From Verrucomicrobiota bacterium (lineage in GTDB: Bacteria; Verrucomicrobiota; Verrucomicrobiia; Opitutales; Opitutaceae), in assembly GCA_016871755.1 (NCBI GenBank), contig VHCJ01000016.1:1-64000 (forward strand): a stretch of DNA of 64,000 nucleotides, written 5' to 3'. The position numbers and the translations under genes were made by a program. Shown in pieces: positions 1 to 64,000 of this stretch (its first letter is position 1; every line of letters starts with the position of its first letter). Under the pieces are notes generated by a model. That model searched no databases, was not told where the DNA came from, and was given only the letters and a program-made list of their open reading frames with translations.

Positions 1-269
1 ACTCGTCCAGCCGGCCGCGCCTCTTCCTCAACGCGGAAGGACTCGGACCCGAGGCGCGCGTGCGGGTCGAACTCCTCGATGCACGACTGGGTGCCATTGC
101 GGGTCTGGCCGGCGCTGACGCGGCGGTGGTGGACGAGAGCGGATTCCGAACCCCCGTGCGATGGAAGAATCCCGACACGTCACTCCCGCCTGAATATTGC
201 GTGCGAATCACCTTCGATGGCGCCGCTCGGGATCTGATCCGGCTAAGTGCAATCTACGTCGAACCCTAG
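1..269 (+). CDS. C-terminal end of an exported glycoside-hydrolase-like protein (partial)
   Basis: The reading frame is open from base 3 and ends at TAG 267-269, so only about 88 C-terminal residues are visible. The GTG at base 60 is an internal codon rather than a start, because the frame continues upstream in the same style (RPRLFLNAEGLG then VRVELLDA). The pattern LFLNAEG, VRVELLDA, a short loop, then VRWKN and a closing strand ending IYVEP is typical of the C-terminal beta domain of large exported proteins with a GH32/43-like N-terminal half in Planctomycetes and Verrucomicrobia. That assignment is from memory of the family. No catalytic residues are in view, so the substrate is unknown. 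The protein entering the right edge of the window looks like the N-terminus of the same family. Confidence 0.55.
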   Translation, partial: SSSRPRLFLNAEGLGPEARVRVELLDARLGAIAGLAGADAAVVDESGFRTPVRWKNPDTSLPPEYCVRITFDGAARDLIRLSAIYVEP

Positions 270-401
270 ATCATTTCGCCCTCAGACCCCGTGACTCCTG
301 CGGTCCGCTCATCGCTACCCGCTCGAGACCTGACCGCCACCGCTGTCGGCGAATGAATCTAGTAAGCCCTTCATTCGGATCGAGTCTGTGCTTGCGGAAA
401 G

Positions 402-461
402 CTGGTGCCCAGAGTGGGGGTCGAACCCACAAGCCTTTAGAGGGCGGTGGATTTTGAGTCC
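402..461 (-). repeat. Displaced 3' part of tRNA-Leu(CAA), left att-like direct repeat
   Basis: These 60 bases are identical to 10006-10065, which is the 3' part of the intact tRNA-Leu(CAA). On the minus strand the copy runs from the 5' side of the anticodon stem through the anticodon loop, long variable arm, T-arm, acceptor strand and encoded CCA. Identity stops exactly at 461, and the following bases do not rebuild the D-arm, so this is not a functional tRNA. A duplicated tRNA 3' end is the classical footprint of a tyrosine-recombinase element integrated in a tRNA gene. I read this copy as the displaced original 3' end, which makes it the left boundary of an island. Confidence 0.85.
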
Positions 462-644
462 GGCTATGCGTCCGGCCGTGACCGCGTGATGGGGATTGGT
501 CTTCGGTAATCTCTTCAGACTCACCGGTGTCAACGGCGGATGAGGAGCGCTTGACCTCGCTGGCTCTCGGATAAGCGACGCTAAAGGCGGTGATTCCTTG
601 AGGGAACCAGTGGCTGTTTGCTGCATCCGAGCGATCATCGTGGT

Positions 645-851
645 ATGGCTAGGTCATTCAAAGACATCACGGGCAACATCACGAAACTCAATGATCCGTA
701 CTTCGCGGAGAAACGAGGGCTGTGGGTGATGATGGTCAAAGAAAACGACCGTTGGATCGCGATCAATAGTCGGGATGAGTTGAAGATCCGAGAATATCAC
801 GCACTCCTCGCAACCCGCAGAACCGCGAGGATCCTGAATGTCTCGGTTTAA
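645..851 (+). CDS. Small hypothetical protein upstream of the integrase remnant
   Basis: This encodes a 68-residue protein beginning MARSFKDITGN, charged and without a signal peptide or membrane segment. A longer frame could start at TTG 618, but ATG 645 looks more natural. It ends 30 bases before the integrase ATG, on the same strand, and could be cotranscribed with it. Small proteins beside integrases are sometimes excisionase-like, but I see no helix-turn-helix and do not claim that. The local base composition appears lower in GC than the surrounding chromosome. It could be a remnant of the island's mobility module or simply an unrelated small ORF. Confidence 0.4.
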   Translation: MARSFKDITGNITKLNDPYFAEKRGLWVMMVKENDRWIAINSRDELKIREYHALLATRRTARILNVSV

Positions 852-881
852 CCCACGACGCTTTCGCAGGAAAAGGTGAAG

Positions 882-1952
882 ATGGCAGAATATGCCTACG
901 GAATTCTTGGCGAGGCGCATCCGAAGGAGATTGTCGATGCAGCGCAACTGCTCTGCCAGCAGAAGAAAGCTGCAGTGGTTCCCACTGTCGTTGCCGCAGC
1001 AAAGCTCTTCTTCGAGAAGCAGGAGCAACGTCAACTTTCCGAGGCGACGATGAGAGATTACCGTCGGCTGATGCGTTTTATTGAGAAGGAGTTCGGAGAG
1101 CAGCGTTTGAGTGAGCTAACTTCTCAGAGTCTGTGCCAGTTCATCGAAAGGCCCAGCTACCTGGCGGGTAAGCGTTCTCGGTACATTTACACGAAAGCCT
1201 TCATCCAGTTCTGTGCAGGAAAGCACAACTCTCACTGCAACGGTACACCGTGGGTGTCACCGCAGGTTCTGCAGTGGCAGGCACCGAAGAGTGAGGCAAA
1301 AGACGTCTCGATCTACTCGTTCGATGAAATCGTGACTCTGCTCACACACGCTCAGAGGAGGGGAGTGTTGCCGTACTTCGTGTTCCGCCTGTTCTCGATG
1401 ATGCGAACCGAGGAGATGAAGCGATTCATCGCCATTCACCCCAAAGTCGCCGAGCACCCATTGATTTCTCTGGAGGCCCGGAGAATCTCGATCACGAATC
1501 ACCTCTTTGATCAGCCAGTGACGCCCTCAATCGAGGAAGTTTTTGCAACCAGATCCATCCGATATTGCCCCTTCAGGTGGAATACTTCTGCTGCGGCGCG
1601 CCCGCAGGTATGCTGGCGATTTCCTCGCTTTCTAGTTTTCCTGCCACAACTCCAGTTGACCCGTCGCCGGGTCGTAGCGCAGTTGGAGCGTCTGACTCTC
1701 GGCGAGTTTGACCTCGTCGAGCGTGACTATTTTCCCGCCATCGCGCAGTTCCACACGGTAGGTGCCGGGCACCAACTCCGGCAGCTCCTCGCCGAGTGTA
1801 CTGCCTTTGGCAACCAACACTCCCTGAGCATCGAATACCGCGACCGGCAGATCTTCTGCGATGGGTGCCGGGGGAGGTGGCGGTGGCGGTGGGACCAAAG
1901 CGGTCGCAGCCCCGGGGACAACAGCCGCCTTGAGCGCCGCCGCCAGTTGTAA
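882..1952 (+). pseudogene. Truncated tyrosine recombinase/integrase
   Basis: The first ~190 residues look like a phage-type integrase: an N-terminal helical core-binding domain (LSEATMRDYRRLMRFIEKEFGE, then SRYIYTKAFIQF) followed by the start of the catalytic domain (DEIVTLLTHA, then VFRLFSMMRTEEMKRF). The Arg in MMRTEE fits the box-I catalytic arginine. After about base 1510 the similarity fades, and after 1632 the frame only reads antisense through the next gene. The box-II H-x-x-R and the tyrosine are not seen, so the protein should be inactive. ATG 882 has an AGGAAAAGG sequence just upstream; GTG 876 is an alternative start. Its place 420 bases inside the left tRNA repeat fits it having driven insertion of the island. 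Confidence 0.65.
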
Positions 1953-4900
1953 GGCGTCAGAAGCCGTGCGGAATCGCCCGCCGGTGGGTGCGGTGAACGC
2001 CGTCATCTCATCCACTACCCGGCGTCCAGTGAGGGCGAAGCCGATCACTTCAAGCCGCAACGGTACTCCGAGAGCCGCGAGCTGCTTGCCGGCTTCGCGC
2101 GGGCGACCTCCGCAGCTCTCCTCGCCATCTGTGACCACGATCACGATACCACCGCCGACCTTCTTGAGATCCTCCGCTGCTTGGATTGTCGAAAAGACGA
2201 GGGGTGTTTGGCCCTGTGCGTCGGCGGCGGTGATGGCGCTGCGCAGTTTCTCGCGATCCAGTGGGCCGATTGGCACCACCAGTTCCGTGTCGGTCCGACT
2301 CCTGCTGTTGATCGAGCTGTACCGGTGACCGTAGAGCCGAAGGCCGACCTTGCTATCCGCGGGTAGTTGGTGAATCAGCTCGCGCAGGACATCCTTAGCG
2401 ACGTCGAACTTGCTGCGTTGGCGGATCTTTTCCGTCATCGAGAACGAGCAGTCAAAGACCAGCAAAATGTGATCAGGCGGCGCGACCGTCGGCGAGACCA
2501 CGGCGGGAACCACGGGCGCCGGGACCGGCGGAGGCGGAGGGGGAGGTAAAGCTGTCACGAAAAGCCGCGCGGGTTCAGCCTTCCGACTAAAGCTTCCCGT
2601 CAACGCAATTACCGGCCACATCGTCGAAGCAAAAGGCGAGGTCGAGTGGGAATCGGGCCAAGATGAGTCGGAGGACTGCCGGAGCAGGAGCCACTCAACG
2701 CCGCGGCGGAAGGCTGGCGTGTTCGTGCCGAAGCCAGCCTGACGGAGCGCATAGAGCACTTGGCCCGTGGCGAACGGGCTATCGACATCTTTCTCCTGGT
2801 TGGGGTTGACCGACCACGCCCCGCTCCGATGTTGCTCGGCCAATACCTCAAGGCCGAGCTGGCGGGCGAGCTTCTTCTCCGCCGGACCACCGTGGCGAAC
2901 CCACGCGAGTATCTTGAAAACCTTGTCCTGCGTCGTTTCCGCCGGCACCTCCTTCAACCATTCGAGGGCTCGGGTGATGTTCTGGGCAAGCGTCGGGTCG
3001 CCCCCGGCCACGAGCGCTTGGGCCCAGACTGTCATCGTCTGAACCGTTTGCAGGATCGCGCCCTGCGTGACCGGTTGGCCCTCGGAATCAGGCCAGAGTT
3101 CACCCTCGGTAGTCTGCTGCCCGGCTAGCCATCGGGCACAGGCCATCAGCTCCTTGGCTGGCTTGGGATCAGACTCAGCGTACGCAAGGGCGAGCCCGCC
3201 AAAGATAGAGTTTGTCCGGTCGGGATACTGCGGATCGCCTTCTTTCGACCGACTGACGTCGCCAAGTGGGGTCACGTGCGCCGCAGTGAAATCTGCCAGC
3301 TCTCGCTCTGCTACATCGCTTACCACATAGTCATTCCGTCGCCCCACGGTAAGCCCCATCAGCGCCTGCGACTGTACGTGGCAGCCCATGCAGTTGTTGA
3401 CCCGCTGAAATTCGACGGCACTGGCCTGCAGAAAGTAAAGTCCCTGCTGGGCCGCGTGTCGCGGTTGGAACTTCCAGTCGCTCAGGCTGGGCTGCCGCCT
3501 TCGCAAGGACTCGTAGTCTGGCGCCGATGCTTCGAACACTCGCACCGTTCGCAAACCCAGCTGCGGTTCGACGCCCTGCGCACGCTGCAGCCGAATCTTG
3601 ATGAAACGCATCTGAGTGGGCGGCAACGTCACGATCCGCGGTTCTCCGCCGGCCTCGGTGAACGTCTGCTCTGCGACCTTCTGGAAACCATCCTTTGCGG
3701 ACAGCATCGACCCCCACACCTCAATCGAGGCGATGGGCGCCGATTCACTCGCTGGAGTTACCTCGACCATGGAAACCAGCGCTGGTTCGCGCTTGAAGAA
3801 CGAGATCACGAAGTCGCACGCCAGCCCTTCATCCGCCTGCCCTCCGGCGTAGGTCCACTCTTTGGTGTTATGTGGCCGCAGCGTCATCCATGCCCAAGTC
3901 AAGCCCGCCCCTCTTTCGCCTGATACAGACTCCAGCAGCCCGCCATTCTCCGGGTCGGCGAGATCGAACTCGCCCATCTCCGGGGGCTCGCGCGTCGTGA
4001 ACACCTCGCTCTTGACCACCCGGCGCGGCGCCAGCGCCTCGCGAAATTCGATGCGGTAGCGCCCAGCCGGCAGGCCCATGCGCGGCAGCGCAATCTCCAC
4101 CGTCGATCGGTTCGCGCCCGGCCGCAGTTCGGCGAGGGCGTCGCCCCTTGACAACGCCACGACGCTTTCGCGCCGAATGCCTTGCGCCTCCTCGGCCAGC
4201 AAATGCGCCGTCAGCCGCAGCGTGGTCGGCTCAAGCGTCTCCAACGTTGCAAACAGCCGGGATGGGCGGGTCGATAGATCACCATGGGTCAACTCGTCCG
4301 GAGCCGACTCGGCCTCATGCAGACCGATTTTCAGCCGGTTGGCGATCAACGTCAGCGGCGCTGGCGTGGTGGTGAAAACCTTCGCCGCCACGGTCCGCGC
4401 CAACATGCCGCTCTCCAACACCTCCATCCGGTATCGACCCGCCGGCAGCCCACTCTCGGGAATCACGAACCGCAGGGTGACTGACTGCTCCTCCCCAAAC
4501 TGTTCCGGCGAGGCTGCCACCGCCATCTCTGATCCCTCGATAATGCCTTCCGCCTCTTCGGCAACAATGCGCCCGTTTACCTTGAGGTCTCCCGCCAGAG
4601 GTATTGTGACCCGGGCCACGATCTCCGGCGCCGATTGATAGAGCTGTGTCCCGGCACCGATGACCGCCGCAGTGCCTTCATCGAAGGCCGTGCCAAGCAC
4701 CACCACCACCGTCGCGGGATCCGGCAGCGGCGCGGGTGCGGGCTCAGCGGGCGTAGCGGTTTCCGGCTCGGACGCTGGCGTGGCGACTTCAGGACTGGAG
4801 GGGGCTTCCTCGATTGGCTGCTCCTGGGACGCTGCAATGAAATCCCCGTAACCTGGGTTCACCTCGGGCCCATCGGCGCGGTCGCCGCCAGCAAGCGCCG

Positions 4901-4967
4901 GCCCTGCCACCGCCCAAACACCCGCGACAGCGAAGGCCAAGCGACACGCAAGCAACGGTATTTTCAT
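1632..4967 (-). CDS. Exported composite protein: beta domains, discoidin-like, heme-motif toroid, vWA
   Basis: This is a 1111-aa protein with a signal peptide at residues 1-26. It has a Pro/Ala/Glu linker (about 50-85), two related beta domains (about 85-205 and 205-325, each ending GLPAGRYR...E), and a discoidin/F5-8C-like domain (about 340-480). An alpha/alpha toroid of the squalene-cyclase/prenyltransferase type follows (about 495-795), opening with a c-type heme motif CMGCH at 526-530. After a polyproline linker comes a vWA domain (about 830-1010) with an intact MIDAS (D839, S841, S843, T921, D947), then a second polyproline linker and a small C-terminal beta domain. The heme and MIDAS motifs imply periplasmic or surface redox and metal-dependent binding, but no enzyme activity can be named. 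It lies 35 bases downstream of the 461-aa gene, so the two are probably one operon. Confidence 0.85.
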   Translation of the reverse strand: MKIPLLACRLAFAVAGVWAVAGPALAGGDRADGPEVNPGYGDFIAASQEQPIEEAPSSPEVATPASEPETATPAEPAPAPLPDPATVVVVLGTAFDEGTAAVIGAGTQLYQSAPEIVARVTIPLAGDLKVNGRIVAEEAEGIIEGSEMAVAASPEQFGEEQSVTLRFVIPESGLPAGRYRMEVLESGMLARTVAAKVFTTTPAPLTLIANRLKIGLHEAESAPDELTHGDLSTRPSRLFATLETLEPTTLRLTAHLLAEEAQGIRRESVVALSRGDALAELRPGANRSTVEIALPRMGLPAGRYRIEFREALAPRRVVKSEVFTTREPPEMGEFDLADPENGGLLESVSGERGAGLTWAWMTLRPHNTKEWTYAGGQADEGLACDFVISFFKREPALVSMVEVTPASESAPIASIEVWGSMLSAKDGFQKVAEQTFTEAGGEPRIVTLPPTQMRFIKIRLQRAQGVEPQLGLRTVRVFEASAPDYESLRRRQPSLSDWKFQPRHAAQQGLYFLQASAVEFQRVNNCMGCHVQSQALMGLTVGRRNDYVVSDVAERELADFTAAHVTPLGDVSRSKEGDPQYPDRTNSIFGGLALAYAESDPKPAKELMACARWLAGQQTTEGELWPDSEGQPVTQGAILQTVQTMTVWAQALVAGGDPTLAQNITRALEWLKEVPAETTQDKVFKILAWVRHGGPAEKKLARQLGLEVLAEQHRSGAWSVNPNQEKDVDSPFATGQVLYALRQAGFGTNTPAFRRGVEWLLLRQSSDSSWPDSHSTSPFASTMWPVIALTGSFSRKAEPARLFVTALPPPPPPPVPAPVVPAVVSPTVAPPDHILLVFDCSFSMTEKIRQRSKFDVAKDVLRELIHQLPADSKVGLRLYGHRYSSINSRSRTDTELVVPIGPLDREKLRSAITAADAQGQTPLVFSTIQAAEDLKKVGGGIVIVVTDGEESCGGRPREAGKQLAALGVPLRLEVIGFALTGRRVVDEMTAFTAPTGGRFRTASDALQLAAALKAAVVPGAATALVPPPPPPPPAPIAEDLPVAVFDAQGVLVAKGSTLGEELPELVPGTYRVELRDGGKIVTLDEVKLAESQTLQLRYDPATGQLELWQEN

Positions 4968-5002
4968 GTTGGAAAAACGAGAGATAGACCGGTCGACCTC
5001 AC

Positions 5003-6388
5003 TCAGGGTAGTTCATGCTGCGTCTCGGAACTTCCGCCCCGGAAGTTCAGCTTCAGAGCCGCACCTTTCGCCACCCGGAAAACCAGCTCGCAGCGACGTC
5101 GCTCACCGGCGGGCACGTGAATCTCCGCATAGGGTCGACGCGGTCCGCGCTCAGCGATCTCATCACACGTCAACAAACCGGCCTCGGGATCAAGGAGCTG
5201 CAACTGGGCCTCCGGTTGGAAGTACTCCCCTTTGCTGCTGGTGTTCTGGACGCCGACATCCAGCACGACAAATTCTTGGCTTGGACCTGCAGACTCGCCG
5301 GCGAACACTGAGAGCCGGCGCGCGGCAATTCCAAGGCCGAACATCTCGTCGGCGAGCCGCAGTGGCATCGTCCACTCTGCCGCCTTCGCCTTTGCCGGGA
5401 CGGCGCGCACGCTCAGACGCACCGGCGTCACGTCCATGACACCCGCCTCCGTCGACGCGCGACCCAAGGTGCCAACCAGCTCCAACGATTCGGACTCTGC
5501 CGGAACGTGGAACACCATCGTGCCTCCCGTGAAGACCCCCGGAAGAAAACGGGCGTCGCTTGGCAACGTGCCCCCCACTGGCATCGCCGCGTATTCCCCG
5601 TCTGCGACGAGCACGAACGATCGCTGGGTCTCCGGCCAATCGAGCAGGTTGACCCGCTCGACCTGCGCTCCGGCCGGCAGGGAAAAATCGTAAGATGGAG
5701 CCGGACCCACGGTCCGCCACAGGCTTCGCGCCCGCAACTCGACCGCGACCGCCCGTGAACCTACGGGCACCGCTGCACTATTCTGCACCAACGCCGGATC
5801 ACTCACTGCGAACAACGCGAACTCGGCCACTGCGTTGCGCACGGCCAGCCCGGGCGGTTTCGCCTCCGGCGTTACACCCGCGAGCGCCAAGCGCAGGTGT
5901 CCTGTCGTATCATCGTAAAACTGCAGCTCCGCGCTAGAATAGGCCCCGGCGGGAATCTCGAAGACCATGTCGCCCGCGACGAAGTCACCGGGCTTGGCGA
6001 GCGTCACCCCTGCCAGGGATCTCCGACCGCCAACGCCCTCAAGCGCTCGCAGTGACCCAAGACTCGCGCCGTCGATCACCGCATAGAGGTGCTTGGCGAG
6101 CTCGCCCACCTCTAGCGCGATCGGTAGCTCACGCTCTGACGCACGCCGTCGATCAATCCGGTTTTCCCAACGACCTCGCACCACGAGCCAAACCCGGCCG
6201 ACCGGTGCACTCGTCTCGCCATACGTCTCGGTCACCCGCAGACCCTCGACCGTGAGCCGCAAGGCGCCATTTTCTGCCCACCGCGGGAAATCCGCAGCGA
6301 ACATACGGTTTGTGCCGAGCAGGCACAGCACGCCGCAGAGCAGCGCGAAAAACGACGGGGCAAGGGCGATCGGGGTTGGCGAGCGCAC
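5003..6388 (-). CDS. Exported beta-sandwich protein of unknown function
   Basis: About 461 aa if it starts at GTG 6388, which puts a clean signal peptide first (SPTPIALAPSFFALLCGV, then MFAAD). The longer frame from 6586 would overlap the start of the divergent gene and adds an Arg-rich stretch, so I prefer the shorter form. The mature part appears to be two all-beta halves. The last ~120 residues contain a pattern (EFVVLDVGVQN, a strand ending QLQLLDPEAG, then a charged loop) like DUF4352-type immunoglobulin folds. No catalytic motif is visible. It is upstream of and 35 bases from the vWA/heme protein and divergent from the transglutaminase-like gene, so the three probably serve one envelope function. 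Confidence 0.75.
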   Translation of the reverse strand: MRSPTPIALAPSFFALLCGVLCLLGTNRMFAADFPRWAENGALRLTVEGLRVTETYGETSAPVGRVWLVVRGRWENRIDRRRASERELPIALEVGELAKHLYAVIDGASLGSLRALEGVGGRRSLAGVTLAKPGDFVAGDMVFEIPAGAYSSAELQFYDDTTGHLRLALAGVTPEAKPPGLAVRNAVAEFALFAVSDPALVQNSAAVPVGSRAVAVELRARSLWRTVGPAPSYDFSLPAGAQVERVNLLDWPETQRSFVLVADGEYAAMPVGGTLPSDARFLPGVFTGGTMVFHVPAESESLELVGTLGRASTEAGVMDVTPVRLSVRAVPAKAKAAEWTMPLRLADEMFGLGIAARRLSVFAGESAGPSQEFVVLDVGVQNTSSKGEYFQPEAQLQLLDPEAGLLTCDEIAERGPRRPYAEIHVPAGERRRCELVFRVAKGAALKLNFRGGSSETQHELP

Positions 6389-6520
6389 TGGTGCAAGTGA
6401 AGAAAGTCGGCGTGCGTGAGGCGAGCGCGTTTTGCGCCATGTTGACCACCCGAAGTTCCGCCTGAGTCGCTTCGCCCACGCTTTCGGCCATCGACATCGC
6501 GCCGCCCGTAGAGCTACACC

Positions 6521-8929
6521 ATGACCACCGAAAGCCGTCTCGTCACCGCACATCCGCCCATGGTACCTCCGCATCGAATCTGCCAAATCGATCGTTGCTC
6601 CGGCCTCTGCGCCCTTCCGCGACTGATCGCCGCTCTCGTGTTCGTCAGTGCCTTCACCGGTGTCGCTTCTTCCTCACCGTCCCGTGAGGAGCGTATCGCG
6701 GCCTACGTGCAGTACTGCGCCGCCGTCCGGGAACTCATGATCGATGGCGGCCGTAGTCCCCACCACGCCGCCCCGCTGGCCACGTCTCTCGACCTCGACC
6801 CGTCCGGCCTCGCCACTTGGGTACGTGAGAAGATTGCCTACGATCCATCCGTCGGCAGTAACCGAGGAGCCGAGGGTACTCTCGCCGCTATGGCAGGGGG
6901 CGACTGGGATCGCGCGTTGCTGCTCGGCGAAATGCTCCGCGCAGGCGGCTACTCTCCACGCTATGTTGTGGTGCCCCGCACTCCGACGGAGATCGCGACC
7001 CTTCAAACCGATTGGCTAGCCCGTCCTTCGCCGTGGAGGGGCATCTCCGCCAGCGCGCCGCGACCCGCCGGCGCCGCGGTTGCTGGAGTGCTAGTCGATC
7101 ACGGCGTTAACCTCGCGAGCGTACGCAGCCGCCATGAGCGCTCGGCACAGCTTTGGGAGACAGTGCTCAACGAGTCGACCCAGCCCGTCGACGCGGTGGC
7201 GAAGAAAATCGAGTCTACCGTTAGCGGCCTTGCCCGCCCCACCGAAGCGGCAGCCGGGAGCGAGCGACGCCTCCAGCAAACATTGTCTACCCGCGTGCTC
7301 GTCGAAATCGACGTGGATGGTAAGCTCTTGATCCTCTCCCCAGGACCGGAGCCGGCGGTGCCGTCCAGCACGCTCGTCGCGGCGCTGCCCCGGCTCGAGG
7401 AGGTTCCCGAGGATCAGCGCACGCAATTCACCGTCACCGTGCAAATGGAGCCGGAAGGTGGATCAAGCGCCGTCGGGCCCATCTCCGTATTCACATGGAC
7501 GAAGGACCTCTCCACCCTCGGACTAAACTCGGCGCGGCTCGAGATCGTGCCGGTCGGCGTCTCCTACGATGAACCGGCCTACACCTGGGCGCCCGCCGTC
7601 TGGCACGAGCGCCTGAAGAAACTCAACCAGTTTCAGGTCATCTTGCGACACGGGGAGTCGGTTCTCGCCAGCTCCGCCTTCATGCGTGACGGTACGCTGC
7701 CGGACAAAGGTGGGCAGGACCAGGACGCCGGCCAGATGGGAAAAGGCTTGGGTGGTTTGTTCGGAGATGCCTTGGACGGCGAGGTGGAAGAATCCACGCC
7801 CGCCAAGAAGACGCCTCCACCAGCGGTAGCTCCCGGCTTGCCTCACTCCCTCTCCTTGGTCCTTGAGGTTCGCGAACCCGGCCAACCCGTAATCCGTCAA
7901 AAGCGGCTACTCACCGGTGCCCTCCGACCGGGTAAGCTTCCCATCTACACCGCCGACATCCTCGCTTCCGGGGGCGCACTCGGCCCGTGGTCCGTCGCTT
8001 GGCTGGCCCTCGACACCACCACGGCCAACGCCGCCCCGCTTGGCGAGGTACTCGCTTCCAGCGATCCCAAGCGCTTCGAGGGGCGCGACGATCTTAAACG
8101 CTTCCCGGCCCTTCTCTACGACTGGCAGCTCGGCCGACTCGCGCTCGCGGCACGCCTCCTGCGCGACCATCCCGACCTTACGCTGCGCACTGGCCCCACC
8201 GTCGTGCTCGTCTCAAGTCAGATCTATCCTGGTGAAGGAACAACCGGAGTCGGTGCGCGAGTCGCCCTCGACGTGGTGTGCGACGGACTCACCTTGGTGC
8301 CCCGCACGAAAGCCGCGTTCCCCACGATGTACGCGGCGAATCTGCGCCTCGGCATTGGTTCTACCCTGCTCGAAACAGCGCTCTTGAGCCGACGGCTGCC
8401 CCCTCCGGCACCCCAGGGCACCTTCGAGGCGTGGAAACTCGCCGACCGGGCTGGCCTCCGTCCGCAGGCGATGCTCGCAACGTCCCTAGGTGCAGCCGGA
8501 AGCGTCCTCCCGCATCCGCTGGCGCGGTGGGGTATCGAGGCCGGCGAAAGCGGCCGACTCCTCGTCTTCCCCGGAGGCTCCGAGCCTCGGGTATGGTGGA
8601 GCATCGATCCGACCGACGGGCGCGCCATCGGTCGCGGCGACGGCGCGGAGGGCCAGTCAGCGATGGAATACCTGCAGGTCCTGAAGATGAATCTGTCCAA
8701 TCTGAAGTGTAACTTGACCTTGATGCATGCCATGCTCGGCGGTGGCGACAATAACACCATGGCGAGAGATTGGGCCATGTGCATCACCGGCTCCGACAAT
8801 CCCGGCAGCTATCTCAACTGGACGGGATCCATGGTGGAGGTTTATGGAATCGCGGACCCAGGGTTAGCCAAAATGGGCGACTGCCTCGCCGGCGCCGTTG
8901 ATCTCATCGACTTGATCAACGGCGACTAG
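6521..8929 (+). CDS. Exported protein with degenerate transglutaminase-like domain
   Basis: This encodes 802 aa, or 789 from ATG 6560. A signal peptide ends near residue 50 (ALVFVSAFTGVASS). Residues ~95-150 resemble the core of a transglutaminase-like domain: VREKIAYDPS, GAEGTLAAMAGGDWDRALLLGEML, RAGGYSPRYV. The catalytic cysteine normally seen before the helix is absent, with Asp-Trp-Asp there instead, so enzymatic cross-linking is doubtful. A Pro/Lys-rich linker (about 425-445) leads into a long beta-rich region with no family I recognise, and a short C-terminal tail carries several Cys. It is transcribed divergently from the 461-aa and 1111-aa genes, and all three are predicted to be exported. 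Start choice between 6521 and 6560 is uncertain. Confidence 0.75.
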   Translation: MTTESRLVTAHPPMVPPHRICQIDRCSGLCALPRLIAALVFVSAFTGVASSSPSREERIAAYVQYCAAVRELMIDGGRSPHHAAPLATSLDLDPSGLATWVREKIAYDPSVGSNRGAEGTLAAMAGGDWDRALLLGEMLRAGGYSPRYVVVPRTPTEIATLQTDWLARPSPWRGISASAPRPAGAAVAGVLVDHGVNLASVRSRHERSAQLWETVLNESTQPVDAVAKKIESTVSGLARPTEAAAGSERRLQQTLSTRVLVEIDVDGKLLILSPGPEPAVPSSTLVAALPRLEEVPEDQRTQFTVTVQMEPEGGSSAVGPISVFTWTKDLSTLGLNSARLEIVPVGVSYDEPAYTWAPAVWHERLKKLNQFQVILRHGESVLASSAFMRDGTLPDKGGQDQDAGQMGKGLGGLFGDALDGEVEESTPAKKTPPPAVAPGLPHSLSLVLEVREPGQPVIRQKRLLTGALRPGKLPIYTADILASGGALGPWSVAWLALDTTTANAAPLGEVLASSDPKRFEGRDDLKRFPALLYDWQLGRLALAARLLRDHPDLTLRTGPTVVLVSSQIYPGEGTTGVGARVALDVVCDGLTLVPRTKAAFPTMYAANLRLGIGSTLLETALLSRRLPPPAPQGTFEAWKLADRAGLRPQAMLATSLGAAGSVLPHPLARWGIEAGESGRLLVFPGGSEPRVWWSIDPTDGRAIGRGDGAEGQSAMEYLQVLKMNLSNLKCNLTLMHAMLGGGDNNTMARDWAMCITGSDNPGSYLNWTGSMVEVYGIADPGLAKMGDCLAGAVDLIDLINGD

Positions 8930-9124
8930 GTCTTCCGTCCCTCGGTCTGCGGTTTCCCGATGCGCCGTTCGGAGGACGAGCGACTCAGCAGAGACGGGCG
9001 CCCTTCGCTGCGACCAAACCGGGTCGCGGCGATACTCCGCCCCAGGGCTGCGGCTCTACAAACCCGTGTTCTGGCTACCGGCTCACGTAGTCGCCCCGGT
9101 CGCTACCGCCTTGCTCGCGCGCAG

Positions 9125-9715
9125 TTACTTGAGCTTCGAAAGCTTTGCGAAGTCGATCGCGGCTGCGAATTTGGTCAGCTCCTCGCGCGAAACGCCGATG
9201 CCCTCGATCGAGACCACGTAGCGACCATCGACCACCGCCTTAATGTCACCGTTTTTCGTGGCAGCCTGGTATGTAACGGCTACTCGCTGACCCTTCACCG
9301 TCTCGAGCTTCGCGCCGCTCCCGGCCATCAAGGCAGGATTCGCGAACATCATACCGTAGGATTGTAGGAGGGGGGAGTCGGACTGCACCTGAATTGACAC
9401 CTCCGCTTCGTCCTTCGTGTAGGCTCGCTTCGCGGAGACCATGCCTCCGAGAATGGCAGCGCTCGCTCCATCGGTCTGCGGGTCCTGCGCAGTCCACCCA
9501 GCGGGCGCCGCTGGCAGGATAGCAGCGACCGCCTCCGACTTCTTCTGGCGGAGGACAGATCCGGCGAAGTCCATCGCTTGGAGTGCCTCCGTATAGTTGC
9601 CCGACTGATACAAATCGATTGCGGACTTGAGGTTATCGACGACTTCGTCCGCGTGCCCGCAGACGGTGGAGACGATGAAAGCAGCGGTGAGACTGAGTGA
9701 GCGGAGGCGTTTCAT
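9125..9715 (-). CDS. Small exported protein with TPR-like N-terminus
   Basis: A 196-aa protein starting MKRLRSLSL with a signal peptide cleaved near residue 22 (TVCGHADE). The first mature segment, DNLKSAIDLYQSGNYTEALQ, looks like one tetratricopeptide-type helical pair. The rest alternates strands and a helix, with a repeated polar pattern (GRYVVSIEG, SREELTKFAAAIDF). I cannot name a family. The frame stays open to 10354, but that extension would run through the tRNA-Leu gene, so ATG 9715 is chosen. It is the last gene inside the proposed island, 290 bases from the right repeat, and is convergent with the transglutaminase-like gene. Confidence 0.7.
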   Translation of the reverse strand: MKRLRSLSLTAAFIVSTVCGHADEVVDNLKSAIDLYQSGNYTEALQAMDFAGSVLRQKKSEAVAAILPAAPAGWTAQDPQTDGASAAILGGMVSAKRAYTKDEAEVSIQVQSDSPLLQSYGMMFANPALMAGSGAKLETVKGQRVAVTYQAATKNGDIKAVVDGRYVVSIEGIGVSREELTKFAAAIDFAKLSKLK

Positions 9716-10005
9716 AGCGGTAAGCGAGCTAGTTAAATCAGCGACCCGAAGGCAATAGCGAAGGGCTTTGGGGAACGGCTGCGGTGGTAGGGTGGAGCCG
9801 CTAGCCGTGGCGCTTCCCGAAGGGCTGCAGGCGCATGCGGCGAGGTTCTCCCCGTTCGACGGTAGTGGCGCGACGGGCGGACCTACCGCCGGCGATTTGG
9901 AGGCCTGATTTCGATGGGGGACGGGGTAGCCGACGACCGCGGGGATTCTAGCGCGTTCGAACTCTGCCCGCAGTTGCGTGTGTATGCGCGGCAACGTCGC
10001 GAAAA
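9716..10005. other. Noncoding stretch between last island gene and right repeat
   Basis: About 290 bases without a convincing gene. It would contain the promoter of the small exported protein and, if the island model is right, the element side of the attachment site next to the tRNA. I found no hairpin or second integrase here. Confidence 0.5.
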
Positions 10006-10065
10006 CTGGTGCCCAGAGTGGGGGTCGAACCCACAAGCCTTTAGAGGGCGGTGGATTTTGAGTCC
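10006..10065 (-). repeat. Right att-like direct repeat inside intact tRNA-Leu
   Basis: These 60 bases are identical to 402-461. They cover the CCA end up to the 5' side of the anticodon stem of the intact tRNA-Leu. In the integration model the element carried this 3' end and restored the tRNA, while the original 3' end was pushed to 402-461. Crossover in or near the anticodon loop is a known class of tRNA integration site. Confidence 0.85.
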
Positions 10066-10094
10066 ACTGCGTCTGCCAATTCCGCCATCTGGGC
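10007..10094 (-). tRNA. tRNA-Leu(CAA)
   Basis: 88 nt including the encoded CCA. The acceptor stem GCCCAGA/TCTGGGC pairs fully. The anticodon stem GTGGA/TCCAC has loop CTCAAAA, giving anticodon CAA (reads UUG). There is a long class-II variable arm and the T-arm GTGGG-TTCGACC-CCCAC. It is the intact target copy of the repeat found again at 402-461. Confidence 0.97.
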
Positions 10095-10375
10095 GCTGCC
10101 AGACGCACCGTACGCGGGGGCGGGTGCGTGTAAATCCTTTTTGCGGCGGGGTTCCCACAGGGTTCCGCGCTCCGCCGGCCCGGGCAGCGGGGAGGGACGC
10201 GTCCAGCCGGCCAACGCGCCGCTGGGCATGAGGACGCGACAGCCGGGGTGGCTCGGTCGGCGTGGATGCCGGCGCGCGCGGCCGGCTGCCGGTCGGGGTG
10301 GGCGGATTCGGCTCGGAGGGGCCCAACCCGTCTTTCGGCGGCGAATGGCGGCATGGACGCGCAGAGGTCCTAGCC

Positions 10376-11668
10376 CTAGCCAAGCGGGATGGCGGCGGTG
10401 AGCACCTCGGGCTCGCCCGGGGTGACGAGGACGTTCTCCTCGAGGCGCACGCCGCCGAGATCGAGCAGGGGGGGGACGCGGTCCCAGTGCACGCAGTCGG
10501 CGTAGCGTTCGCGGCGCGTCGGATCCTCCAGCAGGGCCCGGATGAAGTAGATGCCCGGCTCGACTGTGATCACGTAGCCGTCGGCGAGGGGAAGGTCGCA
10601 CCGCAGCGTGCGCAGGGCGGGGCGCGGATTCGCGGCGCGGCCCGGAAGCGTGCCGCTGGCGTCGCGCACGCCCAGACCGACAAGGTGCCCGAGGCCGTGG
10701 GGGAAGAAGAGCGTGTGGGCGTCGCGTTCCACCAGTTCGGCGGGTTGGCCGCGCATCACGCCCATCGTGACGAGTCCGGCGCAGATGTCCTCCGCCGCCC
10801 GCAGGTGAATGTCCTTCCACTCGCGCCCAGGGCGGCAGCGACCCACGGCGTTCGTGAGCACCGTGGTGACAAGGGCGTGGAGGTCGCGTTGAAAGGGGTC
10901 GGGTCGCCCGCCCACCACGTAGGTGCGGGTGACATCGCAGACGTACCGGCCGACCCGGGCGCCGGCATCGACGAGGACGAAGTCGCCCGGGCGAAGGGCG
11001 CGCGACGAGGGCGAGACGTGGAGGATCGCGGCGTTGCTGCCGGCGCCGACGATGGTGCCGTAGCCGGTCCCGGTCGCGCCGGCGCGCTGGAATTCGGCCT
11101 CCAACTCGATCTGGATCGAGCGCTCGGTGGCGCCGGCCTGCAGCAGGGAGGGCAGCCGCGCGTATCCGGCGGCGGTGCAGGCGGCGGCCGCGCGCAGGAG
11201 GCGCAATTCCCCGGCGTCCTTCGGTCGCCGCGCGTGGCTGAGGTGCTCGCGGGCGGCGAGGGTGGTGGCATCCACGGGTTGCTCCACCGGGCGGGAGCCG
11301 AGGTGCACGAAGGGCCGGCCCTCCCGCGCGGAGAACCATGACGCGAGCCGGGGCAGGGGCGTGCCGGGCGCCTGAGTGCGGCCCTCCCAGATCCGCTCTC
11401 CCTCGCTGGGGACGGGCACGAAGACCTCCCACGCCTCGTCGTCGGCGAGCCGTGGATCGAAGGTCACGATGCCGCGCTCGCCCTCGGTCCCGGCGAGATA
11501 GACGTACTCGGTGTGGGAAAGGAACGGATACGTCTGGTCCGTATTCTCCGGCAACGGAACCGCGGTGCCGGCGTGGACGAGGAGTGACGCCTCGCCAAGC
11601 ACCGGGCGGAGTGCGGCCGCGACCCGCCGACGGCGGGCGCGGAGGAACGAGTCATCGGGCGACAGCAT
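10376..11668 (-). CDS. pepP: Xaa-Pro aminopeptidase (M24 family)
   Basis: 430 aa from MLSPDDSF; an upstream in-frame start at 11701 only adds a short Arg-rich stretch. This is a cytosolic metallopeptidase that removes the N-terminal residue before proline. An N-terminal creatinase-like domain (about 1-160, with the NTDQTYPF and HTEYVYLAG motifs of AMP_N) precedes the pita-bread catalytic domain. The dinuclear metal ligands can be read in order: the Asp in LVDAGA, the Asp in CDVTRTY, the His in FPHGLGHLVGL, the Glu in TVEPGIYF and the Glu in GVRLEENVLVT. Length and motif order match the family. It is probably cotranscribed with no partner, since the next minus gene is 64 bases downstream of nothing obvious. 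Confidence 0.9.
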   Translation of the reverse strand: MLSPDDSFLRARRRRVAAALRPVLGEASLLVHAGTAVPLPENTDQTYPFLSHTEYVYLAGTEGERGIVTFDPRLADDEAWEVFVPVPSEGERIWEGRTQAPGTPLPRLASWFSAREGRPFVHLGSRPVEQPVDATTLAAREHLSHARRPKDAGELRLLRAAAACTAAGYARLPSLLQAGATERSIQIELEAEFQRAGATGTGYGTIVGAGSNAAILHVSPSSRALRPGDFVLVDAGARVGRYVCDVTRTYVVGGRPDPFQRDLHALVTTVLTNAVGRCRPGREWKDIHLRAAEDICAGLVTMGVMRGQPAELVERDAHTLFFPHGLGHLVGLGVRDASGTLPGRAANPRPALRTLRCDLPLADGYVITVEPGIYFIRALLEDPTRRERYADCVHWDRVPPLLDLGGVRLEENVLVTPGEPEVLTAAIPLG

Positions 11669-11731
11669 GCAGGCCGCAGCCTGCCGTCGACGTGGCGGCA
11701 CGGCAAGCGCGACGACCCGCGCCGTCGCGGG

Positions 11732-12181
11732 TCACGAGGCGGCGTGCTTGCGCCGGGGCAGGACGACGACCGGGCAGGGCGCACCCTTCAGCACACCGTG
11801 CGTGGTGCTGCCGACGACGAAGTCGTAGAAGGCGGTGTGGCCGTGCGATCCCATCACGATGAAGTCCGCCTTCTGGCCCTCCGCAGTCTTGAGGATGTGA
11901 GGGATCGGGGCACCGGTGACGAGCGACGTGTCGACCGCGACGCCGCTGCCGGCAAGCCGTTCCCGCAGGCGTTCGAGGTTTTTCGCCGCCGCCTTCTCGC
12001 TCATGACGAGAATTTCCTGGAGGTTGTCGATGCCGACACCGTAGTCGACGGTGACGATGGGGGGTTGGACGATGTGGAGCAGGACAACGCGGCCTTGATG
12101 CAGACGGGCCAAGGCGGCGGCGGTATCGGCGACAAGGTCGCTCGGGGCCGAGAAATCGACGGGGGCGAGGATCGTTTTCAC
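11732..12181 (-). CDS. Universal stress protein (UspA family)
   Basis: 149 aa with the single-domain Rossmann-like fold of UspA proteins, which respond to stress and often bind ATP. The start MKTILAPVDFS is the standard beta-1/loop. The nucleotide motif G-x2-G-x9-G-S is present at G111, G114, G124 and S125 (GSHGH ... VVGSTT), so this should be an ATP-binding member. The C-terminal strand PCPVVVLP is also typical. It sits between pepP (downstream, same strand, 30-base gap) and the tRNA-Pro, and may share a transcript with pepP. Confidence 0.93.
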   Translation of the reverse strand: MKTILAPVDFSAPSDLVADTAAALARLHQGRVVLLHIVQPPIVTVDYGVGIDNLQEILVMSEKAAAKNLERLRERLAGSGVAVDTSLVTGAPIPHILKTAEGQKADFIVMGSHGHTAFYDFVVGSTTHGVLKGAPCPVVVLPRRKHAAS

Positions 12182-12363
12182 GCAGTCAGCCTACTGCAGG
12201 TTGTCGGCAGCGGCTACTCCGATTTTGCCGTTCTCCCCGCACCCTTTGTAATCCCAGCCCTCGCGATGCCCGATCACGGGCGGCGCCGCCCGATGGCCGC
12301 CAACGGCCGAAAATGACGCTTGCCAGCGGGCGTGGCTTGGGCCTCTCTGACCCTCTCTTGTTT

Positions 12364-12440
12364 CGGGCCGTAGCGTAGCCTGGTAGCGCGCTTGCATGGG
12401 GTGCAAGAGGTCGCGAGTTCGAATCTCGCCGGCCCGACCA
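12364..12440 (+). tRNA. tRNA-Pro(GGG)
   Basis: 77 nt including encoded CCA. The acceptor CGGGCCG pairs with CGGCCCG. The anticodon stem CTTGC/GCAAG has loop ATGGGGT, giving anticodon GGG. The T-arm is GCGAG-TTCGAAT-CTCGC. All arms pair cleanly. Confidence 0.97.
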
Positions 12441-12547
12441 TTTTAAAACCGCCGCTTTGCGGGACGGCGGGCGGTGCGGGGACCGCATGAGGAGCGGGAA
12501 CAGGTCGAGGCGGTCTTGGATCACGCTCGGCGCAGCCTTACCGAGGC

Positions 12548-13756
12548 CTAGGACCGTGAAGATTCTTTTTGATTAGGGCACCCCTGCGGCGCCGACGCGT
12601 CGAAGGGTGAAGGCTGGGCGTGGAAGTCGGGTGTGCTGGGGAACTCGCGCAGCGGGGTGTGGAAGACCGCCGTCGCGGCTCCCGACATCGGGGGCACAAT
12701 CCAGTCCCAGCGGGCCGAGACCTCGCGGCCGAGGTTCTTCTCGCGGGCGAGGAAGCGCATGAACTCGTCGGAGGCGGTGTGGTGATCCACCAGCTTCACG
12801 CCTTCGGCAGCGTAGGAGTGGAGCACTGCCTCGTTCAGTTCCAGCAGGGCGCGGTCCTTCCACAGGGAACGCGGAGTGGAGGTGTCGAGCCCGAGGCGCT
12901 CGGCGATACGCGGGAGTTGATGGTAGCGGTGGGGATCGGCGAGGTTTCGTGCGCCGATCTCGGTGCCCATGTACCAGCCGTTGAAGGGCGCCGCCGTGAA
13001 ATCCGTCCCGGCCGCCCGGAATCGCATCCCGCTGATGATCGGCACCGCGTACCACCGGAGCCCGAGTTCCTCGAACCACGACAGCCGCGGATGGCGCAGG
13101 CGCACTTCGCGGACGGCGCCGTCAGCCAGCGGGATGAGGTGAGGTTTGCCGTCTGGACCGGAAATGATCCAAGGCAGGAGATCGAACGCACCGGGCTGCC
13201 GCGGGGGCCGCCAGCCGAGCCGGCAGGCGAAGGCGGTGAGGCGCTCGTTTGCGGGGTCGCCGAGGACTGAGCCGTCGGTCTGGCGGTAGCCGGCGTAGCC
13301 GCAGAGCTGGGGATTCCAGATGCGCGGCCCCGGGCCGCCGCGGCGGGACGGCGGCGCGAAGACCGTGAGGATCGACTTCACCGTTCCGCTCTCCTGCACG
13401 ACACGCAGGTGCTCGCGAAGACGGTCTGCGAGATCCGCCGCGGAGGAGAGGTCGCGGCAGTCCTCGACGACGAGGCTCCGCCAGTGCAGTCGACCGATGC
13501 AGCGGGCGTGATTGCGCCAGGCGATGCGGCCCGCCCACGTCAGTTCCGCCGAGGAGAGGGGCGCGGGGCTTCCCGCGGCGAGCGCTGACGCGAGCTCCGC
13601 GCGGCGGACGGCGGGAAGGACGCCGCGATGGGCTTCGCGGAGAAACGCGAGTTCCGCGTCGAGGTCCAGCGCGGCGTCGCCCGGCAGCGGGAGGGGAGGC
13701 GCGGCGGAGGGCGCGGTGGTCTCGCCTGCGGGGGCGTGAAAGGGACAGGAGGACAT
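12548..13756 (-). CDS. nos: Bacterial nitric oxide synthase oxygenase
   Basis: A 402-aa stand-alone NOS oxygenase domain, which converts L-arginine to citrulline and NO using heme, a reduced pterin and an outside reductase. The heme ligand Cys86 lies in the signature WRNHARCIGRL. The substrate-binding Glu266 lies in GWYMGTEIGARN. The pterin/heme region WDWIVPPMSG and the strand VFHTPL are at the C-terminus. There is no fused reductase. Length is about 40 residues above the Bacillus type, mostly a Pro/Ala-rich N-terminal tail starting MSSCPFH. A much longer frame (to 14521) is arginine-rich noncoding sequence, so ATG 13756 is used. The enzyme is uncommon outside Firmicutes and Deinococcus, which suggests possible transfer. 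A pterin carbinolamine dehydratase is encoded at 25868, not adjacent. Confidence 0.92.
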   Translation of the reverse strand: MSSCPFHAPAGETTAPSAAPPLPLPGDAALDLDAELAFLREAHRGVLPAVRRAELASALAAGSPAPLSSAELTWAGRIAWRNHARCIGRLHWRSLVVEDCRDLSSAADLADRLREHLRVVQESGTVKSILTVFAPPSRRGGPGPRIWNPQLCGYAGYRQTDGSVLGDPANERLTAFACRLGWRPPRQPGAFDLLPWIISGPDGKPHLIPLADGAVREVRLRHPRLSWFEELGLRWYAVPIISGMRFRAAGTDFTAAPFNGWYMGTEIGARNLADPHRYHQLPRIAERLGLDTSTPRSLWKDRALLELNEAVLHSYAAEGVKLVDHHTASDEFMRFLAREKNLGREVSARWDWIVPPMSGAATAVFHTPLREFPSTPDFHAQPSPFDASAPQGCPNQKESSRS

Positions 13757-14239
13757 CAGTGAGTGCGACTCTGAGATTGGCCGGCGGCTGGACCGGCCTG
13801 CCGAGGAAAGGGAGGGTCTGCCAGCACCCTTGCCGCTGCGGCCCGGCTCAACTCCTTGGGGGCGGGCAGTCCATTGCGTTCGATCGCCGGGACTGCAACG
13901 GGGGCGGCGCGTCGGCGCGGTGAGACTTCGGACGGGATCGGCACGACGCCCTGCGCGTCGCGGCCGCGCCAGCTCGCACGGCGGATGCGCGCCTCCCCGT
14001 CGAGGAGGGGGTGGGAGAGCGCGATCGATGGCCGACGGATGCCGTCGGTGAGCCCCAGTGTCTGCATGGTCAGCGTCAGGAAATCCGGAAGCGGGGCCGA
14101 CGCAACTCCGGCATGGGACGCGGCGTCTCGCGGGCACCAGATGAGTGTCGCGGCTGCGTAGGGCTGGGCGCGACCGCGCCCATGTTCGGTCGTTCGCGCC
14201 CTCTTGCCTCCCCTGCCTCCCCTCCCTCAACGTGGGGCG
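13757..14239. other. Gap between nos and the VanZ-like gene
   Basis: About 480 bases. It should hold the divergent promoters of nos and the VanZ-like gene. A minus-strand frame of 103 codons (13756-14067) ends with a TGATG overlap onto the nos start, but its Arg/Pro-rich composition looks like an antisense-type open frame. I found no RNA gene or strong hairpin. Confidence 0.4.
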
Positions 14240-17375
<3,136 letters not shown>

Positions 17376-17593
17376 GGCGGACGAAAAAGGTATGCTGAGA
17401 AAGCCGCCGGATGCAACGTCCGGCGCGGCCGGATCCGCGATCAGGTGCCCTGGGTCGACCGCGGCTGAATCGGACCGCACGCCTCCGCGGGATCCCACCG
17501 GGCCCTGGCGCGGTCGACGGCGGATCCTCGCACCCTGCGCGTGGCAACCGACCCCGCACGGCGATCGGCGGGGTAGCGGGTGTTCGGCGGCGG

Positions 17594-18985
17594 TCAGCGC
17601 GCCAGCTGAGTCTTGAGGAACTCGATGCTGCCGCGGACGGAGGCGTCCTGATCCATCATGTTCTCCACGGCCTTGCAGGCGTGGATGACGGTCCCGTGGT
17701 CGCGGCCCCCGAAGTGGTCCCCGATCTCCTGCAGCGAGTGCTTGGTCAGGGTGCGGGCGAGGTACATCGCGATCTGGCGGGGAATGGCGATGTTGTTCGG
17801 GCGGCGCTTGCTCGTCATGTCGCCGATGCGGAGCTGGTAGTGCTCGGTGACCCGCTTCTGGATCATCTCGATCGTGAGCTGGTGCTGGGCCTGCTCCATC
17901 AACACGTCCTTGAGCAGTTCCTCGGTGGTGGCGAGGTCGAGGGGGCGGCCGGTGAGGGCGGCGTAGCTGGACACCTTGATGAGGGCGCCCTCGAGGCGGC
18001 GGATGTTGCGCGAGAGGTGCTGGGCGATGAACGCGAGCACTTCCGGCGGGGCGTTGAAACGGAGCGCGCTCGCCTTGGTGCGCAGGATGGCGAGACGCGT
18101 CTCGTAGTCGGGGGCCTGGATGTCGGCCGGCAGTCCCCACTCGAAGCGGGAGACGAGGCGCGCTTCGAGCTTGGCGATTTCCGCGGCCCGCCGGTCGCTG
18201 GTCAGCACGATCTGCTTCCCGGACTCGAACAGGTCGTTGAACGTGTGGAAGAACTCCTCCTGGATGCGCTCCTTCTCGGCGAGGAACTGCACGTCGTCGA
18301 TCAGGAGGACGTCCACGCTGCGGTAGCGCTGGCGGAACCGCGCGAGGGCGTTTTCCTGCAGGGCCTGGATGAACTCGTTGGTGAACTTCTCGGTCGAGAG
18401 GTAGGCGACGCGGGCCTCCGGGTTGTTGCGGAGCACGGCGTGCCCGATCGCGTGCATGAGGTGCGTCTTGCCGAGCCCGGTGTCGCCGTAGAGGAAAAGG
18501 GGATTGTAGGCCTGCGCCGGCGCCTGTGCCACGGCCAGCGAGGCCGCGTGCGCCATCTGATTGTTGCTGCCCACGACGAACGTTTCGAACGTGTTGCGCG
18601 GGTTGACTGTGCCCCCAGGGGTCCCGGCACCGCGCTCCTCACCCCGACCCGTCCGCTTCGGCGCCACCGGGCGCAGCCGCGAGGCGGGCGGCGCGGTCTC
18701 CACCCGGCTCGATCCGTCGGCCGTCGCCGGCTCGGCCTTGCGGAGCTTGACACTGATCGGCCGGCCCGCCGTCAGGCGAAGCCGCTGGACGATCAGGTCG
18801 AGGTAGTTGTCGTGAATCCAAATCGCCGCAAAATCCGTCGGCACCCCAAGGACCAACGCATCGGGCGTCGCCTCAAGGCAAGTGATTGACTCAAACCACA
18901 GCTTGAAAACGTCGTCCGGGAAGAGCGAACGAAGGTCGCTCTTCGCGGTTTCCCAGAGGGATGCAGACGTGACGGCGAGAGCCAT
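17594..18985 (-). CDS. dnaA: Chromosomal replication initiator protein DnaA
   Basis: 463 aa from ATG 18985. Domain I (about 1-80, [21 protein letters not shown]) is followed by a variable linker, an AAA+ domain with Walker A GDTGLGKT and Walker B LLIDD, and the C-terminal helix-turn-helix domain carrying the DnaA signature ([17 protein letters not shown]). It binds DnaA boxes at the origin and melts the DNA. An in-frame start at 19096 would add a hydrophobic stretch and would place a DnaA box (19005-19013) inside the gene, so the shorter start is preferred. It stands alone, downstream of the ispG operon on the same strand. Confidence 0.96.
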
Positions 18986-19490
18986 GGAGGGAACAGGGGC
19001 GGATTTATTCACATCCGCGCCGGTAGAGGCTGCGGAAGGAAGTCCTACTCCTGCTCCAACCGAGAGGGCGAGCGCGAAAACGTCCCGGAGCGGCAAGCGA
19101 GGTGCCGGGCGGGATGTTCGTTTCGTTAGTTGTTGCTAACGAGGTACTAGCCAAAACCTCTCCGCCGCAGGAGGCGGCGGGGGAAAAGAGCAGGTGGCCG
19201 AAGCCGGGACTGGCGGGGAAAACGGGCAAGGCAACGACTAACGGGCAACGGAAATTCCGTTTCAAGGGCAACTTTCTCCCAACTTATTCACACGGACGCT
19301 GCGGATAACTTATGCGATTTTTTGGTTGCCACGTTTTGCTGGTCGAGGGTGGGGGGAGGTTTTCCATGCCGGCGGTGACGCCCCAGTGACGCCGCGGTGA
19401 CGGGGCGGTTGAAGTGACAATGTGGTTACGTCGTCACCGGCCTTGGACTCGACGCCCCGCGTGGTGCCGCGGAGGCGCGCGCGGAGTGAG
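18986..19490. promoter_or_regulatory. dnaA upstream region with DnaA boxes; possible oriC
   Basis: About 500 bases between ispG and dnaA. DnaA-box matches: TTATTCACA at 19005-19013 and 19284-19292, and TGCGGATAA at 19300-19308 (complement TTATCCGCA, one base from consensus). Just beyond is an AT-richer stretch (19303-19325). DnaA boxes this close to dnaA fit autoregulation, an origin, or both. Only three boxes were found, so an origin is possible but not shown. Confidence 0.5.
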
Positions 19491-21527
19491 TCACGTCGCG
19501 GCCGGCGCGGGGTCGACCCACCGGCCGTGCTCGCGAATGAGCGCGATGAGGCGCGCGTCCGCCTCGGCCTGCGGGACATTGTACTGCACGCAGGCGCGGC
19601 CGACGTAGAGGTTGATCTTCCCCGGCGCGCCGCCGACGTATCCAAAATCTGCATCCGCCATCTCGCCTGGGCCGTTCACGATGCAGCCCATGATCGCGAT
19701 CTTCACGCCCTTGAGGTGGCCGGTCTGCGCGCGAATGCGCTGCGTGGTGGACTGCAGGTCGAAGAGCGTGCGTCCGCACGAGGGGCACGCGACGAACTCC
19801 GTCTTCGAGATGCGGGCACCAGCGCCCTGCAGCACGTTGTACGTCAGCTTCGCCGCGCGCACGGGATCGGTCTCCGTCTCGACGCTCAGGAGATCGCCGA
19901 GTCCGTCCGCGAGCAGCGTGCCGGCGAGCATCGCCGCCTCAAGCAGGCGCCCGAGGAACGAGGAGTCCGGCACGAGCGCGGCCGGCGCGGAACTGCGGAT
20001 CCACAGCGGCGCAGCGAACCCGGCGCGGCCGAGCGCCTCCGCGAGCGCGCGATAGGCGCCGACCGCGTGGCCGGGCGCGGACGGGATCGCGGCGTCGGCC
20101 AGCGTGACGACGAGGCGGAGGGACGGCGTGCGCGAGCCGAGGCGCGCGAGCAGGGGGACGTCGGACGGGGCCACGGCGACGGCGACGAGGTGCCCGTGCC
20201 GCGCAGCGAGCGCGGCGAGATCCGCGAAGGCGTCCTCCGCCTCCGCGGAGCAGGCATGCACGAACCCCAGCGGCGCGGCGGTGGGATCCGCGGCCAGCGA
20301 CGCGAGCGCGTCCGCGCCGAGGCCCGGGGCGCACTCGACCGCGAGCAGCGCCGGGCCACGCGTGGCGGGCTGGCTGCGCCACGCGCGCAGGCGCGCCAGC
20401 TCTTCGGCCGAGTTGACCCGCACGACGGCGCCTTCGATCGGCGTGTCGGCAAGGAGCGGGCCCGCCGCCGCGGCGGCGAGGGTGGGCCATTGCGCAGGAG
20501 TGGTCCGCACGAGCACGCGCGGCACCTCCGCGCCCCCCGCGGGGAGCCCGGGCGCGACGTCCACCGGCGTACTGGGGCGGCGCGTGAAGCGGTGCAGGTC
20601 GATGCGGTCCGTGCGCTCCGTCTCCGCGCGTGCGGCGGCGGCCCAGCGGGAATGGGCGCGCGCCGCGATCGCCTGGGCCACCGGGATCTCGTAGACCGAA
20701 TCCTCGGTGAGCGAGACGCGGATCGTGTCGCCGAGACCGTCGAGCAGGAGCGAGCCGATCCCGATCGCGCTCTTGATGCGCCCATCCTCGCCGTCACCCG
20801 CCTCCGTCACCCCGAGGTGCAGCGGGTAGTGCATGTCCTCCGCGTCCATCCGCTCGACGAGGAGACGGTAGGCCTGGATCATGACCTTCGGGTTGGAGGA
20901 CTTCATCGACAGCACGAGCTGCCGGAACTGGTGCGACTCAGCGATGCGCAGGAATTCCAGCGCGCTCTCGACCATCCCGAGCGGCGTGTCGCCGTACCGG
21001 TTCATGATGCGGTCGGAGAGCGAGCCGTGGTTGGTGCCGATGCGGAGGCAGCGACCGAGCGCCTTCGCGCGCAGCACGAGGGGACTGAACGATTCGTGCA
21101 GGCGCTCCAACTCGCGCTGGTAGTCGGCGTCGGAATACTCCCGCACTGCGAAGCGCTTCTTGTCGGCGTAGTTGCCGGGATTGACGCGGACCTTCTCGAC
21201 GTGCTCGACGGCCTCCATCGCGGCCTGCGGGAGGAAGTGAATGTCGGCCACGAGCGGCACGCGGCTGAAGCCGGCCCGCGAGAATTCGGCGCGGATCTCG
21301 CGCAGGCAGCGGGCGGCGGCGACGTTGGGAGCGGTGACGCGCACGATTTCGCAGCCGACCTCCGCGAGGGCGATCGCCTGCCGCACCGTGGCGGTGACGT
21401 CCTGCGTGTCGCTGGTCGTCATCGACTGGATGCGGATCGGGTTGTCGCCGCCCATGCCCACCTCGCCGGCCCGCACCTCGAGGGTGCGCCGGCGGATCGA
21501 TTGGAAGCGCGAGGGACAGTAAGGCAT
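19491..21527 (-). CDS. ispG: 4-hydroxy-3-methylbut-2-enyl diphosphate synthase, long form
   Basis: 678 aa. IspG is an iron-sulfur enzyme of the non-mevalonate isoprenoid pathway that converts MEcPP to HMBPP. The N-terminal TIM barrel starts with VGMGGDNPIRIQSMTTSDT. The C-terminal cluster-binding part has CPSCGRTLFD and MGCIVNGPGEMADADFGYVG. Between them is an insertion of roughly 250 residues (about 300-560), Ala/Arg-rich, which marks the long form known from plants, Chlamydiae and Bacteroidetes. It is last in the uppS-cdsA-dxr-rseP-ispG run, 26 bases after rseP, so a single transcript is likely. Confidence 0.95.
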   Translation of the reverse strand: MPYCPSRFQSIRRRTLEVRAGEVGMGGDNPIRIQSMTTSDTQDVTATVRQAIALAEVGCEIVRVTAPNVAAARCLREIRAEFSRAGFSRVPLVADIHFLPQAAMEAVEHVEKVRVNPGNYADKKRFAVREYSDADYQRELERLHESFSPLVLRAKALGRCLRIGTNHGSLSDRIMNRYGDTPLGMVESALEFLRIAESHQFRQLVLSMKSSNPKVMIQAYRLLVERMDAEDMHYPLHLGVTEAGDGEDGRIKSAIGIGSLLLDGLGDTIRVSLTEDSVYEIPVAQAIAARAHSRWAAAARAETERTDRIDLHRFTRRPSTPVDVAPGLPAGGAEVPRVLVRTTPAQWPTLAAAAAGPLLADTPIEGAVVRVNSAEELARLRAWRSQPATRGPALLAVECAPGLGADALASLAADPTAAPLGFVHACSAEAEDAFADLAALAARHGHLVAVAVAPSDVPLLARLGSRTPSLRLVVTLADAAIPSAPGHAVGAYRALAEALGRAGFAAPLWIRSSAPAALVPDSSFLGRLLEAAMLAGTLLADGLGDLLSVETETDPVRAAKLTYNVLQGAGARISKTEFVACPSCGRTLFDLQSTTQRIRAQTGHLKGVKIAIMGCIVNGPGEMADADFGYVGGAPGKINLYVGRACVQYNVPQAEADARLIALIREHGRWVDPAPAAT

Positions 21528-21553
21528 GGTCGGCGTCGGGGCGCGGCGCGGGC

Positions 21554-22972
21554 TCAGCGGGCCGGGGCGGTGGCGGGCGGCGGTTCAGCCGGCCGCAGAT
21601 CGCGGGCGATGCGCCGCACGTCGAAGAAACTCACGTACAGGATCATCGTGAAGAGCAGCACGACGAACACGCTCTGGGTGGCGGCGATGAAGTTCGCCGG
21701 CAGGGCGCGGCCCCGGATGCGTCCGATCGTGGCGAAGAGCATGTGTCCCCCGTCGAGCACCGGGATCGGGAGCAGGTTGAAGACGGCGAGGTTGATGTTC
21801 ACGAGGATCGTGAACCACAGCACGATCCGGATGTCCGCCTGCGCGGCGAGGTGGAAAACGCGGATGATGCCGACGGGACCGCTCAGCTTCGAGATGCCGA
21901 TGTCCGAGTGTGGGTGCACCAAACTCGCGAGCGTGCGCCACGTCATCGCCAGGTGGCCGCTGAACTGGCGGACCGGATTCTCATGGATCAGGATGCTGTC
22001 GGTGGTCAGGGCCATGCCCAGATCCACGGCGTCGCCCGTCTTGGCGGAACGGGCGGGGAGTGTGAGGGTGACTTCGGTTCCCTCGCGACGCACCTGGAGC
22101 GCGACCGGTTGCTCGGCCTTCGCGTTGAGCACGTCGAGGTAGGTCTGGAGATTGAGGATCGGGGTCCCGTCGAGGGCGGCGATCCGGTCCTTCGGGCGCA
22201 CCCCCGCGCGGGCGGCGTGCGAGTCGGCATTCACGGCGTGGACGATGAGTTCGTAGGCGGGAGCGATGCCAACGCGCCGGATGCGTTCATCGCCGGCAAG
22301 ACGGGGGTAGACCGTGATGTCGCGGCGCGCGCCGTCGCGCTCGACGGTGAAGATCGCCTTGCGGCGGCCGTCGAGGGCGAGTTCCGAGCCCGTCACGAGG
22401 GTCTGCATGAGTTCCTGCCAGTCGTTCACGGCCACCCCGTCGATCGCGCGGACGGTGTCCCCGATCTGCAGGCCGGCCTCGACGGCGGGGCTGGTGATCC
22501 GCGAGCCATCGGCCAGCTCGATCGTCGGGGAGACATAGCCCACCCGCGTCGTTGCCTGCTCCGCGCTTGAGGGCTGACCGAGGAACCAGAGGAGCGTCGC
22601 GAGAAAAAACGCGAAGGCCATGTTGAACACCGCTCCGGCGACCGAGACGATCATGCGGTCGGCGTAGCTGATCGGTGGCAGCGTCTCGGCCGGGATCGCG
22701 GAGTCACCCTCGACCCCCTTGAGGTCGGCGAGTTGCGGCAGCGCGACGTAGCCGCCGAGCGGCAGCAGGGAGAGTCGGTAGTCGACGCCGTCGCGGCCCT
22801 TCCAGCCGAAGACGCGCGGACCGAAACCGATCGAGAAGCGTTCGACCTTCAGGCCGCGCCAGCGCGCGGCGAGGAAGTGGCCGAGTTCGTGGACGAAGAT
22901 CGAGCCTCCGAAGAAGAGGACGATCAGGAAGACCGCCCAGACGTTGGAGAAGAGGGAGTGGAGCAGGTCCAT
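21554..22972 (-). CDS. rseP: Site-2 metalloprotease RseP
   Basis: 472 aa. It is an inner-membrane protease that cleaves transmembrane substrates such as anti-sigma factors or signal-peptide remnants. The zinc site HExxH is VHELGHF, within the first membrane segment (about residues 10-35). The third metal ligand lies in LLPIPVLDGGHML near the C-terminus. Two PDZ-like regions sit between (around AVEAGLQIGDTVRAIDG and AGVRPKDRIAALDG). The final membrane helix is VFVVLLFTMILYV. It starts 17 bases after dxr, in the common uppS-cdsA-dxr-rseP order. Confidence 0.95.
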   Translation of the reverse strand: MDLLHSLFSNVWAVFLIVLFFGGSIFVHELGHFLAARWRGLKVERFSIGFGPRVFGWKGRDGVDYRLSLLPLGGYVALPQLADLKGVEGDSAIPAETLPPISYADRMIVSVAGAVFNMAFAFFLATLLWFLGQPSSAEQATTRVGYVSPTIELADGSRITSPAVEAGLQIGDTVRAIDGVAVNDWQELMQTLVTGSELALDGRRKAIFTVERDGARRDITVYPRLAGDERIRRVGIAPAYELIVHAVNADSHAARAGVRPKDRIAALDGTPILNLQTYLDVLNAKAEQPVALQVRREGTEVTLTLPARSAKTGDAVDLGMALTTDSILIHENPVRQFSGHLAMTWRTLASLVHPHSDIGISKLSGPVGIIRVFHLAAQADIRIVLWFTILVNINLAVFNLLPIPVLDGGHMLFATIGRIRGRALPANFIAATQSVFVVLLFTMILYVSFFDVRRIARDLRPAEPPPATAPAR

Positions 22973-22989
22973 GAAGGCTCAGGCGGGAT

Positions 22990-24183
22990 TCAGGCGTGGC
23001 GGGCGACGGCTGCTTCCGCCAGTCGCCGGGCTGCGGCGTCAATCGCCAGCACGTCCTCCAGCGAGGCGGGCAGGCGGTGCGGAAAGGCCTGCAACACCTG
23101 ATCCACCACCTGTGAAATCGCAAGGAACGGCAGGCCGTGGCCGAGGAAGGCGGCGACGGCGACCTCGTTGGCGGCGTTGTAGACGGCCGGGGCCGACCGC
23201 CCCGCCTCCATCACGTGGCGGGCGAGGGCGAACAGGGGAAAGCGCGACTCGTCGATGGGTCGGAATTCGAGCGAGAGCAGCTTGCCGAGGTCCAGCGCGT
23301 CGTCCGTCCCGGGCGCGGTGTCCGGATGGAGCAGGGCGCGTTGGATGGGGAAGGTCATGGATGGCGGACTCAGCTGCGCCAGCATCGTGCCATCGAGGAA
23401 TTCGACGAGGCAGTGGGCGATGCTCTGCGGGTGGAGCACGGCCTGACACTGCTCGGGGCGTAGTCCGAACAGGCACTGGGCCTCGATGAGTTCGAGTCCC
23501 TTGTTGGCGAGCGTGGCGGAATCCACGGTGATCTTCGGACCCATCGACCAGTTCGGATGACGGAGCGCGTCGGCCGGCGTGACGCGCGCGAGTTGGTCGA
23601 GCGGCCAGTCCCGGAATGCTCCGCCGCTGGCGGTGAGGACGATGCGGCGGACCGACCGGGAGGGTTGGTGTTCGAGGCACTGCGCGACGGCGGCGTGCTC
23701 GCTGTCGACCGGCAGGAGCCGGGCGCCCGAGGCGCGGGCCGCCGCGAGCACGAAGCTGCCCGCGAGCACGAGGATCTCCTTCGAGGCCAGCGCGAGGTCC
23801 TTGCCGGCCGCCAACGCGGCGAGCGAAGGCTCCAGTCCAGCGGTGCCGACAACCGCTACGAGCACGATGTCGGCTTCGCGCAGCGTGGCGAGCGCATGGA
23901 GTCCGGCGGCTCCCCGGTGAACCGCGGTCCCGGCGGGAAAAGCGTGCGCCGCGTCCGCGGCGTCGGCGACCGCCGGGTCTTCGATCGCGACGTGTCCGAC
24001 GCGGAACTCCCGCGCGATCGCGGCGAGCTCCTGCCAGTTGCGCTGGGCGGCGATGCCGACCAGTTCCAGCCGGTCGGGGTGCGCAGCGATGACCCGCCGG
24101 GCGCTGCGGCCGATCGACCCGGTGGCGCCGAGCAGCACGACGCGGCGGCGACGGGGGGAGGAAACGGAGGCGGGGACGTGCAC
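22990..24183 (-). CDS. dxr: 1-deoxy-D-xylulose 5-phosphate reductoisomerase
   Basis: 397 aa. It makes MEP from DXP with NADPH, the committed step of the non-mevalonate pathway. The NADPH site is the N-terminal LLGATGSIGRSA. The metal and substrate region is DSEHAAVAQCL, followed by the flexible loop TASGGAFRDWP and by SMGPKITVDSATLANKGLE. Length and motif order match the family. It is read with cdsA upstream (35-base gap) and rseP downstream. Confidence 0.96.
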   Translation of the reverse strand: MHVPASVSSPRRRRVVLLGATGSIGRSARRVIAAHPDRLELVGIAAQRNWQELAAIAREFRVGHVAIEDPAVADAADAAHAFPAGTAVHRGAAGLHALATLREADIVLVAVVGTAGLEPSLAALAAGKDLALASKEILVLAGSFVLAAARASGARLLPVDSEHAAVAQCLEHQPSRSVRRIVLTASGGAFRDWPLDQLARVTPADALRHPNWSMGPKITVDSATLANKGLELIEAQCLFGLRPEQCQAVLHPQSIAHCLVEFLDGTMLAQLSPPSMTFPIQRALLHPDTAPGTDDALDLGKLLSLEFRPIDESRFPLFALARHVMEAGRSAPAVYNAANEVAVAAFLGHGLPFLAISQVVDQVLQAFPHRLPASLEDVLAIDAAARRLAEAAVARHA

Positions 24184-24218
24184 GCGGGCAGGAGGAGGGA
24201 CGCGGGAGCGCGGCGCGC

Positions 24219-25043
24219 TTAGCGGAGCAGCGCGGCGAAGGTCACGTGCGCCAGTGGCGCCGCGAGGATCAAGCTGTCGGACAGGTCAAACATCCCGCCG
24301 ATTCCCGGAATCGTCTTCCCGGAATCCTTCACGTCCGCCCGGCGCTTGATGATCGACTCGACCAAGTCGGAGACCGCTGCGATCGCCGCGACTGGCACCG
24401 CGAAGGCCGCCGCCGCCGCCGGCGTGAACGACTCCGGCAGCATGTCGCGCCCCAGCCAGGCCACTCCGGCTCCGACGAGGGCGGACGTCAGGAGCCCGCC
24501 GAAGAATCCCTCCCACGTTTTTTTCGGGCTGATCTGCGGCGCGAACGGGTGACGCCCGAAGGCGAGCCCGGAGAGCAGGGCGCCGACATCGCAGAACTTC
24601 GAGACCGCGATCAGCCACAGCGCGAGGATCAGGCCGGTCCGCGGATGGGGTGCATCGAGCATCAGGATGCGCACGATGAAGTGCAGCATGAACGGCACGT
24701 AGAGCAGGCCGAAGAGCGTCCAGCCGAGGGTCTCGACCCGGTTGTGCGGCTCGCGCTCGCCGAGGATGCGGAGCGCGACGAGGATGACGGCGGTGGCCAG
24801 CCACGCTGAGGTGTCAAAGCCGGGCTCGAGGTAGAGCGGGCTGACGACGAGGGCGCCGCCGAGCACCATGCCGAGGACATTGAATGGCGCGACGCCGGTG
24901 CGGGCGACCATCGCGTAGAACTCGCGCAGCGTGAGCACGGCGATGGCGCCGACGAGCCAGACGGCGCCGGTGACGCCGAAGAAGCGCAGGCAGGCGAGGA
25001 CGATGGTCCAGAGGGCAAGGGTGCTGAGGATGCGCTTGAGCAC
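24219..25043 (-). CDS. cdsA: Phosphatidate cytidylyltransferase
   Basis: 274 aa from GTG 25043. It makes CDP-diacylglycerol from phosphatidate and CTP in the inner membrane. Seven or eight hydrophobic helices are visible. The signature is near the C-terminus: a conserved SPKKTWEGFFGG and then SDLVESIIKRRADVKDSGKTIPGIGGMFDLSDSL, which contains the metal-binding D residues (shown here only as the family motif). A start at ATG 25109 would overlap uppS by 50 bases and add a Ser/Pro-rich stretch, so the GTG is preferred although no Shine-Dalgarno is visible. Confidence 0.93.
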   Translation of the reverse strand: MLKRILSTLALWTIVLACLRFFGVTGAVWLVGAIAVLTLREFYAMVARTGVAPFNVLGMVLGGALVVSPLYLEPGFDTSAWLATAVILVALRILGEREPHNRVETLGWTLFGLLYVPFMLHFIVRILMLDAPHPRTGLILALWLIAVSKFCDVGALLSGLAFGRHPFAPQISPKKTWEGFFGGLLTSALVGAGVAWLGRDMLPESFTPAAAAAFAVPVAAIAAVSDLVESIIKRRADVKDSGKTIPGIGGMFDLSDSLILAAPLAHVTFAALLR

Positions 25044-25059
25044 GGGGAAGGGAGGGGTG

Positions 25060-25800
25060 CTAGGACGCGGGGTTGAGCTGCTCGCTGGTCTGGCCGAAGC
25101 GCCGCTCACGGCGCCCGTACTCGGCGACCGCCGCCGTCAGCTCAGCCTTCCCGAAATCCGGCCAGAGCACCGGGGTGAAGACGAACTCGGCGTAGGCGCT
25201 CTGCAGCAGCAGGAAGTTGCTCAGGCGGGTCTCGCCGGACGTGCGGATGACGAGGTCCGGGTCGGGCAGGCCGGCGGTCGCCAGATAGCGGCTGAACGTG
25301 TCCCACGTCGCGCTGTCCACCCGCTCGCGCCCCTCCGCGACGGCAGTGGCGTAGGCCTTGGCGGCCTCGAGGACCTCGTCGCGCGAACCATAGTTCAGCG
25401 CCAGCACGAGGGTGTGCTCGGTGAAGCCTGCCGTCGCCGCCGTTGCCCGCGCCAGCGCCTGCTGCACGGCGGGCGGCAGCGCCTCGACGTGGCCGATGGT
25501 GCGGAGTCGGATGCGGTTCTCGACGAGGCGAGCGGTCTCGCGGTCGAGGAACCATTCCAGCAGGCCCATCAGGGCGCCGACCTCCTCGACGGGTCGCTTC
25601 CAGTTCTCGGCCGAGAAGGCATACAGCGTGATCTGCCGGATCCCCAGCTGCCACGCCGTTTCCAGCACGGTCCGCACCACCTCCACGCCCCGGCGGTGGC
25701 CCTCGATCCGGGGCAGGCCGCGTTGCCGGGCCCAGCGGCCGTTGCCATCCATGATGAAGGCGACGTGACGGGGAACGGGGAGGGCGGCCGGAGCGGACAT
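25060..25800 (-). CDS. uppS: Undecaprenyl diphosphate synthase
   Basis: 246 aa. It adds eight isopentenyl units to farnesyl diphosphate to form the lipid carrier for peptidoglycan. The catalytic Asp18 is in FIMDGNGRWA. Further family blocks are HRRGVEVVR, TLYAFSAENWKRP, and the C-terminal DLVIRTSGETRLSNFLLLQSAYAE with LWPDF. ATG 25800 is chosen; a longer frame to 26004 would overlap the divergent dehydratase gene. It is first in the five-gene isoprenoid/envelope operon. Confidence 0.96.
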   Translation of the reverse strand: MSAPAALPVPRHVAFIMDGNGRWARQRGLPRIEGHRRGVEVVRTVLETAWQLGIRQITLYAFSAENWKRPVEEVGALMGLLEWFLDRETARLVENRIRLRTIGHVEALPPAVQQALARATAATAGFTEHTLVLALNYGSRDEVLEAAKAYATAVAEGRERVDSATWDTFSRYLATAGLPDPDLVIRTSGETRLSNFLLLQSAYAEFVFTPVLWPDFGKAELTAAVAEYGRRERRFGQTSEQLNPAS

Positions 25801-25867
25801 TCGCGGTCCGTCAGTCAGCGGTCGGGGCGGCGGTTTGACAAGGCGGAAGGACGCGGTTGGGTGCGGG

Positions 25868-26179
25868 ATGCGCACCCCTCCGGCCGCCCTGTCGCCGTCC
25901 GATCTGCAACGCCGCCTCGCTGACCTCCCGGGTTGGCGGGTCGGGGCCGGGACGATCGAGCGCACGTGGGAATTCGCCGACTTCGGGGCCGCGTTCGACT
26001 TCATGACCCGGGTCGCGGCCGACGCGGAGGCGCTGGACCACCATCCCGACTGGTCGAACGTCTACCGCCGGGTTTCGGTCCGGCTGTCCACGCACGAAGC
26101 CGGGAACCAAGTGACGGAGCGCGATCTCGCGCTCGCGGCCTGCATGGACCGCCACGCCGCGGCGGTGGCGGCGGGGTGA
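25868..26179 (+). CDS. 4a-hydroxytetrahydrobiopterin dehydratase
   Basis: 103 aa, the normal length for pterin-4a-carbinolamine dehydratase. The active-site motif is ALDHHPDWSNVYRRV, with the paired His and the later His in LSTHEAG. VTERDLALA is the standard last helix. The enzyme regenerates oxidised pterin after aromatic amino acid hydroxylases and can also act as a moonlighting coactivator. No aromatic hydroxylase is in the window. The nos gene at 12548 is another pterin user, but it does not make a 4a-hydroxy product, so a direct link is only speculative. It is divergent from uppS, with a 67-base gap. A longer start at 25835 is less likely. Confidence 0.93.
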   Translation: MRTPPAALSPSDLQRRLADLPGWRVGAGTIERTWEFADFGAAFDFMTRVAADAEALDHHPDWSNVYRRVSVRLSTHEAGNQVTERDLALAACMDRHAAAVAAG

Positions 26180-26213
26180 GGCACTGTCGGCGCGGGTGCG
26201 CCGACGCTCGGCC

Positions 26214-27176
26214 TCAAAGGCCGAGCATGAAGTTCATGGTCCGATCCGGCTCGCCGGGCAGGTACTCGTGGCCGAAATCCGGGTAGATCACCACGTCCTT
26301 GGGTGACGTGATGCGGTTGTAGGCGGCGAACTGGGTGCTGGGCAGGCAGATGGTGTCCATCAAGCCGCAGAACATCAGCACCTCGGCCCGGATGCGCGGC
26401 GCGAGGAATTGCACGTCGATGTAGCCGAGCTTGCGAAAGATCTCCGTCTCGCGCTCGTGGCGCGGATCGAACCAGCGGAAATAGTCGCGCAGTTCCTGAT
26501 AGGCGTCCTTGGCCTGATCCATCTCCCACGTGCGGAGGTAATCACTGAGGAACGGAAAGACCGGGGCGGCCCGGCGGATGCGCGGCTCGAGCGCGGCGCA
26601 GGCGATTGTGAGGGCGCCGCCCTGCGATCCGCCCATCGCGCCGACCCGCTGGGGGTCGACTTCCGGGAGGGCGAGCACGACGCGCGCGAGCTGGGCCGTA
26701 TCGAGAAAGATGTGGCGGAACAGCAGGCGGTGCGGGTTCGGATCATCCAGACCGCGGATGATGTGACCCCGGTGGGTGTTTCCCGGCACCGCGCCGCGGT
26801 CCTCGGAGCGCCCGCCCTGCCCGCGGCAGTCGAGTGCGGCGACGCAGAAGCCCTGGCTCACGTAGGCGAGCTTGCCGGCCCAGTCGCCGCTGTTCCCGGT
26901 GTAGCCGTGGAACTGGAGCACCGCGGGGCAGTGCTTCGCGCCAGCGGGGCGGAGGTACTTCGCGTAGACGCGCGCTCCGTCCGTGCCGGTGAACCAGAGA
27001 TCGAAACACTCGACCCCGCGGACATGGAGGACTGGATTCGGCTTCAGTTCGACCTGCGGCGGCGTGGCGTCGAGTTCGCGCAGCGCGGCGTCCCAGTAGG
27101 CATCAAAATCCTCGGGCCGGGGATTGCGGCCGGAGTAGGAGAACAGTTCACCGAGGGGCTTGTCGATCAAGGGCAT
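26214..27176 (-). CDS. Acetylxylan esterase family alpha/beta hydrolase
   Basis: 320 aa matching the AXE1/cephalosporin-C deacetylase family, cytosolic serine esterases that remove acetyl groups from xylo-oligosaccharides. The substrate loop is GYTGNSGDWAGKLAYVSQGF followed by DCRGQGGRSED. The nucleophile Ser is in GGSQGGALT. The acid Asp is in GLMDTICLPST and the His is in DFGHEYLPG. No signal peptide is seen, so it would act on sugars already imported. It ends the minus-strand run that starts at 34268. Which acetylated sugar it uses is not clear. Confidence 0.9.
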   Translation of the reverse strand: MPLIDKPLGELFSYSGRNPRPEDFDAYWDAALRELDATPPQVELKPNPVLHVRGVECFDLWFTGTDGARVYAKYLRPAGAKHCPAVLQFHGYTGNSGDWAGKLAYVSQGFCVAALDCRGQGGRSEDRGAVPGNTHRGHIIRGLDDPNPHRLLFRHIFLDTAQLARVVLALPEVDPQRVGAMGGSQGGALTIACAALEPRIRRAAPVFPFLSDYLRTWEMDQAKDAYQELRDYFRWFDPRHERETEIFRKLGYIDVQFLAPRIRAEVLMFCGLMDTICLPSTQFAAYNRITSPKDVVIYPDFGHEYLPGEPDRTMNFMLGL

Positions 27177-27265
27177 GGGACGCGGGGGAGGAGTCCCGGA
27201 GGGAATACTTTCCCCGCCCCGGGGCGAGCCTGAACGGTGTCAGGCCCGGGGGCCGACGGCGCGCC

Positions 27266-27901
27266 TCATGCCTTGGGCTTGGCCGCTGGCGCGACCACGG
27301 CGGGATGCTTCTTCAGCTTGTCCAGCTTCGGCTTGATCACCACGCGGCAGTAGCCGGCGCTGGGATTCTTGCGGAAGTAGTCCTGATGATACTCCTCCGC
27401 CTCGTAGAAGGTCTCAAGGGGCACGATCTCGGTCACGATCCGGTTGCCCCAGCCCGGCTGGGCGGCCGCGCGGGAGGCCTCGGCCGCGGCCCGCTCCTCC
27501 TCGGAGGTCGTGAGGATGATCGAACGGTACTGCGTCCCCTCATCGGCACCCTGACGGTTCAGCGTGGTCGGGTCGTGGATGGCCCAGAAGAAGTCGATGA
27601 CCGCGCGGTAGGACACCACTGCGGGATCGAATTCGATGCGGATCACCTCGGCATGGCCGGTCATGCCGGTCGATATCTGCTTGTACGTCGGGTTGCGCGT
27701 CTGGCCGCCGGCGTAGCCGCTGACGACGGAGACGATGCCGGGCATGATCTCGTAGGCCGCCTCCGTGCACCAGAAGCACCCGCCGCCGACGTAGGCGAAA
27801 CGGTGGGAGGAGGCAGGGGACGCGGCGTGGGCGGTGGAACTGACCATGGCGAGGAAGGCGACGAAGAGGGCGGGCAGGGGGAGGCGGAGTCGGGCGGTCA
27901 T
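27266..27901 (-). CDS. msrA: Peptide-methionine (S)-S-oxide reductase MsrA, exported
   Basis: 211 aa. It reduces the S-epimer of oxidised methionine in proteins. The catalytic Cys42 is in GGGCFWCTEAAY. Family blocks GYAGGQTRNPTY, GHAEVIRIEFDP, DEGTQYRSII and YHQDYFRKNP follow in order. Residues 1-26 form a signal peptide (LFVAFLAMVSSTAHA), so this copy should work in the periplasm, repairing exported proteins. Resolving Cys is in GYCRVV. It lies 53 bases downstream of ettA. Confidence 0.95.
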   Translation of the reverse strand: MTARLRLPLPALFVAFLAMVSSTAHAASPASSHRFAYVGGGCFWCTEAAYEIMPGIVSVVSGYAGGQTRNPTYKQISTGMTGHAEVIRIEFDPAVVSYRAVIDFFWAIHDPTTLNRQGADEGTQYRSIILTTSEEERAAAEASRAAAQPGWGNRIVTEIVPLETFYEAEEYHQDYFRKNPSAGYCRVVIKPKLDKLKKHPAVVAPAAKPKA

Positions 27902-27954
27902 GGTTAAAGGTAAGCGGAGCCGGGAAACCGCAAGCGGACCCGGTGAGGGGCGGT

Positions 27955-29640
27955 TCAGCGCGTCAGCCGGCGGTACTTGATCCGCTTGGGTGTGTCGGCG
28001 TCGTGCCCCTTGCGGCGGCGGTAGTCCTCCAGGTAGCTGGAGTAGTTCCCGGCGAACCAGTGCACTTGGCTGTCGCCCTCGAAGGCGAGGATGTGGGTGG
28101 CCACGCGGTCGAGGAACCAGCGATCGTGGGAGACCACGACGGCGCAGCCGGCGAAGCCCTCCAGCGCTTCCTCCAGCGCACGGATGGAGTTTACGTCGAG
28201 GTCGTTCGTCGGCTCGTCGAGCAGGATGAGATTGGCCCCCGCCTTGAGCAGGCGGGCGAGATGGACGCGGTTGCGCTCGCCGCCGGAGAGTATGCCCACC
28301 TTCTTCTGCTGGTCAGCCCCGGTGAAGCCGAACTGGGCGCAATAGGCGCGCGCGTTCACCTCGCGGCCGCCGAGGTCGAGGATCTCGTTCCCCTCGCTGA
28401 TCGCCTGATAGATCGTCTGGCCGTCCGGCAGCGCGTCGCGGGACTGGTCCACGTGCGCGATCTTCACGGTGTCGCCGACGCGCAGCGAGCCGCGATCCGG
28501 GGTTTCGGCGCCGACGATCATGCGGAACAGCGTTGTCTTGCCCGCGCCGTTGGGGCCGACGACGCCAACGATGCCGCCGGGGGGGAGCGAAAAGGTGAGG
28601 TTGTCGAAGAGGAGGCGTTCGCCGTACGCCTTGGCGAGGCCCTGACTGTCGACCACGAGGGTGCCGAGGCGCGGGCCGGGCGGGACGACGAGTTCAAAGT
28701 CACGCTCCTTCTCGGCGACGTTCTGCTTGAGCATGGCCTCGTAGGCGCTGATGCGCGCCTGCGACTTGGCGACGCGCGCCTTGGCGGACTGGCGGATCCA
28801 CTCCAACTCGCGGGCCATCGCCTTCTGGCGGCGGTCCTCGGTGCGTTGCTCGACCGCCAGCCGGCGCTGCTTCTGCTCGAGCCAGCCGGAATAGTTGCCC
28901 TTCCACGGAATCCCGTGCCCGCGGTCCAGTTCGAGGATCCACTGCGCCACGTTGTCGAGGAAGTAGCGGTCGTGCGTCACCGCGATCACCGTGCCTTCGT
29001 AGCGCGCGAGGTGCTGCTCGAGCCAGTGCACGCTCTCGGCGTCGAGGTGATTGGTCGGTTCGTCCAGGAGCAGGATCGAGGGTTTCTGCAGGAGCAGGCG
29101 GGCGAGGGCGACCCGCCGCCGCTCGCCGCCGGAGAGGCGGTCGACGATCTGGTCACCCGGCGAGCAGCGCAGGGCATCCATGGCCATTTCGACCTGCGGA
29201 GTGACGTCCCACGCGCCCAGTTGCTCGATCTTCTCCTGCAGTTCGCCCTGCTTCGTCATGATGCGGTCCTTGGCCGCATCGTCCGCCGCGTCGTTGAGTC
29301 CGTCCCAGGTGGCATCGTATGCGGCGACGAGATCGGTGAGGTGCCGGACCCCTTCCTCGACGCAGGCCCGCACGGTCGCGCCGGCGGTGAGGCTGGGCTC
29401 CTGCTCGAGGAGGCCGACGGAGTAGCCGGGCTCGAAGTGCACCCGGCCGTCGATGTCGGTGTCGCGTCCCGCGAGGATGCGCAGGAGCGAGGACTTGCCG
29501 GAGCCGTTGAGGCCGAGCACGCCGATCTTCGCGCCGTAGTAGAATGACAGCGAGATGTCGCGGAGGATTTCCTTGCGCTCGATTTTCTTCGCGACGCCGA
29601 GCATCGAGAAGATGATCTTGGGCTCTTCGGTCTTGGCCAT
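27955..29640 (-). CDS. ettA: Energy-dependent translational throttle protein EttA (ABC-F)
   Basis: 561 aa, close to the 555-aa E. coli EttA. This ABC-F ATPase binds the ribosomal E site and gates early elongation according to ADP/ATP ratio. It has two nucleotide-binding domains: Walker [10 protein letters not shown] and [12 protein letters not shown] signatures [12 protein letters not shown] and [12 protein letters not shown]; Walker [13 protein letters not shown] and [12 protein letters not shown]. Between them is the arm/linker region rich in Lys, Arg and Gln. There are no membrane segments. ATG 29640 is chosen over an Arg-rich extension. Confidence 0.95.
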
Positions 29641-29675
29641 GGAGTCCCGGAAGGAATCCCGAGCGGCCGACGGCG

Positions 29676-29957
29676 TCAACCGCCGGGGCGCGGGGCGGTG
29701 GTCAACTCGAGGTGCCGCAGGCGCGCGCGGGCGTCCGCGGCGTCGAGGCCGCACATCGACGGCTCGGGGCGCAGCGAGACGCAGACGGCCGGCCGTTCCG
29801 GACGTCCGAAGAGCCGGCAGGACAGGTCGTCGGCCAGTTGCACGCAGGAAATCCCCGCCGGCTTCCCGTGGGGCATGCCGGGGATCGGCGATGAGATCGA
29901 GGGAGCGATGCAGCAGGCACCGCAGCCGGGCCGGCAGGCGTGATCGATCGACGACAC
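29676..29957 (-). CDS. YkgJ family cysteine cluster protein
   Basis: 93 aa of the YkgJ/UPF0153 type, small proteins thought to bind a zinc or iron-sulfur centre through four or more Cys. The cluster is visible as CRPGCGACC near residue 8-16, a second Cys in GISCVQLADDLSCRLF, and a third in PAVC. The pattern ends with MCG near residue 70. The biochemical role of the family is unknown. It begins 7 bases after the DUF748 gene and 35 bases before ettA. Confidence 0.9.
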   Translation of the reverse strand: MSSIDHACRPGCGACCIAPSISSPIPGMPHGKPAGISCVQLADDLSCRLFGRPERPAVCVSLRPEPSMCGLDAADARARLRHLELTTAPRPGG

Positions 29958-29964
29958 GCTTGGT

Positions 29965-32900
29965 CTAGCGAAGCGACAACTCGGCGCGGGCTCCGCCCGC
30001 GCGGACGGGGCCGATCAGGACTCGCTCGGGTCCCAGACCGGTGCCCTCGAGCAGACGCTCCCGGACCGCGCTCGCGCGGGCGCGGGCGAGTTCCTGCAAC
30101 GCCTCGTCGCTGGCCGTGAGGGTCGTGAGAAGCTGAGCGGCCATCTGCTCCGGGGTGATCGGAGGGGGCGGAGGCGGGCCGCCCGCTCCGGCGACCGGAC
30201 CCGGGGAGGCCGCCGCGACGGCGTCTGGGCCCGCTGGGGCCGTCGCTGAGGCATGCGCCGCTGGCGCGGCCGGGGAGGGGGCGGAAGCGGATGAGGCGAC
30301 GGATGCCGGGGCGGGCGCCGCGGGGCTGGACGGACGCTGGAAGGCCTCGGAAAGCAGGCGAAGCAGGCGCGCGAGCAGGCCCTCGCGGGCATCGGCGTTG
30401 GCCTGCGCAGGCGGCGGTGCCGCGGGTGCCGCGTCGGCCTTCGGGGACGGCGAGGGTGCCGGGGGCGCGACCGCAGCCGCGGTCGCGGCGGCATGCGCCG
30501 CCACGACATCGGGGAAGGTCTCCGCAAACAGCGAGGCGAGGGCCGTCACTTCAAGCGCCGGATCGGCCGGCGCGTCCGCCGCGATCCCGGCCGCCTCGCG
30601 GAGGCGGAGCACGACCGCCGCAATTCGCCGCGCCAGTTCGCGCTCGCGCAGCGGGCCGGAGTCCGCGGCGGCGTCAAACTGCGCCGCAATCTCCACCCGG
30701 AGCGCGGGGCGTTCGGCCAGCGCGCGGTGGAGGGTGGCGAGTCGGTTGGCCTCGGACGGGCGCAGGCTGGACGAGCCGGCGTCGAAGGTCTGGAGCGCGA
30801 GTTCCTCGCCGCCTCCGCCGAACGCGGCCCCGAGCAGCGCGAAGGGCGAGGTGGCGACTTTGGTGAGGATTCCGACCAGCGTTCGCGCGATGATCGGGCC
30901 AACGTGAAAGGAGGGGTCGTCCACGCGACCGGCCACCGGAAGATCCAGAACCAGCCGGCCGCGGGAGTCGGTGAGCAGGGCCAGAGCCAAGGGAACGGGC
31001 AGGTTCGTTGCCTGCGGGCTGGGCTGCTTGGCCCCGAGCGTCAGCCGCTCGATCGTGATGCGACTTAAGGTGTCGAGCGCGGTCTGGGCCAGCCGCAGGC
31101 GGCTTTCCACATAAAGACGGCCGCGATCCAGTCCGTAGCCGGTGAAGCGGACGCTGTCGGGGCCAAATGGCACGAGATTCAACCGGGTCAGGTCGAAGCG
31201 GAGGTCGGCCGAAGGCGCCGGTCCGAACGCCTGCAGTTCACCCTGGAGGCGCAGCGGTGACTCGGCTCCGAGTCGGCCCTCGAGCGTCACCTGCGCTCCC
31301 TTGGGCGAGGTGCTGTCGATGCGCTCGATCGTGCCGGACAGTTGATTGAGGGCGACGGTGACGGCGGGCTTCATCGCGCCGTCGGAAAAGCGCAGTTGGG
31401 CGCCCTCAAGCACGACGCGCCCAATCGCGACGGACGGCGGGGGAGCCGAGGTGGCAGGGGCGGACACCACGGGCGTGGGACCGGCGGCCGGTACGGCGCC
31501 TGCGGTGCCGGCTTGGGCGGCGCCCGCAGGGCGGGGGGGGCGACGCGGAGGCACCGGACGCAGGCTTCAGGATGGCGGTGATGTTCAACCGTCCCTCGCG
31601 GCTGACCGCCGCATCCAGGCGGGGTTCAGTCAAGCGGATCTCCCCCACGCGGGAGCGGAGAGAGGGGAGCTCAAGCGCCAGGTCCTCGATCGCCAGTTGT
31701 TTCCAGCCGAGCAGGGGCGCGCCCCCCTGATTGTCGACCAGCGAGAGTTCCTTGATCGCGGTCCGTCCCCCGATCGTGCCTTGGCTTCCCTTCCAGGTCA
31801 GTCGCAGCGCGGCGTCGGTGCGACCGGCGGCGAGCCATACGTCGGCATAGGGTTCAAGGTAGGCACCCCACGGCGCGAGCGGCAGGTCCGCCAGATCCAC
31901 CGCGATCGCCGCACCCGAGTCCGCCGGAGTCACGTCTCCGGTTGCGCGAAGGGTCCCGCCGCCTTTCAGGACGACCTCCGCCTCGAGTGGCCAGGCTTGG
32001 CCGGGGGCCGCAAGGTTGAGGGCGCCCGCGCGCAGTCGCACCGACTCCGTGCGCGCCTCCACCGGCCGCGCTGCCGTTGCGTCGCGGAAGTGGACACCCG
32101 GACCATCGATTTCGAGCGCCGTCAGAGCCACCCGTGCACCGGCATCGCCGGTCGCCAGCGGCTCCGCGGTCGGAGCGCCGGGAAGGGTCGACGCGGCCGC
32201 CGCCGGGCGAGCGAGGCTCGCTTGCAGGCGGGCGATCGGCTGGAGACCGTGTGGGTCACGCTGCAGGGCGAGGTTCACTCCTCGGAGTGAGACCCTGCCC
32301 AGTTGAACGTACCGGGTGTCCAGATCGACGGCGCCGCCGGACAACGCGAGCGTCGTCCACGCGAGGAAAGGCTCGGTGTCGCCCGGCGCGGCCACTTGAA
32401 CGTCGGTGATGCGTAGGTTCACGTCCTCAAGCACGGCGTGCGTCCCCGCCCGGGTCCGGCCCGCGCGGAAGCGGGTGTCGAGGCTGACCGTGGCGGAACG
32501 CACTTGCAGGGGAATCGCGGACGCGAGCAGCGGGGCGAGCACGGTGAGGTTCGCATCGCTGACGCGGAGGCTGCCCGAGAGTCCCGCCAGGGTGGGAGCC
32601 ACCTCCGCGCGCAGGTCGATCCGGCCGCCGGACTCGAGTTTGGCCGAGAGCGTGAACGGGGCGGCGGTGGCGAGGGAGGTGTTCAGGTCGCGCAGGTCGG
32701 CGGCGAGTTCCGAGAGGCGAAGCGTGAGGGTGTCAGGCCCGTGCTCAGAATGAACATGGATCGTGGCGTCGCCGAGCGTGGCTTGGTTGATGCGCAGCTT
32801 GGGCGCCGACGCGGCGTCGGTGGCGGGTGCCGGCTCGGAACCGCTCCCCGGGCCGGAACGGGGCCCGGCGCCGAGTTGGGCGAGATTGAGTGAACCATCG

Positions 32901-33277
32901 GCGCGCCGCACGACGTGCAGATCGATCCCGTCGGCGCGGATCTCCTCGAGGTGGGGTCGGCCGCGGACGGTGGACCAGAGACCGAGGTTGCCGTACGCTT
33001 CGCGGATGGACAGCAGGGGCGAGCCTGAGGGCTCGGTGATCGCGACGCCGCGAAGGGTCACGCTCAATCGCAGGGGATTGGTGCGGACGGACTCGATGGA
33101 AACGGGCCGGTCCAACTGGCGGCTGAGTTCGGCCACCGCGCGCGTGCGGACGATGCCGGGCAGGCCGAGGAATCCGAAGAGCACCACGGCGGCGGCGAGG
33201 ACCGCGCCAGTGAGCGCGAGGAGACGGGGCCAACGACGCTGCGGGCGGCGTCGCAGTTCAACGAGCGACCATTTCAC
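29965..33277 (-). pseudogene. DUF748/AsmA-like envelope protein, frameshifted at G8 tract
   Basis: Two overlapping frames of one gene: 33277-31406 (N-terminal part) and 31554-29965 (C-terminal part). The N-terminus has a basic start and one membrane helix (LALTGAVLAAAVVLFGFLGL), then AsmA-like beta repeats with LSRQLDRPVSIESVRTNPLRLSV. The C-terminus has the OmpA-like DUF748 ending (SSLRPSEANRLATLHRAL then RPALRVEIAAQ). A run of eight G on the plus strand at 31533-31540 joins the frames. Removing one base gives ASPPRPAGAAQAG read straight through, so a full protein of about 1100 aa is restored. It may be a real mutation, slippage, or a sequencing error. Such proteins span the envelope and may carry lipids. 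Confidence 0.8.
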
Positions 33278-33332
33278 AGGTCGTTGCTAACGAACGTCGC
33301 GCTGGCGGCAAGACCCGGGCGAATTTTTTCGC

Positions 33333-33809
33333 TCAGGCGAGCCCCAGAAGGCACGCTCTCACCTGCGCGGCATGGTCTTTCGTGTCCACCCGCTCGATCA
33401 CGGCCAGCACTTTGCCTTTGCGGTCGAGGATGAAGGCGGCCCGCGCGGGACCAAGGTAGGTCTTCCCGTACATTGATTTTTCCACGATCGCATCGGCCGC
33501 GCGGGCGAAGCCGTCGTCCGGGTCGCTGACGAGCGCGAAGGGGATCGTCTTTTTCGCCGCGTACTTCACGTGGGAGGCGGCGGAGTCGCGGCTGACCGCG
33601 ATGATGTCGCAGCCGAGGCGATCGAGTTCCGCAGCGGCCGCGACCAGCGAGTCGATCTGGCGATCGCACGAGCCGGTGTTGTTCCGCATGTACACCGATA
33701 CGAGGGTGCGGCGGCGGAGGAGGGACGACAGGGCGACGGTCTTTGCTTCGCCGCCGCGCACCACGGCCCGTGACAGGGAGAGATCGAGGGTCTGACCGGG
33801 AGAAATCAT
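33333..33809 (-). CDS. Peroxiredoxin (AhpC/TSA, BCP-like)
   Basis: 158 aa from MISPGQTLDL. It has the thioredoxin fold of BCP-type peroxiredoxins, which reduce hydroperoxides. The peroxidatic Cys48 is in YMRNNTGSCDRQ, with the usual Pro of TPxxC replaced by Gly. VSRDSAASHVKYAAKKTIPFALVSDPD is the standard middle block, and TYLGPARAAFILDRKGKVL follows. A second Cys (LGCDIIAV) may be the resolving one. Starts 81 bases downstream of the dUTPase-like gene and 55 bases before the DUF748 gene, so it probably belongs to the same minus-strand run. No signal peptide is seen. Confidence 0.88.
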   Translation of the reverse strand: MISPGQTLDLSLSRAVVRGGEAKTVALSSLLRRRTLVSVYMRNNTGSCDRQIDSLVAAAAELDRLGCDIIAVSRDSAASHVKYAAKKTIPFALVSDPDDGFARAADAIVEKSMYGKTYLGPARAAFILDRKGKVLAVIERVDTKDHAAQVRACLLGLA

Positions 33810-33890
33810 TCGGTAGCGAACGCAGGTGCGGGCACCGGTCAATCCCTGGCGCCCGATGGGCGCCGCTGCAGCGGGAGCGACTCGGATGTC

Positions 33891-34268
33891 TTAAATGTGC
33901 TTGGAATCCGCCGCGTCCTTGGCGGCGTAGCCGGAGTCCTGTCTCTGGTGGTTGACGGCGTTCTTCTTCAGGTAAGCCTGGTAGACGTCATCGGCGCTCA
34001 TGCCCAGGGTTTGGGCGAGGGACACGAGGAAGTGGAACAGATCGACCACCTCGACCCGGGCGTTCTGCTCGTCGAACGTCTGGTACTTGGCCCACCACTT
34101 CCACGGCACGGAGTCGACCAGTTCGGCGAGTTCCTGCTGCATCGCGCGGGTGTAGTTGAGAATCCACTTCGCCTTCTCCTCGTCAGTGGGCGGGGGGAGG
34201 GAGACCCCGATCCGTTGATTGAGAGCGCTTTGCATCCGGAAGATCTCCTCGAGTTTGTCGGGGTTCAT
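33891..34268 (-). CDS. All-alpha NTP pyrophosphohydrolase, dimeric dUTPase-like
   Basis: 125 aa, mostly alpha-helical. The motif set of dimeric dUTPases is present: a Glu-rich pair in MQQELAELVDSVPWKWW and a second set in ARVEVVDLFHFLVS, giving the E-x2-E and E-x2-D magnesium ligands. PWKWWAK between them is typical. It probably hydrolyses dUTP to dUMP, keeping uracil out of DNA, although a MazG-like substrate cannot be excluded. It is the first gene of the minus-strand run. Confidence 0.8.
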   Translation of the reverse strand: MNPDKLEEIFRMQSALNQRIGVSLPPPTDEEKAKWILNYTRAMQQELAELVDSVPWKWWAKYQTFDEQNARVEVVDLFHFLVSLAQTLGMSADDVYQAYLKKNAVNHQRQDSGYAAKDAADSKHI

Positions 34269-34589
34269 GAAGGCAACCGTAGGCTGGGCCTCGTCGGGAG
34301 CGCAAGGGGGTACTGGCCGGGGTGCGTCGTTGCGATGGGCGCAGGGAGTCGGCCCTAGTCGGCGCGAGGCGGCAGCGTGTGAAACGAACCGCGCCGCGGC
34401 ACCGTCCCGGCTTTGACTGCCGGGGACAGGTACCGGAGCGGGAGGGAATTTGGGATTGCCGCCGGGGATGGGGCAGGCGAACGTGGCGTTTGCTGCCTGC
34501 GTCGAGCGCTCTTGCTCCGCCCATGGCAGCTCCGCGAGCCGTCCGCGTTTTTGCGGCGCCTGCGCTTAATCCAAACCCAACCCTAAGTC
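34269..34589. other. Divergent intergenic region
   Basis: About 320 bases between the dUTPase-like gene and the disordered-protein gene. It should contain both promoters. I saw no tRNA, clear riboswitch or strong terminator. Confidence 0.4.
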
Positions 34590-35735
34590 ATGTCAGATAA
34601 TAGCTCGTCCGGCGCGGACGTTCCTGCGAATTCCTCCGCAGCCCCCGCCGCGACTCCCAGCGCGACGCCCGCACCGGCTCCGGGCTCCTTCGGAGCCAGC
34701 CGCGGTTCCGGCCTCGCGCGCGGCAAGCGCAGCCACTCGGCTGCCCCGTCCGCCGCCCCCGCCGCCCCGCGCGGCGATTACCAACCGACCGCGATTCAAG
34801 TGGTCGTCGTTCAGCGCGAATACCAGAATCCGTTCTCCCCCGCGGAGACCGAAGCGCCCGCAGCGCCGGCCCCCGCCCCGGTGGCCGCCGTCGCCCCGGC
34901 GCCGGCTCCCGTCGCCGCCCCGGCGGTGGAGTCGGTCGCGGCCGCCCCAGCCGCGGCCCCGGTGGCTGCGGAGCCCGTCGCTGCGGCCAAGCCTGTGCCC
35001 GCCGCTGAGCCGGAGGTTGCTCCGGCTCCGGTCGCTGCGGCGGTTCCGACACCGCCGGCCGCTCCCGCGGAGAAGGCGCAGTTGACGATCCTGCCCCCGG
35101 CCGAGAACAAGCGTCCGGAGACCCGCTGGGAGAGCGACTCCCCGGCGCGGGAGCCGGCTCCGCGCGTTCGGCGCGAGGACCGGCCCGTGTTTCGCGCCGA
35201 TCGACCGGGTCCGTCCGCCGCCCCTGCGGGTGAGCCGACGGGCGTCCCGCCGCCCGCCCGCGAGGGCCGTCGTGATGGCCGCGGGCCCCGCGAGGGTCGC
35301 CGCGAGGGCCGTCCGGGCGATCGCGATTTCCGTCCTTCCCCGGCGGCCGCCTCGGGTCCCGCCGCCGGGTCGACCTTCACGCCCCAGCGCCCCCCCTCGT
35401 CCGAGGCCAAGTCCGGTGGTTTCCTCGGCTGGCTCAAGGGACTCTTCGGCGGGGCTGCTCCGGAGGCTCCGAAGCCCGTGAGCCGCTCGGAGTCTCCCCG
35501 CGAGGGCGGCCACGACGGTTCGCAGCGTCGCCACGATGGTCGTCGCGGTCGCGGCGGCTTCGAGGGCCGTGGTCCCCGGCCCGACGGTGACGGTGGCCCG
35601 CGGGTCCAGGGTCAAGACGGCGGTGGCGAGGGCGGCAGGCGCCGTCGCCGCCATCGTGGCGGCCGGGGTCGTGGCCGCGGTCGCGGCGAGGGTGGCGGCG
35701 AAGGCCGCGGTCCGGGCGGTCCGTCCGGCTCCTGA
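34590..35735 (+). CDS. Disordered Ala/Pro-rich protein with Arg/Gly-rich tail
   Basis: 381 aa with little ordered structure. Residues 1-170 are almost all Ala, Pro, Val and Ser. A middle Arg/Pro stretch follows (about 170-265). A short hydrophobic patch GGFLGWLKGLFGG lies at about 275-288, and the tail (about 300-381) is made of RGG-type repeats. RGG tails bind nucleic acid or drive condensates in other proteins; here that is inference. A few conserved islands, such as YQPTAIQVVVVQREYQNPF (about 70-90), may be the functional part. It has no signal peptide. A strong terminator follows 34 bases after the stop, so it is a single-gene unit. Confidence 0.75.
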   Translation: MSDNSSSGADVPANSSAAPAATPSATPAPAPGSFGASRGSGLARGKRSHSAAPSAAPAAPRGDYQPTAIQVVVVQREYQNPFSPAETEAPAAPAPAPVAAVAPAPAPVAAPAVESVAAAPAAAPVAAEPVAAAKPVPAAEPEVAPAPVAAAVPTPPAAPAEKAQLTILPPAENKRPETRWESDSPAREPAPRVRREDRPVFRADRPGPSAAPAGEPTGVPPPAREGRRDGRGPREGRREGRPGDRDFRPSPAAASGPAAGSTFTPQRPPSSEAKSGGFLGWLKGLFGGAAPEAPKPVSRSESPREGGHDGSQRRHDGRRGRGGFEGRGPRPDGDGGPRVQGQDGGGEGGRRRRRHRGGRGRGRGRGEGGGEGRGPGGPSGS

Positions 35736-35769
35736 TCCCGTCCTCAAGGCGGTCTCGCACCGTTTTTCC

Positions 35770-35801
35770 AAGGCGTCCGCTCCGGCGGACGCCTTTTTTT
35801 T
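35770..35801 (+). terminator. Rho-independent terminator after the disordered-protein gene
   Basis: An 11-bp perfect stem (AAGGCGTCCGC with GCGGACGCCTT), a four-base loop TCCG, then a run of T. It lies before murA and would separate the two transcripts. Confidence 0.9.
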
Positions 35802-35854
35802 GGACGCCCGGCCGGTTTTGGGATCCAACTGTCCCTGCTCGTTCTCGAGCTCGC

Positions 35855-37144
35855 ATGGCAGATCTCATCGTCAACGGCGGTAAACCGCTCTCCGGCACCA
35901 TTCAGCCTTCCGGCAACAAGAACTCGGTCCTCCCGATCTTCTGCGCCACGCTCCTGACCAATGATCCGGTCACGCTGCGGAACGTGCCGGACATCACGGA
36001 CCTGGAAAAGCTGGTGACGTTCTTCCGTTCCCAGGGTTCGGTGATCGACTGGGACCGCGAGGGGGGGACGATGCGGGTGGACCACTCGGGCTTCCGCGAC
36101 GCCTTGAAGGACGCGACCCTGCCGCAGGACATGCGGTCGACGGTGCTGCTGTACCCGCCGCTGCTCCAGCGGCTGCGTCGGATCGCGGTGCCGGCCAATT
36201 CCAAGGGCTGCTCGCTGGGCGTGCGCGAGATCGATCCGCACCTTGAAATCCTGCGGGCCCTTGGCGCCACCGTGGCCGAGGGCGATCCGTTGGTGATCGC
36301 GCTGCCGCGCGGCTTCCGGGGCGCTCGCCATTGGTGTGACTACATGTCCGTGACCGTCACCGAGAATTTCGCCATGGCCGCGGCGCTCGGCGAGGGCACG
36401 TCCACGTTGATCAACGCGGCGAGCGAGCCGCACGTCCAGGAGCTGTGCTCCGCCTTGGTCGCCATGGGCGCCCGGATTGAGGGCATCGGCACCTCGATGC
36501 TCCAGATCAGCGGCGTCGAACGGCTGCACGGCGCCACGATCACCATCGGCACCGACTACCATGAGATCGTGACGTTCCTCGCGCTGGGCGCGATCACGGG
36601 TGGCGAGGTGCGGGTGGAGCGGTCCCTGCCGCAGCACTTCGACCTCATCGCGCGCGCCTTCCGCAAGCTCGGCGTCGTGGTTGAGCACGAGGGCGATGTC
36701 GCCATCGTGCGTCGCAATCAGAGTCTGGTCATCGAAAAACCGTTCACGAGCAATCTTCTCACCAAGATCGAGGCGGCGCCGTGGCCTTACTTCTCGGTCG
36801 ACCTGTTGCCGCTGATGATCGCCCTCAGCACGCGGAGCGAGGGCGTGGTTCACTTCTGGAACAAGGTCTACGAAAATGGGTTCTCGTGGACGCCGGAGCT
36901 GGCGAAGTTCGGGGCGCATGTGGTGATGAGTGATCCGCACCGGATTCTCGTCTTCGGTCGGAAACCGATGCACGCGGCGGTCGTGGACTCGCCCTATGTG
37001 ATCCGCGCCGCCATCGCGCTGTACATGGTCGCCGCCAGCGTGCCGGGCCGCAGCGTCGTGAAGAACGCCGATGTGATCAAGCGGGCCCATCCGCGCTTCG
37101 TCGAAAACCTCCGCAGCCTCGGCGCCGAGGTGGAGTGGAAGTAA
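35855..37144 (+). CDS. murA: UDP-N-acetylglucosamine 1-carboxyvinyltransferase
   Basis: 429 aa, the normal length. MurA transfers enolpyruvate from PEP to UDP-GlcNAc, the first committed step of peptidoglycan synthesis. The catalytic Lys22 is in GNKNSVLP. The fosfomycin-binding Cys119 is in [15 protein letters not shown]. The usual C-terminal blocks are altered: the loop normally reading like FPTDMQ is [14 protein letters not shown] here, a variant form I believe occurs in this phylum. It starts 54 bases after the terminator and runs into ruvB. Confidence 0.88.
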
Positions 37145-37164
37145 CGTTCGCAAGGTCGCCCCCT

Positions 37165-38238
37165 TTGAAAAAGCCCGCTGCCGACACTTCCCCTGCGATC
37201 ACCCCGCCCGCCACGGGCCTGGGTTACCTGTCCTCCGCGCTTTCGCAGCCGGCCACGGCGGCCGAGGCGGCGCTCCGGCCGCTTTCGTTCGCCGACTTCA
37301 CCGGGCAACCGAAGACGGTGGAGCGTCTGCAAGTCATGGTCGGCGCCGCGAAGCGCCGCGGCGAGGCGCTGAATCACATCCTGCTGAGCGGCCCGCCCGG
37401 TCTGGGCAAGACCACGCTGGCGTTCATCCTTGGTCAGGAGATGGGACGCAATGTGCGCGTCACCTCCGGTCCGGTCGTGGAGAAGGCCGGCGATCTGGCA
37501 GGCCTGCTCACCAACCTGGAGGAGGGCGATCTGCTCTTCATCGACGAGATCCACCGGATCCCCAAGACCGTCGAGGAGTATCTCTATTCCGCGATGGAGG
37601 ACTTCCGGCTCGACATCATGATCGATCAGGGGCCGAACGCGCGCAGCGTGCGGCTGAACATCCCGCGGTTCACGCTGATCGGCGCGACGACGCGCGCGGG
37701 TTTGCTCACGGCGCCGTTGCGCTCGCGGTTCACGCTCCAGACGCGGCTCGATTACTACGATGTGCCGACGCTGATGGGGATCGTGCAGCGGAGTTGCTCG
37801 CTGCTGAAGGTGGCGATCGCCGAGGATGGCGCGCGCGAGATCGCCCGGCGCTCCCGGGGCACGCCGCGCATCGCGAACAACCTGATCAACTTCTGCCGCG
37901 ACTACGCGCAGGAGCGCGCCTCCGGTCGAATCACCCAGCCGGTCGCCGCCGCCGCGCTGGAGTTGCTCGAGATCGACGCCCGCGGGCTCGATGAGATGGA
38001 CAAGCGCATGTTGCGCGTCATCGCCGAGAACTACGGCGGAGGGCCCGTGGGCCTCGGCACCGTGGCCGTCGCGGTCGGTGAGGAGAACGAGACTTTGGAG
38101 GAAGTGCACGAGCCGTTCCTCATCCAGGAGGGATATCTCCAGCGCACGCCGCAGGGCCGCGTGATCACCGCGCGCGGATATCAGGCCATCGGCTTGGCCG
38201 GCGGCGCCGCGGGCGGCGCCCAGGGATCGCTGCTCTAG
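37165..38238 (+). CDS. ruvB: Holliday junction branch migration helicase RuvB
   Basis: 357 aa from TTG 37165, preceded by CAAGG nine bases upstream. A GTG at 37135 would overlap murA by 10 bases and is an alternative. RuvB is the hexameric AAA+ motor that drives branch migration with RuvA. Walker A is [12 protein letters not shown], Walker B is [10 protein letters not shown], sensor 1 is [11 protein letters not shown], and the C-terminal winged helix contains [13 protein letters not shown]. There is no ruvA or ruvC beside it. Confidence 0.95.
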
Positions 38239-38281
38239 GTCGAGCGTTGACGCGTCACCGGGTTTCCGACCGAGTCGCACC

Positions 38282-38980
38282 GTGAAAGTCGCGTTCGTCA
38301 GCGGAACGAGCATCGTCCACTCCACGCTGTTTGCGTCCTGGGAGGTCGCGAGCGTGCGCACGGCCTACGGGATCGTGACCTACAAGCGCCGGGGCGACTT
38401 CATCTTGATCAATCGGCACGGTTACGGGTTCCCGCTTCCGCCCCACGCGATCAATTACCGCGCCAACATCCGTGCCCTCGCCGATCTCGGCTACGAGAAT
38501 GTTGTCTCGTTCAACTCCGTGGGCTCGCTCCGCGCCGACCTGCCACCCGGATCGCTGGTCTCCTGCTCGGATTACGTGAACATCCAAAGCCCGCCGCAGA
38601 CGTTCTTCGACGAGGAACTGCGCGGCGGAGCGCCGGGCATCGCCAATCACCTCATCCCTCAAATCGTCGCCGGCCTCGCTCCGGCCTTCCGCGTGCGCAC
38701 CGGTCTTACGTACGTCCAGATGCGCGGGCCGCGCTTCGAAACGCGCGCGGAGATCGCGATCATCCGGCACTGGGGCGACGTGGTCGGGATGACCGCGGCG
38801 CACGAGGCCGATCTCTGCTCCGAGATCGGGCTGCGTTACAACAGCCTCGGCATCGTCGACAACTACGCCAACGGGCTCGAGGGTGCGGCGATCGACTTCG
38901 CGGTGTTCAAGGATCTCGTTCGCCAGAATCAGGAAACCGTCAACGGCGTGTTCCAGCGCCTGCTGGAGCTCCTCGCCTGA
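38282..38980 (+). CDS. MTAP/PNP-type nucleoside phosphorylase
   Basis: 232 aa from GTG 38282. It belongs to the phosphorylase family that splits 5'-methylthioadenosine or purine nucleosides with phosphate. Substrate-site blocks are VSGTSIV, RHGYGFPLPPHAINYRANI, VSFNSVGSL, the YVQMRGPRFETRAEI loop and VGMTAAHEADLCSEIGLRYNSLGIVDNYANG. The last block fits MTA phosphorylase better than PNP, but specificity is inferred. It lies 43 bases downstream of ruvB. Confidence 0.88.
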   Translation: MKVAFVSGTSIVHSTLFASWEVASVRTAYGIVTYKRRGDFILINRHGYGFPLPPHAINYRANIRALADLGYENVVSFNSVGSLRADLPPGSLVSCSDYVNIQSPPQTFFDEELRGGAPGIANHLIPQIVAGLAPAFRVRTGLTYVQMRGPRFETRAEIAIIRHWGDVVGMTAAHEADLCSEIGLRYNSLGIVDNYANGLEGAAIDFAVFKDLVRQNQETVNGVFQRLLELLA

Positions 38981-39003
38981 TTGGGTCGACCCGCCGCGCC
39001 GAC

Positions 39004-39276
39004 TCAGGCAGCGGGGAGGCGACGGCGCAGCTCGGCTTCGTCGAGGCCGGTGATCACGAAGGACTTCTGGCGCGACTTCTCGCCGGACACGAGGGTGACG
39101 TTTCGCCGTGGCAGTCCGAGGTGATCGGCGAGGAACTCGGCCAGCGCCGCATTCGCCCGGCCTTCCAACGCGGGGGCGCGGGCCCTGACCTTCAGGGCGC
39201 CGGCGTGCCAGCCAACCACCTCGTCGCGTCCTGCATTCGGCAGGGCCTTGACCTGAAGACGCACCGGCGGGGACAT
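39004..39276 (-). CDS. DUF167 (YggU) family protein
   Basis: 90 aa, the usual size. The family pattern is complete: VRLQVKALPNAGRDEVVG, LKVRARAPALEGRANAALAEFLA, and RNVTLVSGEKSRQKSFVI. YggU proteins have no established function. It lies 22 bases downstream of the cystathionine gamma-synthase-like gene and may share its transcript. Confidence 0.92.
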   Translation of the reverse strand: MSPPVRLQVKALPNAGRDEVVGWHAGALKVRARAPALEGRANAALAEFLADHLGLPRRNVTLVSGEKSRQKSFVITGLDEAELRRRLPAA

Positions 39277-39298
39277 GGCGTGCGGCTCCGATCGCGGG

Positions 39299-40795
39299 CT
39301 AGGCCTCGAGGGCCTCGCTCAGCGCGGCAAGGATGTCTTCGACCGGCTCGCAGCCGACCGAGAGCCGCAACAGGTCCGGACTCAGCCCGTGCGCGGCGAG
39401 GGTCGCGCGACCGGCCTCGGAGGTGACCAGATCGTAATGGGCGAGATAGAGGAACGGGCAGATCAGGGAAGTCCGCATCCCGAAACTCGGGCCCTTCGGC
39501 AGCGCGAGGCGGTCGTAGAACCGGGCGAGCGGCCCGCGAACGGTGAAGCTGATCATGCTGCCCACCGAGGTCGGGGTGCGGGCGAGGCGCAGGGTGTTTT
39601 CGCGTGAGCGGGGCTCAAGGGACCAGTGCAGCGCCTCGATGCGCGGGTGGCCGCGGAGGAAGTCCACGACCGCGGCGGCCGCAGCGTTGCCCTGGGCGAC
39701 CACCTTCTCGGTATCGCCGATCTGCGCGGCGAGGCGGGCGAGATCCCGCGCATACACTGGCTCCAACTCCGCGGCGACAGCCGTGCGCAACGCGGCGGCG
39801 TCGGGGGTTGCGGGGTTGATCGCGACGGCGCCGGCCAGGACATCGCCGGCGCTGGCCGTGTACTTGGTCAGAGAATTCACCACGAGGTCGGCGTGAGGCA
39901 GGACGTCGAGGTTGACCGGTGAAGCGATGCTGGGATCGACGATGAGGAGCGCGCCGTGCTGGCGACAGAGTTGGTGCACGGCGGCCAAATCGGGTGTCTG
40001 GATCAGCGGATTGGTCGGCACCTCGGTGACGATCCCGGCGATCTCGTGGCCGCGGCTGGCGAAGAGCGCGCGCAGCGCGTCCAGGTTGAAGACGTCTCCG
40101 AGGAAGACGGGCGCCGTGCCCGGGTGGAACTTCTGGAGCAGGGCGATCGTGTCGAGGTAGAGCCAGCCCAGTTGGATCCAGACCCGGCGGCCGCGGCGGG
40201 CCTGGAGATCGGAGGCGGCGCGGAAGGCGGCCCAGACGGCGTTCATGCCGCAGTTCGCGATGAAGAGATTCTGGTCGGTCGCCGGGGCGAAGGCGCGGCG
40301 GAGGTAGCGACGGACCTCCTCCTCGGCGTCGCCGACGAAGAGCGCTTCCGGCGCGGCGGCGGGGAGCTTGCCGTGGCGGACAAGGAAGTCCTCGGCGTCG
40401 CGGCCGGAGGCAAGACGCCCGCAGTGCTGCAGCCAGAGCTTGGCGCGGCCGTGCGTGTCGGCATCGGCCGGAAAGGCGACCCCGTGCAAGCCATCGTGAA
40501 CCAGCACTTGGGCGCGGGCTGGGGCGAGCGCGTCGCGCAGCGCGGCGGCGGCGCGGGCGCTGGCGGTGGGCCAGAACTGGTGTTCGGGCAGCCCGGCTCC
40601 CTCGAGCATGAGGCGGCCGGCGTCCCGCAGGAACGGATGCTGGACGAACCGCGGGTAACCCGAGGTCAGGTGTTGAGTGATCGCGGGATCCTTTTCCTCG
40701 TAGCCGATGACGTCGCGCATGGTCGGCAGGCTGCACGAGACGCTGTGGACGCCTGATGGAATCGGCTGGCCGAGAGGGATCGGAGTGAACGGCAT
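39299..40795 (-). CDS. Cystathionine gamma-synthase-like PLP enzyme (fungal-type)
   Basis: 498 aa, longer than the ~390 of typical MetB. Residues ~10-60 carry IPSGVHSVSCSLPTM, IGYEEKDPAI and SGYPRFVQHP, an N-terminal block I associate with fungal cystathionine gamma-synthases. The fold-type-I PLP core follows, with the Schiff-base Lys in LVVNSLTKYTAS and the Asp in LLIVDPSIASP. It probably joins O-acylhomoserine and cysteine in transsulfuration, but a lyase activity is possible. No standard SAM riboswitch could be recognised in the 130-base leader. Confidence 0.82.
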   Translation of the reverse strand: MPFTPIPLGQPIPSGVHSVSCSLPTMRDVIGYEEKDPAITQHLTSGYPRFVQHPFLRDAGRLMLEGAGLPEHQFWPTASARAAAALRDALAPARAQVLVHDGLHGVAFPADADTHGRAKLWLQHCGRLASGRDAEDFLVRHGKLPAAAPEALFVGDAEEEVRRYLRRAFAPATDQNLFIANCGMNAVWAAFRAASDLQARRGRRVWIQLGWLYLDTIALLQKFHPGTAPVFLGDVFNLDALRALFASRGHEIAGIVTEVPTNPLIQTPDLAAVHQLCRQHGALLIVDPSIASPVNLDVLPHADLVVNSLTKYTASAGDVLAGAVAINPATPDAAALRTAVAAELEPVYARDLARLAAQIGDTEKVVAQGNAAAAAVVDFLRGHPRIEALHWSLEPRSRENTLRLARTPTSVGSMISFTVRGPLARFYDRLALPKGPSFGMRTSLICPFLYLAHYDLVTSEAGRATLAAHGLSPDLLRLSVGCEPVEDILAALSEALEA

Positions 40796-40926
40796 GGCGG
40801 GCCGGGGACTCTCGCGGGTGCCGGTCGGGCTGGCAACACCGGGTTCGGAGCGGCGACGCTGGCCCGCCCGCCACGCGTGAGCGCGCGATTGACCCCGGCC
40901 CGCCGGGCGTATGTCTTCTCGGTGCG

Positions 40927-42072
40927 ATGACGCCCTCCTTGGAGAATCACCTCGGCCAGCCCAGCTGGCGACTGCGGAACCGTCAGGTCGACCTGCGTCT
41001 CACGCGCACGGCGGGGATGCTTGGCCCTCTCACCTTCCGGCTTCCGGATGGTCGCAAGGTATCCCCGTTCGCGGTGGCGCCGTGGGCGACCGAGACCGTG
41101 CCGCCGGGGACGCCGAACATCCTGACGGCCCTGCGGGGCGATTTCTTCTGCGCCCCCTTCGGCGGCAACGGCACCGCCGTCGGAGGCGAGTCGCATCCGC
41201 CGCACGGGGAGTCAGCGAATGCCGACTGGACGCTCGGCGGCCTGATCGCCGCGGGAGATGCGCAGACCCTGCACACCCACCTCGCGACCCGGATCCGGCG
41301 CGGTCGGATCGACAAACGCCTGACCGTGCGGGACGGGCAGGCCGCCGTGTACTGCGAGCACCTTCTCACCGGCATGAGTGGTCGGATGGCGATTGGCACC
41401 CATCCCTGCTTCCGCTTCCCGGACGGTGAAGGCTCGGCGCGTGTCTCCGTGGGCGGGTGGCGCTGGGGACAAGTCCTGCCCGTGCCGCTGGAACTGCCCG
41501 CGGGCCGCGGCTACTCGGCGCTCCGCCCCGGGGCGCGCTTCCGGCGGCTGGACCGGGTCCCGCTGGCGGCCGGCGGCTTCGCCGACCTGACCCGCTATCC
41601 CGCGCGGCGCGGTTTCGAGGATCTGGTCATGCTGATGGGGTCCGGCAAGGGCGCCTTCGGATGGAGCGCGGTGACGTATCCGGAGGAGCGCTATTGCGTG
41701 CTGCAGATCAAGGATCCGCAGGTTCTGACGCACACCGTGCTCTGGCATTCAAATGGCGGGCGGCATTATCCGCCGTGGAACGGGCGCCATGTCGACGTCC
41801 TCGGTGTCGAGGAAGTCACTTCGTATTTCCACTTCGGCCAGGCGGAGTCGGTGCGGCCCAACCCGTTGAATCGCGCGGGCTTGCCGACCACGGTGAAGCT
41901 CGATCGGAGGCGGCCGCTGCGGATTGCGCATCTCTTTGCGGCGGTGGCTCTCCCGCGGGGTTTCGACTGCGTGGCGGATGTCCGGGCGGTGCGCGGAGGC
42001 GTCGAGGCGCTAGCCACGAACGGGCGCTCGGCGCGGGCACCGCTCGACTTGGATTTCGTCCGGTCCGCGTGA
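40927..42072 (+). CDS. Hypothetical protein, possible mutarotase-like fold
   Basis: 381 aa with no signal peptide. It is strand-rich, with blocks PHGESANADW, GTHPCFRFPDG and VLWHSNGGRHYPPWNGRH. The His residues in HPPHGES and the Trp/His-rich core recall galactose-mutarotase-like sandwich folds, but no catalytic pair is certain. I do not assign an activity. It is divergent from the cystathionine gene and is followed 53 bases later by the DUF3299 gene. Confidence 0.7.
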   Translation: MTPSLENHLGQPSWRLRNRQVDLRLTRTAGMLGPLTFRLPDGRKVSPFAVAPWATETVPPGTPNILTALRGDFFCAPFGGNGTAVGGESHPPHGESANADWTLGGLIAAGDAQTLHTHLATRIRRGRIDKRLTVRDGQAAVYCEHLLTGMSGRMAIGTHPCFRFPDGEGSARVSVGGWRWGQVLPVPLELPAGRGYSALRPGARFRRLDRVPLAAGGFADLTRYPARRGFEDLVMLMGSGKGAFGWSAVTYPEERYCVLQIKDPQVLTHTVLWHSNGGRHYPPWNGRHVDVLGVEEVTSYFHFGQAESVRPNPLNRAGLPTTVKLDRRRPLRIAHLFAAVALPRGFDCVADVRAVRGGVEALATNGRSARAPLDLDFVRSA

Positions 42073-42125
42073 CGGACCATACTATGTTTTTGACGGCGGG
42101 GAAAAGTTGTGGTACCGATTGTTTC

Positions 42126-42668
42126 ATGTCGGAGAAAACTTTTCGTGGCGGGGCAGTGTGGCTCGCGTTTCTTCTCGTGCTGAGCGCGGTGACCAGCGGC
42201 GTGGCGTCGACGGCGACCGGTGCGCCGAAAGGGCCGCTGGAAGAGGAAAACGGTTTCCTCAAGCTCGGCTTCGATCGCCTCGCCAGTTACACGTTCAAGG
42301 TTCCGGCCTTCGACCCGGCGGCGAACCCAGGGCTCGAACCGCCGACCGGGGAGGAGCAAATCCCGTCGTGGCTCAAGGACCTGAGTGGTCGCAAAGTCCG
42401 CCTGACGGGCTTCATGCTCCCGCTCAAGATGGAGAAGGGCAAGGTTACCGAGTTTCTCCTGCTCAGCGACCCGATGATGTGCTGCTTCGGGGTCGTGCCC
42501 GACATGAACCAGTGGGTCGTCGTGCGCTTCGCGAATGGCGTGCGTCCCATTCAGGATGTCCCGCTCGACTTCTACGGTCAGCTCAAGGTCGGAGCGATGT
42601 TCGAAAACGGCTACATGACCGGCATCTACGCGCTGGAAGGCGAGAAGATGGGCGACGTCAAAGGCTGA
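42126..42668 (+). CDS. DUF3299 family exported protein
   Basis: 180 aa from ATG 42126 with a signal peptide ending near residue 30 (LLVLSAVTSGVAS). The family pattern is visible: SGRKVRLTGFMLPLKMEKGKVTEFLLL, then PMMCCFGVVPDMNQWVVVRF. The double Cys (MMCCFG) might bind metal. Such periplasmic proteins have no established role. It is read in the same direction as the gene upstream. Confidence 0.82.
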   Translation: MSEKTFRGGAVWLAFLLVLSAVTSGVASTATGAPKGPLEEENGFLKLGFDRLASYTFKVPAFDPAANPGLEPPTGEEQIPSWLKDLSGRKVRLTGFMLPLKMEKGKVTEFLLLSDPMMCCFGVVPDMNQWVVVRFANGVRPIQDVPLDFYGQLKVGAMFENGYMTGIYALEGEKMGDVKG

Positions 42669-42779
42669 GCAGCCCGTCTCCCGCGTCCCCGGACGCGCCG
42701 GTTTACGGGGCGCCTCCGCGAGAAGGATCGATACCGGCGGTGCAGAGGACCGCGGGTCGAAGGCTCGACGCGGTCCGGA

Positions 42780-43232
42780 TCAGCGGGAGATGTCGTGCTG
42801 GGTCAGCACCTTGAAGCCGCGCAGGGACAAGGCTTGGGCGGCGACGTCGGTGTCCTCGACGTTGAGGGCGATCACCGTGTGGTCGGCGGGCTGGCGCATG
42901 AAACTGTAGACGTAGTGGACATTGATTTCCGCCTCGAGCAGGGCGGCGAGCACGCTGCGGAGGTCGCCCTCCGCCATGAGTTCCACGGCGAGCAGGTCGC
43001 TCTCGCGGTACGGGAAATCGTTGTTGATCATCAACTCGCGGGCCCGATCGGGGTCGTCGACGATGATCCGCACGATGGCGCTGTCCGTGGTGTCGAGGAC
43101 GGTGAGGGCGATGACGTGGACGTGGTTCTCCGCGAAGAGCGTGGTGAGATCGTAGAGACGGCCCACCCGGTTTTCGGCGAAGACCGAGAACTGTTTGACG
43201 GGATCGGTGGCGTGGGCGGTGGATCGCGGCAT
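42780..43232 (-). CDS. Tandem ACT-domain protein
   Basis: 150 aa made of two ACT domains. The first runs about 12-75 (KQFSVFAENRVGRLYDLTTL) and the second about 80-145 (MAEGDLRSVLAALLEAEINVHYVYSF). ACT pairs bind amino acids and regulate enzymes. With no catalytic part it is probably a small sensor or subunit, the ligand unknown. Its gene is convergent with the DUF3299 gene. Confidence 0.88.
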   Translation of the reverse strand: MPRSTAHATDPVKQFSVFAENRVGRLYDLTTLFAENHVHVIALTVLDTTDSAIVRIIVDDPDRARELMINNDFPYRESDLLAVELMAEGDLRSVLAALLEAEINVHYVYSFMRQPADHTVIALNVEDTDVAAQALSLRGFKVLTQHDISR

Positions 43233-43289
43233 GGGAGGACCCTAGAGAGCTAGGAGTCGCGCTGGCCCGGGTCAATGACGGCGGCGTGG

Positions 43290-44144
43290 CTAACGCCGCA
43301 CGTAGCCTGGACCGGTGGGAAGATCGCGGCGCCAGGCCGCGGGCGTACGCTTCATCTCGGCGTGGAAGGACCGGCAGAAGTCGCTGGCGCACGAGTAGCC
43401 GCAGGCGCTGGCGACGTCCTCGAGCTTCAGGTTGCTCTCGGCCAGCAGTTGCATCGCGGCCTCCAAGCGCAGCCGGGAGAAGATCTTGAGAGGTGTCTGC
43501 CGCCGGGTCTCCTGGAACATGCGGCGCAGCGTGCTGGGGGAAACGTGCACCTCCCGGGCGACGTCCTGGACCGACGGACGGTCGGCGAGACGAGTCGTGT
43601 ACCACGTACAGGCGGCATCGACCACTTTCTCGGCCGGGCTGGGCGGCAGAGGCTGCTTCATCTGGGGCAGCTTGCGCAGCACGAGGAGCGACAACTCCAG
43701 CAGCGCGCTCTGGTAGGTGAGGGTGCTGAGCGTCGTTGGCTCTTCCCGCTCGCGATAGATGCGCTTGGCGAGGTCCACCAGCATCCTCCGCTCCGACGGC
43801 CTGAGGGGAAGCTCAAGGGTGCGGTGATTCCTTGCGGCGGCCTCCAGCAACGCGGGCACGACGCCGAAGTGGAACGTCGTGATGTAGGCCCTTCGCCGCC
43901 CATTGCCCGTCCAACCGTGGGCGCTGCCCGCCGGAAACACCCAGAGGGTGTTGGCGCGGAGCGAGACCGGGGCATCGTCGCCGAAGACCGGGGCGCACGA
44001 GCCGCTGACGACGGCGAAGAACTCCCAGTTGGAGCGCGGCGGTGACTGCACGGGCCGGATCCCGAACCGCCGGTATCCCAGGCTGATGTAGCGCAGCATC
44101 CCCGGAGCCTGGCCTCCCGCGACGGACGGGTGGGCGGAACGCAT
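43290..44144 (-). CDS. AraC family transcriptional regulator
   Basis: 284 aa. A cupin-like sensing domain occupies about 20-110 (VSGSCAPVFGDDAPV, then NTLWVFPAGSAHGW). The C-terminal pair of helix-turn-helix motifs runs from about 180: VQDVAREVHVSPSTLRRMF and LKLEDVASACGYSCASDFCRSFH. Regulators of this kind sense a sugar and act on nearby genes. It is 103 bases downstream of the TonB receptor on the same strand, so the receptor or the next genes are likely targets, but no operator was identified. Confidence 0.9.
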   Translation of the reverse strand: MRSAHPSVAGGQAPGMLRYISLGYRRFGIRPVQSPPRSNWEFFAVVSGSCAPVFGDDAPVSLRANTLWVFPAGSAHGWTGNGRRRAYITTFHFGVVPALLEAAARNHRTLELPLRPSERRMLVDLAKRIYREREEPTTLSTLTYQSALLELSLLVLRKLPQMKQPLPPSPAEKVVDAACTWYTTRLADRPSVQDVAREVHVSPSTLRRMFQETRRQTPLKIFSRLRLEAAMQLLAESNLKLEDVASACGYSCASDFCRSFHAEMKRTPAAWRRDLPTGPGYVRR

Positions 44145-44247
44145 GGGCGGGGAGCGGGAGCGGGCGACCCGGAGACGTCCGGCGGTCCCTCGCGGCCCGG
44201 CCGCCGCGTGATCGCGGCGGCCGGGCGGTGGGCCGATCCGAACCCGA

Positions 44248-47200
44248 TCAGAGATCGAACGTCGCGCTCAGGATGATGCGGCGCGGGTCGATGATGCGCC
44301 ACGCGTAGATGGAACCATCCGGATTGGCGCCGACGGCCTGGAGCCGTCCGTCTTCGAAGAGGTTGCGGATGTTCAGTTGGACGCTGCCGCGCAGCTTGTT
44401 CTCGAACAGGCGGAAGCGGTAACTGGCGGACACATCGTAGTACGCGCGGGCGGGATCCCAGATGGGGCGCTTCGGGTCGAGTTCAAGAATGACCCCATTG
44501 AACGTGCCGGGCAGCGTGGACGGCGGGGCGCCGTAGAAGCCGATCGAGCCCTGATCCTCCCAGCGCACCGCACCGCCGATACCGAAGCCCTTCAGGCGTC
44601 CCTCGGTGAAGCTGTAGTTCGAGATCACGCTCCAGCGGTACTCGCGGACCTGCGTGCGGGGCTTGCCGACGTTGGCCACGCCGAACAGGTAGGGGGACAG
44701 CAGGCTGTTGTAGTACGCCGTCTCCGGGGCGTCGCCGCCGGCGGCGGGACGCGTCGTCCACCAGAGGTTACCGGCATCATCCTTCGCCGTGGTCCACACC
44801 GGCAGCCGGGACTGCCAGTAGTCGAATTGCTCGGAGCCGATGGCGGCGTCGATCGCCTCCTGCTGGGCCCCCGTGAACTTGATGCGCCAGTTGGGGGTCG
44901 GGTTGTAGGTGACTTCCAACTCGTAGCCGCGGGAGATGACATCCGAGAGACCGTTGGTCTGCGGCTGGCCATTGCCAGCGGCGAGGAAGACGGACATCCA
45001 ATCATCGGTCACTCCCATGATCTTGGCGACCGCTGAGGCGGACTGCTGGGCGGTGGGCGTGATGCCCTGGGCGGCGAAGCGCCGGTTGGAGAGCGCCAGC
45101 GCCCACGGGTAGAAACCGTTGTTGTCGCGCAGACCATTGTTCTCCGGGCGACCCTCAAGACGGAACGTGCGGTTGCCGAGCGTGCCGATTTCGCCGGCGC
45201 GCGAGCCGTCCTCGCGCGTCTCGTACTTGTTGAGCTTGACGAAGATCTTGTTGTTAAGGGCGGCGAAGCTGATGCCGTAGTCCTCGCCTTCGCCCTTTGC
45301 GTTGGGCAGCACGCCCTTCAGGTCCATGGAATAGCGGACGACCTGCGGGAAGAAGCTGTCGGAACGATTATAGTGCAGGTTGAGCCAGCGGACGGGCTTG
45401 GCGACGGCGCCGTAGGTCGTGGTGTCGCCGCGCTGCGAGGCCCGGGTGGCGGCACCGAGCGGTCCGGTGGCATCCTCGGTCCAGGCACCCCAAGTGGCGT
45501 AGTTGGTGTACTCGACGAGTCCGGTCGCCGGGTTGACCGCCGCAGCGGCGGAGGTGCGCTCGCGGCGGCGGTCCCGGCGCCAGCCGGCGGTCGCGATCAG
45601 GCGGTCGCCGAGCAGGTAGCTCTGGCCGGTCAGACTCAGCGTGCGCAACTCGCTCCGGTTGCGGCTGGTGCCGACGCGACCGAGTTCCGCGAGGGTCGTC
45701 TGCTCGGTGACCCACGTGCGGGTCAGGTTGTTGTACCAGTTCAGCGGGTACGTGCCGCTGATGTTGCGGATCGGGGAGGGACCGTAGTCGATGTTCTGGC
45801 CCTGGGAGTCACCGACGTAGAACCGCTGGGCGGCTTGGTTGCCGCCGACGCGGTTGGCGGCGTTGACCCAGGGATGGCTGCTCGAGACCCACTGGCCCGT
45901 GGTGTAGGCTTCCGTGTCGGTCAGGGTGCGGGAGAAATGGGCGTTGAACCGCTGATTGCCGATCCACGACAGCCAGCGCGGGAGGTCCTTCGGCGTGTAC
46001 TGGTACGCGAGGTCGCCGTTGGCGATGTCGTTGGTCTCCGGATTGACATTGGCGAAGGGGGCGGGGGACTCGATGAACGGCCGCAGGAAGTTCGGGTTGG
46101 CGCGCCCATCGAGGAGCTTTGAGTTGATGTCGATGTACAGGACGGTGTCCGTGTTATCGATGATGTTGTAGCTCGTGCGGGAGAACTCCTGACGGAACCA
46201 TCCGGCGCGGGTGGCGAGGAGGTGGGAGGAGGAGTTGATGAGAATCTGTTGTCCCTCCACGCGCCAGGTGTCGGCGGTGTCCTCACCCCAATTCGCGGCG
46301 ACCGCGTTGATCGAGGACCAGTCGTAGATCGCCCGGTCGGTCACCGACGGAGCGAAGAAGAGGGGAAACGGATTGGCCTTGCGGCGCATGATGTCCGTGC
46401 CGGTCGACAGGTAGCGGATGTTGCTGTTGTTGGTGAAGGGTGAAGGCGTGCCGGTCGTGATGTTGTTGGCCGTGCGGTTTTGGGTGAAGTACTGGACCCC
46501 TCCGTTCTCGATCCATGCGGTGAGACGCCCGTAGCCGGTGCTGCCGGACATCAGGCCGGGGGGCAGGAGGACGTTCTCGTTCGTGACGGCGAACGGTCCC
46601 ACCGTGCGGCCGTTGGCGTAGCTCACGATCTGCGTCGTGGGGTCCCAGGTCGGGCTGCCCGTCGCGCGCCACTCGGAGACCGCGTCGCGCGGCGTCAGCG
46701 AATTCGGGCGACGGTAGCTGTTGTCGTAGCGCTCGAACGCGGCCGTCAGCGTGGTGTTGCGGAACGGCATGTACTTGACCGCGCCGTAGTAGCGGCGGAT
46801 GTCCTCCGACGACGGCTTGCGCTCGAAGCCCTTGGACTCATCGACGGCGGCGAAGCGGACGGCGAGTCGGTTGGCGAGGATCTGGCGGTTGACGTCGAGG
46901 CTGACCCGGTGCCCGCTGGCGTCGTCGAAGCGGAAGCTGGTCGACGCGGCGTTGCGGGTCACGTTCGCCTGACTTGGCACGAGGTTGACGGTGCCGGCGG
47001 CGGCACCGAGGCCGAAGAGGTTGGAGTTGGGACCGCGCGAGATCTCGACGGAGTCGAGATTGTACGTGTCCATCGGGATGCGGCTGTTGCTTGAGAAGTT
47101 GCCGATCGCGACGTTCACGCCGGAGCCGCTGATGGGGCTGCCGATGCCGCGGATGCGGTTGGCGCGGGCGGGGTCGTTCGCGACGCCGTCGATGATGCCG

Positions 47201-47688
47201 CCGTTGCGGTTCGGCGTGAACTGCGTGTAGTTCCCCGTGCCCTCGGTGCTGGCCTCGTAGAGGAAGACGTCATTCAGATCGAGCACCGCGGTGTCGATCA
47301 TCTGCTGCTTCGTCACGACGGTGATCGAGGCTCCGAGATCCTCGAGCTTCGTGTTGAGGCGGGTGCCGGAGAGCGTGTTCGACGCCTGGTAGCCGCGGTC
47401 GTCGGTCGTGACCGTGAACGGGGACAGGCTGACGACCTCGCCCTCCGCCGAGTTCCCGGCGGCGGACTGGACCGGGACGGCGCTGCGGCGGGCCTCGTCG
47501 GCGCGTTGCTGCGCCAGTTCGTCGGCGTCGAGGCGACCGTTGCGGTTGGTGTCGTAGCGGGCGAGGTCCGGCGGCGGGGCGGCCGGGGCGGTCTGGGCCC
47601 TGACCACGGAAGCGGGCGCGAGGACTAAGGCGAGCAGGGAGGTGACGAGTGAGCCGATGTGACGACGGCGAGCCAGTGACGGGTGCAT
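44248..47688 (-). CDS. TonB-dependent outer-membrane receptor with EF-hand-like N-terminus
   Basis: 1146 aa. A signal peptide covers about 1-30. Residues ~44-56 read DTNRNGRLDADEL, an EF-hand/dockerin-like calcium loop. An SPFTVTTDDRGYQASNTLSGTRLNT box opens the plug domain, which has TVVTKQQMIDTAV and RGIGSPISGSGVNV. The remaining ~850 residues form the beta barrel, ending SATFDL with a terminal aromatic. It likely imports large oligosaccharides or a metal complex. Together with the AraC gene it forms a small uptake locus. Divergent from pckG with 255 bases between. A longer start at 47820 is unlikely. Confidence 0.92.
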   Translation of the reverse strand: MHPSLARRRHIGSLVTSLLALVLAPASVVRAQTAPAAPPPDLARYDTNRNGRLDADELAQQRADEARRSAVPVQSAAGNSAEGEVVSLSPFTVTTDDRGYQASNTLSGTRLNTKLEDLGASITVVTKQQMIDTAVLDLNDVFLYEASTEGTGNYTQFTPNRNGGIIDGVANDPARANRIRGIGSPISGSGVNVAIGNFSSNSRIPMDTYNLDSVEISRGPNSNLFGLGAAAGTVNLVPSQANVTRNAASTSFRFDDASGHRVSLDVNRQILANRLAVRFAAVDESKGFERKPSSEDIRRYYGAVKYMPFRNTTLTAAFERYDNSYRRPNSLTPRDAVSEWRATGSPTWDPTTQIVSYANGRTVGPFAVTNENVLLPPGLMSGSTGYGRLTAWIENGGVQYFTQNRTANNITTGTPSPFTNNSNIRYLSTGTDIMRRKANPFPLFFAPSVTDRAIYDWSSINAVAANWGEDTADTWRVEGQQILINSSSHLLATRAGWFRQEFSRTSYNIIDNTDTVLYIDINSKLLDGRANPNFLRPFIESPAPFANVNPETNDIANGDLAYQYTPKDLPRWLSWIGNQRFNAHFSRTLTDTEAYTTGQWVSSSHPWVNAANRVGGNQAAQRFYVGDSQGQNIDYGPSPIRNISGTYPLNWYNNLTRTWVTEQTTLAELGRVGTSRNRSELRTLSLTGQSYLLGDRLIATAGWRRDRRRERTSAAAAVNPATGLVEYTNYATWGAWTEDATGPLGAATRASQRGDTTTYGAVAKPVRWLNLHYNRSDSFFPQVVRYSMDLKGVLPNAKGEGEDYGISFAALNNKIFVKLNKYETREDGSRAGEIGTLGNRTFRLEGRPENNGLRDNNGFYPWALALSNRRFAAQGITPTAQQSASAVAKIMGVTDDWMSVFLAAGNGQPQTNGLSDVISRGYELEVTYNPTPNWRIKFTGAQQEAIDAAIGSEQFDYWQSRLPVWTTAKDDAGNLWWTTRPAAGGDAPETAYYNSLLSPYLFGVANVGKPRTQVREYRWSVISNYSFTEGRLKGFGIGGAVRWEDQGSIGFYGAPPSTLPGTFNGVILELDPKRPIWDPARAYYDVSASYRFRLFENKLRGSVQLNIRNLFEDGRLQAVGANPDGSIYAWRIIDPRRIILSATFDL

Positions 47689-47943
47689 GGTTCTTCGAGG
47701 TTTCTGGGAGTGCCGACGTAAAGGGGTGCCGGCACGGTTAGACTCGTGCAACGCTATCACTCCCGCAAGCGGTTGGGTAGCGTGACGACGTTCAAAAAGT
47801 ATACAAAAAAGAGCACGCATCTGTCTCGCTCCCCCTGCACAAGGCCCGGGATCAAGCGAAACGGGGTTTGGAGGGCGGGCCCCGCCGCGCGGGCCGACGG
47901 GGTTTCCGGTTTACTCCCGGTGGCGGAGGGATAGACTGTCCGC
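47689..47943. promoter_or_regulatory. Divergent promoter region of receptor and pckG
   Basis: 255 bases. On the minus strand TATACT (47803-47798) is a plausible -10 for the receptor, within an A/T-rich stretch 47791-47812 that stands out from the GC-rich surroundings. Nearby ACGCTA and TAGCGT arms flank 24 bases and could bind a regulator. Weak evidence. Confidence 0.35.
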
Positions 47944-49764
47944 ATGCGTTCCCGCGACGTTTCCAAGCCGCTGAGCACCAATCCGCACCTCCGCAAGTGG
48001 GTGCAGAAGATGGCCGAGCTGACCCAGCCGGCGGCGATTCACTGGGTGGATGGGTCGCAGGGAGAGTATGATGCCCTTTGCGCGCAGATGGTCGAGTCCG
48101 GCACGTTCATCAAGTTGAACGAGCAACTCTGGCCGGGCTGCTACTACGCGCGTTCCGACGCCGGCGACGTGGCCCGCGTCGAGGACCGCACGTACGTCTG
48201 CTCGCTTTCGCGGGACAGCGCCGGACCGACCAACCACTGGGTCGATCCCTTCGAGATGCGGCGCAAGCTGAAGACGCTCTTCTCCGGTGCCATGGCGGGC
48301 CGCACGATGTACGTCCTGCCGTTCAGCATGGGTCCGGTCGGGTCGCCCATGGCGCAGATCGGGGTGCAACTCACCGACTCGCCCTACGTCGTCGTGAGCA
48401 TGCGGATCATGGCCCGGATCGGCCTGCCGGTGTTCCGCGAGATCGACCGCGAAGCCAAGCGCGTCGTGCCGTGCCTCCATTCGGTCGGCGCCCCGCTGCG
48501 CCCGGGGCAGAAGGACGTGCCTTGGCCGTGCAAGCCGGAGAAATACATCGTGCACTTCCCGGAGAGCCGCGAGATCTGGTCGTACGGCTCGGGCTACGGC
48601 GGCAACGCGCTGCTCGGCAAGAAGTGCTTTGCCCTCCGCATCGCCTCGAACATGGCTCGCGACGAGGGCTGGATGGCCGAGCACATGCTGATCCTCGGAG
48701 TCGAGAACCCGCAGGGCGAGAAGACCTACGTGGCCGCCGCCTTCCCGAGCGCCTGCGGCAAGACCAACTTCGCCATGCTCGTCCCGCCCGCAGCGTTCCA
48801 GGGGTGGAAGGTCTGGACCGTCGGCGATGACATCGCGTGGCTGCGACCCGACGCCAACGGCCGCCTGCGGGCAATCAATCCGGAATCAGGCTTCTTCGGC
48901 GTGGTCCCGGGCACGTCCGTGAAGACCAATCCCAACGCGATGGCCGCGCTGGCCAAGAACACGATCTTCACCAACGTCGCCCTCACCCCGGAGGGCGGGG
49001 TCTGGTGGGAAGGCATGACGGAGACGCCGCCGTCGGAGTGCTTGGACTGGCAGGGCCGACCGTGGACGCCGGCCCTCGCGCGCGAGACCGGCGCCAAGGC
49101 CGCCCACCCAAACGCGCGCTTCACCGCCCCGGCGTCCCAGTGCCCGACGATCGATCCGGACTGGGAGAAGCCCGAGGGCGTGCCGATCAGCGCCATCGTC
49201 TTCGGGGGGCGCCGGGCGACTACCATGCCGCTCGTGTACCAAGCCTTCAACTGGAGCGCTGGGGTCTACATGGGTGCAACCATGGGGTCCGAGATGACCG
49301 CCGCCGCCGCCGGAGCCCTGGGCAAGGTGCGCCGGGACCCGTTTGCGATGCTGCCGTTCTGCGGTTACCACATGGGGGACTACTTCCGGCACTGGATCAA
49401 GATGCAGCGCAGCCTGAGCGAGACGCCGCGCATCTTCCATGTGAACTGGTTCCGCAAGGACGCCGAGGGGCGTTTCCTCTGGCCCGGGTTCAGCGACAAC
49501 ATGCGCGTCCTCAAATGGATCGTCGACCGCGCCCGCGGGCGCGCGCTCGGTCGCGAGACGCCGATCGGCTGGCAGCCGCGCTACGAGGATCTGGAGTGGA
49601 AGGGACTCGAGTTTTCCCGCGAGACCTTCGACGCCCTGCAGTCCTTCGACCGCTCCGCCTGGCGCAGCGAGATCATCGGCCATGAGGAACTGTTCATCGA
49701 TCTGCACAGCCACTTGCCCAAGGAACTCATCTACGAGCGCGAACTCCTGATCTGCCGGATGTAG
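47944..49764 (+). CDS. pckG: GTP-dependent phosphoenolpyruvate carboxykinase
   Basis: 606 aa. The enzyme converts oxaloacetate and GTP to PEP, the gluconeogenic entry step. Substrate region [13 protein letters not shown], the kinase-1 loop [14 protein letters not shown], and [32 protein letters not shown] are all present. [15 protein letters not shown] is at the C-terminus. This is the GTP type rather than the ATP type. It fits growth on sugar acids or on amino acids through oxaloacetate. It is followed 88 bases later by a small exported protein. Confidence 0.97.
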
Positions 49765-49852
49765 CGCGGGAGATGCCCCGGCCTCAGCCGGGGTCGCGGT
49801 CAACCTCGCCGGCGCGCTTGCGGCGGCGCACTGTTCCGGAGATCTTTGCTGC

Positions 49853-50620
49853 ATGAGCGTGATCGGGTGTATGCGTCGCTGTCTGTGGCTGATTGTCGCG
49901 TTTCTTCCGCTGGGACTTCGCGCTGAAATGCCGGCGCCTTTGCAGGCAGCCGTCGACAAGCTGATCGCTGACACGGATCACTGGGCTTACACGCAGGAGG
50001 TGCGGGAGTACTCCCGGCGGGGTGATCCCGAGGGCGGTCCCACGCTTGAGCGTTATGACCCCTCCAAGCCGGACGATGAACAGTGGTCGCTGCGGCTCTA
50101 CCGGGGTCGCATTCCTTCGGAGGAGGACATTCGCACGTGGAAGCGGCGCAAGGAACGGGAGGCGCGGCGGCGGGAGCGGCCGTTGGGTGAGGTGATGGAT
50201 TTCGAGCGGGCCACGCTCGTCGAGGAGCAACCGGAGGTCTACCTGTACCGAGTGCCGATCAAGCCCGGGGTGAGTCGGCGCCTGCCGTCCGACAAGTTCG
50301 AGGTGGTCGTGCGGGTCGGCAAGGCCCGCTCCGAAATCGAGCGCGTCACCGTTCGCGCCACCGAGGGCTTCCGGCTCTCCGGCGTGGCCGGGCTCGCGGC
50401 GCGGGTCGACCGCGTGGAGATCGACGCCGTCTTCGCGGTCGTGGACCCAGCCTACGCCGCGCAGCCGTCGCGGATCATCGCCGAGGGCGCCGGCAAGGTG
50501 GCGTGGGTCTTCCGGGTCGGCGGCCGCGCCGAAATCGCCTGGTCCGAGATTACCCGGGTGAAACCGTACAAGGATCGGTTCGGCGTCGAGATCGGCGACG
50601 TCAAGGCGCTCGATTTCTAG
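49853..50620 (+). CDS. Hypothetical exported protein
   Basis: 255 aa with a signal peptide in the first 25 residues (WLIVAFLPLGLRAEM). The mature part opens with a helical region (LQAAVDKLIADTDHWAYTQ), then has a basic stretch (TWKRRKEREARRRERP). The C-terminal half is strand-rich (FEVVVRVGKARSEIERVTV, then DAVFAVVDPAYAAQPS). No catalytic motif was recognised. It may share a transcript with pckG. Confidence 0.75.
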   Translation: MSVIGCMRRCLWLIVAFLPLGLRAEMPAPLQAAVDKLIADTDHWAYTQEVREYSRRGDPEGGPTLERYDPSKPDDEQWSLRLYRGRIPSEEDIRTWKRRKEREARRRERPLGEVMDFERATLVEEQPEVYLYRVPIKPGVSRRLPSDKFEVVVRVGKARSEIERVTVRATEGFRLSGVAGLAARVDRVEIDAVFAVVDPAYAAQPSRIIAEGAGKVAWVFRVGGRAEIAWSEITRVKPYKDRFGVEIGDVKALDF

Positions 50621-50643
50621 GCCATTCCGGAGCGCCCGTGTCC

Positions 50644-50660
50644 CTGGGTTCGAATCCCAG
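50644..50660 (+). other. tRNA T-arm-like fragment
   Basis: CTGGG-TTCGAAT-CCCAG makes a perfect T-stem and loop with the conserved TTCGA, but there is no pairing acceptor strand and no D- or anticodon arm. It could be the leftover of an attachment site or a decayed tRNA, or chance. It is directly followed by a hairpin. Confidence 0.4.
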
Positions 50661-50666
50661 AAAAGA

Positions 50667-50695
50667 TTAAGCCCGCCTACCCAAGGCGGGCTTAA
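50667..50695. terminator. Intergenic hairpin, likely bidirectional terminator
   Basis: An 11-bp perfect stem TTAAGCCCGCC/GGCGGGCTTAA with a seven-base loop. A poor T-run follows on plus; on minus it is followed by AATCTTTTCT. It lies between the convergent exported-protein and TerC genes, so it could end both. Confidence 0.65.
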
Positions 50696-50813
50696 CTCTC
50701 TACCTCAAGACCAACAAACCAATTGAACCACGCAGAGGTAGACGGAGGGATGCGGACAAACGTTCAAAAAGAAAAAACAGTCCGTTCGCCCGGCCTCCCG
50801 CCGGCGGGGCGAC

Positions 50814-51842
50814 TCAGCCGGTCGCCGCCGGCGGTCGCCGGGCGAAGCTGAGCGACAGGGTCACCGAGGCGGCAAGGATGAAGCCGATGATCCCGAGCGA
50901 CCAGGTCACCGGGAACTTCCCTCCAAACGCCTCATTCAGCCACACCATCTTCAGTCCGACGAAGATCAGGATCAGGCCCAGCCCGTACTTCAGCGCCCAG
51001 AAGCGGTGCATCACCCCGGCGAGCAGGAAGAAGAGTGCGCGCAGACCGAGGATGGCGAAGACGTTCGAGGTGAACACGATCAGCGGCTCCTTGGTGATCG
51101 CAAAGATCGCCGGAACCGAGTCGACCGCGAACACGATATCGCTCAGTTCGATGAAGACCAACGTGACCAGCAGCGGGGTGGCATACAGCACGCCCTCCTT
51201 GCGCAGGAAGAAGCGATCGCCGTGAAGCTGGGGCGTCACCGGGATCAGGCGGCGGAGCAGGCGGATCACCGGGTTGCGTTCGGGTTCGATCGGCTTCTCC
51301 GGGGCGAAGAGGATCTTCAGTCCGGTCAGGATCAGGAAGCCGCCAAAGAGCCAGATCACCCAGTGCAACTGCATCAGCGCGGCGCCGATTGAGATGAAGA
51401 TAATGCGGAAAATCAGTGCGCCGAGGATACCGTAGAAGAGAACCCGGTGCTGGTACTTCGCCGGGATCGCGAAGTACGAGAAAACGACCACGAAGACGAA
51501 GATGTTGTCGACGGAGAGCGACTTCTCGACGACGAAGCCAGTCAGGAACTCCAGAGCCGTCTGGTCGGCGAGGGCCGCCGCTTGCGCCGCCGTCATACCC
51601 TCGGCAATGAGGCGTGGATCCTGCGGCAGTTTCCACGCCGCGTATTTCCAGAGTCCGAAGCAGAACAGCATGGCGAGGCTGATCCATACCACGCTCCACG
51701 TCAGGGCCTCCTTGAATCCGACGTCATGGGCTTCGCGGTGGAAGACTCCGAGGTCCAAGGCGAGAAACCCCAAAACCCCGAGGGTAAACAATCCGTAGAA
51801 CCACCAGTAGTCGGTGAACGGGAAGAGTGAGTAGTCAGGCAT
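50814..51842 (-). CDS. TerC family membrane protein
   Basis: 342 aa with about eight hydrophobic helices. The family motifs are the N-terminal FLALDLGVFHREAHDV, the ion-site EKSLSVDNIFVF in one helix, and the matching ELSDIVFAVDSVPAIFAIT in another; the acidic residues of these two helices form the metal path. TerC proteins include manganese exporters (Alx/MntX-like) and protein-secretion partners; which applies here is unknown. I looked for a yybP-ykoY riboswitch upstream and did not find it. Confidence 0.92.
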   Translation of the reverse strand: MPDYSLFPFTDYWWFYGLFTLGVLGFLALDLGVFHREAHDVGFKEALTWSVVWISLAMLFCFGLWKYAAWKLPQDPRLIAEGMTAAQAAALADQTALEFLTGFVVEKSLSVDNIFVFVVVFSYFAIPAKYQHRVLFYGILGALIFRIIFISIGAALMQLHWVIWLFGGFLILTGLKILFAPEKPIEPERNPVIRLLRRLIPVTPQLHGDRFFLRKEGVLYATPLLVTLVFIELSDIVFAVDSVPAIFAITKEPLIVFTSNVFAILGLRALFFLLAGVMHRFWALKYGLGLILIFVGLKMVWLNEAFGGKFPVTWSLGIIGFILAASVTLSLSFARRPPAATG

Positions 51843-52362
51843 GTGGTGTGTGGGAACAGCGCGGCTTGAAGCCGAACGCCTACAAGGTCCGGAACGCTCC
51901 CTCCGCGCAAATCCGCAGACGTGGAAAAGTCGCCCGAAATTCCTCGGTCGCCGCGAGCTGCCTTGCTCTCGACATCGCTATGCAATAATGACTGCGGCGA
52001 AGGGATCTGCGGCGGAGGCGGAAACGGGATGCCGTGGAGCATGACAGCCGAGGCAGAGGTGTCCACCGCGCCAGGGCGCCAACCGTTGAACCAGCGGAGG
52101 CCGGGATGATTTCTCGGACTGTCCGGTATTGTGGGGGTGGAGGGAGCTTTGGACCAACCTAGCGTCTGCAGGGCGTGCGGTGCGCCCCGGTTCGGTGCTG
52201 TTGCGCCGCTCTCTCCACCTATCCGCGTTCCCTTCTCATGGCCTTCGGCAGTCTGCACGGGTTGGACCTCTTCGTGGTGGTCCTCCGCGTCTCCCCCTGG
52301 GGCGCGAGGCGCTCGGGAGATGGCGTGGGCGGTTGTTTGCTTCTGCGTTCCCGGTTGACGTC
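51843..52362. other. Noncoding stretch between TerC and truncated oxidoreductase
   Basis: 520 bases. Only short, weakly coding frames are present. It would hold the TerC promoter. I found no clear RNA gene. Confidence 0.4.
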
Positions 52363-52660
52363 ATGAAGGGTCCGTCGCGCCTCCGCGCCGTCCTGGTCGG
52401 CATTTCCGGCTACGGCCGCATTCATCTGGGTTTGGCTCGGGCGGCCCAGCCACTGGGCCTTGACCTCGTGGCCGCCGTGGTCATCAATCGCGACGAGGAG
52501 CCCGCGGAGGTGGCCCGGTTGGAGCGGGAGGGGTGTCGCATCTACTCCGACTATGAGTCGATGCTGCGAGCCGAGCGGGGTCGCGCCGAGTTGTGTCTCA
52601 TCCCGACAGGCATCGCCTGGCACGAACGGATGACCGTCGCGGCCCTCGAGTCCGCCGCCG
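52363..52660 (+). pseudogene. Truncated Gfo/Idh/MocA-family oxidoreductase
   Basis: From ATG 52363 the frame reads an NAD-binding Rossmann start (LRAVLVGISGYGRIHLGLA) with GxGxxx of the family, a second strand (LDLVAAVVIN) and CLIPTGIAWHERMTVAALE, all normal for the first ~95 residues. The next block should be the EKP motif, but the sequence changes to a Gly/Arg/Ala-rich stretch running into an oppositely oriented gene. The breakpoint is near 52650-52660. The catalytic domain is missing, so it cannot function. Confidence 0.72.
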
Positions 52661-52729
52661 GCGACCCCCGCCTCGCCGCCGGAGGTCGGACCGGTGGCTC
52701 CGGGGCCGGGGCAGCGAGGGCGGGGCGGA

Positions 52730-53346
52730 GCAATTCCCAGCGTGCAGTCGCGGAGGAGCACCACGCGGTAATTGCGGTACAGCGCGTCCGTCAGCGTCGT
52801 GTGCACGCAGGCGTTCGTGGCGAAGCCGACGACGACGAGGGTCTCGATCCGCAGGTTGCGGAGGAGGGTGTCGAGGTGGGTGCCGTGAAAGCCGCTGTAG
52901 AAGAGCTTCGGACAGACGTGGTCCCTAGGCTGGGGCGCAACGCAGGCGCTGAACTAAAACTCCTCCGGTGACTCGTGTCGCCAGCGTTCGTCGTCGGTCA
53001 GGCCATGGGTGCGGCGCAGCACCGCGCCAAATTCACTGCGATCGCCGCGCACGCCGGGGTTGCTGTTGTTGGCGTAGATCACCGGCAGGCCGATGCGGCG
53101 GGCGGCCTGCAGGCTGGGAGCAATCCGTTCGCGCAGGAGGGTGCGTTGGAGTTCGAAGGATCCCGGGAACCAGAGTGGTTCGCGTTCCGGCCGCGGCTCA
53201 CCCTCGGAGTAGCCGAGTCCATAGACGTCGATCGGCAGGAACGCGGTGCGTTCAACCGGGAGAGTCAGCGTCTCCTCGCGGTGACCGCGCTGGTGCCCCA
53301 CCGGCAGCAAGTCGTAGAAGCGGGCCGGGAGAACGAGGTCGGGCAT
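52730..53346 (-). pseudogene. Isochorismatase-family hydrolase, amber stop and truncated
   Basis: Starts MPDLVLPARF and reads ERTAFLPIDVYGLGY, an isochorismatase-like hydrolase N-terminus. An in-frame TAG follows SPEEF at about 52954. Beyond the stop the same frame continues into FYSGFHGTHLDTLLRNL, VVVGFATNACVHTTLTDALYRNY and RVVLLRDCTLG, which carry the catalytic Cys of the family. Homology ends near 52732 where it meets the truncated oxidoreductase. Two lesions, an amber stop and a lost C-terminus, mark a pseudogene. Confidence 0.72.
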
Positions 53347-53531
53347 GGCGGGCGAATTCAGGGAACACGCGGGGTGGGCGGTGGAGGATCGGGCGTCCTA
53401 GCTGTGATGTTTCAGGAGGTTGTCCGCTCGTGACGGGACCAAGAAAGTTGGGTTCGACCAAGAACCAATCTTAAAACCCACCGCACGCAGACATGCGCAA
53501 GGCCGCCCGGCTCCGCTTCCGCGCGCGCGGT

Positions 53532-55394
53532 TCACCACCCGATGCCGTGGTCCTCCCCGTGGTTGCTGGACCCGCCCCAGAGGGTGCCGTGCCGCGTGTC
53601 GAACCAGATCGCGTTGATCGGACCGGAGGTACGGTCGTCGAAGCGCAGGCGATAGCCCATCCCGGCAAGCTCCTTCCGCACGTAGGGCGGCGTGGAATCG
53701 TGCAGCACGATGCTGCCCGGGCGCGGCCGGCGGTCCTCGCCCCCCAGCGACAGCCAGAGCTGGTCGGTGTTCACGTTCGGGGCTTCCGTGGCCTCCTGCA
53801 CCGTCATGCCGAACTCCACCACGTTCAGGAAGAACTGCAGGAGGTTCTGGTCCTGCACGTCTCCGCCCTGGACCGCGAATGACAAGAAGGGCTTCCCGTC
53901 GCGGAGCGCGAGCGTCGGCGTCAGGGTGACGCGGGGACGCTTGCCGGGCTCCACGACGTTGAAGGGGTTCTCGGCCTGATCGGTAACGAAGCTCTGCATG
54001 CGCTGGCTCATGCCGATTCCCGTCCGGCCCGCGATGCAGGCAGGGTTCCAGCCGCCGCTCGGCGTGACCGAGACCACCCAGCCTTCGCGGTCCGCCGCCT
54101 CGATGGAGGTGGTCCCGAGTTGGAGATCGCGCAGGAATTCCGCGTGAGACGCGACGCGGCGGGGCGGCGCTGCGGGCTTCGCCCGCGTTGGGAGTAGGTC
54201 AAGGTACGGGTTGATCCGACCTTCGAAGGGATACGGATCGCCGGGCGCGACGTGGGGTTGGTTGCGCGCGGGGTCGATCGCCTTGGCGCGTTCCCGGGCG
54301 TACGCCTTGGAGAGCAGGCCCCGGATCGGCTCCTCCGGCGGGAAGTAGGGGTCGCCGTAGTAGAAGTCGCGGTCCGCGAAGGTCAGGTGCATCACCTGCA
54401 GGAGGGTGTGCAGGTACCGCGCCGAGTTGTAGCCCATCGCCCTCAGGTCGAAGGTCTCGAGGATGTTCAGGGCCTGGAGCATCATCGGCCCCTGGGTCCA
54501 CTGCTGCAGCTTGTACACGTCGATGCCCCGGTAGTTGACCGACAGCGGTTCCTCCTGGAGCACGCGCCAGTTCGCCAGATCCTGCTCGGTGATCAATCCG
54601 CCCTGCTCGCGGCAGCCGCGGACAAACTCCGCCGCGATGTCACCGCGATAGAAGCGGTCGTAGGCGGCCATGATGGCCTCCTTGCGGCTCCGGCCCTGCT
54701 GTAGGGCGGCTTTCTCGGCCTCCACCAGTTTCTGCAGGGTCGCGAGGAGGTCGGGCTGGCGGAAGATTTCCCCGGCGCGCGGAGCCTCGCGCGCCTCCCC
54801 GAGGTGCGGCAGGAACAGTGCCTTGGAGTAGGGCCACCCCTTCAAACGATCCTTGTCCTTCTCGAAGCTGTTCGCGGCCTGCGCCTCGATCGGGTAGCCT
54901 TCGGCCATCTGCATCGCCGGGGCGAGCACGTCCGCGAGCGAGAGCGTGCCGTACTCCGCCAGCATCACCATCAGCCCGCCCGGCGTCCCGGGCGTCACCG
55001 CCGCCAGCGGGCCGTACTGCGGGGGATAGTTCATTCCCTGCCGCCGAAAGAATTCCGCCGTCGCCCCGGTCGGGGCCACGCCAAGTGCGTTGATCGCAAT
55101 CACCTTCCCGGTCTTGGGATGGTAGATCAGGGCCTGGGTCTCGCCGCCCCAGCTCAGGACGTCGAACATGGTGCAGGTGGCCGCGAGCATCGCGCAGGCC
55201 GCGTCGACCGCGTTGCCGCCTTTCTGGAAGGTCATCGCGCCCGCCGTCGCCGCGAGGGGCTTGCCCGTGATCGCCATCCAGTGCCGGCCGTGCAGGGGCG
55301 GCTTCTGCGAGTGGACGGGCAGGTCGTTGAAGGACTGCGCGACGAGCACGGGGCAGAGGGCGATCGCGGCGGTGACGAGGAGGGGGAATTTCAT
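53532..55394 (-). CDS. ggt: Gamma-glutamyltransferase, exported
   Basis: 620 aa with a signal peptide at 1-20. It is an autoprocessing Ntn-hydrolase that breaks the gamma-glutamyl bond of glutathione and similar peptides in the periplasm. The large-subunit start has GAMTFQKGGNAVDAACAM. The autocleavage Thr is T428 in LGTTSIEAADREG, here with Ser in place of the usual His after the two Thr. SGGWNPACIAGRTG and FAVQGGDVQDQNLLQF are typical of the small subunit. ATG 55394 is chosen over an Arg/Pro-rich extension. Confidence 0.88.
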   Translation of the reverse strand: MKFPLLVTAAIALCPVLVAQSFNDLPVHSQKPPLHGRHWMAITGKPLAATAGAMTFQKGGNAVDAACAMLAATCTMFDVLSWGGETQALIYHPKTGKVIAINALGVAPTGATAEFFRRQGMNYPPQYGPLAAVTPGTPGGLMVMLAEYGTLSLADVLAPAMQMAEGYPIEAQAANSFEKDKDRLKGWPYSKALFLPHLGEAREAPRAGEIFRQPDLLATLQKLVEAEKAALQQGRSRKEAIMAAYDRFYRGDIAAEFVRGCREQGGLITEQDLANWRVLQEEPLSVNYRGIDVYKLQQWTQGPMMLQALNILETFDLRAMGYNSARYLHTLLQVMHLTFADRDFYYGDPYFPPEEPIRGLLSKAYARERAKAIDPARNQPHVAPGDPYPFEGRINPYLDLLPTRAKPAAPPRRVASHAEFLRDLQLGTTSIEAADREGWVVSVTPSGGWNPACIAGRTGIGMSQRMQSFVTDQAENPFNVVEPGKRPRVTLTPTLALRDGKPFLSFAVQGGDVQDQNLLQFFLNVVEFGMTVQEATEAPNVNTDQLWLSLGGEDRRPRPGSIVLHDSTPPYVRKELAGMGYRLRFDDRTSGPINAIWFDTRHGTLWGGSSNHGEDHGIGW

Positions 55395-55838
55395 GGTGGG
55401 AGGTTCGCCGCGGGTCCCGCCGGGGAAGGGGCGGGGAGAGGCGGCGGCTGGGCGGCGAAAGAGGGCGCGAGTGCGTTGCGCGTGTGCTGGGGCGGCGTGG
55501 GCGCGGCGCTGGAAAAGGGATTGGGGTCGCGTGGGGAGCACGCTGGGGCACCGCCGGGGTTGGCCTAGGGGAACTACGCGTCGGCGCGAAGGAGGGGATC
55601 GGGTGAGTGACGACGCGCCCGGCGCAGGCCGTCAGGAACAGGACCGTCGAGACAAGTCCCAGCAGCCAACCGCGGCGCGGGAGAGCAAAGGTGCGCCACA
55701 CGGGCGAAGTCGACTGACGGGTCATCATCGGAGGGGCGGGGGACGTAGATGGGATGCGCCGTGGAGTGCCGGGCGGCAAGCTCTTCCACCGATCGCGTTT
55801 GACACCGCCGGGTGGGGGAGGGTGAGCATGGTCTTCGC
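55395..55838. other. Divergent gap containing a lipoprotein-signal-like frame
   Basis: 443 bases between ggt and the sialidase-like gene. On minus from ATG 55728 a frame reads MTRQSTSPVW, then a strong lipobox WLLGLVSTVLFLTACAG, but it soon turns Pro/Arg-rich and runs into ggt in the wrong frame. It may be the remnant of a small lipoprotein gene, or chance. Confidence 0.3.
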
Positions 55839-57230
55839 ATGCCCGCCGCCCCGCTCCGCCGTCGTTGCCTCCGCGTCCGGGCGTGGTTTCGGCCGACCTT
55901 CGGTCCCGGCCTGGCCCGGCCCTCTCCGCGGATCTTCGCCGCCTGCGCCGCCGCGGCGTTGGCCGCGCTGTCGACGGCGGCGGCCGGCGGTTCTCCGGCG
56001 TCCGCGGAGGAGATCCGGCGGGAGCGGTTCGTCGCTTCGCCCAAGCCCGGGGTCGCGGTGCTGGCGAGCGCCTACTACACGCGACCGACGGGACTCGACT
56101 TGATCTCGATGCACCAATGGATGTCGCGCTCCGACACCACCGACGTGGCCTTCATCCGGATCTCCCCCGACCATGGCGCGACGTGGTCAGCGCCGGAGGA
56201 GGTGCGCACCGAGGAGCGGCGGCCCGATGGCACGCTCCGGCGGATGCTGCGCGGCGGGTGCGTGGATGCCTACACCGGTGTCTTTCTGCGCTTCCGGATC
56301 GAGGGAGTCCTGCCCACCGATGATCCGTTGGAGGGGCTCCGGCGGTGGACGGTGCATTACAGTGGATCAAGGGACGGCGGGCGGACGTGGTTCGTCGATG
56401 AACAGATCATTCACCGCGGTCCGGGCTACACCGCAGTGCGGCCCCTCCCGGGCGTCGAAATCGGCAAGACGTGCTACATGATCGGCGACACCGCCTCGGT
56501 GCCGCTTTTTCTCGCCGATGGCACGCTGCTGCTGCCGATCATTCTCACGCCGGCCGGGCCGGACGGAAACTACGTGAATCCGGGCGGCGGATACACCTAC
56601 ACGGATGCCGCCGTGCTCCTCGGGCGCTGGACGGCGGACCGCTCCCGGCTCGAGTGGGAAATCTCGGAGCGCGTGCGTGGCGACCCCGCGCGGTCCACCC
56701 GGGGCATGGACGAACCCACGTTGGCGGCGCTGGCGGATGGGCGGCTGCTGATGGTGCTGCGGGGGTCGAATGACCGGAAGCCCGACCTCCCGGGCCATCG
56801 CTGGGCGGCGTACTCCAGCGACCACGGACGCTCCTGGACCACTCCGGCGCCTTGGACCTACACGGATGGCACGACCTTCCATTCGCCGTCGTCGTGCTCG
56901 CAGTTGCTGACCCATTCGAGCGGACGGATCTTCTGGCTGGGCAACCTCACGCCGGAAAACCCCCGCGGCAACCGGCCGCGCTATCCGTTCGTCGTGGGCG
57001 AGGTGGACCGCGGGTCTGGTCGTCTGATGGAGCGCACGGTGCGCGTGGTCGACGACCGCCGTCCGGACGACAGCCCGGATTTGGCGCTCTCGAATTTCTC
57101 GGCCCGCGAGGACCGGGCCACCGGCGAGATCGTGCTGCACCTGACGCGCCTCTTTGCCCGCTCCCACGGCGAGACGCGCGACTGGACGGCCGACGCGGAG
57201 ATCTACCGGATTCCGGTGCGGTCGGAGTAG
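55839..57230 (+). CDS. Exported sialidase-like BNR-repeat protein
   Basis: 463 aa from ATG 55839. The N-terminus is Arg-rich followed by a hydrophobic signal (FAACAAAALAALSTAAAGG). The mature part is a six-bladed propeller type with Asp-box motifs SPDHGATWS, SRDGGRTWF and SSDHGRSWT. It contains MDEPTLAALADGRLLMVLRGS, which has a Glu and Arg positioned as in sialidases. It may release terminal sugars, but not all sialidase catalytic residues were verified, and many BNR proteins are not sialidases. Next to it is a carboxylate transporter. Confidence 0.8.
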   Translation: MPAAPLRRRCLRVRAWFRPTFGPGLARPSPRIFAACAAAALAALSTAAAGGSPASAEEIRRERFVASPKPGVAVLASAYYTRPTGLDLISMHQWMSRSDTTDVAFIRISPDHGATWSAPEEVRTEERRPDGTLRRMLRGGCVDAYTGVFLRFRIEGVLPTDDPLEGLRRWTVHYSGSRDGGRTWFVDEQIIHRGPGYTAVRPLPGVEIGKTCYMIGDTASVPLFLADGTLLLPIILTPAGPDGNYVNPGGGYTYTDAAVLLGRWTADRSRLEWEISERVRGDPARSTRGMDEPTLAALADGRLLMVLRGSNDRKPDLPGHRWAAYSSDHGRSWTTPAPWTYTDGTTFHSPSSCSQLLTHSSGRIFWLGNLTPENPRGNRPRYPFVVGEVDRGSGRLMERTVRVVDDRRPDDSPDLALSNFSAREDRATGEIVLHLTRLFARSHGETRDWTADAEIYRIPVRSE

Positions 57231-57358
57231 GTGCCGGCGAGCGTGCGCGAGGGAGAGGCGGCGCGGGGGGGCACGTTCCCCGAATCGGTCCTCGCCTTCG
57301 CGGCCCGGTTTCCTCCTAAGTGCGGGAGCGGCCGGCTTCGCCGACGCGGCTACCCCCT

Positions 57359-58903
57359 ATGGCTTCACCCTCTCTTTCGACTGCCCCACGCGAGCAACTC
57401 TCCGAGGCCGAGGAACGTTTTGAGCGGTGGCGCAAGCGGCTGGGGTGGTACCTCGCCCCGGCGGTGCTGGCGGTCTTTTGGTTCATTCCGTTTCCCGGAC
57501 TCCCGCCGGACGCGCGGCACTTGTTCGCGATCGTCGCGATGGCGCTCGTGCTGTGGATGACGGAGGCGATCCCGCTGGCCGCGACCGCCCTGCTGGCCCC
57601 GTCGCTGTGCGTCGTGGCCGGCCTCGGCTCGGCCCGCGAGGTGTTCAAGCCCTTCGCCGACCCGGTCATCCTCCTGTTCATCGGGAGCTTCTTCCTCGGA
57701 CAGGCCATGCTGAAGCACGGGCTCAACCGGCGCTTCGCCTTTGTCCTCCTCGCCCTGCCGTGGGTCAGCGCGAGTCCGCTCCGCCTCTATGCCGCCTTCG
57801 GCGGGATCACGGCGTTGATCTCCATGTGGGTCTCCAACGCGGCCACGACCGCGATGATGCTCCCGATCGCGGTCTCCATCCTCGCTGAAATCGGCGCCCG
57901 GCAGGGGGTCTCCAACTTCCGCGCCACCCCCTACGCCGCCGGCTTGATCCTCATCACCGCCTTCGGCGCGTCCGTGGGCGGAATGGCAACGCCCGTCGGC
58001 ACGCCCCCGAACCTCATCGGCATCGGTGCCCTTGAACGGTTGCTGGGCTACAAGGTCACGTTCTTCCAGTGGATGAGTCTGGGACTCCCGATCGCCGTCG
58101 TGCTCGCCGTCTTCCTGGTCTGGCGCTTCAGCCGCCAGTGTCCGTTCCCGACCCTCCTGCTGTCCGACAATCGCCGCTGGCTCGAGGCGGAGCGGGCCGG
58201 TCTGGGTCCCTGGACCCGCGGGCAGGTGAATGTGGTGACGGTGTTCGCCCTCGCCGTGGGCTTCTGGATGCTGCCGGGGCTGGTTTCCGCCCTCGCCCCG
58301 CAGGGCGCGGCGAGCCCCACGTACGCGTGGGTTTCCGCGCACCTGCCCGAGAGCATCGTGGGGCTGCTCGCCGCTTCGATCCTGTTCTTCCTGCCGGCGG
58401 ATCGGTCCCGCGAGTCGTTCACCTTGGAGTGGCGCGACGCCGTCGGCATCGACTGGGGTACCATCCTCCTGTTCGCCGGCGGCATGGCCCTCGGCGAGTT
58501 GATGTTCTCCACCGGTCTGGCCCACTGGATCGGTCAGGGCCTGTCCGGGCTTTTCCAGACCCACTCGGTGATCGGCCTGACGATCCTTTTCACCGCCGTT
58601 GGAATTGTCGTGAGCGAGACGACCACGAACACCGCGTCCGCAACCATGGTGGTCCCGATTGCGATCGCCGTCGCCCAAGCCGCCGGGGTCGATCCGCTCA
58701 AGCCCGCCTTGGCCGCCTGCCTCGGCTGCTCCATGGGTTTCCTCCTGCCCGTCTCCACCGGACCCAACGCGATGGCGTACGGCACCGGGTGCGTCCCGCT
58801 GCGCGCCATGATGCGCCACGGCATCTGGCTCGATCTCGTGGGCTGGGTCGTGATCGTGATCACCGTGCTCCTTTTCGGCCCGTCGCTGCCCGCTCCTCGC
58901 TAG
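57359..58903 (+). CDS. DASS/SLC13 family sodium:carboxylate symporter
   Basis: 514 aa from ATG 57359 with about 11 membrane helices. The two signature hairpins are SNAATTAMMLPI and SETTTNTASATMVVPI, the SNT motifs that bind sodium and substrate carboxylate in VcINDY. FIGSFFLGQAMLKHGLNRR is also typical. It imports di- or tricarboxylates, or a sulfate-like anion. It is 128 bases after the sialidase-like gene on the same strand. Confidence 0.92.
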   Translation: MASPSLSTAPREQLSEAEERFERWRKRLGWYLAPAVLAVFWFIPFPGLPPDARHLFAIVAMALVLWMTEAIPLAATALLAPSLCVVAGLGSAREVFKPFADPVILLFIGSFFLGQAMLKHGLNRRFAFVLLALPWVSASPLRLYAAFGGITALISMWVSNAATTAMMLPIAVSILAEIGARQGVSNFRATPYAAGLILITAFGASVGGMATPVGTPPNLIGIGALERLLGYKVTFFQWMSLGLPIAVVLAVFLVWRFSRQCPFPTLLLSDNRRWLEAERAGLGPWTRGQVNVVTVFALAVGFWMLPGLVSALAPQGAASPTYAWVSAHLPESIVGLLAASILFFLPADRSRESFTLEWRDAVGIDWGTILLFAGGMALGELMFSTGLAHWIGQGLSGLFQTHSVIGLTILFTAVGIVVSETTTNTASATMVVPIAIAVAQAAGVDPLKPALAACLGCSMGFLLPVSTGPNAMAYGTGCVPLRAMMRHGIWLDLVGWVVIVITVLLFGPSLPAPR

Positions 58904-58952
58904 GCCCCCCGTCAGGTCCCCCGCCAAGCCCGCCGCAAGGCCCGCCGTGAGA

Positions 58953-59026
58953 GTCCTCTCCACCCGAGCGTCGGGCGCGGACCACACCGCGCCCGACGGG
59001 TGCCGATCGAACCGAAAGGAGAGGAC
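58953..59026 (+). repeat. Nested inverted repeat
   Basis: An outer stem GTCCTCTCC (58953-58961) pairs with GGAGAGGAC (59018-59026). Inside, CGTCGGGCGCGG (58969-58980) pairs perfectly with CCGCGCCCGACG (58987-58998) over a six-base loop. It sits 50 bases after the transporter gene. It could end transcription, be a structured RNA, or be a REP-like repeat. Confidence 0.75.
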
Positions 59027-59198
59027 GGTCGTCCCCAACGGCGCGGGACGGGCGACGGAGCGATGGCGGCGCGGTGCCCGGACGCCCCGCGGTTCCCGAA
59101 CCCGCCCGGCCTATACTCCGGCGATGGAAACTGCTCATCTCATTTTACCAGTAGGCCAACCTCGCGGGGATGAGGGGGTGGCTGCGTCCTTGTGAGGA

Positions 59199-59223
59199 GG
59201 TCCTTGTTCCCAGACAAGGGACC
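59199..59223 (+). repeat. Short inverted repeat
   Basis: GGTCCTTGT pairs with ACAAGGGACC with one bulge and a six-base loop. It is one of several palindromes in this gap. Confidence 0.45.
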
Positions 59224-59315
59224 GCGTAGACCTGCGAGTCTAGGATTCTACCCCGAATACCCATTTCGATTCCACGGCCCAGTTGTGTCCGTCAAGTTCA
59301 GTGAACCACCGCCCA

Positions 59316-59460
59316 GAGGGTCACACCACCGCCCAGAGGGTCAGGCTTTGTCCTTTGCCGTCGAACGCTCAGCAGGCGACCGGCCGGGTCGGAATGGCGC
59401 GGATCGCACGGTGACAGCAAAGGACAAAGCCTGACCCTCGGCTCCCGTGATGTGACCCTC
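59316..59460. repeat. Large REP/BIME-like inverted repeat with internal direct repeats
   Basis: A 23-bp perfect inverted repeat: 59336-59358 with 59417-59439. The symmetry extends outward to about 45 bp per arm with few mismatches, each arm carrying two GAGGGTCA units. Direct copies lie at 59305-59323 and 59325-59343 on the left and 59432-59447 and 59453-59468 on the right. It ends eight bases before the next start codon. Confidence 0.75.
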
Positions 59461-59468
59461 GGCTCCCG

Positions 59469-60284
59469 ATGACCTCGCCCTCCGCCATGCCCCCGACTTC
59501 TACCCGCGATGATGTCTGTCACTTCGCGCGCTCGTTCATCCGGTGGCGCATCGACACCACCAAGCGCATGCCGACCACGGTCTCGCGCCCGCCGCCAACC
59601 ACGCTCAACGACGTGCGGATGCCGCTCGACTGCATCGCAACGGTCTCGCGCGGCGGCCGCGAGGAGGTGTTTGGTCTTGGGGTCTCCTGCAAGACGGAGC
59701 AGGTGTTCGTCGAACGCGATGTCTGGCACCAACCCAACGCGGACATGCTCGCGATCTGCGGCGCCGGGCAGTTCTTCATCCTGAAGCGCTTCGATCGCTC
59801 CGAAAAGGGGGTCATGCTCAGCCCGCCCAGCCTCGGGCGGCAACCCGAGCGCGCCGCGGTCGATCCGGTCGCCGCCTTCGAGAGTCATTCGCTGGACCTG
59901 CGGCGGCGGCCCGCCCGCCGGCTCGAAGCGATCGAGGACGTCATCGTCGAGTTGCGGGGCTCCCGCGAGGTGGTTGCACGGACGACCCACGGTATCCCGG
60001 GTGGCGAGGTCACCGTCGAATACCCGGTCCGAACCGTGAACTACAGCGACCGGCATCGCTACTTCCAAGTCGACACGGGCCCGGTGCTCTTCTTCGGCGA
60101 ACCGACCGGTCCCCAAACGGTCGAGCACTTCCACCTCGCCTTCGTTGCCCACCTCGGTGGCGACTGGGCCGAGTTCTTGGTCTGCCGCCCGACGCCGCTT
60201 GAGGACACGGGCGTCTCCGTGCATCATTACAGCGAGAGCCGCCGGGTCAGTTCCCGGCACTCGCTGTGGGTCGTGGAGGAGTAA
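59469..60284 (+). CDS. Conserved-looking hypothetical protein
   Basis: 271 aa, without signal peptide or membrane segment. It contains CHFARSFIRWRIDTTKRMP, then VFGLGVSCKTEQVFVERDVWHQPNADML, AGQFFILKRFDR, and a strand-rich C-terminus (VTVEYPVRTVNYSDRHRYFQVDTGPVLF, ending SRHSLWVVEE). Several Trp, His and Asp suggest a ligand-binding beta fold. I recognise no family. It may begin at MPPTSTRDDV. Confidence 0.65.
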   Translation: MTSPSAMPPTSTRDDVCHFARSFIRWRIDTTKRMPTTVSRPPPTTLNDVRMPLDCIATVSRGGREEVFGLGVSCKTEQVFVERDVWHQPNADMLAICGAGQFFILKRFDRSEKGVMLSPPSLGRQPERAAVDPVAAFESHSLDLRRRPARRLEAIEDVIVELRGSREVVARTTHGIPGGEVTVEYPVRTVNYSDRHRYFQVDTGPVLFFGEPTGPQTVEHFHLAFVAHLGGDWAEFLVCRPTPLEDTGVSVHHYSESRRVSSRHSLWVVEE

Positions 60285-60990
60285 GGTCGCCGCCGGAGCG
60301 GCGCGCGATCGGCGGCAGGTCCGATCCGGTCGGGACGCCTGTTCTGGCCGTCACGCGCGATCCAGTGGAACTCTCCGATTCGCCAGTGCCAAAGGAGGGC
60401 GGGTGGAAGTGCCCCGATTCCATAGGTCCGACCTCTCCTCGAGTTTTCGGAGGGGGTCCAGTCTGCGAAGACGACTCGCTTTGCCCTTTGCCATCGAACG
60501 CGCGGCACGTGGTCGAATTCAGTCCGCGCGGCCGTGCCACGTCCAGCGATGGCCAAGGCCAGAAACAGAGCGCGACCGTGAAGGTGATTCCAGGGTCGGA
60601 CCCGGCGTCAATGCTTTGGCCCCGGCGGTGGAGAACAGCGACGCGCGCACCGGGGGCTTCGCGCACGCATGATCGCGAATGCTTCGTGCCGGCGTGACGC
60701 GGAGGGCTTCGCGCCGGCTGCACCAGCCGGTTTGGACCCTCTGGCCAAGCGAGCGCACCGCCCGCAGGCGAGGGGGTGGCCATATGTCCCTTGACTGGCA
60801 ACGGTGCGCCGCATCCAAATGTATACAGTTACGACTGCAACCCGTTCCAGCCTGCGGCTCAGCGCCGCGTGTGCTGTTCCCGCGCCCTCAGCGCCCTTCG
60901 CAAAACCCCTGCACACCCTGCAACCCCCAGCAACGCGAGCCGCGAGTGGTAAGCTCGGAGGTTCCTATCGGCAACCCCCGCAACCCTCTC
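60285..60990. other. Noncoding stretch with imperfect palindromes
   Basis: About 700 bases. It holds a hairpin near 60433-60460 (GACCTCTCC with GGAGGGGGTC) and a stretch at 60476-60500 resembling the 59346 repeat (CGCTTTGCCCTTTGCC, then ATCGAACGC). No gene is convincing. It should hold the promoter of the downstream dehydratase. Confidence 0.45.
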
Positions 60991-62229
60991 ATGAAAATCA
61001 CAGACATTCGTTCCATGCGGCTCGTCGGGCCGCGCAACCACGGCGTCGGCGGCGGTACGTCGACGCTCTCCAAGGTGATCGTCCGGGTGGACACCGACGC
61101 CGGCGTTTACGGCTTGGGCGAGGTGGACAACTTCATGGGCGTGCGCGAGGGGCTCGCGTACATGCGCGACTTCTTCCGCGGGCGCGACGCGTTCACCGCC
61201 CGGGCGCTGATCTCGGAAATGATCTACGGGACAGTGGCGCCGCATAATCCTCTCACCCCGCGCCAGGGCACCGTGATGCCGGGCGGTGCGATCGCGGTGT
61301 CGATGTGCTCGCCGACGGCGACGCCGTGGGGGCCGGTCGCCTGGGCGGCCAGCGGGGTCGACATCGCGCTGTGCGACCTGATCGGCAAGGCATTGAAGAC
61401 GCCCGCCTACGTCCTGCTGGGGGGCAAGTACCGCGACCGCGCCAAGGTGTACCTTGACCGCAGTTCGCCGGACGATGTCACCGATCTCGGCGCCTGGGAA
61501 AAGATGGCCGCCGAAACCGTCGCGTCGGGCTTCACGCAGATGAAGTTCGACATCGACTACATGGCCACCGAATGCGTCGGAGACATCTGGAACCGCACGC
61601 TTTCTCTGCGTCAGATCAACCGGATCGTCGAGCGTCTGCAGGCGGTGCGGCGCGCGGCCGGGCCGGACTTCGAAATCTGCGTGGACTGCCACATGCAGTA
61701 CAACGTGCCCGACGCCATCCGGGTCGCGAACGCCCTCGAGTCGCTCAACCTTCTCTGGCTCGAGGACCCCACGCCGATCACCAACCCCGACTCCTGCGCC
61801 GAGGTGCGGGCGAAGGTGTCGGTGCCGATCTGCGTCGGCGAAATGTTCATCGCGGAGCAGTTCCGGCTCTTCATCGACCGGGGCGCCTGCGACATCCTGC
61901 ATCCCGACGTGCTCTTCTGCGGCGGGCTCCACGAACTGCGCCGGATCGCGGACTACGCCGAGTTGCACCACCTGCCGGTCGCCTTCCATGGCAATGGCGG
62001 TGCCTTGGCCACGATCGCCGCGGCCCATGCCGGCGTCGCCAGCCGCAACTTCCTCGGCTTGGAATACCACTTCGTCGAATCCGCCTGGGTCGGCGAGTTC
62101 GTCCGGCGCGATGTCCCGCTCTTCCGCGATGGCCATGTCGAGCTGACCGACGCCCCGGGGCTCGGCGTGGAGCTCGACCGCGAGCTCTGCCGCCGGCACC
62201 TTGCGCCCGGTGAATCACTCTTCGACTGA
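60991..62229 (+). CDS. Enolase-superfamily (mandelate racemase/MLE) sugar-acid dehydratase
   Basis: 412 aa from ATG 60991. An N-terminal capping domain is followed by the TIM barrel. Visible catalytic elements are MKFDIDY (the barrel Lys), CVDCHMQYN, LEDPTP and CVGEMF (acidic metal ligands), and FHGNGG (barrel His). Many relatives dehydrate mannonate, galactonate or gluconate; the substrate here is not fixed. It is 21 bases upstream of a 2-hydroxyacid dehydrogenase, as in a sugar-acid operon. Confidence 0.88.
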   Translation: MKITDIRSMRLVGPRNHGVGGGTSTLSKVIVRVDTDAGVYGLGEVDNFMGVREGLAYMRDFFRGRDAFTARALISEMIYGTVAPHNPLTPRQGTVMPGGAIAVSMCSPTATPWGPVAWAASGVDIALCDLIGKALKTPAYVLLGGKYRDRAKVYLDRSSPDDVTDLGAWEKMAAETVASGFTQMKFDIDYMATECVGDIWNRTLSLRQINRIVERLQAVRRAAGPDFEICVDCHMQYNVPDAIRVANALESLNLLWLEDPTPITNPDSCAEVRAKVSVPICVGEMFIAEQFRLFIDRGACDILHPDVLFCGGLHELRRIADYAELHHLPVAFHGNGGALATIAAAHAGVASRNFLGLEYHFVESAWVGEFVRRDVPLFRDGHVELTDAPGLGVELDRELCRRHLAPGESLFD

Positions 62230-62250
62230 TCCTCTTCCCAGACGCCTGCC

Positions 62251-63216
62251 ATGACCTCCTCGACCCTGACCATCGCGGTCCACGAACGTTTCCGCGCCGA
62301 GTTGCACGCGGCCCTCCCGGCCGGCCACACGTTGCGCAGCTTCGGTGCGGAGAGTGACGCGGCCATGGCCGCGCTGCTCTCCGACGCCGACGTGCTCGTC
62401 TGGGGCGCCTACAAGGCGGCATGGCGCGACCCCCGCGGCTGCCGGCTCCGGCTCGTGCATTCGCCCGGCGCGGGCGTCGACGGCATCGACTTCGCCGGCC
62501 TGCCGCCGGCGTGCACCGTCTGCAATGTCTACGGACACGAGTACGGGGTGGCGGAACAGGCGTTCCTCCTCATGCTCGCCCTCGGTCGTGACCTCTTCGG
62601 TCTCGACGCCGCCTTGCGCCGGGGCGATTGGACGCCGCAGCGCCCGTACCTCCCGGAGCTGCGCGGCCGGAGCCTGCTCGTGCTCGGACTCGGACACATC
62701 GGGCGCCAGCTGGTGCGCTGGGGGCAGTTCGTCGGCATGAACGTGCGGGTGCTCACCCGCACGCCGGAGAAGTCCCGCGGCGAGGCGCCCGGGGTTCCCG
62801 TGCACGGGCTCGATCAGCTGCACGCCGCCCTGCCGGAGGCGGACTTCGTGGTCGTCGCGATCCCGGCGGTCACGAACACGCTCGGCCTCCTCAGCGCGCG
62901 CGAATTCCAGCGCATGAAGCCGACCGCCTTCGTGGTCAACGTCGGCCGTGGCCCCGTCATCGACGAGGATGCCCTCTACGAGGCACTGCGGACGCGCACG
63001 ATCGCCGGTGCAGGGCTGGACGTGTGGTACCAGTACCCCGCGCCCGGCCAAAACCTGCTGCCCTCGCGTCGGCCCTTCCATGAGCTGAGCAACGTCATCA
63101 TGACGCCCCACAAGCCGACGGTGGAAACGATGGCCTACCGTTGGGGCGCGATCGCCGAGAACATCCGCCGCCTCGCCGCCGGGGAACCCCTGGAGCGGAT
63201 CGTCCCCGCCCCCTGA
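62251..63216 (+). CDS. D-isomer-specific 2-hydroxyacid dehydrogenase
   Basis: 321 aa. NAD-binding GLGHIGRQL is near residue 148. The catalytic Arg is in VVNVGRGPVIDEDAL, and the proton-relay His is in IMTPHKPT. The start ATG follows 21 bases after the dehydratase stop, so the two should be cotranscribed. It would oxidise or reduce a 2-hydroxy/2-oxo acid from the sugar-acid route; coenzyme and substrate not certain. Confidence 0.9.
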   Translation: MTSSTLTIAVHERFRAELHAALPAGHTLRSFGAESDAAMAALLSDADVLVWGAYKAAWRDPRGCRLRLVHSPGAGVDGIDFAGLPPACTVCNVYGHEYGVAEQAFLLMLALGRDLFGLDAALRRGDWTPQRPYLPELRGRSLLVLGLGHIGRQLVRWGQFVGMNVRVLTRTPEKSRGEAPGVPVHGLDQLHAALPEADFVVVAIPAVTNTLGLLSAREFQRMKPTAFVVNVGRGPVIDEDALYEALRTRTIAGAGLDVWYQYPAPGQNLLPSRRPFHELSNVIMTPHKPTVETMAYRWGAIAENIRRLAAGEPLERIVPAP

Positions 63217-63473
63217 CGCCCGAGGGCGACGCGATTTTGATCCGGGATCCGTCCTTGCGGAGGAAGCAGGCGGTCGCCACAGCGCAGTCCGCAATCGAAC
63301 GCTCACGGTCCGCGCCGATACTCCGCCCACCACGGACCACGGCACGGGCGAAGTGTCTGAACGCCCTTTGGAGGGTCCGGCTTTGCAGTGTGTCCTGGGT
63401 CCGCGTCTGCGCCCGCCGTTCTCGGGTGGTTGTCGCCCTTGACCAGTGGAATCGCGTTGCCTCGCGGCGGGCG
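63217..63473. other. Short gap before the last gene
   Basis: 257 bases without a clear gene. It contains a TCGAACGCTCA element (near 63295) and GAGGGTCCGGCTTTGC (near 63380) that resemble the repeats at 59336 and 60476. Confidence 0.35.
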
Positions 63474-64000
63474 ATGCAGCGGGATGTTTCCATGCGGTTC
63501 GCTCGCCTCCACGATCCCCAGAGACGGCGCGATTTCCTTCGCCACAGCGCATGTCTTGGCCTCCTGGCGGCGCTGCCGCTGCGCGGTAACCCGCGGCCCA
63601 GCCCCGGTGATCCCACGTCCGGCCCCGGCGGCGAGGGGGCCTCGGGAGCCTCGGATTCCGCGGGTGTGCCGCGCGCAGCCGGCCGCGGCGGCCTTCCCGG
63701 CAGTGCCTCCGAATCCCTTGGCGCCAGCGAATCCAGCGGCGCTCCCGGCCCGGATCGCGCCGACGCGCGGGCCTCCGCTGAAGCTCACGGTTCGGCGCCT
63801 CACGATGTGGGGACCTTCTCCCAGCTTTTCATCGACGACTTCCTCGTCGCCTCCTCCACCGGTCTCTCCGCCCGCCAGCATCAAGCCCGGAAGCATCCCG
63901 CCAATCCGCTTCTGGTCGCGGACCAACCGTGGGAGCACCGCTGGGTCCAGATCTACGGCGACGTCCGGTACGATGCGTCCGAGGGGCTCTTCCGGATGTG
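63474..64000 (+). CDS. N-terminus of Tat-exported GH32/43-like protein (partial)
   Basis: The frame from ATG 63474 (or 63492) is open to the window end. The start carries a twin-arginine motif (RRRDFLRHS) and hydrophobic run LGLLAALPL, so export by Tat is likely. A Gly/Ala/Ser-rich linker follows (about 40-110). Then FSQLFIDDFLVASSTGL, NPLLVADQPWEHRWVQIYG and FRMW match the N-terminus of five-bladed propeller proteins of the GH32/43 type, as I recall them. It probably acts on a glycan or sugar acid with the two genes upstream. Confidence 0.7.
   Translation, partial: MQRDVSMRFARLHDPQRRRDFLRHSACLGLLAALPLRGNPRPSPGDPTSGPGGEGASGASDSAGVPRAAGRGGLPGSASESLGASESSGAPGPDRADARASAEAHGSAPHDVGTFSQLFIDDFLVASSTGLSARQHQARKHPANPLLVADQPWEHRWVQIYGDVRYDASEGLFRM

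Follow-up and report, generated by a model that had tools for sequence, protein, structure and literature searches.

Islands integrated in tRNA genes are catalogued in Islander, whose published description covers 3919 islands, with 2083 sites centred on the anticodon (PMC4383910). That description defines such an island by an intact tRNA gene and a displaced fragment that reaches the tRNA 3′ end, lies downstream and has the same orientation, within a size range of 2 to 200 kb. We found this arrangement, 9.6 kb in size, in a 3.67-Mb draft genome of 144 contigs from the family Opitutaceae (Verrucomicrobiota bacterium, assembly GCA_016871755.1). The window analyzed here is 64,000 nucleotides long and starts at base 1 of the 70,240-base contig VHCJ01000016.1. 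Like the Islander islands, the locus has integrase sequence inside and an anticodon-type site. It differs from them in that its integrase is truncated and has no match to PF00589, the family used there to recognize putatively active islands, so the filter would reject it (PMC4383910). Full-length relatives of this integrase gave no PF00589 match at E 0.1 either, and the filter therefore says little about this integrase family.

The feature is a decayed tRNA-Leu genomic island, ordinary in kind, with unstudied cargo. We consider it roughly 85% probable that a tyrosine-recombinase element inserted in tRNA-Leu(CAA) and is now a broken island, a figure that leaves aside the order of arrivals. Three marks of a decayed island were found: foreign composition, an uninterrupted site in a relative, and a broken integrase. 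A literature search (not full-text) returned no account that we recognized of this island or, in Opitutaceae, of any island at tRNA-Leu.

The two copies of the direct repeat (402-461 and 10006-10065; Table 1) are 9,604 bases apart and identical at 60/60 bp, with no longer exact match; when they are stretched to 397-461 and 10001-10065, 64/65 positions are identical. Under independent base composition, about 2.6e-24 such pairs of identical 60-mers would be expected in the window. ARAGORN calls tRNA-Leu(CAA) at the right end and nothing at the left copy, in line with the original prediction of a 60-bp repeat lying within a complete tRNA on the right and forming a fragment on the left. The repeat comprises tRNA positions 30-88 plus one base past the 3′ end and starts 5 nt before the anticodon, the right copy being the 3′ two thirds of the intact gene. 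The 5′ half of the window tRNA, together with the upstream sequence to 10142, matches the native place of the gene in genome G005 and one of two tRNA copies (copy B) in genome G003.

Table 1. Features of the tRNA-Leu(CAA) island and its immediate flanks (window coordinates)
Position	Strand	Feature	Evidence
3..269	+	Gene truncated by the contig end (3′ end present), in the adjacent and probably likewise foreign block; 532-aa protein in G003, resembling a glycoside hydrolase by eye	
402..461	-	Distal attachment-site copy: displaced 3′ part of tRNA-Leu(CAA)	Exact 60-bp repeat; no tRNA call
645..848	+	Open frame ending at a stop (849-851), same phase as the integrase remnant	No Pfam or PHROG match
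882..1512 (end approximate)	+	Tyrosine integrase remnant, C-terminal catalytic part missing	PHROG, profile, alignment
1632..4967	-	Cargo 1: 1111-aa protein with VWA domain (E 7.7e-8), squalene-cyclase-like stretch below cut-off, CxxCH by eye	
5003..6379	-	Cargo 2: DUF4352-like (E 9.2e-8); frame open to 6586, start uncertain	
6521..8929	+	Cargo 3: transglutaminase-like, 802 aa; sub-threshold Pfam match	
9125..9715	-	Cargo 4: 196 aa; relatives within the genus lie at a different locus	
10006..10065	-	Proximal attachment-site copy, inside intact tRNA	Exact 60-bp repeat
10007..10094	-	Intact tRNA-Leu(CAA), target gene	ARAGORN; 5′ half matches G005 and G003 copy B
10376..11701	-	pepP-like M24 peptidase in the host flank	

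If an element had inserted here, close relatives were predicted to include genomes with an intact tRNA-Leu directly followed by the sequence now left of 402, and G003, of the same genus, is such a genome. On its contig C268, an intact tRNA-Leu(CAA) (copy A, L039 13643-13730) is followed directly by 143 bases corresponding to the left flank of the window. Window positions 260-461 align there at 198/202 bases, or at 138/142 (∼97%) with the repeat left out, and the uninterrupted site ends exactly at the repeat start. The end of a further G003 contig, C332, overlaps the C268 end by exactly 141 bases, and C332 aligns to window positions 1-400 with 383/401 columns identical (∼96%). DNA joining the tRNA directly to the left flank thus exists in G003, while the window has 9.6 kb between them. 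We infer insertion in the window rather than excision in G003, where a precise excision would look identical.

G003 carries two tRNA-Leu(CAA) genes 2.9 kb apart, and copy B (L039 10676-10760) is set apart from copy A by an anticodon stem with paired changes and by a different variable arm. Copy A is 100% identical to the tRNA-Leu(CAA) of G005 and shares ∼24 upstream bases with the window. The uninterrupted site lies at this second copy, and the native place holds copy B. Because the site sits at copy A, 2.9 kb from native copy B, G003 is not a simple ancestor of the present arrangement. A 741-aa frame with no Pfam match lies between the two copies. Contig C332 (L057 1-3057) has exact 141-base overlaps to both C268 and C75, as would arise in an assembly graph with k = 141; it bears two frames that look hydrolase- or sialidase-like by eye and ends two bases before the tRNA repeat.

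The compositional shift between inside and outside that had been proposed as a check is present, the island being G+C-poor and lower in GC3. Its G+C content is 63.1%, compared with 68.9% for positions 10095-64000, where all 9,544-bp windows taken lay above the island (66.1-70.6%). The integrase region (462-1600) is lower still at 54.0%, below 528/528 windows of 1,140 bp. GC3 is 0.735, 0.728, 0.746, and 0.741 for cargo genes 1 to 4 and 0.662 for the integrase, against 0.846-0.904 for four host genes. Among 28 flanking frames conserved in the G005 or G003 stretches, 24 had a GC3 of 0.795-0.923; the remaining four (0.488-0.682, with 54-63% identity) are suspected to be wrong frames. The evidence from composition is not conclusive for cargo 4, as GC3 lies at 0.754-0.881 in seven of its relatives.

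Contrary to the original prediction, the left repeat does not appear to be the edge of foreign DNA, as the flank beyond it looks foreign too. This flank is 96% identical to G003, whereas identity is 78% for the pepP-usp stretch and 74-86% for the long matches in the following 20 kb, and the left-flank gene has an island-like composition (GC3 of 0.69 in the window and 0.75 in G003). The left flank was matched in 4/57 genomes, this one counted: the others were G003, G009 (264 bases at 88% identity; the 20 kb fetched around this match contain no tRNA), and G036 (35 bases). The block left of 402 is probably also foreign, judging from identity and composition, and two islands in tandem probably meet at the left repeat. 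Tandem arrays at one tRNA are known, with 125 arrays of two or more islands counted in the Islander description (PMC4383910). The foreign-looking block directly beyond the displaced fragment resembles such arrays. Each member of an array would have its own integrase and fragment; here the left block is visible for 401 bases, up to the contig end, too short a stretch to show a second integrase or a further fragment.

Just inside the left repeat, the truncated tyrosine integrase that had been noticed from the sequence is borne out by sequence comparison. The remnant matches a PHROG integrase family (E 5.7e-6) and a profile of four full-length relatives (E 3.3e-38), and in Pfam it gives sub-threshold SAM-like matches only. 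Aligned with the four relatives, it is similar up to approximately base 1512 and continues with unrelated residues. The conserved C-terminal features that we take to be the integrase box and tyrosine are kept in 4/4 full-length relatives and absent from the window copy. Since the C-terminal catalytic part is missing, self-excision of the island appears unlikely. In PADLOC, the remnant matched one candidate model (E 0.0015). The in-phase open frame upstream (645-848), whose start looks similar by eye, was considered as the integrase N terminus, a kinship that blastp did not support (E 0.15, not collinear). Elsewhere in the genome, a 3.2-kb contig without a tRNA (C105; L107 102-1073) encodes a second tyrosine recombinase of 324 aa, 25% identical to the remnant and matching PF00589 (E 3.2e-6), which is a possible candidate for an enzyme acting in trans.

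This integrase family occurs in 5/150 family genomes, this one counted (E 1e-5), and no relative was found beyond this genome among 387 genomes of the phylum (E 1e-12) or, at the sensitivity of the tool, in viral contigs. In G057, one of the four full-length relatives, ∼75 bases separate the integrase start from the 3′ end of a tRNA-Leu(TAA), a placement that fits a leucine-tRNA target for the family; with respect to the tRNA core, this integrase is on the side opposite to that seen in the window. The other three relatives had no tRNA in the fetched stretches, including all of the 77-kb contig of G147.

Around the target gene, pepP adjoins the tRNA in G004, G006, G007, and G008 and lies ∼10.5 kb away in G003, G005, and G009. 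By eye, this interval is a cbb3 oxidase cluster in G005 (L036 443-10881) and G003 (L039 145-10627), and the cluster is absent from the window interval. We rejected the interval genes of the relatives as a form of the same island, given this cluster and the lack of any cargo protein match in the stretches fetched around their tRNAs. On the 3′ side of the tRNA, some genes are common to G004, G006, and G008 and others to G001 and G009, while in the compared stretches G003, G005, and G007 have no gene in common with the other genomes. A profile search of the tRNA-flanking stretches of the relatives found no integrases of the remnant's family.

The products of cargo genes 1 to 3 are probably exported, judging by eye from their N termini. 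All three have relatives in the same order and orientation in G083 (Opitutaceae bacterium nzgw611, JAHFTC010000047.1). Cargo 1 is ∼62-63% identical over residues 316-1106 and 31-36% identical over the first 300, cargo 2 is 69-70% identical, and cargo 3 is 63-65% identical. The nzgw611 chromosomal cluster, split over two contigs within cargo 1, resembles the window in its VWA, DUF4352-like, and transglutaminase-like genes and their arrangement; it differs in having no tRNA in the fetched stretches of either contig and no match to the integrase profile, whereas the window module lies between tRNA-derived repeats. Cargo 3 was found in 2/150 family genomes and in 12/387 phylum genomes at E 1e-5 (this one counted in both), with 7 of the 11 others in the phylum matching by ∼65-127 residues only. 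G003 may not be one of the 150 genomes in which cargo 1 and cargo 3 were sought. Four of the phylum genomes with cargo 3 were fetched: a cargo-2 relative lies nearby in G336, G185, and G452 and a cargo-1 relative in G336 and G185, while G339 has neither. Given this co-occurrence in G083 and in phylum genomes, cargo 1-3 is a conserved module.

Both Opitutaceae copies of cargo 3 seem to have a tryptophan (W129) at the usual position of the catalytic cysteine of transglutaminases, and cargo 3 may therefore not be an active enzyme. Searched by sequence against solved structures, neither cargo 1 (E 0.001) nor cargo 3 (E 0.1) gave a match. Folds predicted from two-sequence alignments were not usable, with a mean pLDDT of 43.8 for cargo 2 and 29.3 for cargo 3. 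None of the four cargo proteins matched a PADLOC model at E 0.01.

Cargo 4 stands apart from the other three. Its relatives were found in 18/141 genomes, this one counted; the genus accounts for seven of these genomes, and the same search found no relative in G002, G003, or G005. In the present genome, contig C26 (L103 6997-7098) has only the last 34 codons of a cargo-4-type gene, near sequence collinear with the G009 locus. Island cargo 4 and this remnant agree at 21/34 residues, compared with 19-21 between the remnant and the genus copies, and island cargo 4 branches near genus sequences. Our reading of these comparisons is that island cargo 4 would be a replacement of the lost chromosomal gene, the alternative being a moved or paralogous gene.

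Taken as an insertion, the locus suggests the following course. The element's own copy of the 3′ part of tRNA-Leu would have recombined with the tRNA-Leu(CAA) gene, so that a complete tRNA was regenerated on the right (10007-10094) and the displaced 3′ fragment remained on the left (402-461). Before this event, the tRNA would already have been followed by the other, probably acquired block left of 402, giving two islands in tandem. The integrase would have lost its C-terminal catalytic half or come without it, and the island could leave only through an enzyme working in trans on the intact repeats. We infer both this order of arrivals and the inability to excise. Window and G003 differ at 4 of 132 bases over 270-401, so at most about one change would be expected in the displaced 60-bp fragment, and none was seen. 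The island may therefore be young even though its integrase is broken, which would fit arrival in a defective state. As to the kind of element, the frames scanned do not identify a prophage or phage satellite, the six compared with PHROGs giving the integrase, one family of unknown function, and a weak tail-fiber match (E 0.029), nor an integrative conjugative or mobilizable element, no relaxase or type IV secretion genes having been found in Pfam among the island frames scanned.

The original prediction held that all bases between the repeats arrived as one integrated element. Insertion at tRNA-Leu is upheld by the G003 site and by composition; a single arrival of all the bases is not, as the integrase departs from the cargo in G+C and GC3 and cargo 4 is a genus-level gene. 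The same two facts give some room to a mosaic built in place, in which an integrase element inserted and was mostly deleted, the cargo arriving later by other recombination between the repeats. The integrase has a G+C content of 54% and a GC3 of 0.66, compared with 60-65% and 0.73-0.75 for the cargo, and it is cut off just before the cargo starts. Against such piecemeal assembly, however, the four cargo genes are nearly equal in GC3, cargo 1-3 keeps one conserved order, the unchanged repeats leave little time, and inspection of 1512-1632 by eye showed no insertion sequence. We regard a mosaic, which is itself compatible with insertion at the tRNA, as possible but less likely than not.

Far less probable is that no site-specific insertion took place, the 60 bp reflecting a chance duplication of the tRNA 3′ part or an assembly join and the integrase remnant being incidental. 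The draft state of the genome (144 contigs, with the window at a contig end) lends this some plausibility, a 60-bp repeat being a spot where assemblies can fail, and G003 shows that whole duplication of tRNA-Leu(CAA) is possible. Yet the uninterrupted site in G003 ends exactly at the repeat start, and integrase, repeat geometry, and composition agree with one another. Insertion of a tyrosine-recombinase element, now broken, remains the reading that we favor.

For a family of largely uncultured bacteria, the locus provides a base-exact island border together with an uninterrupted site in a relative. It also points to a rare integrase family, one member of which lies beside another leucine tRNA, and to an unstudied three-gene module, its products probably exported, that has moved as cargo. 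More tentatively, repeated accretion at one tRNA-Leu may have brought in both this module of three exported proteins and a replacement for a lost chromosomal gene, in which case an island that is now immobile would supply a function of the genus.
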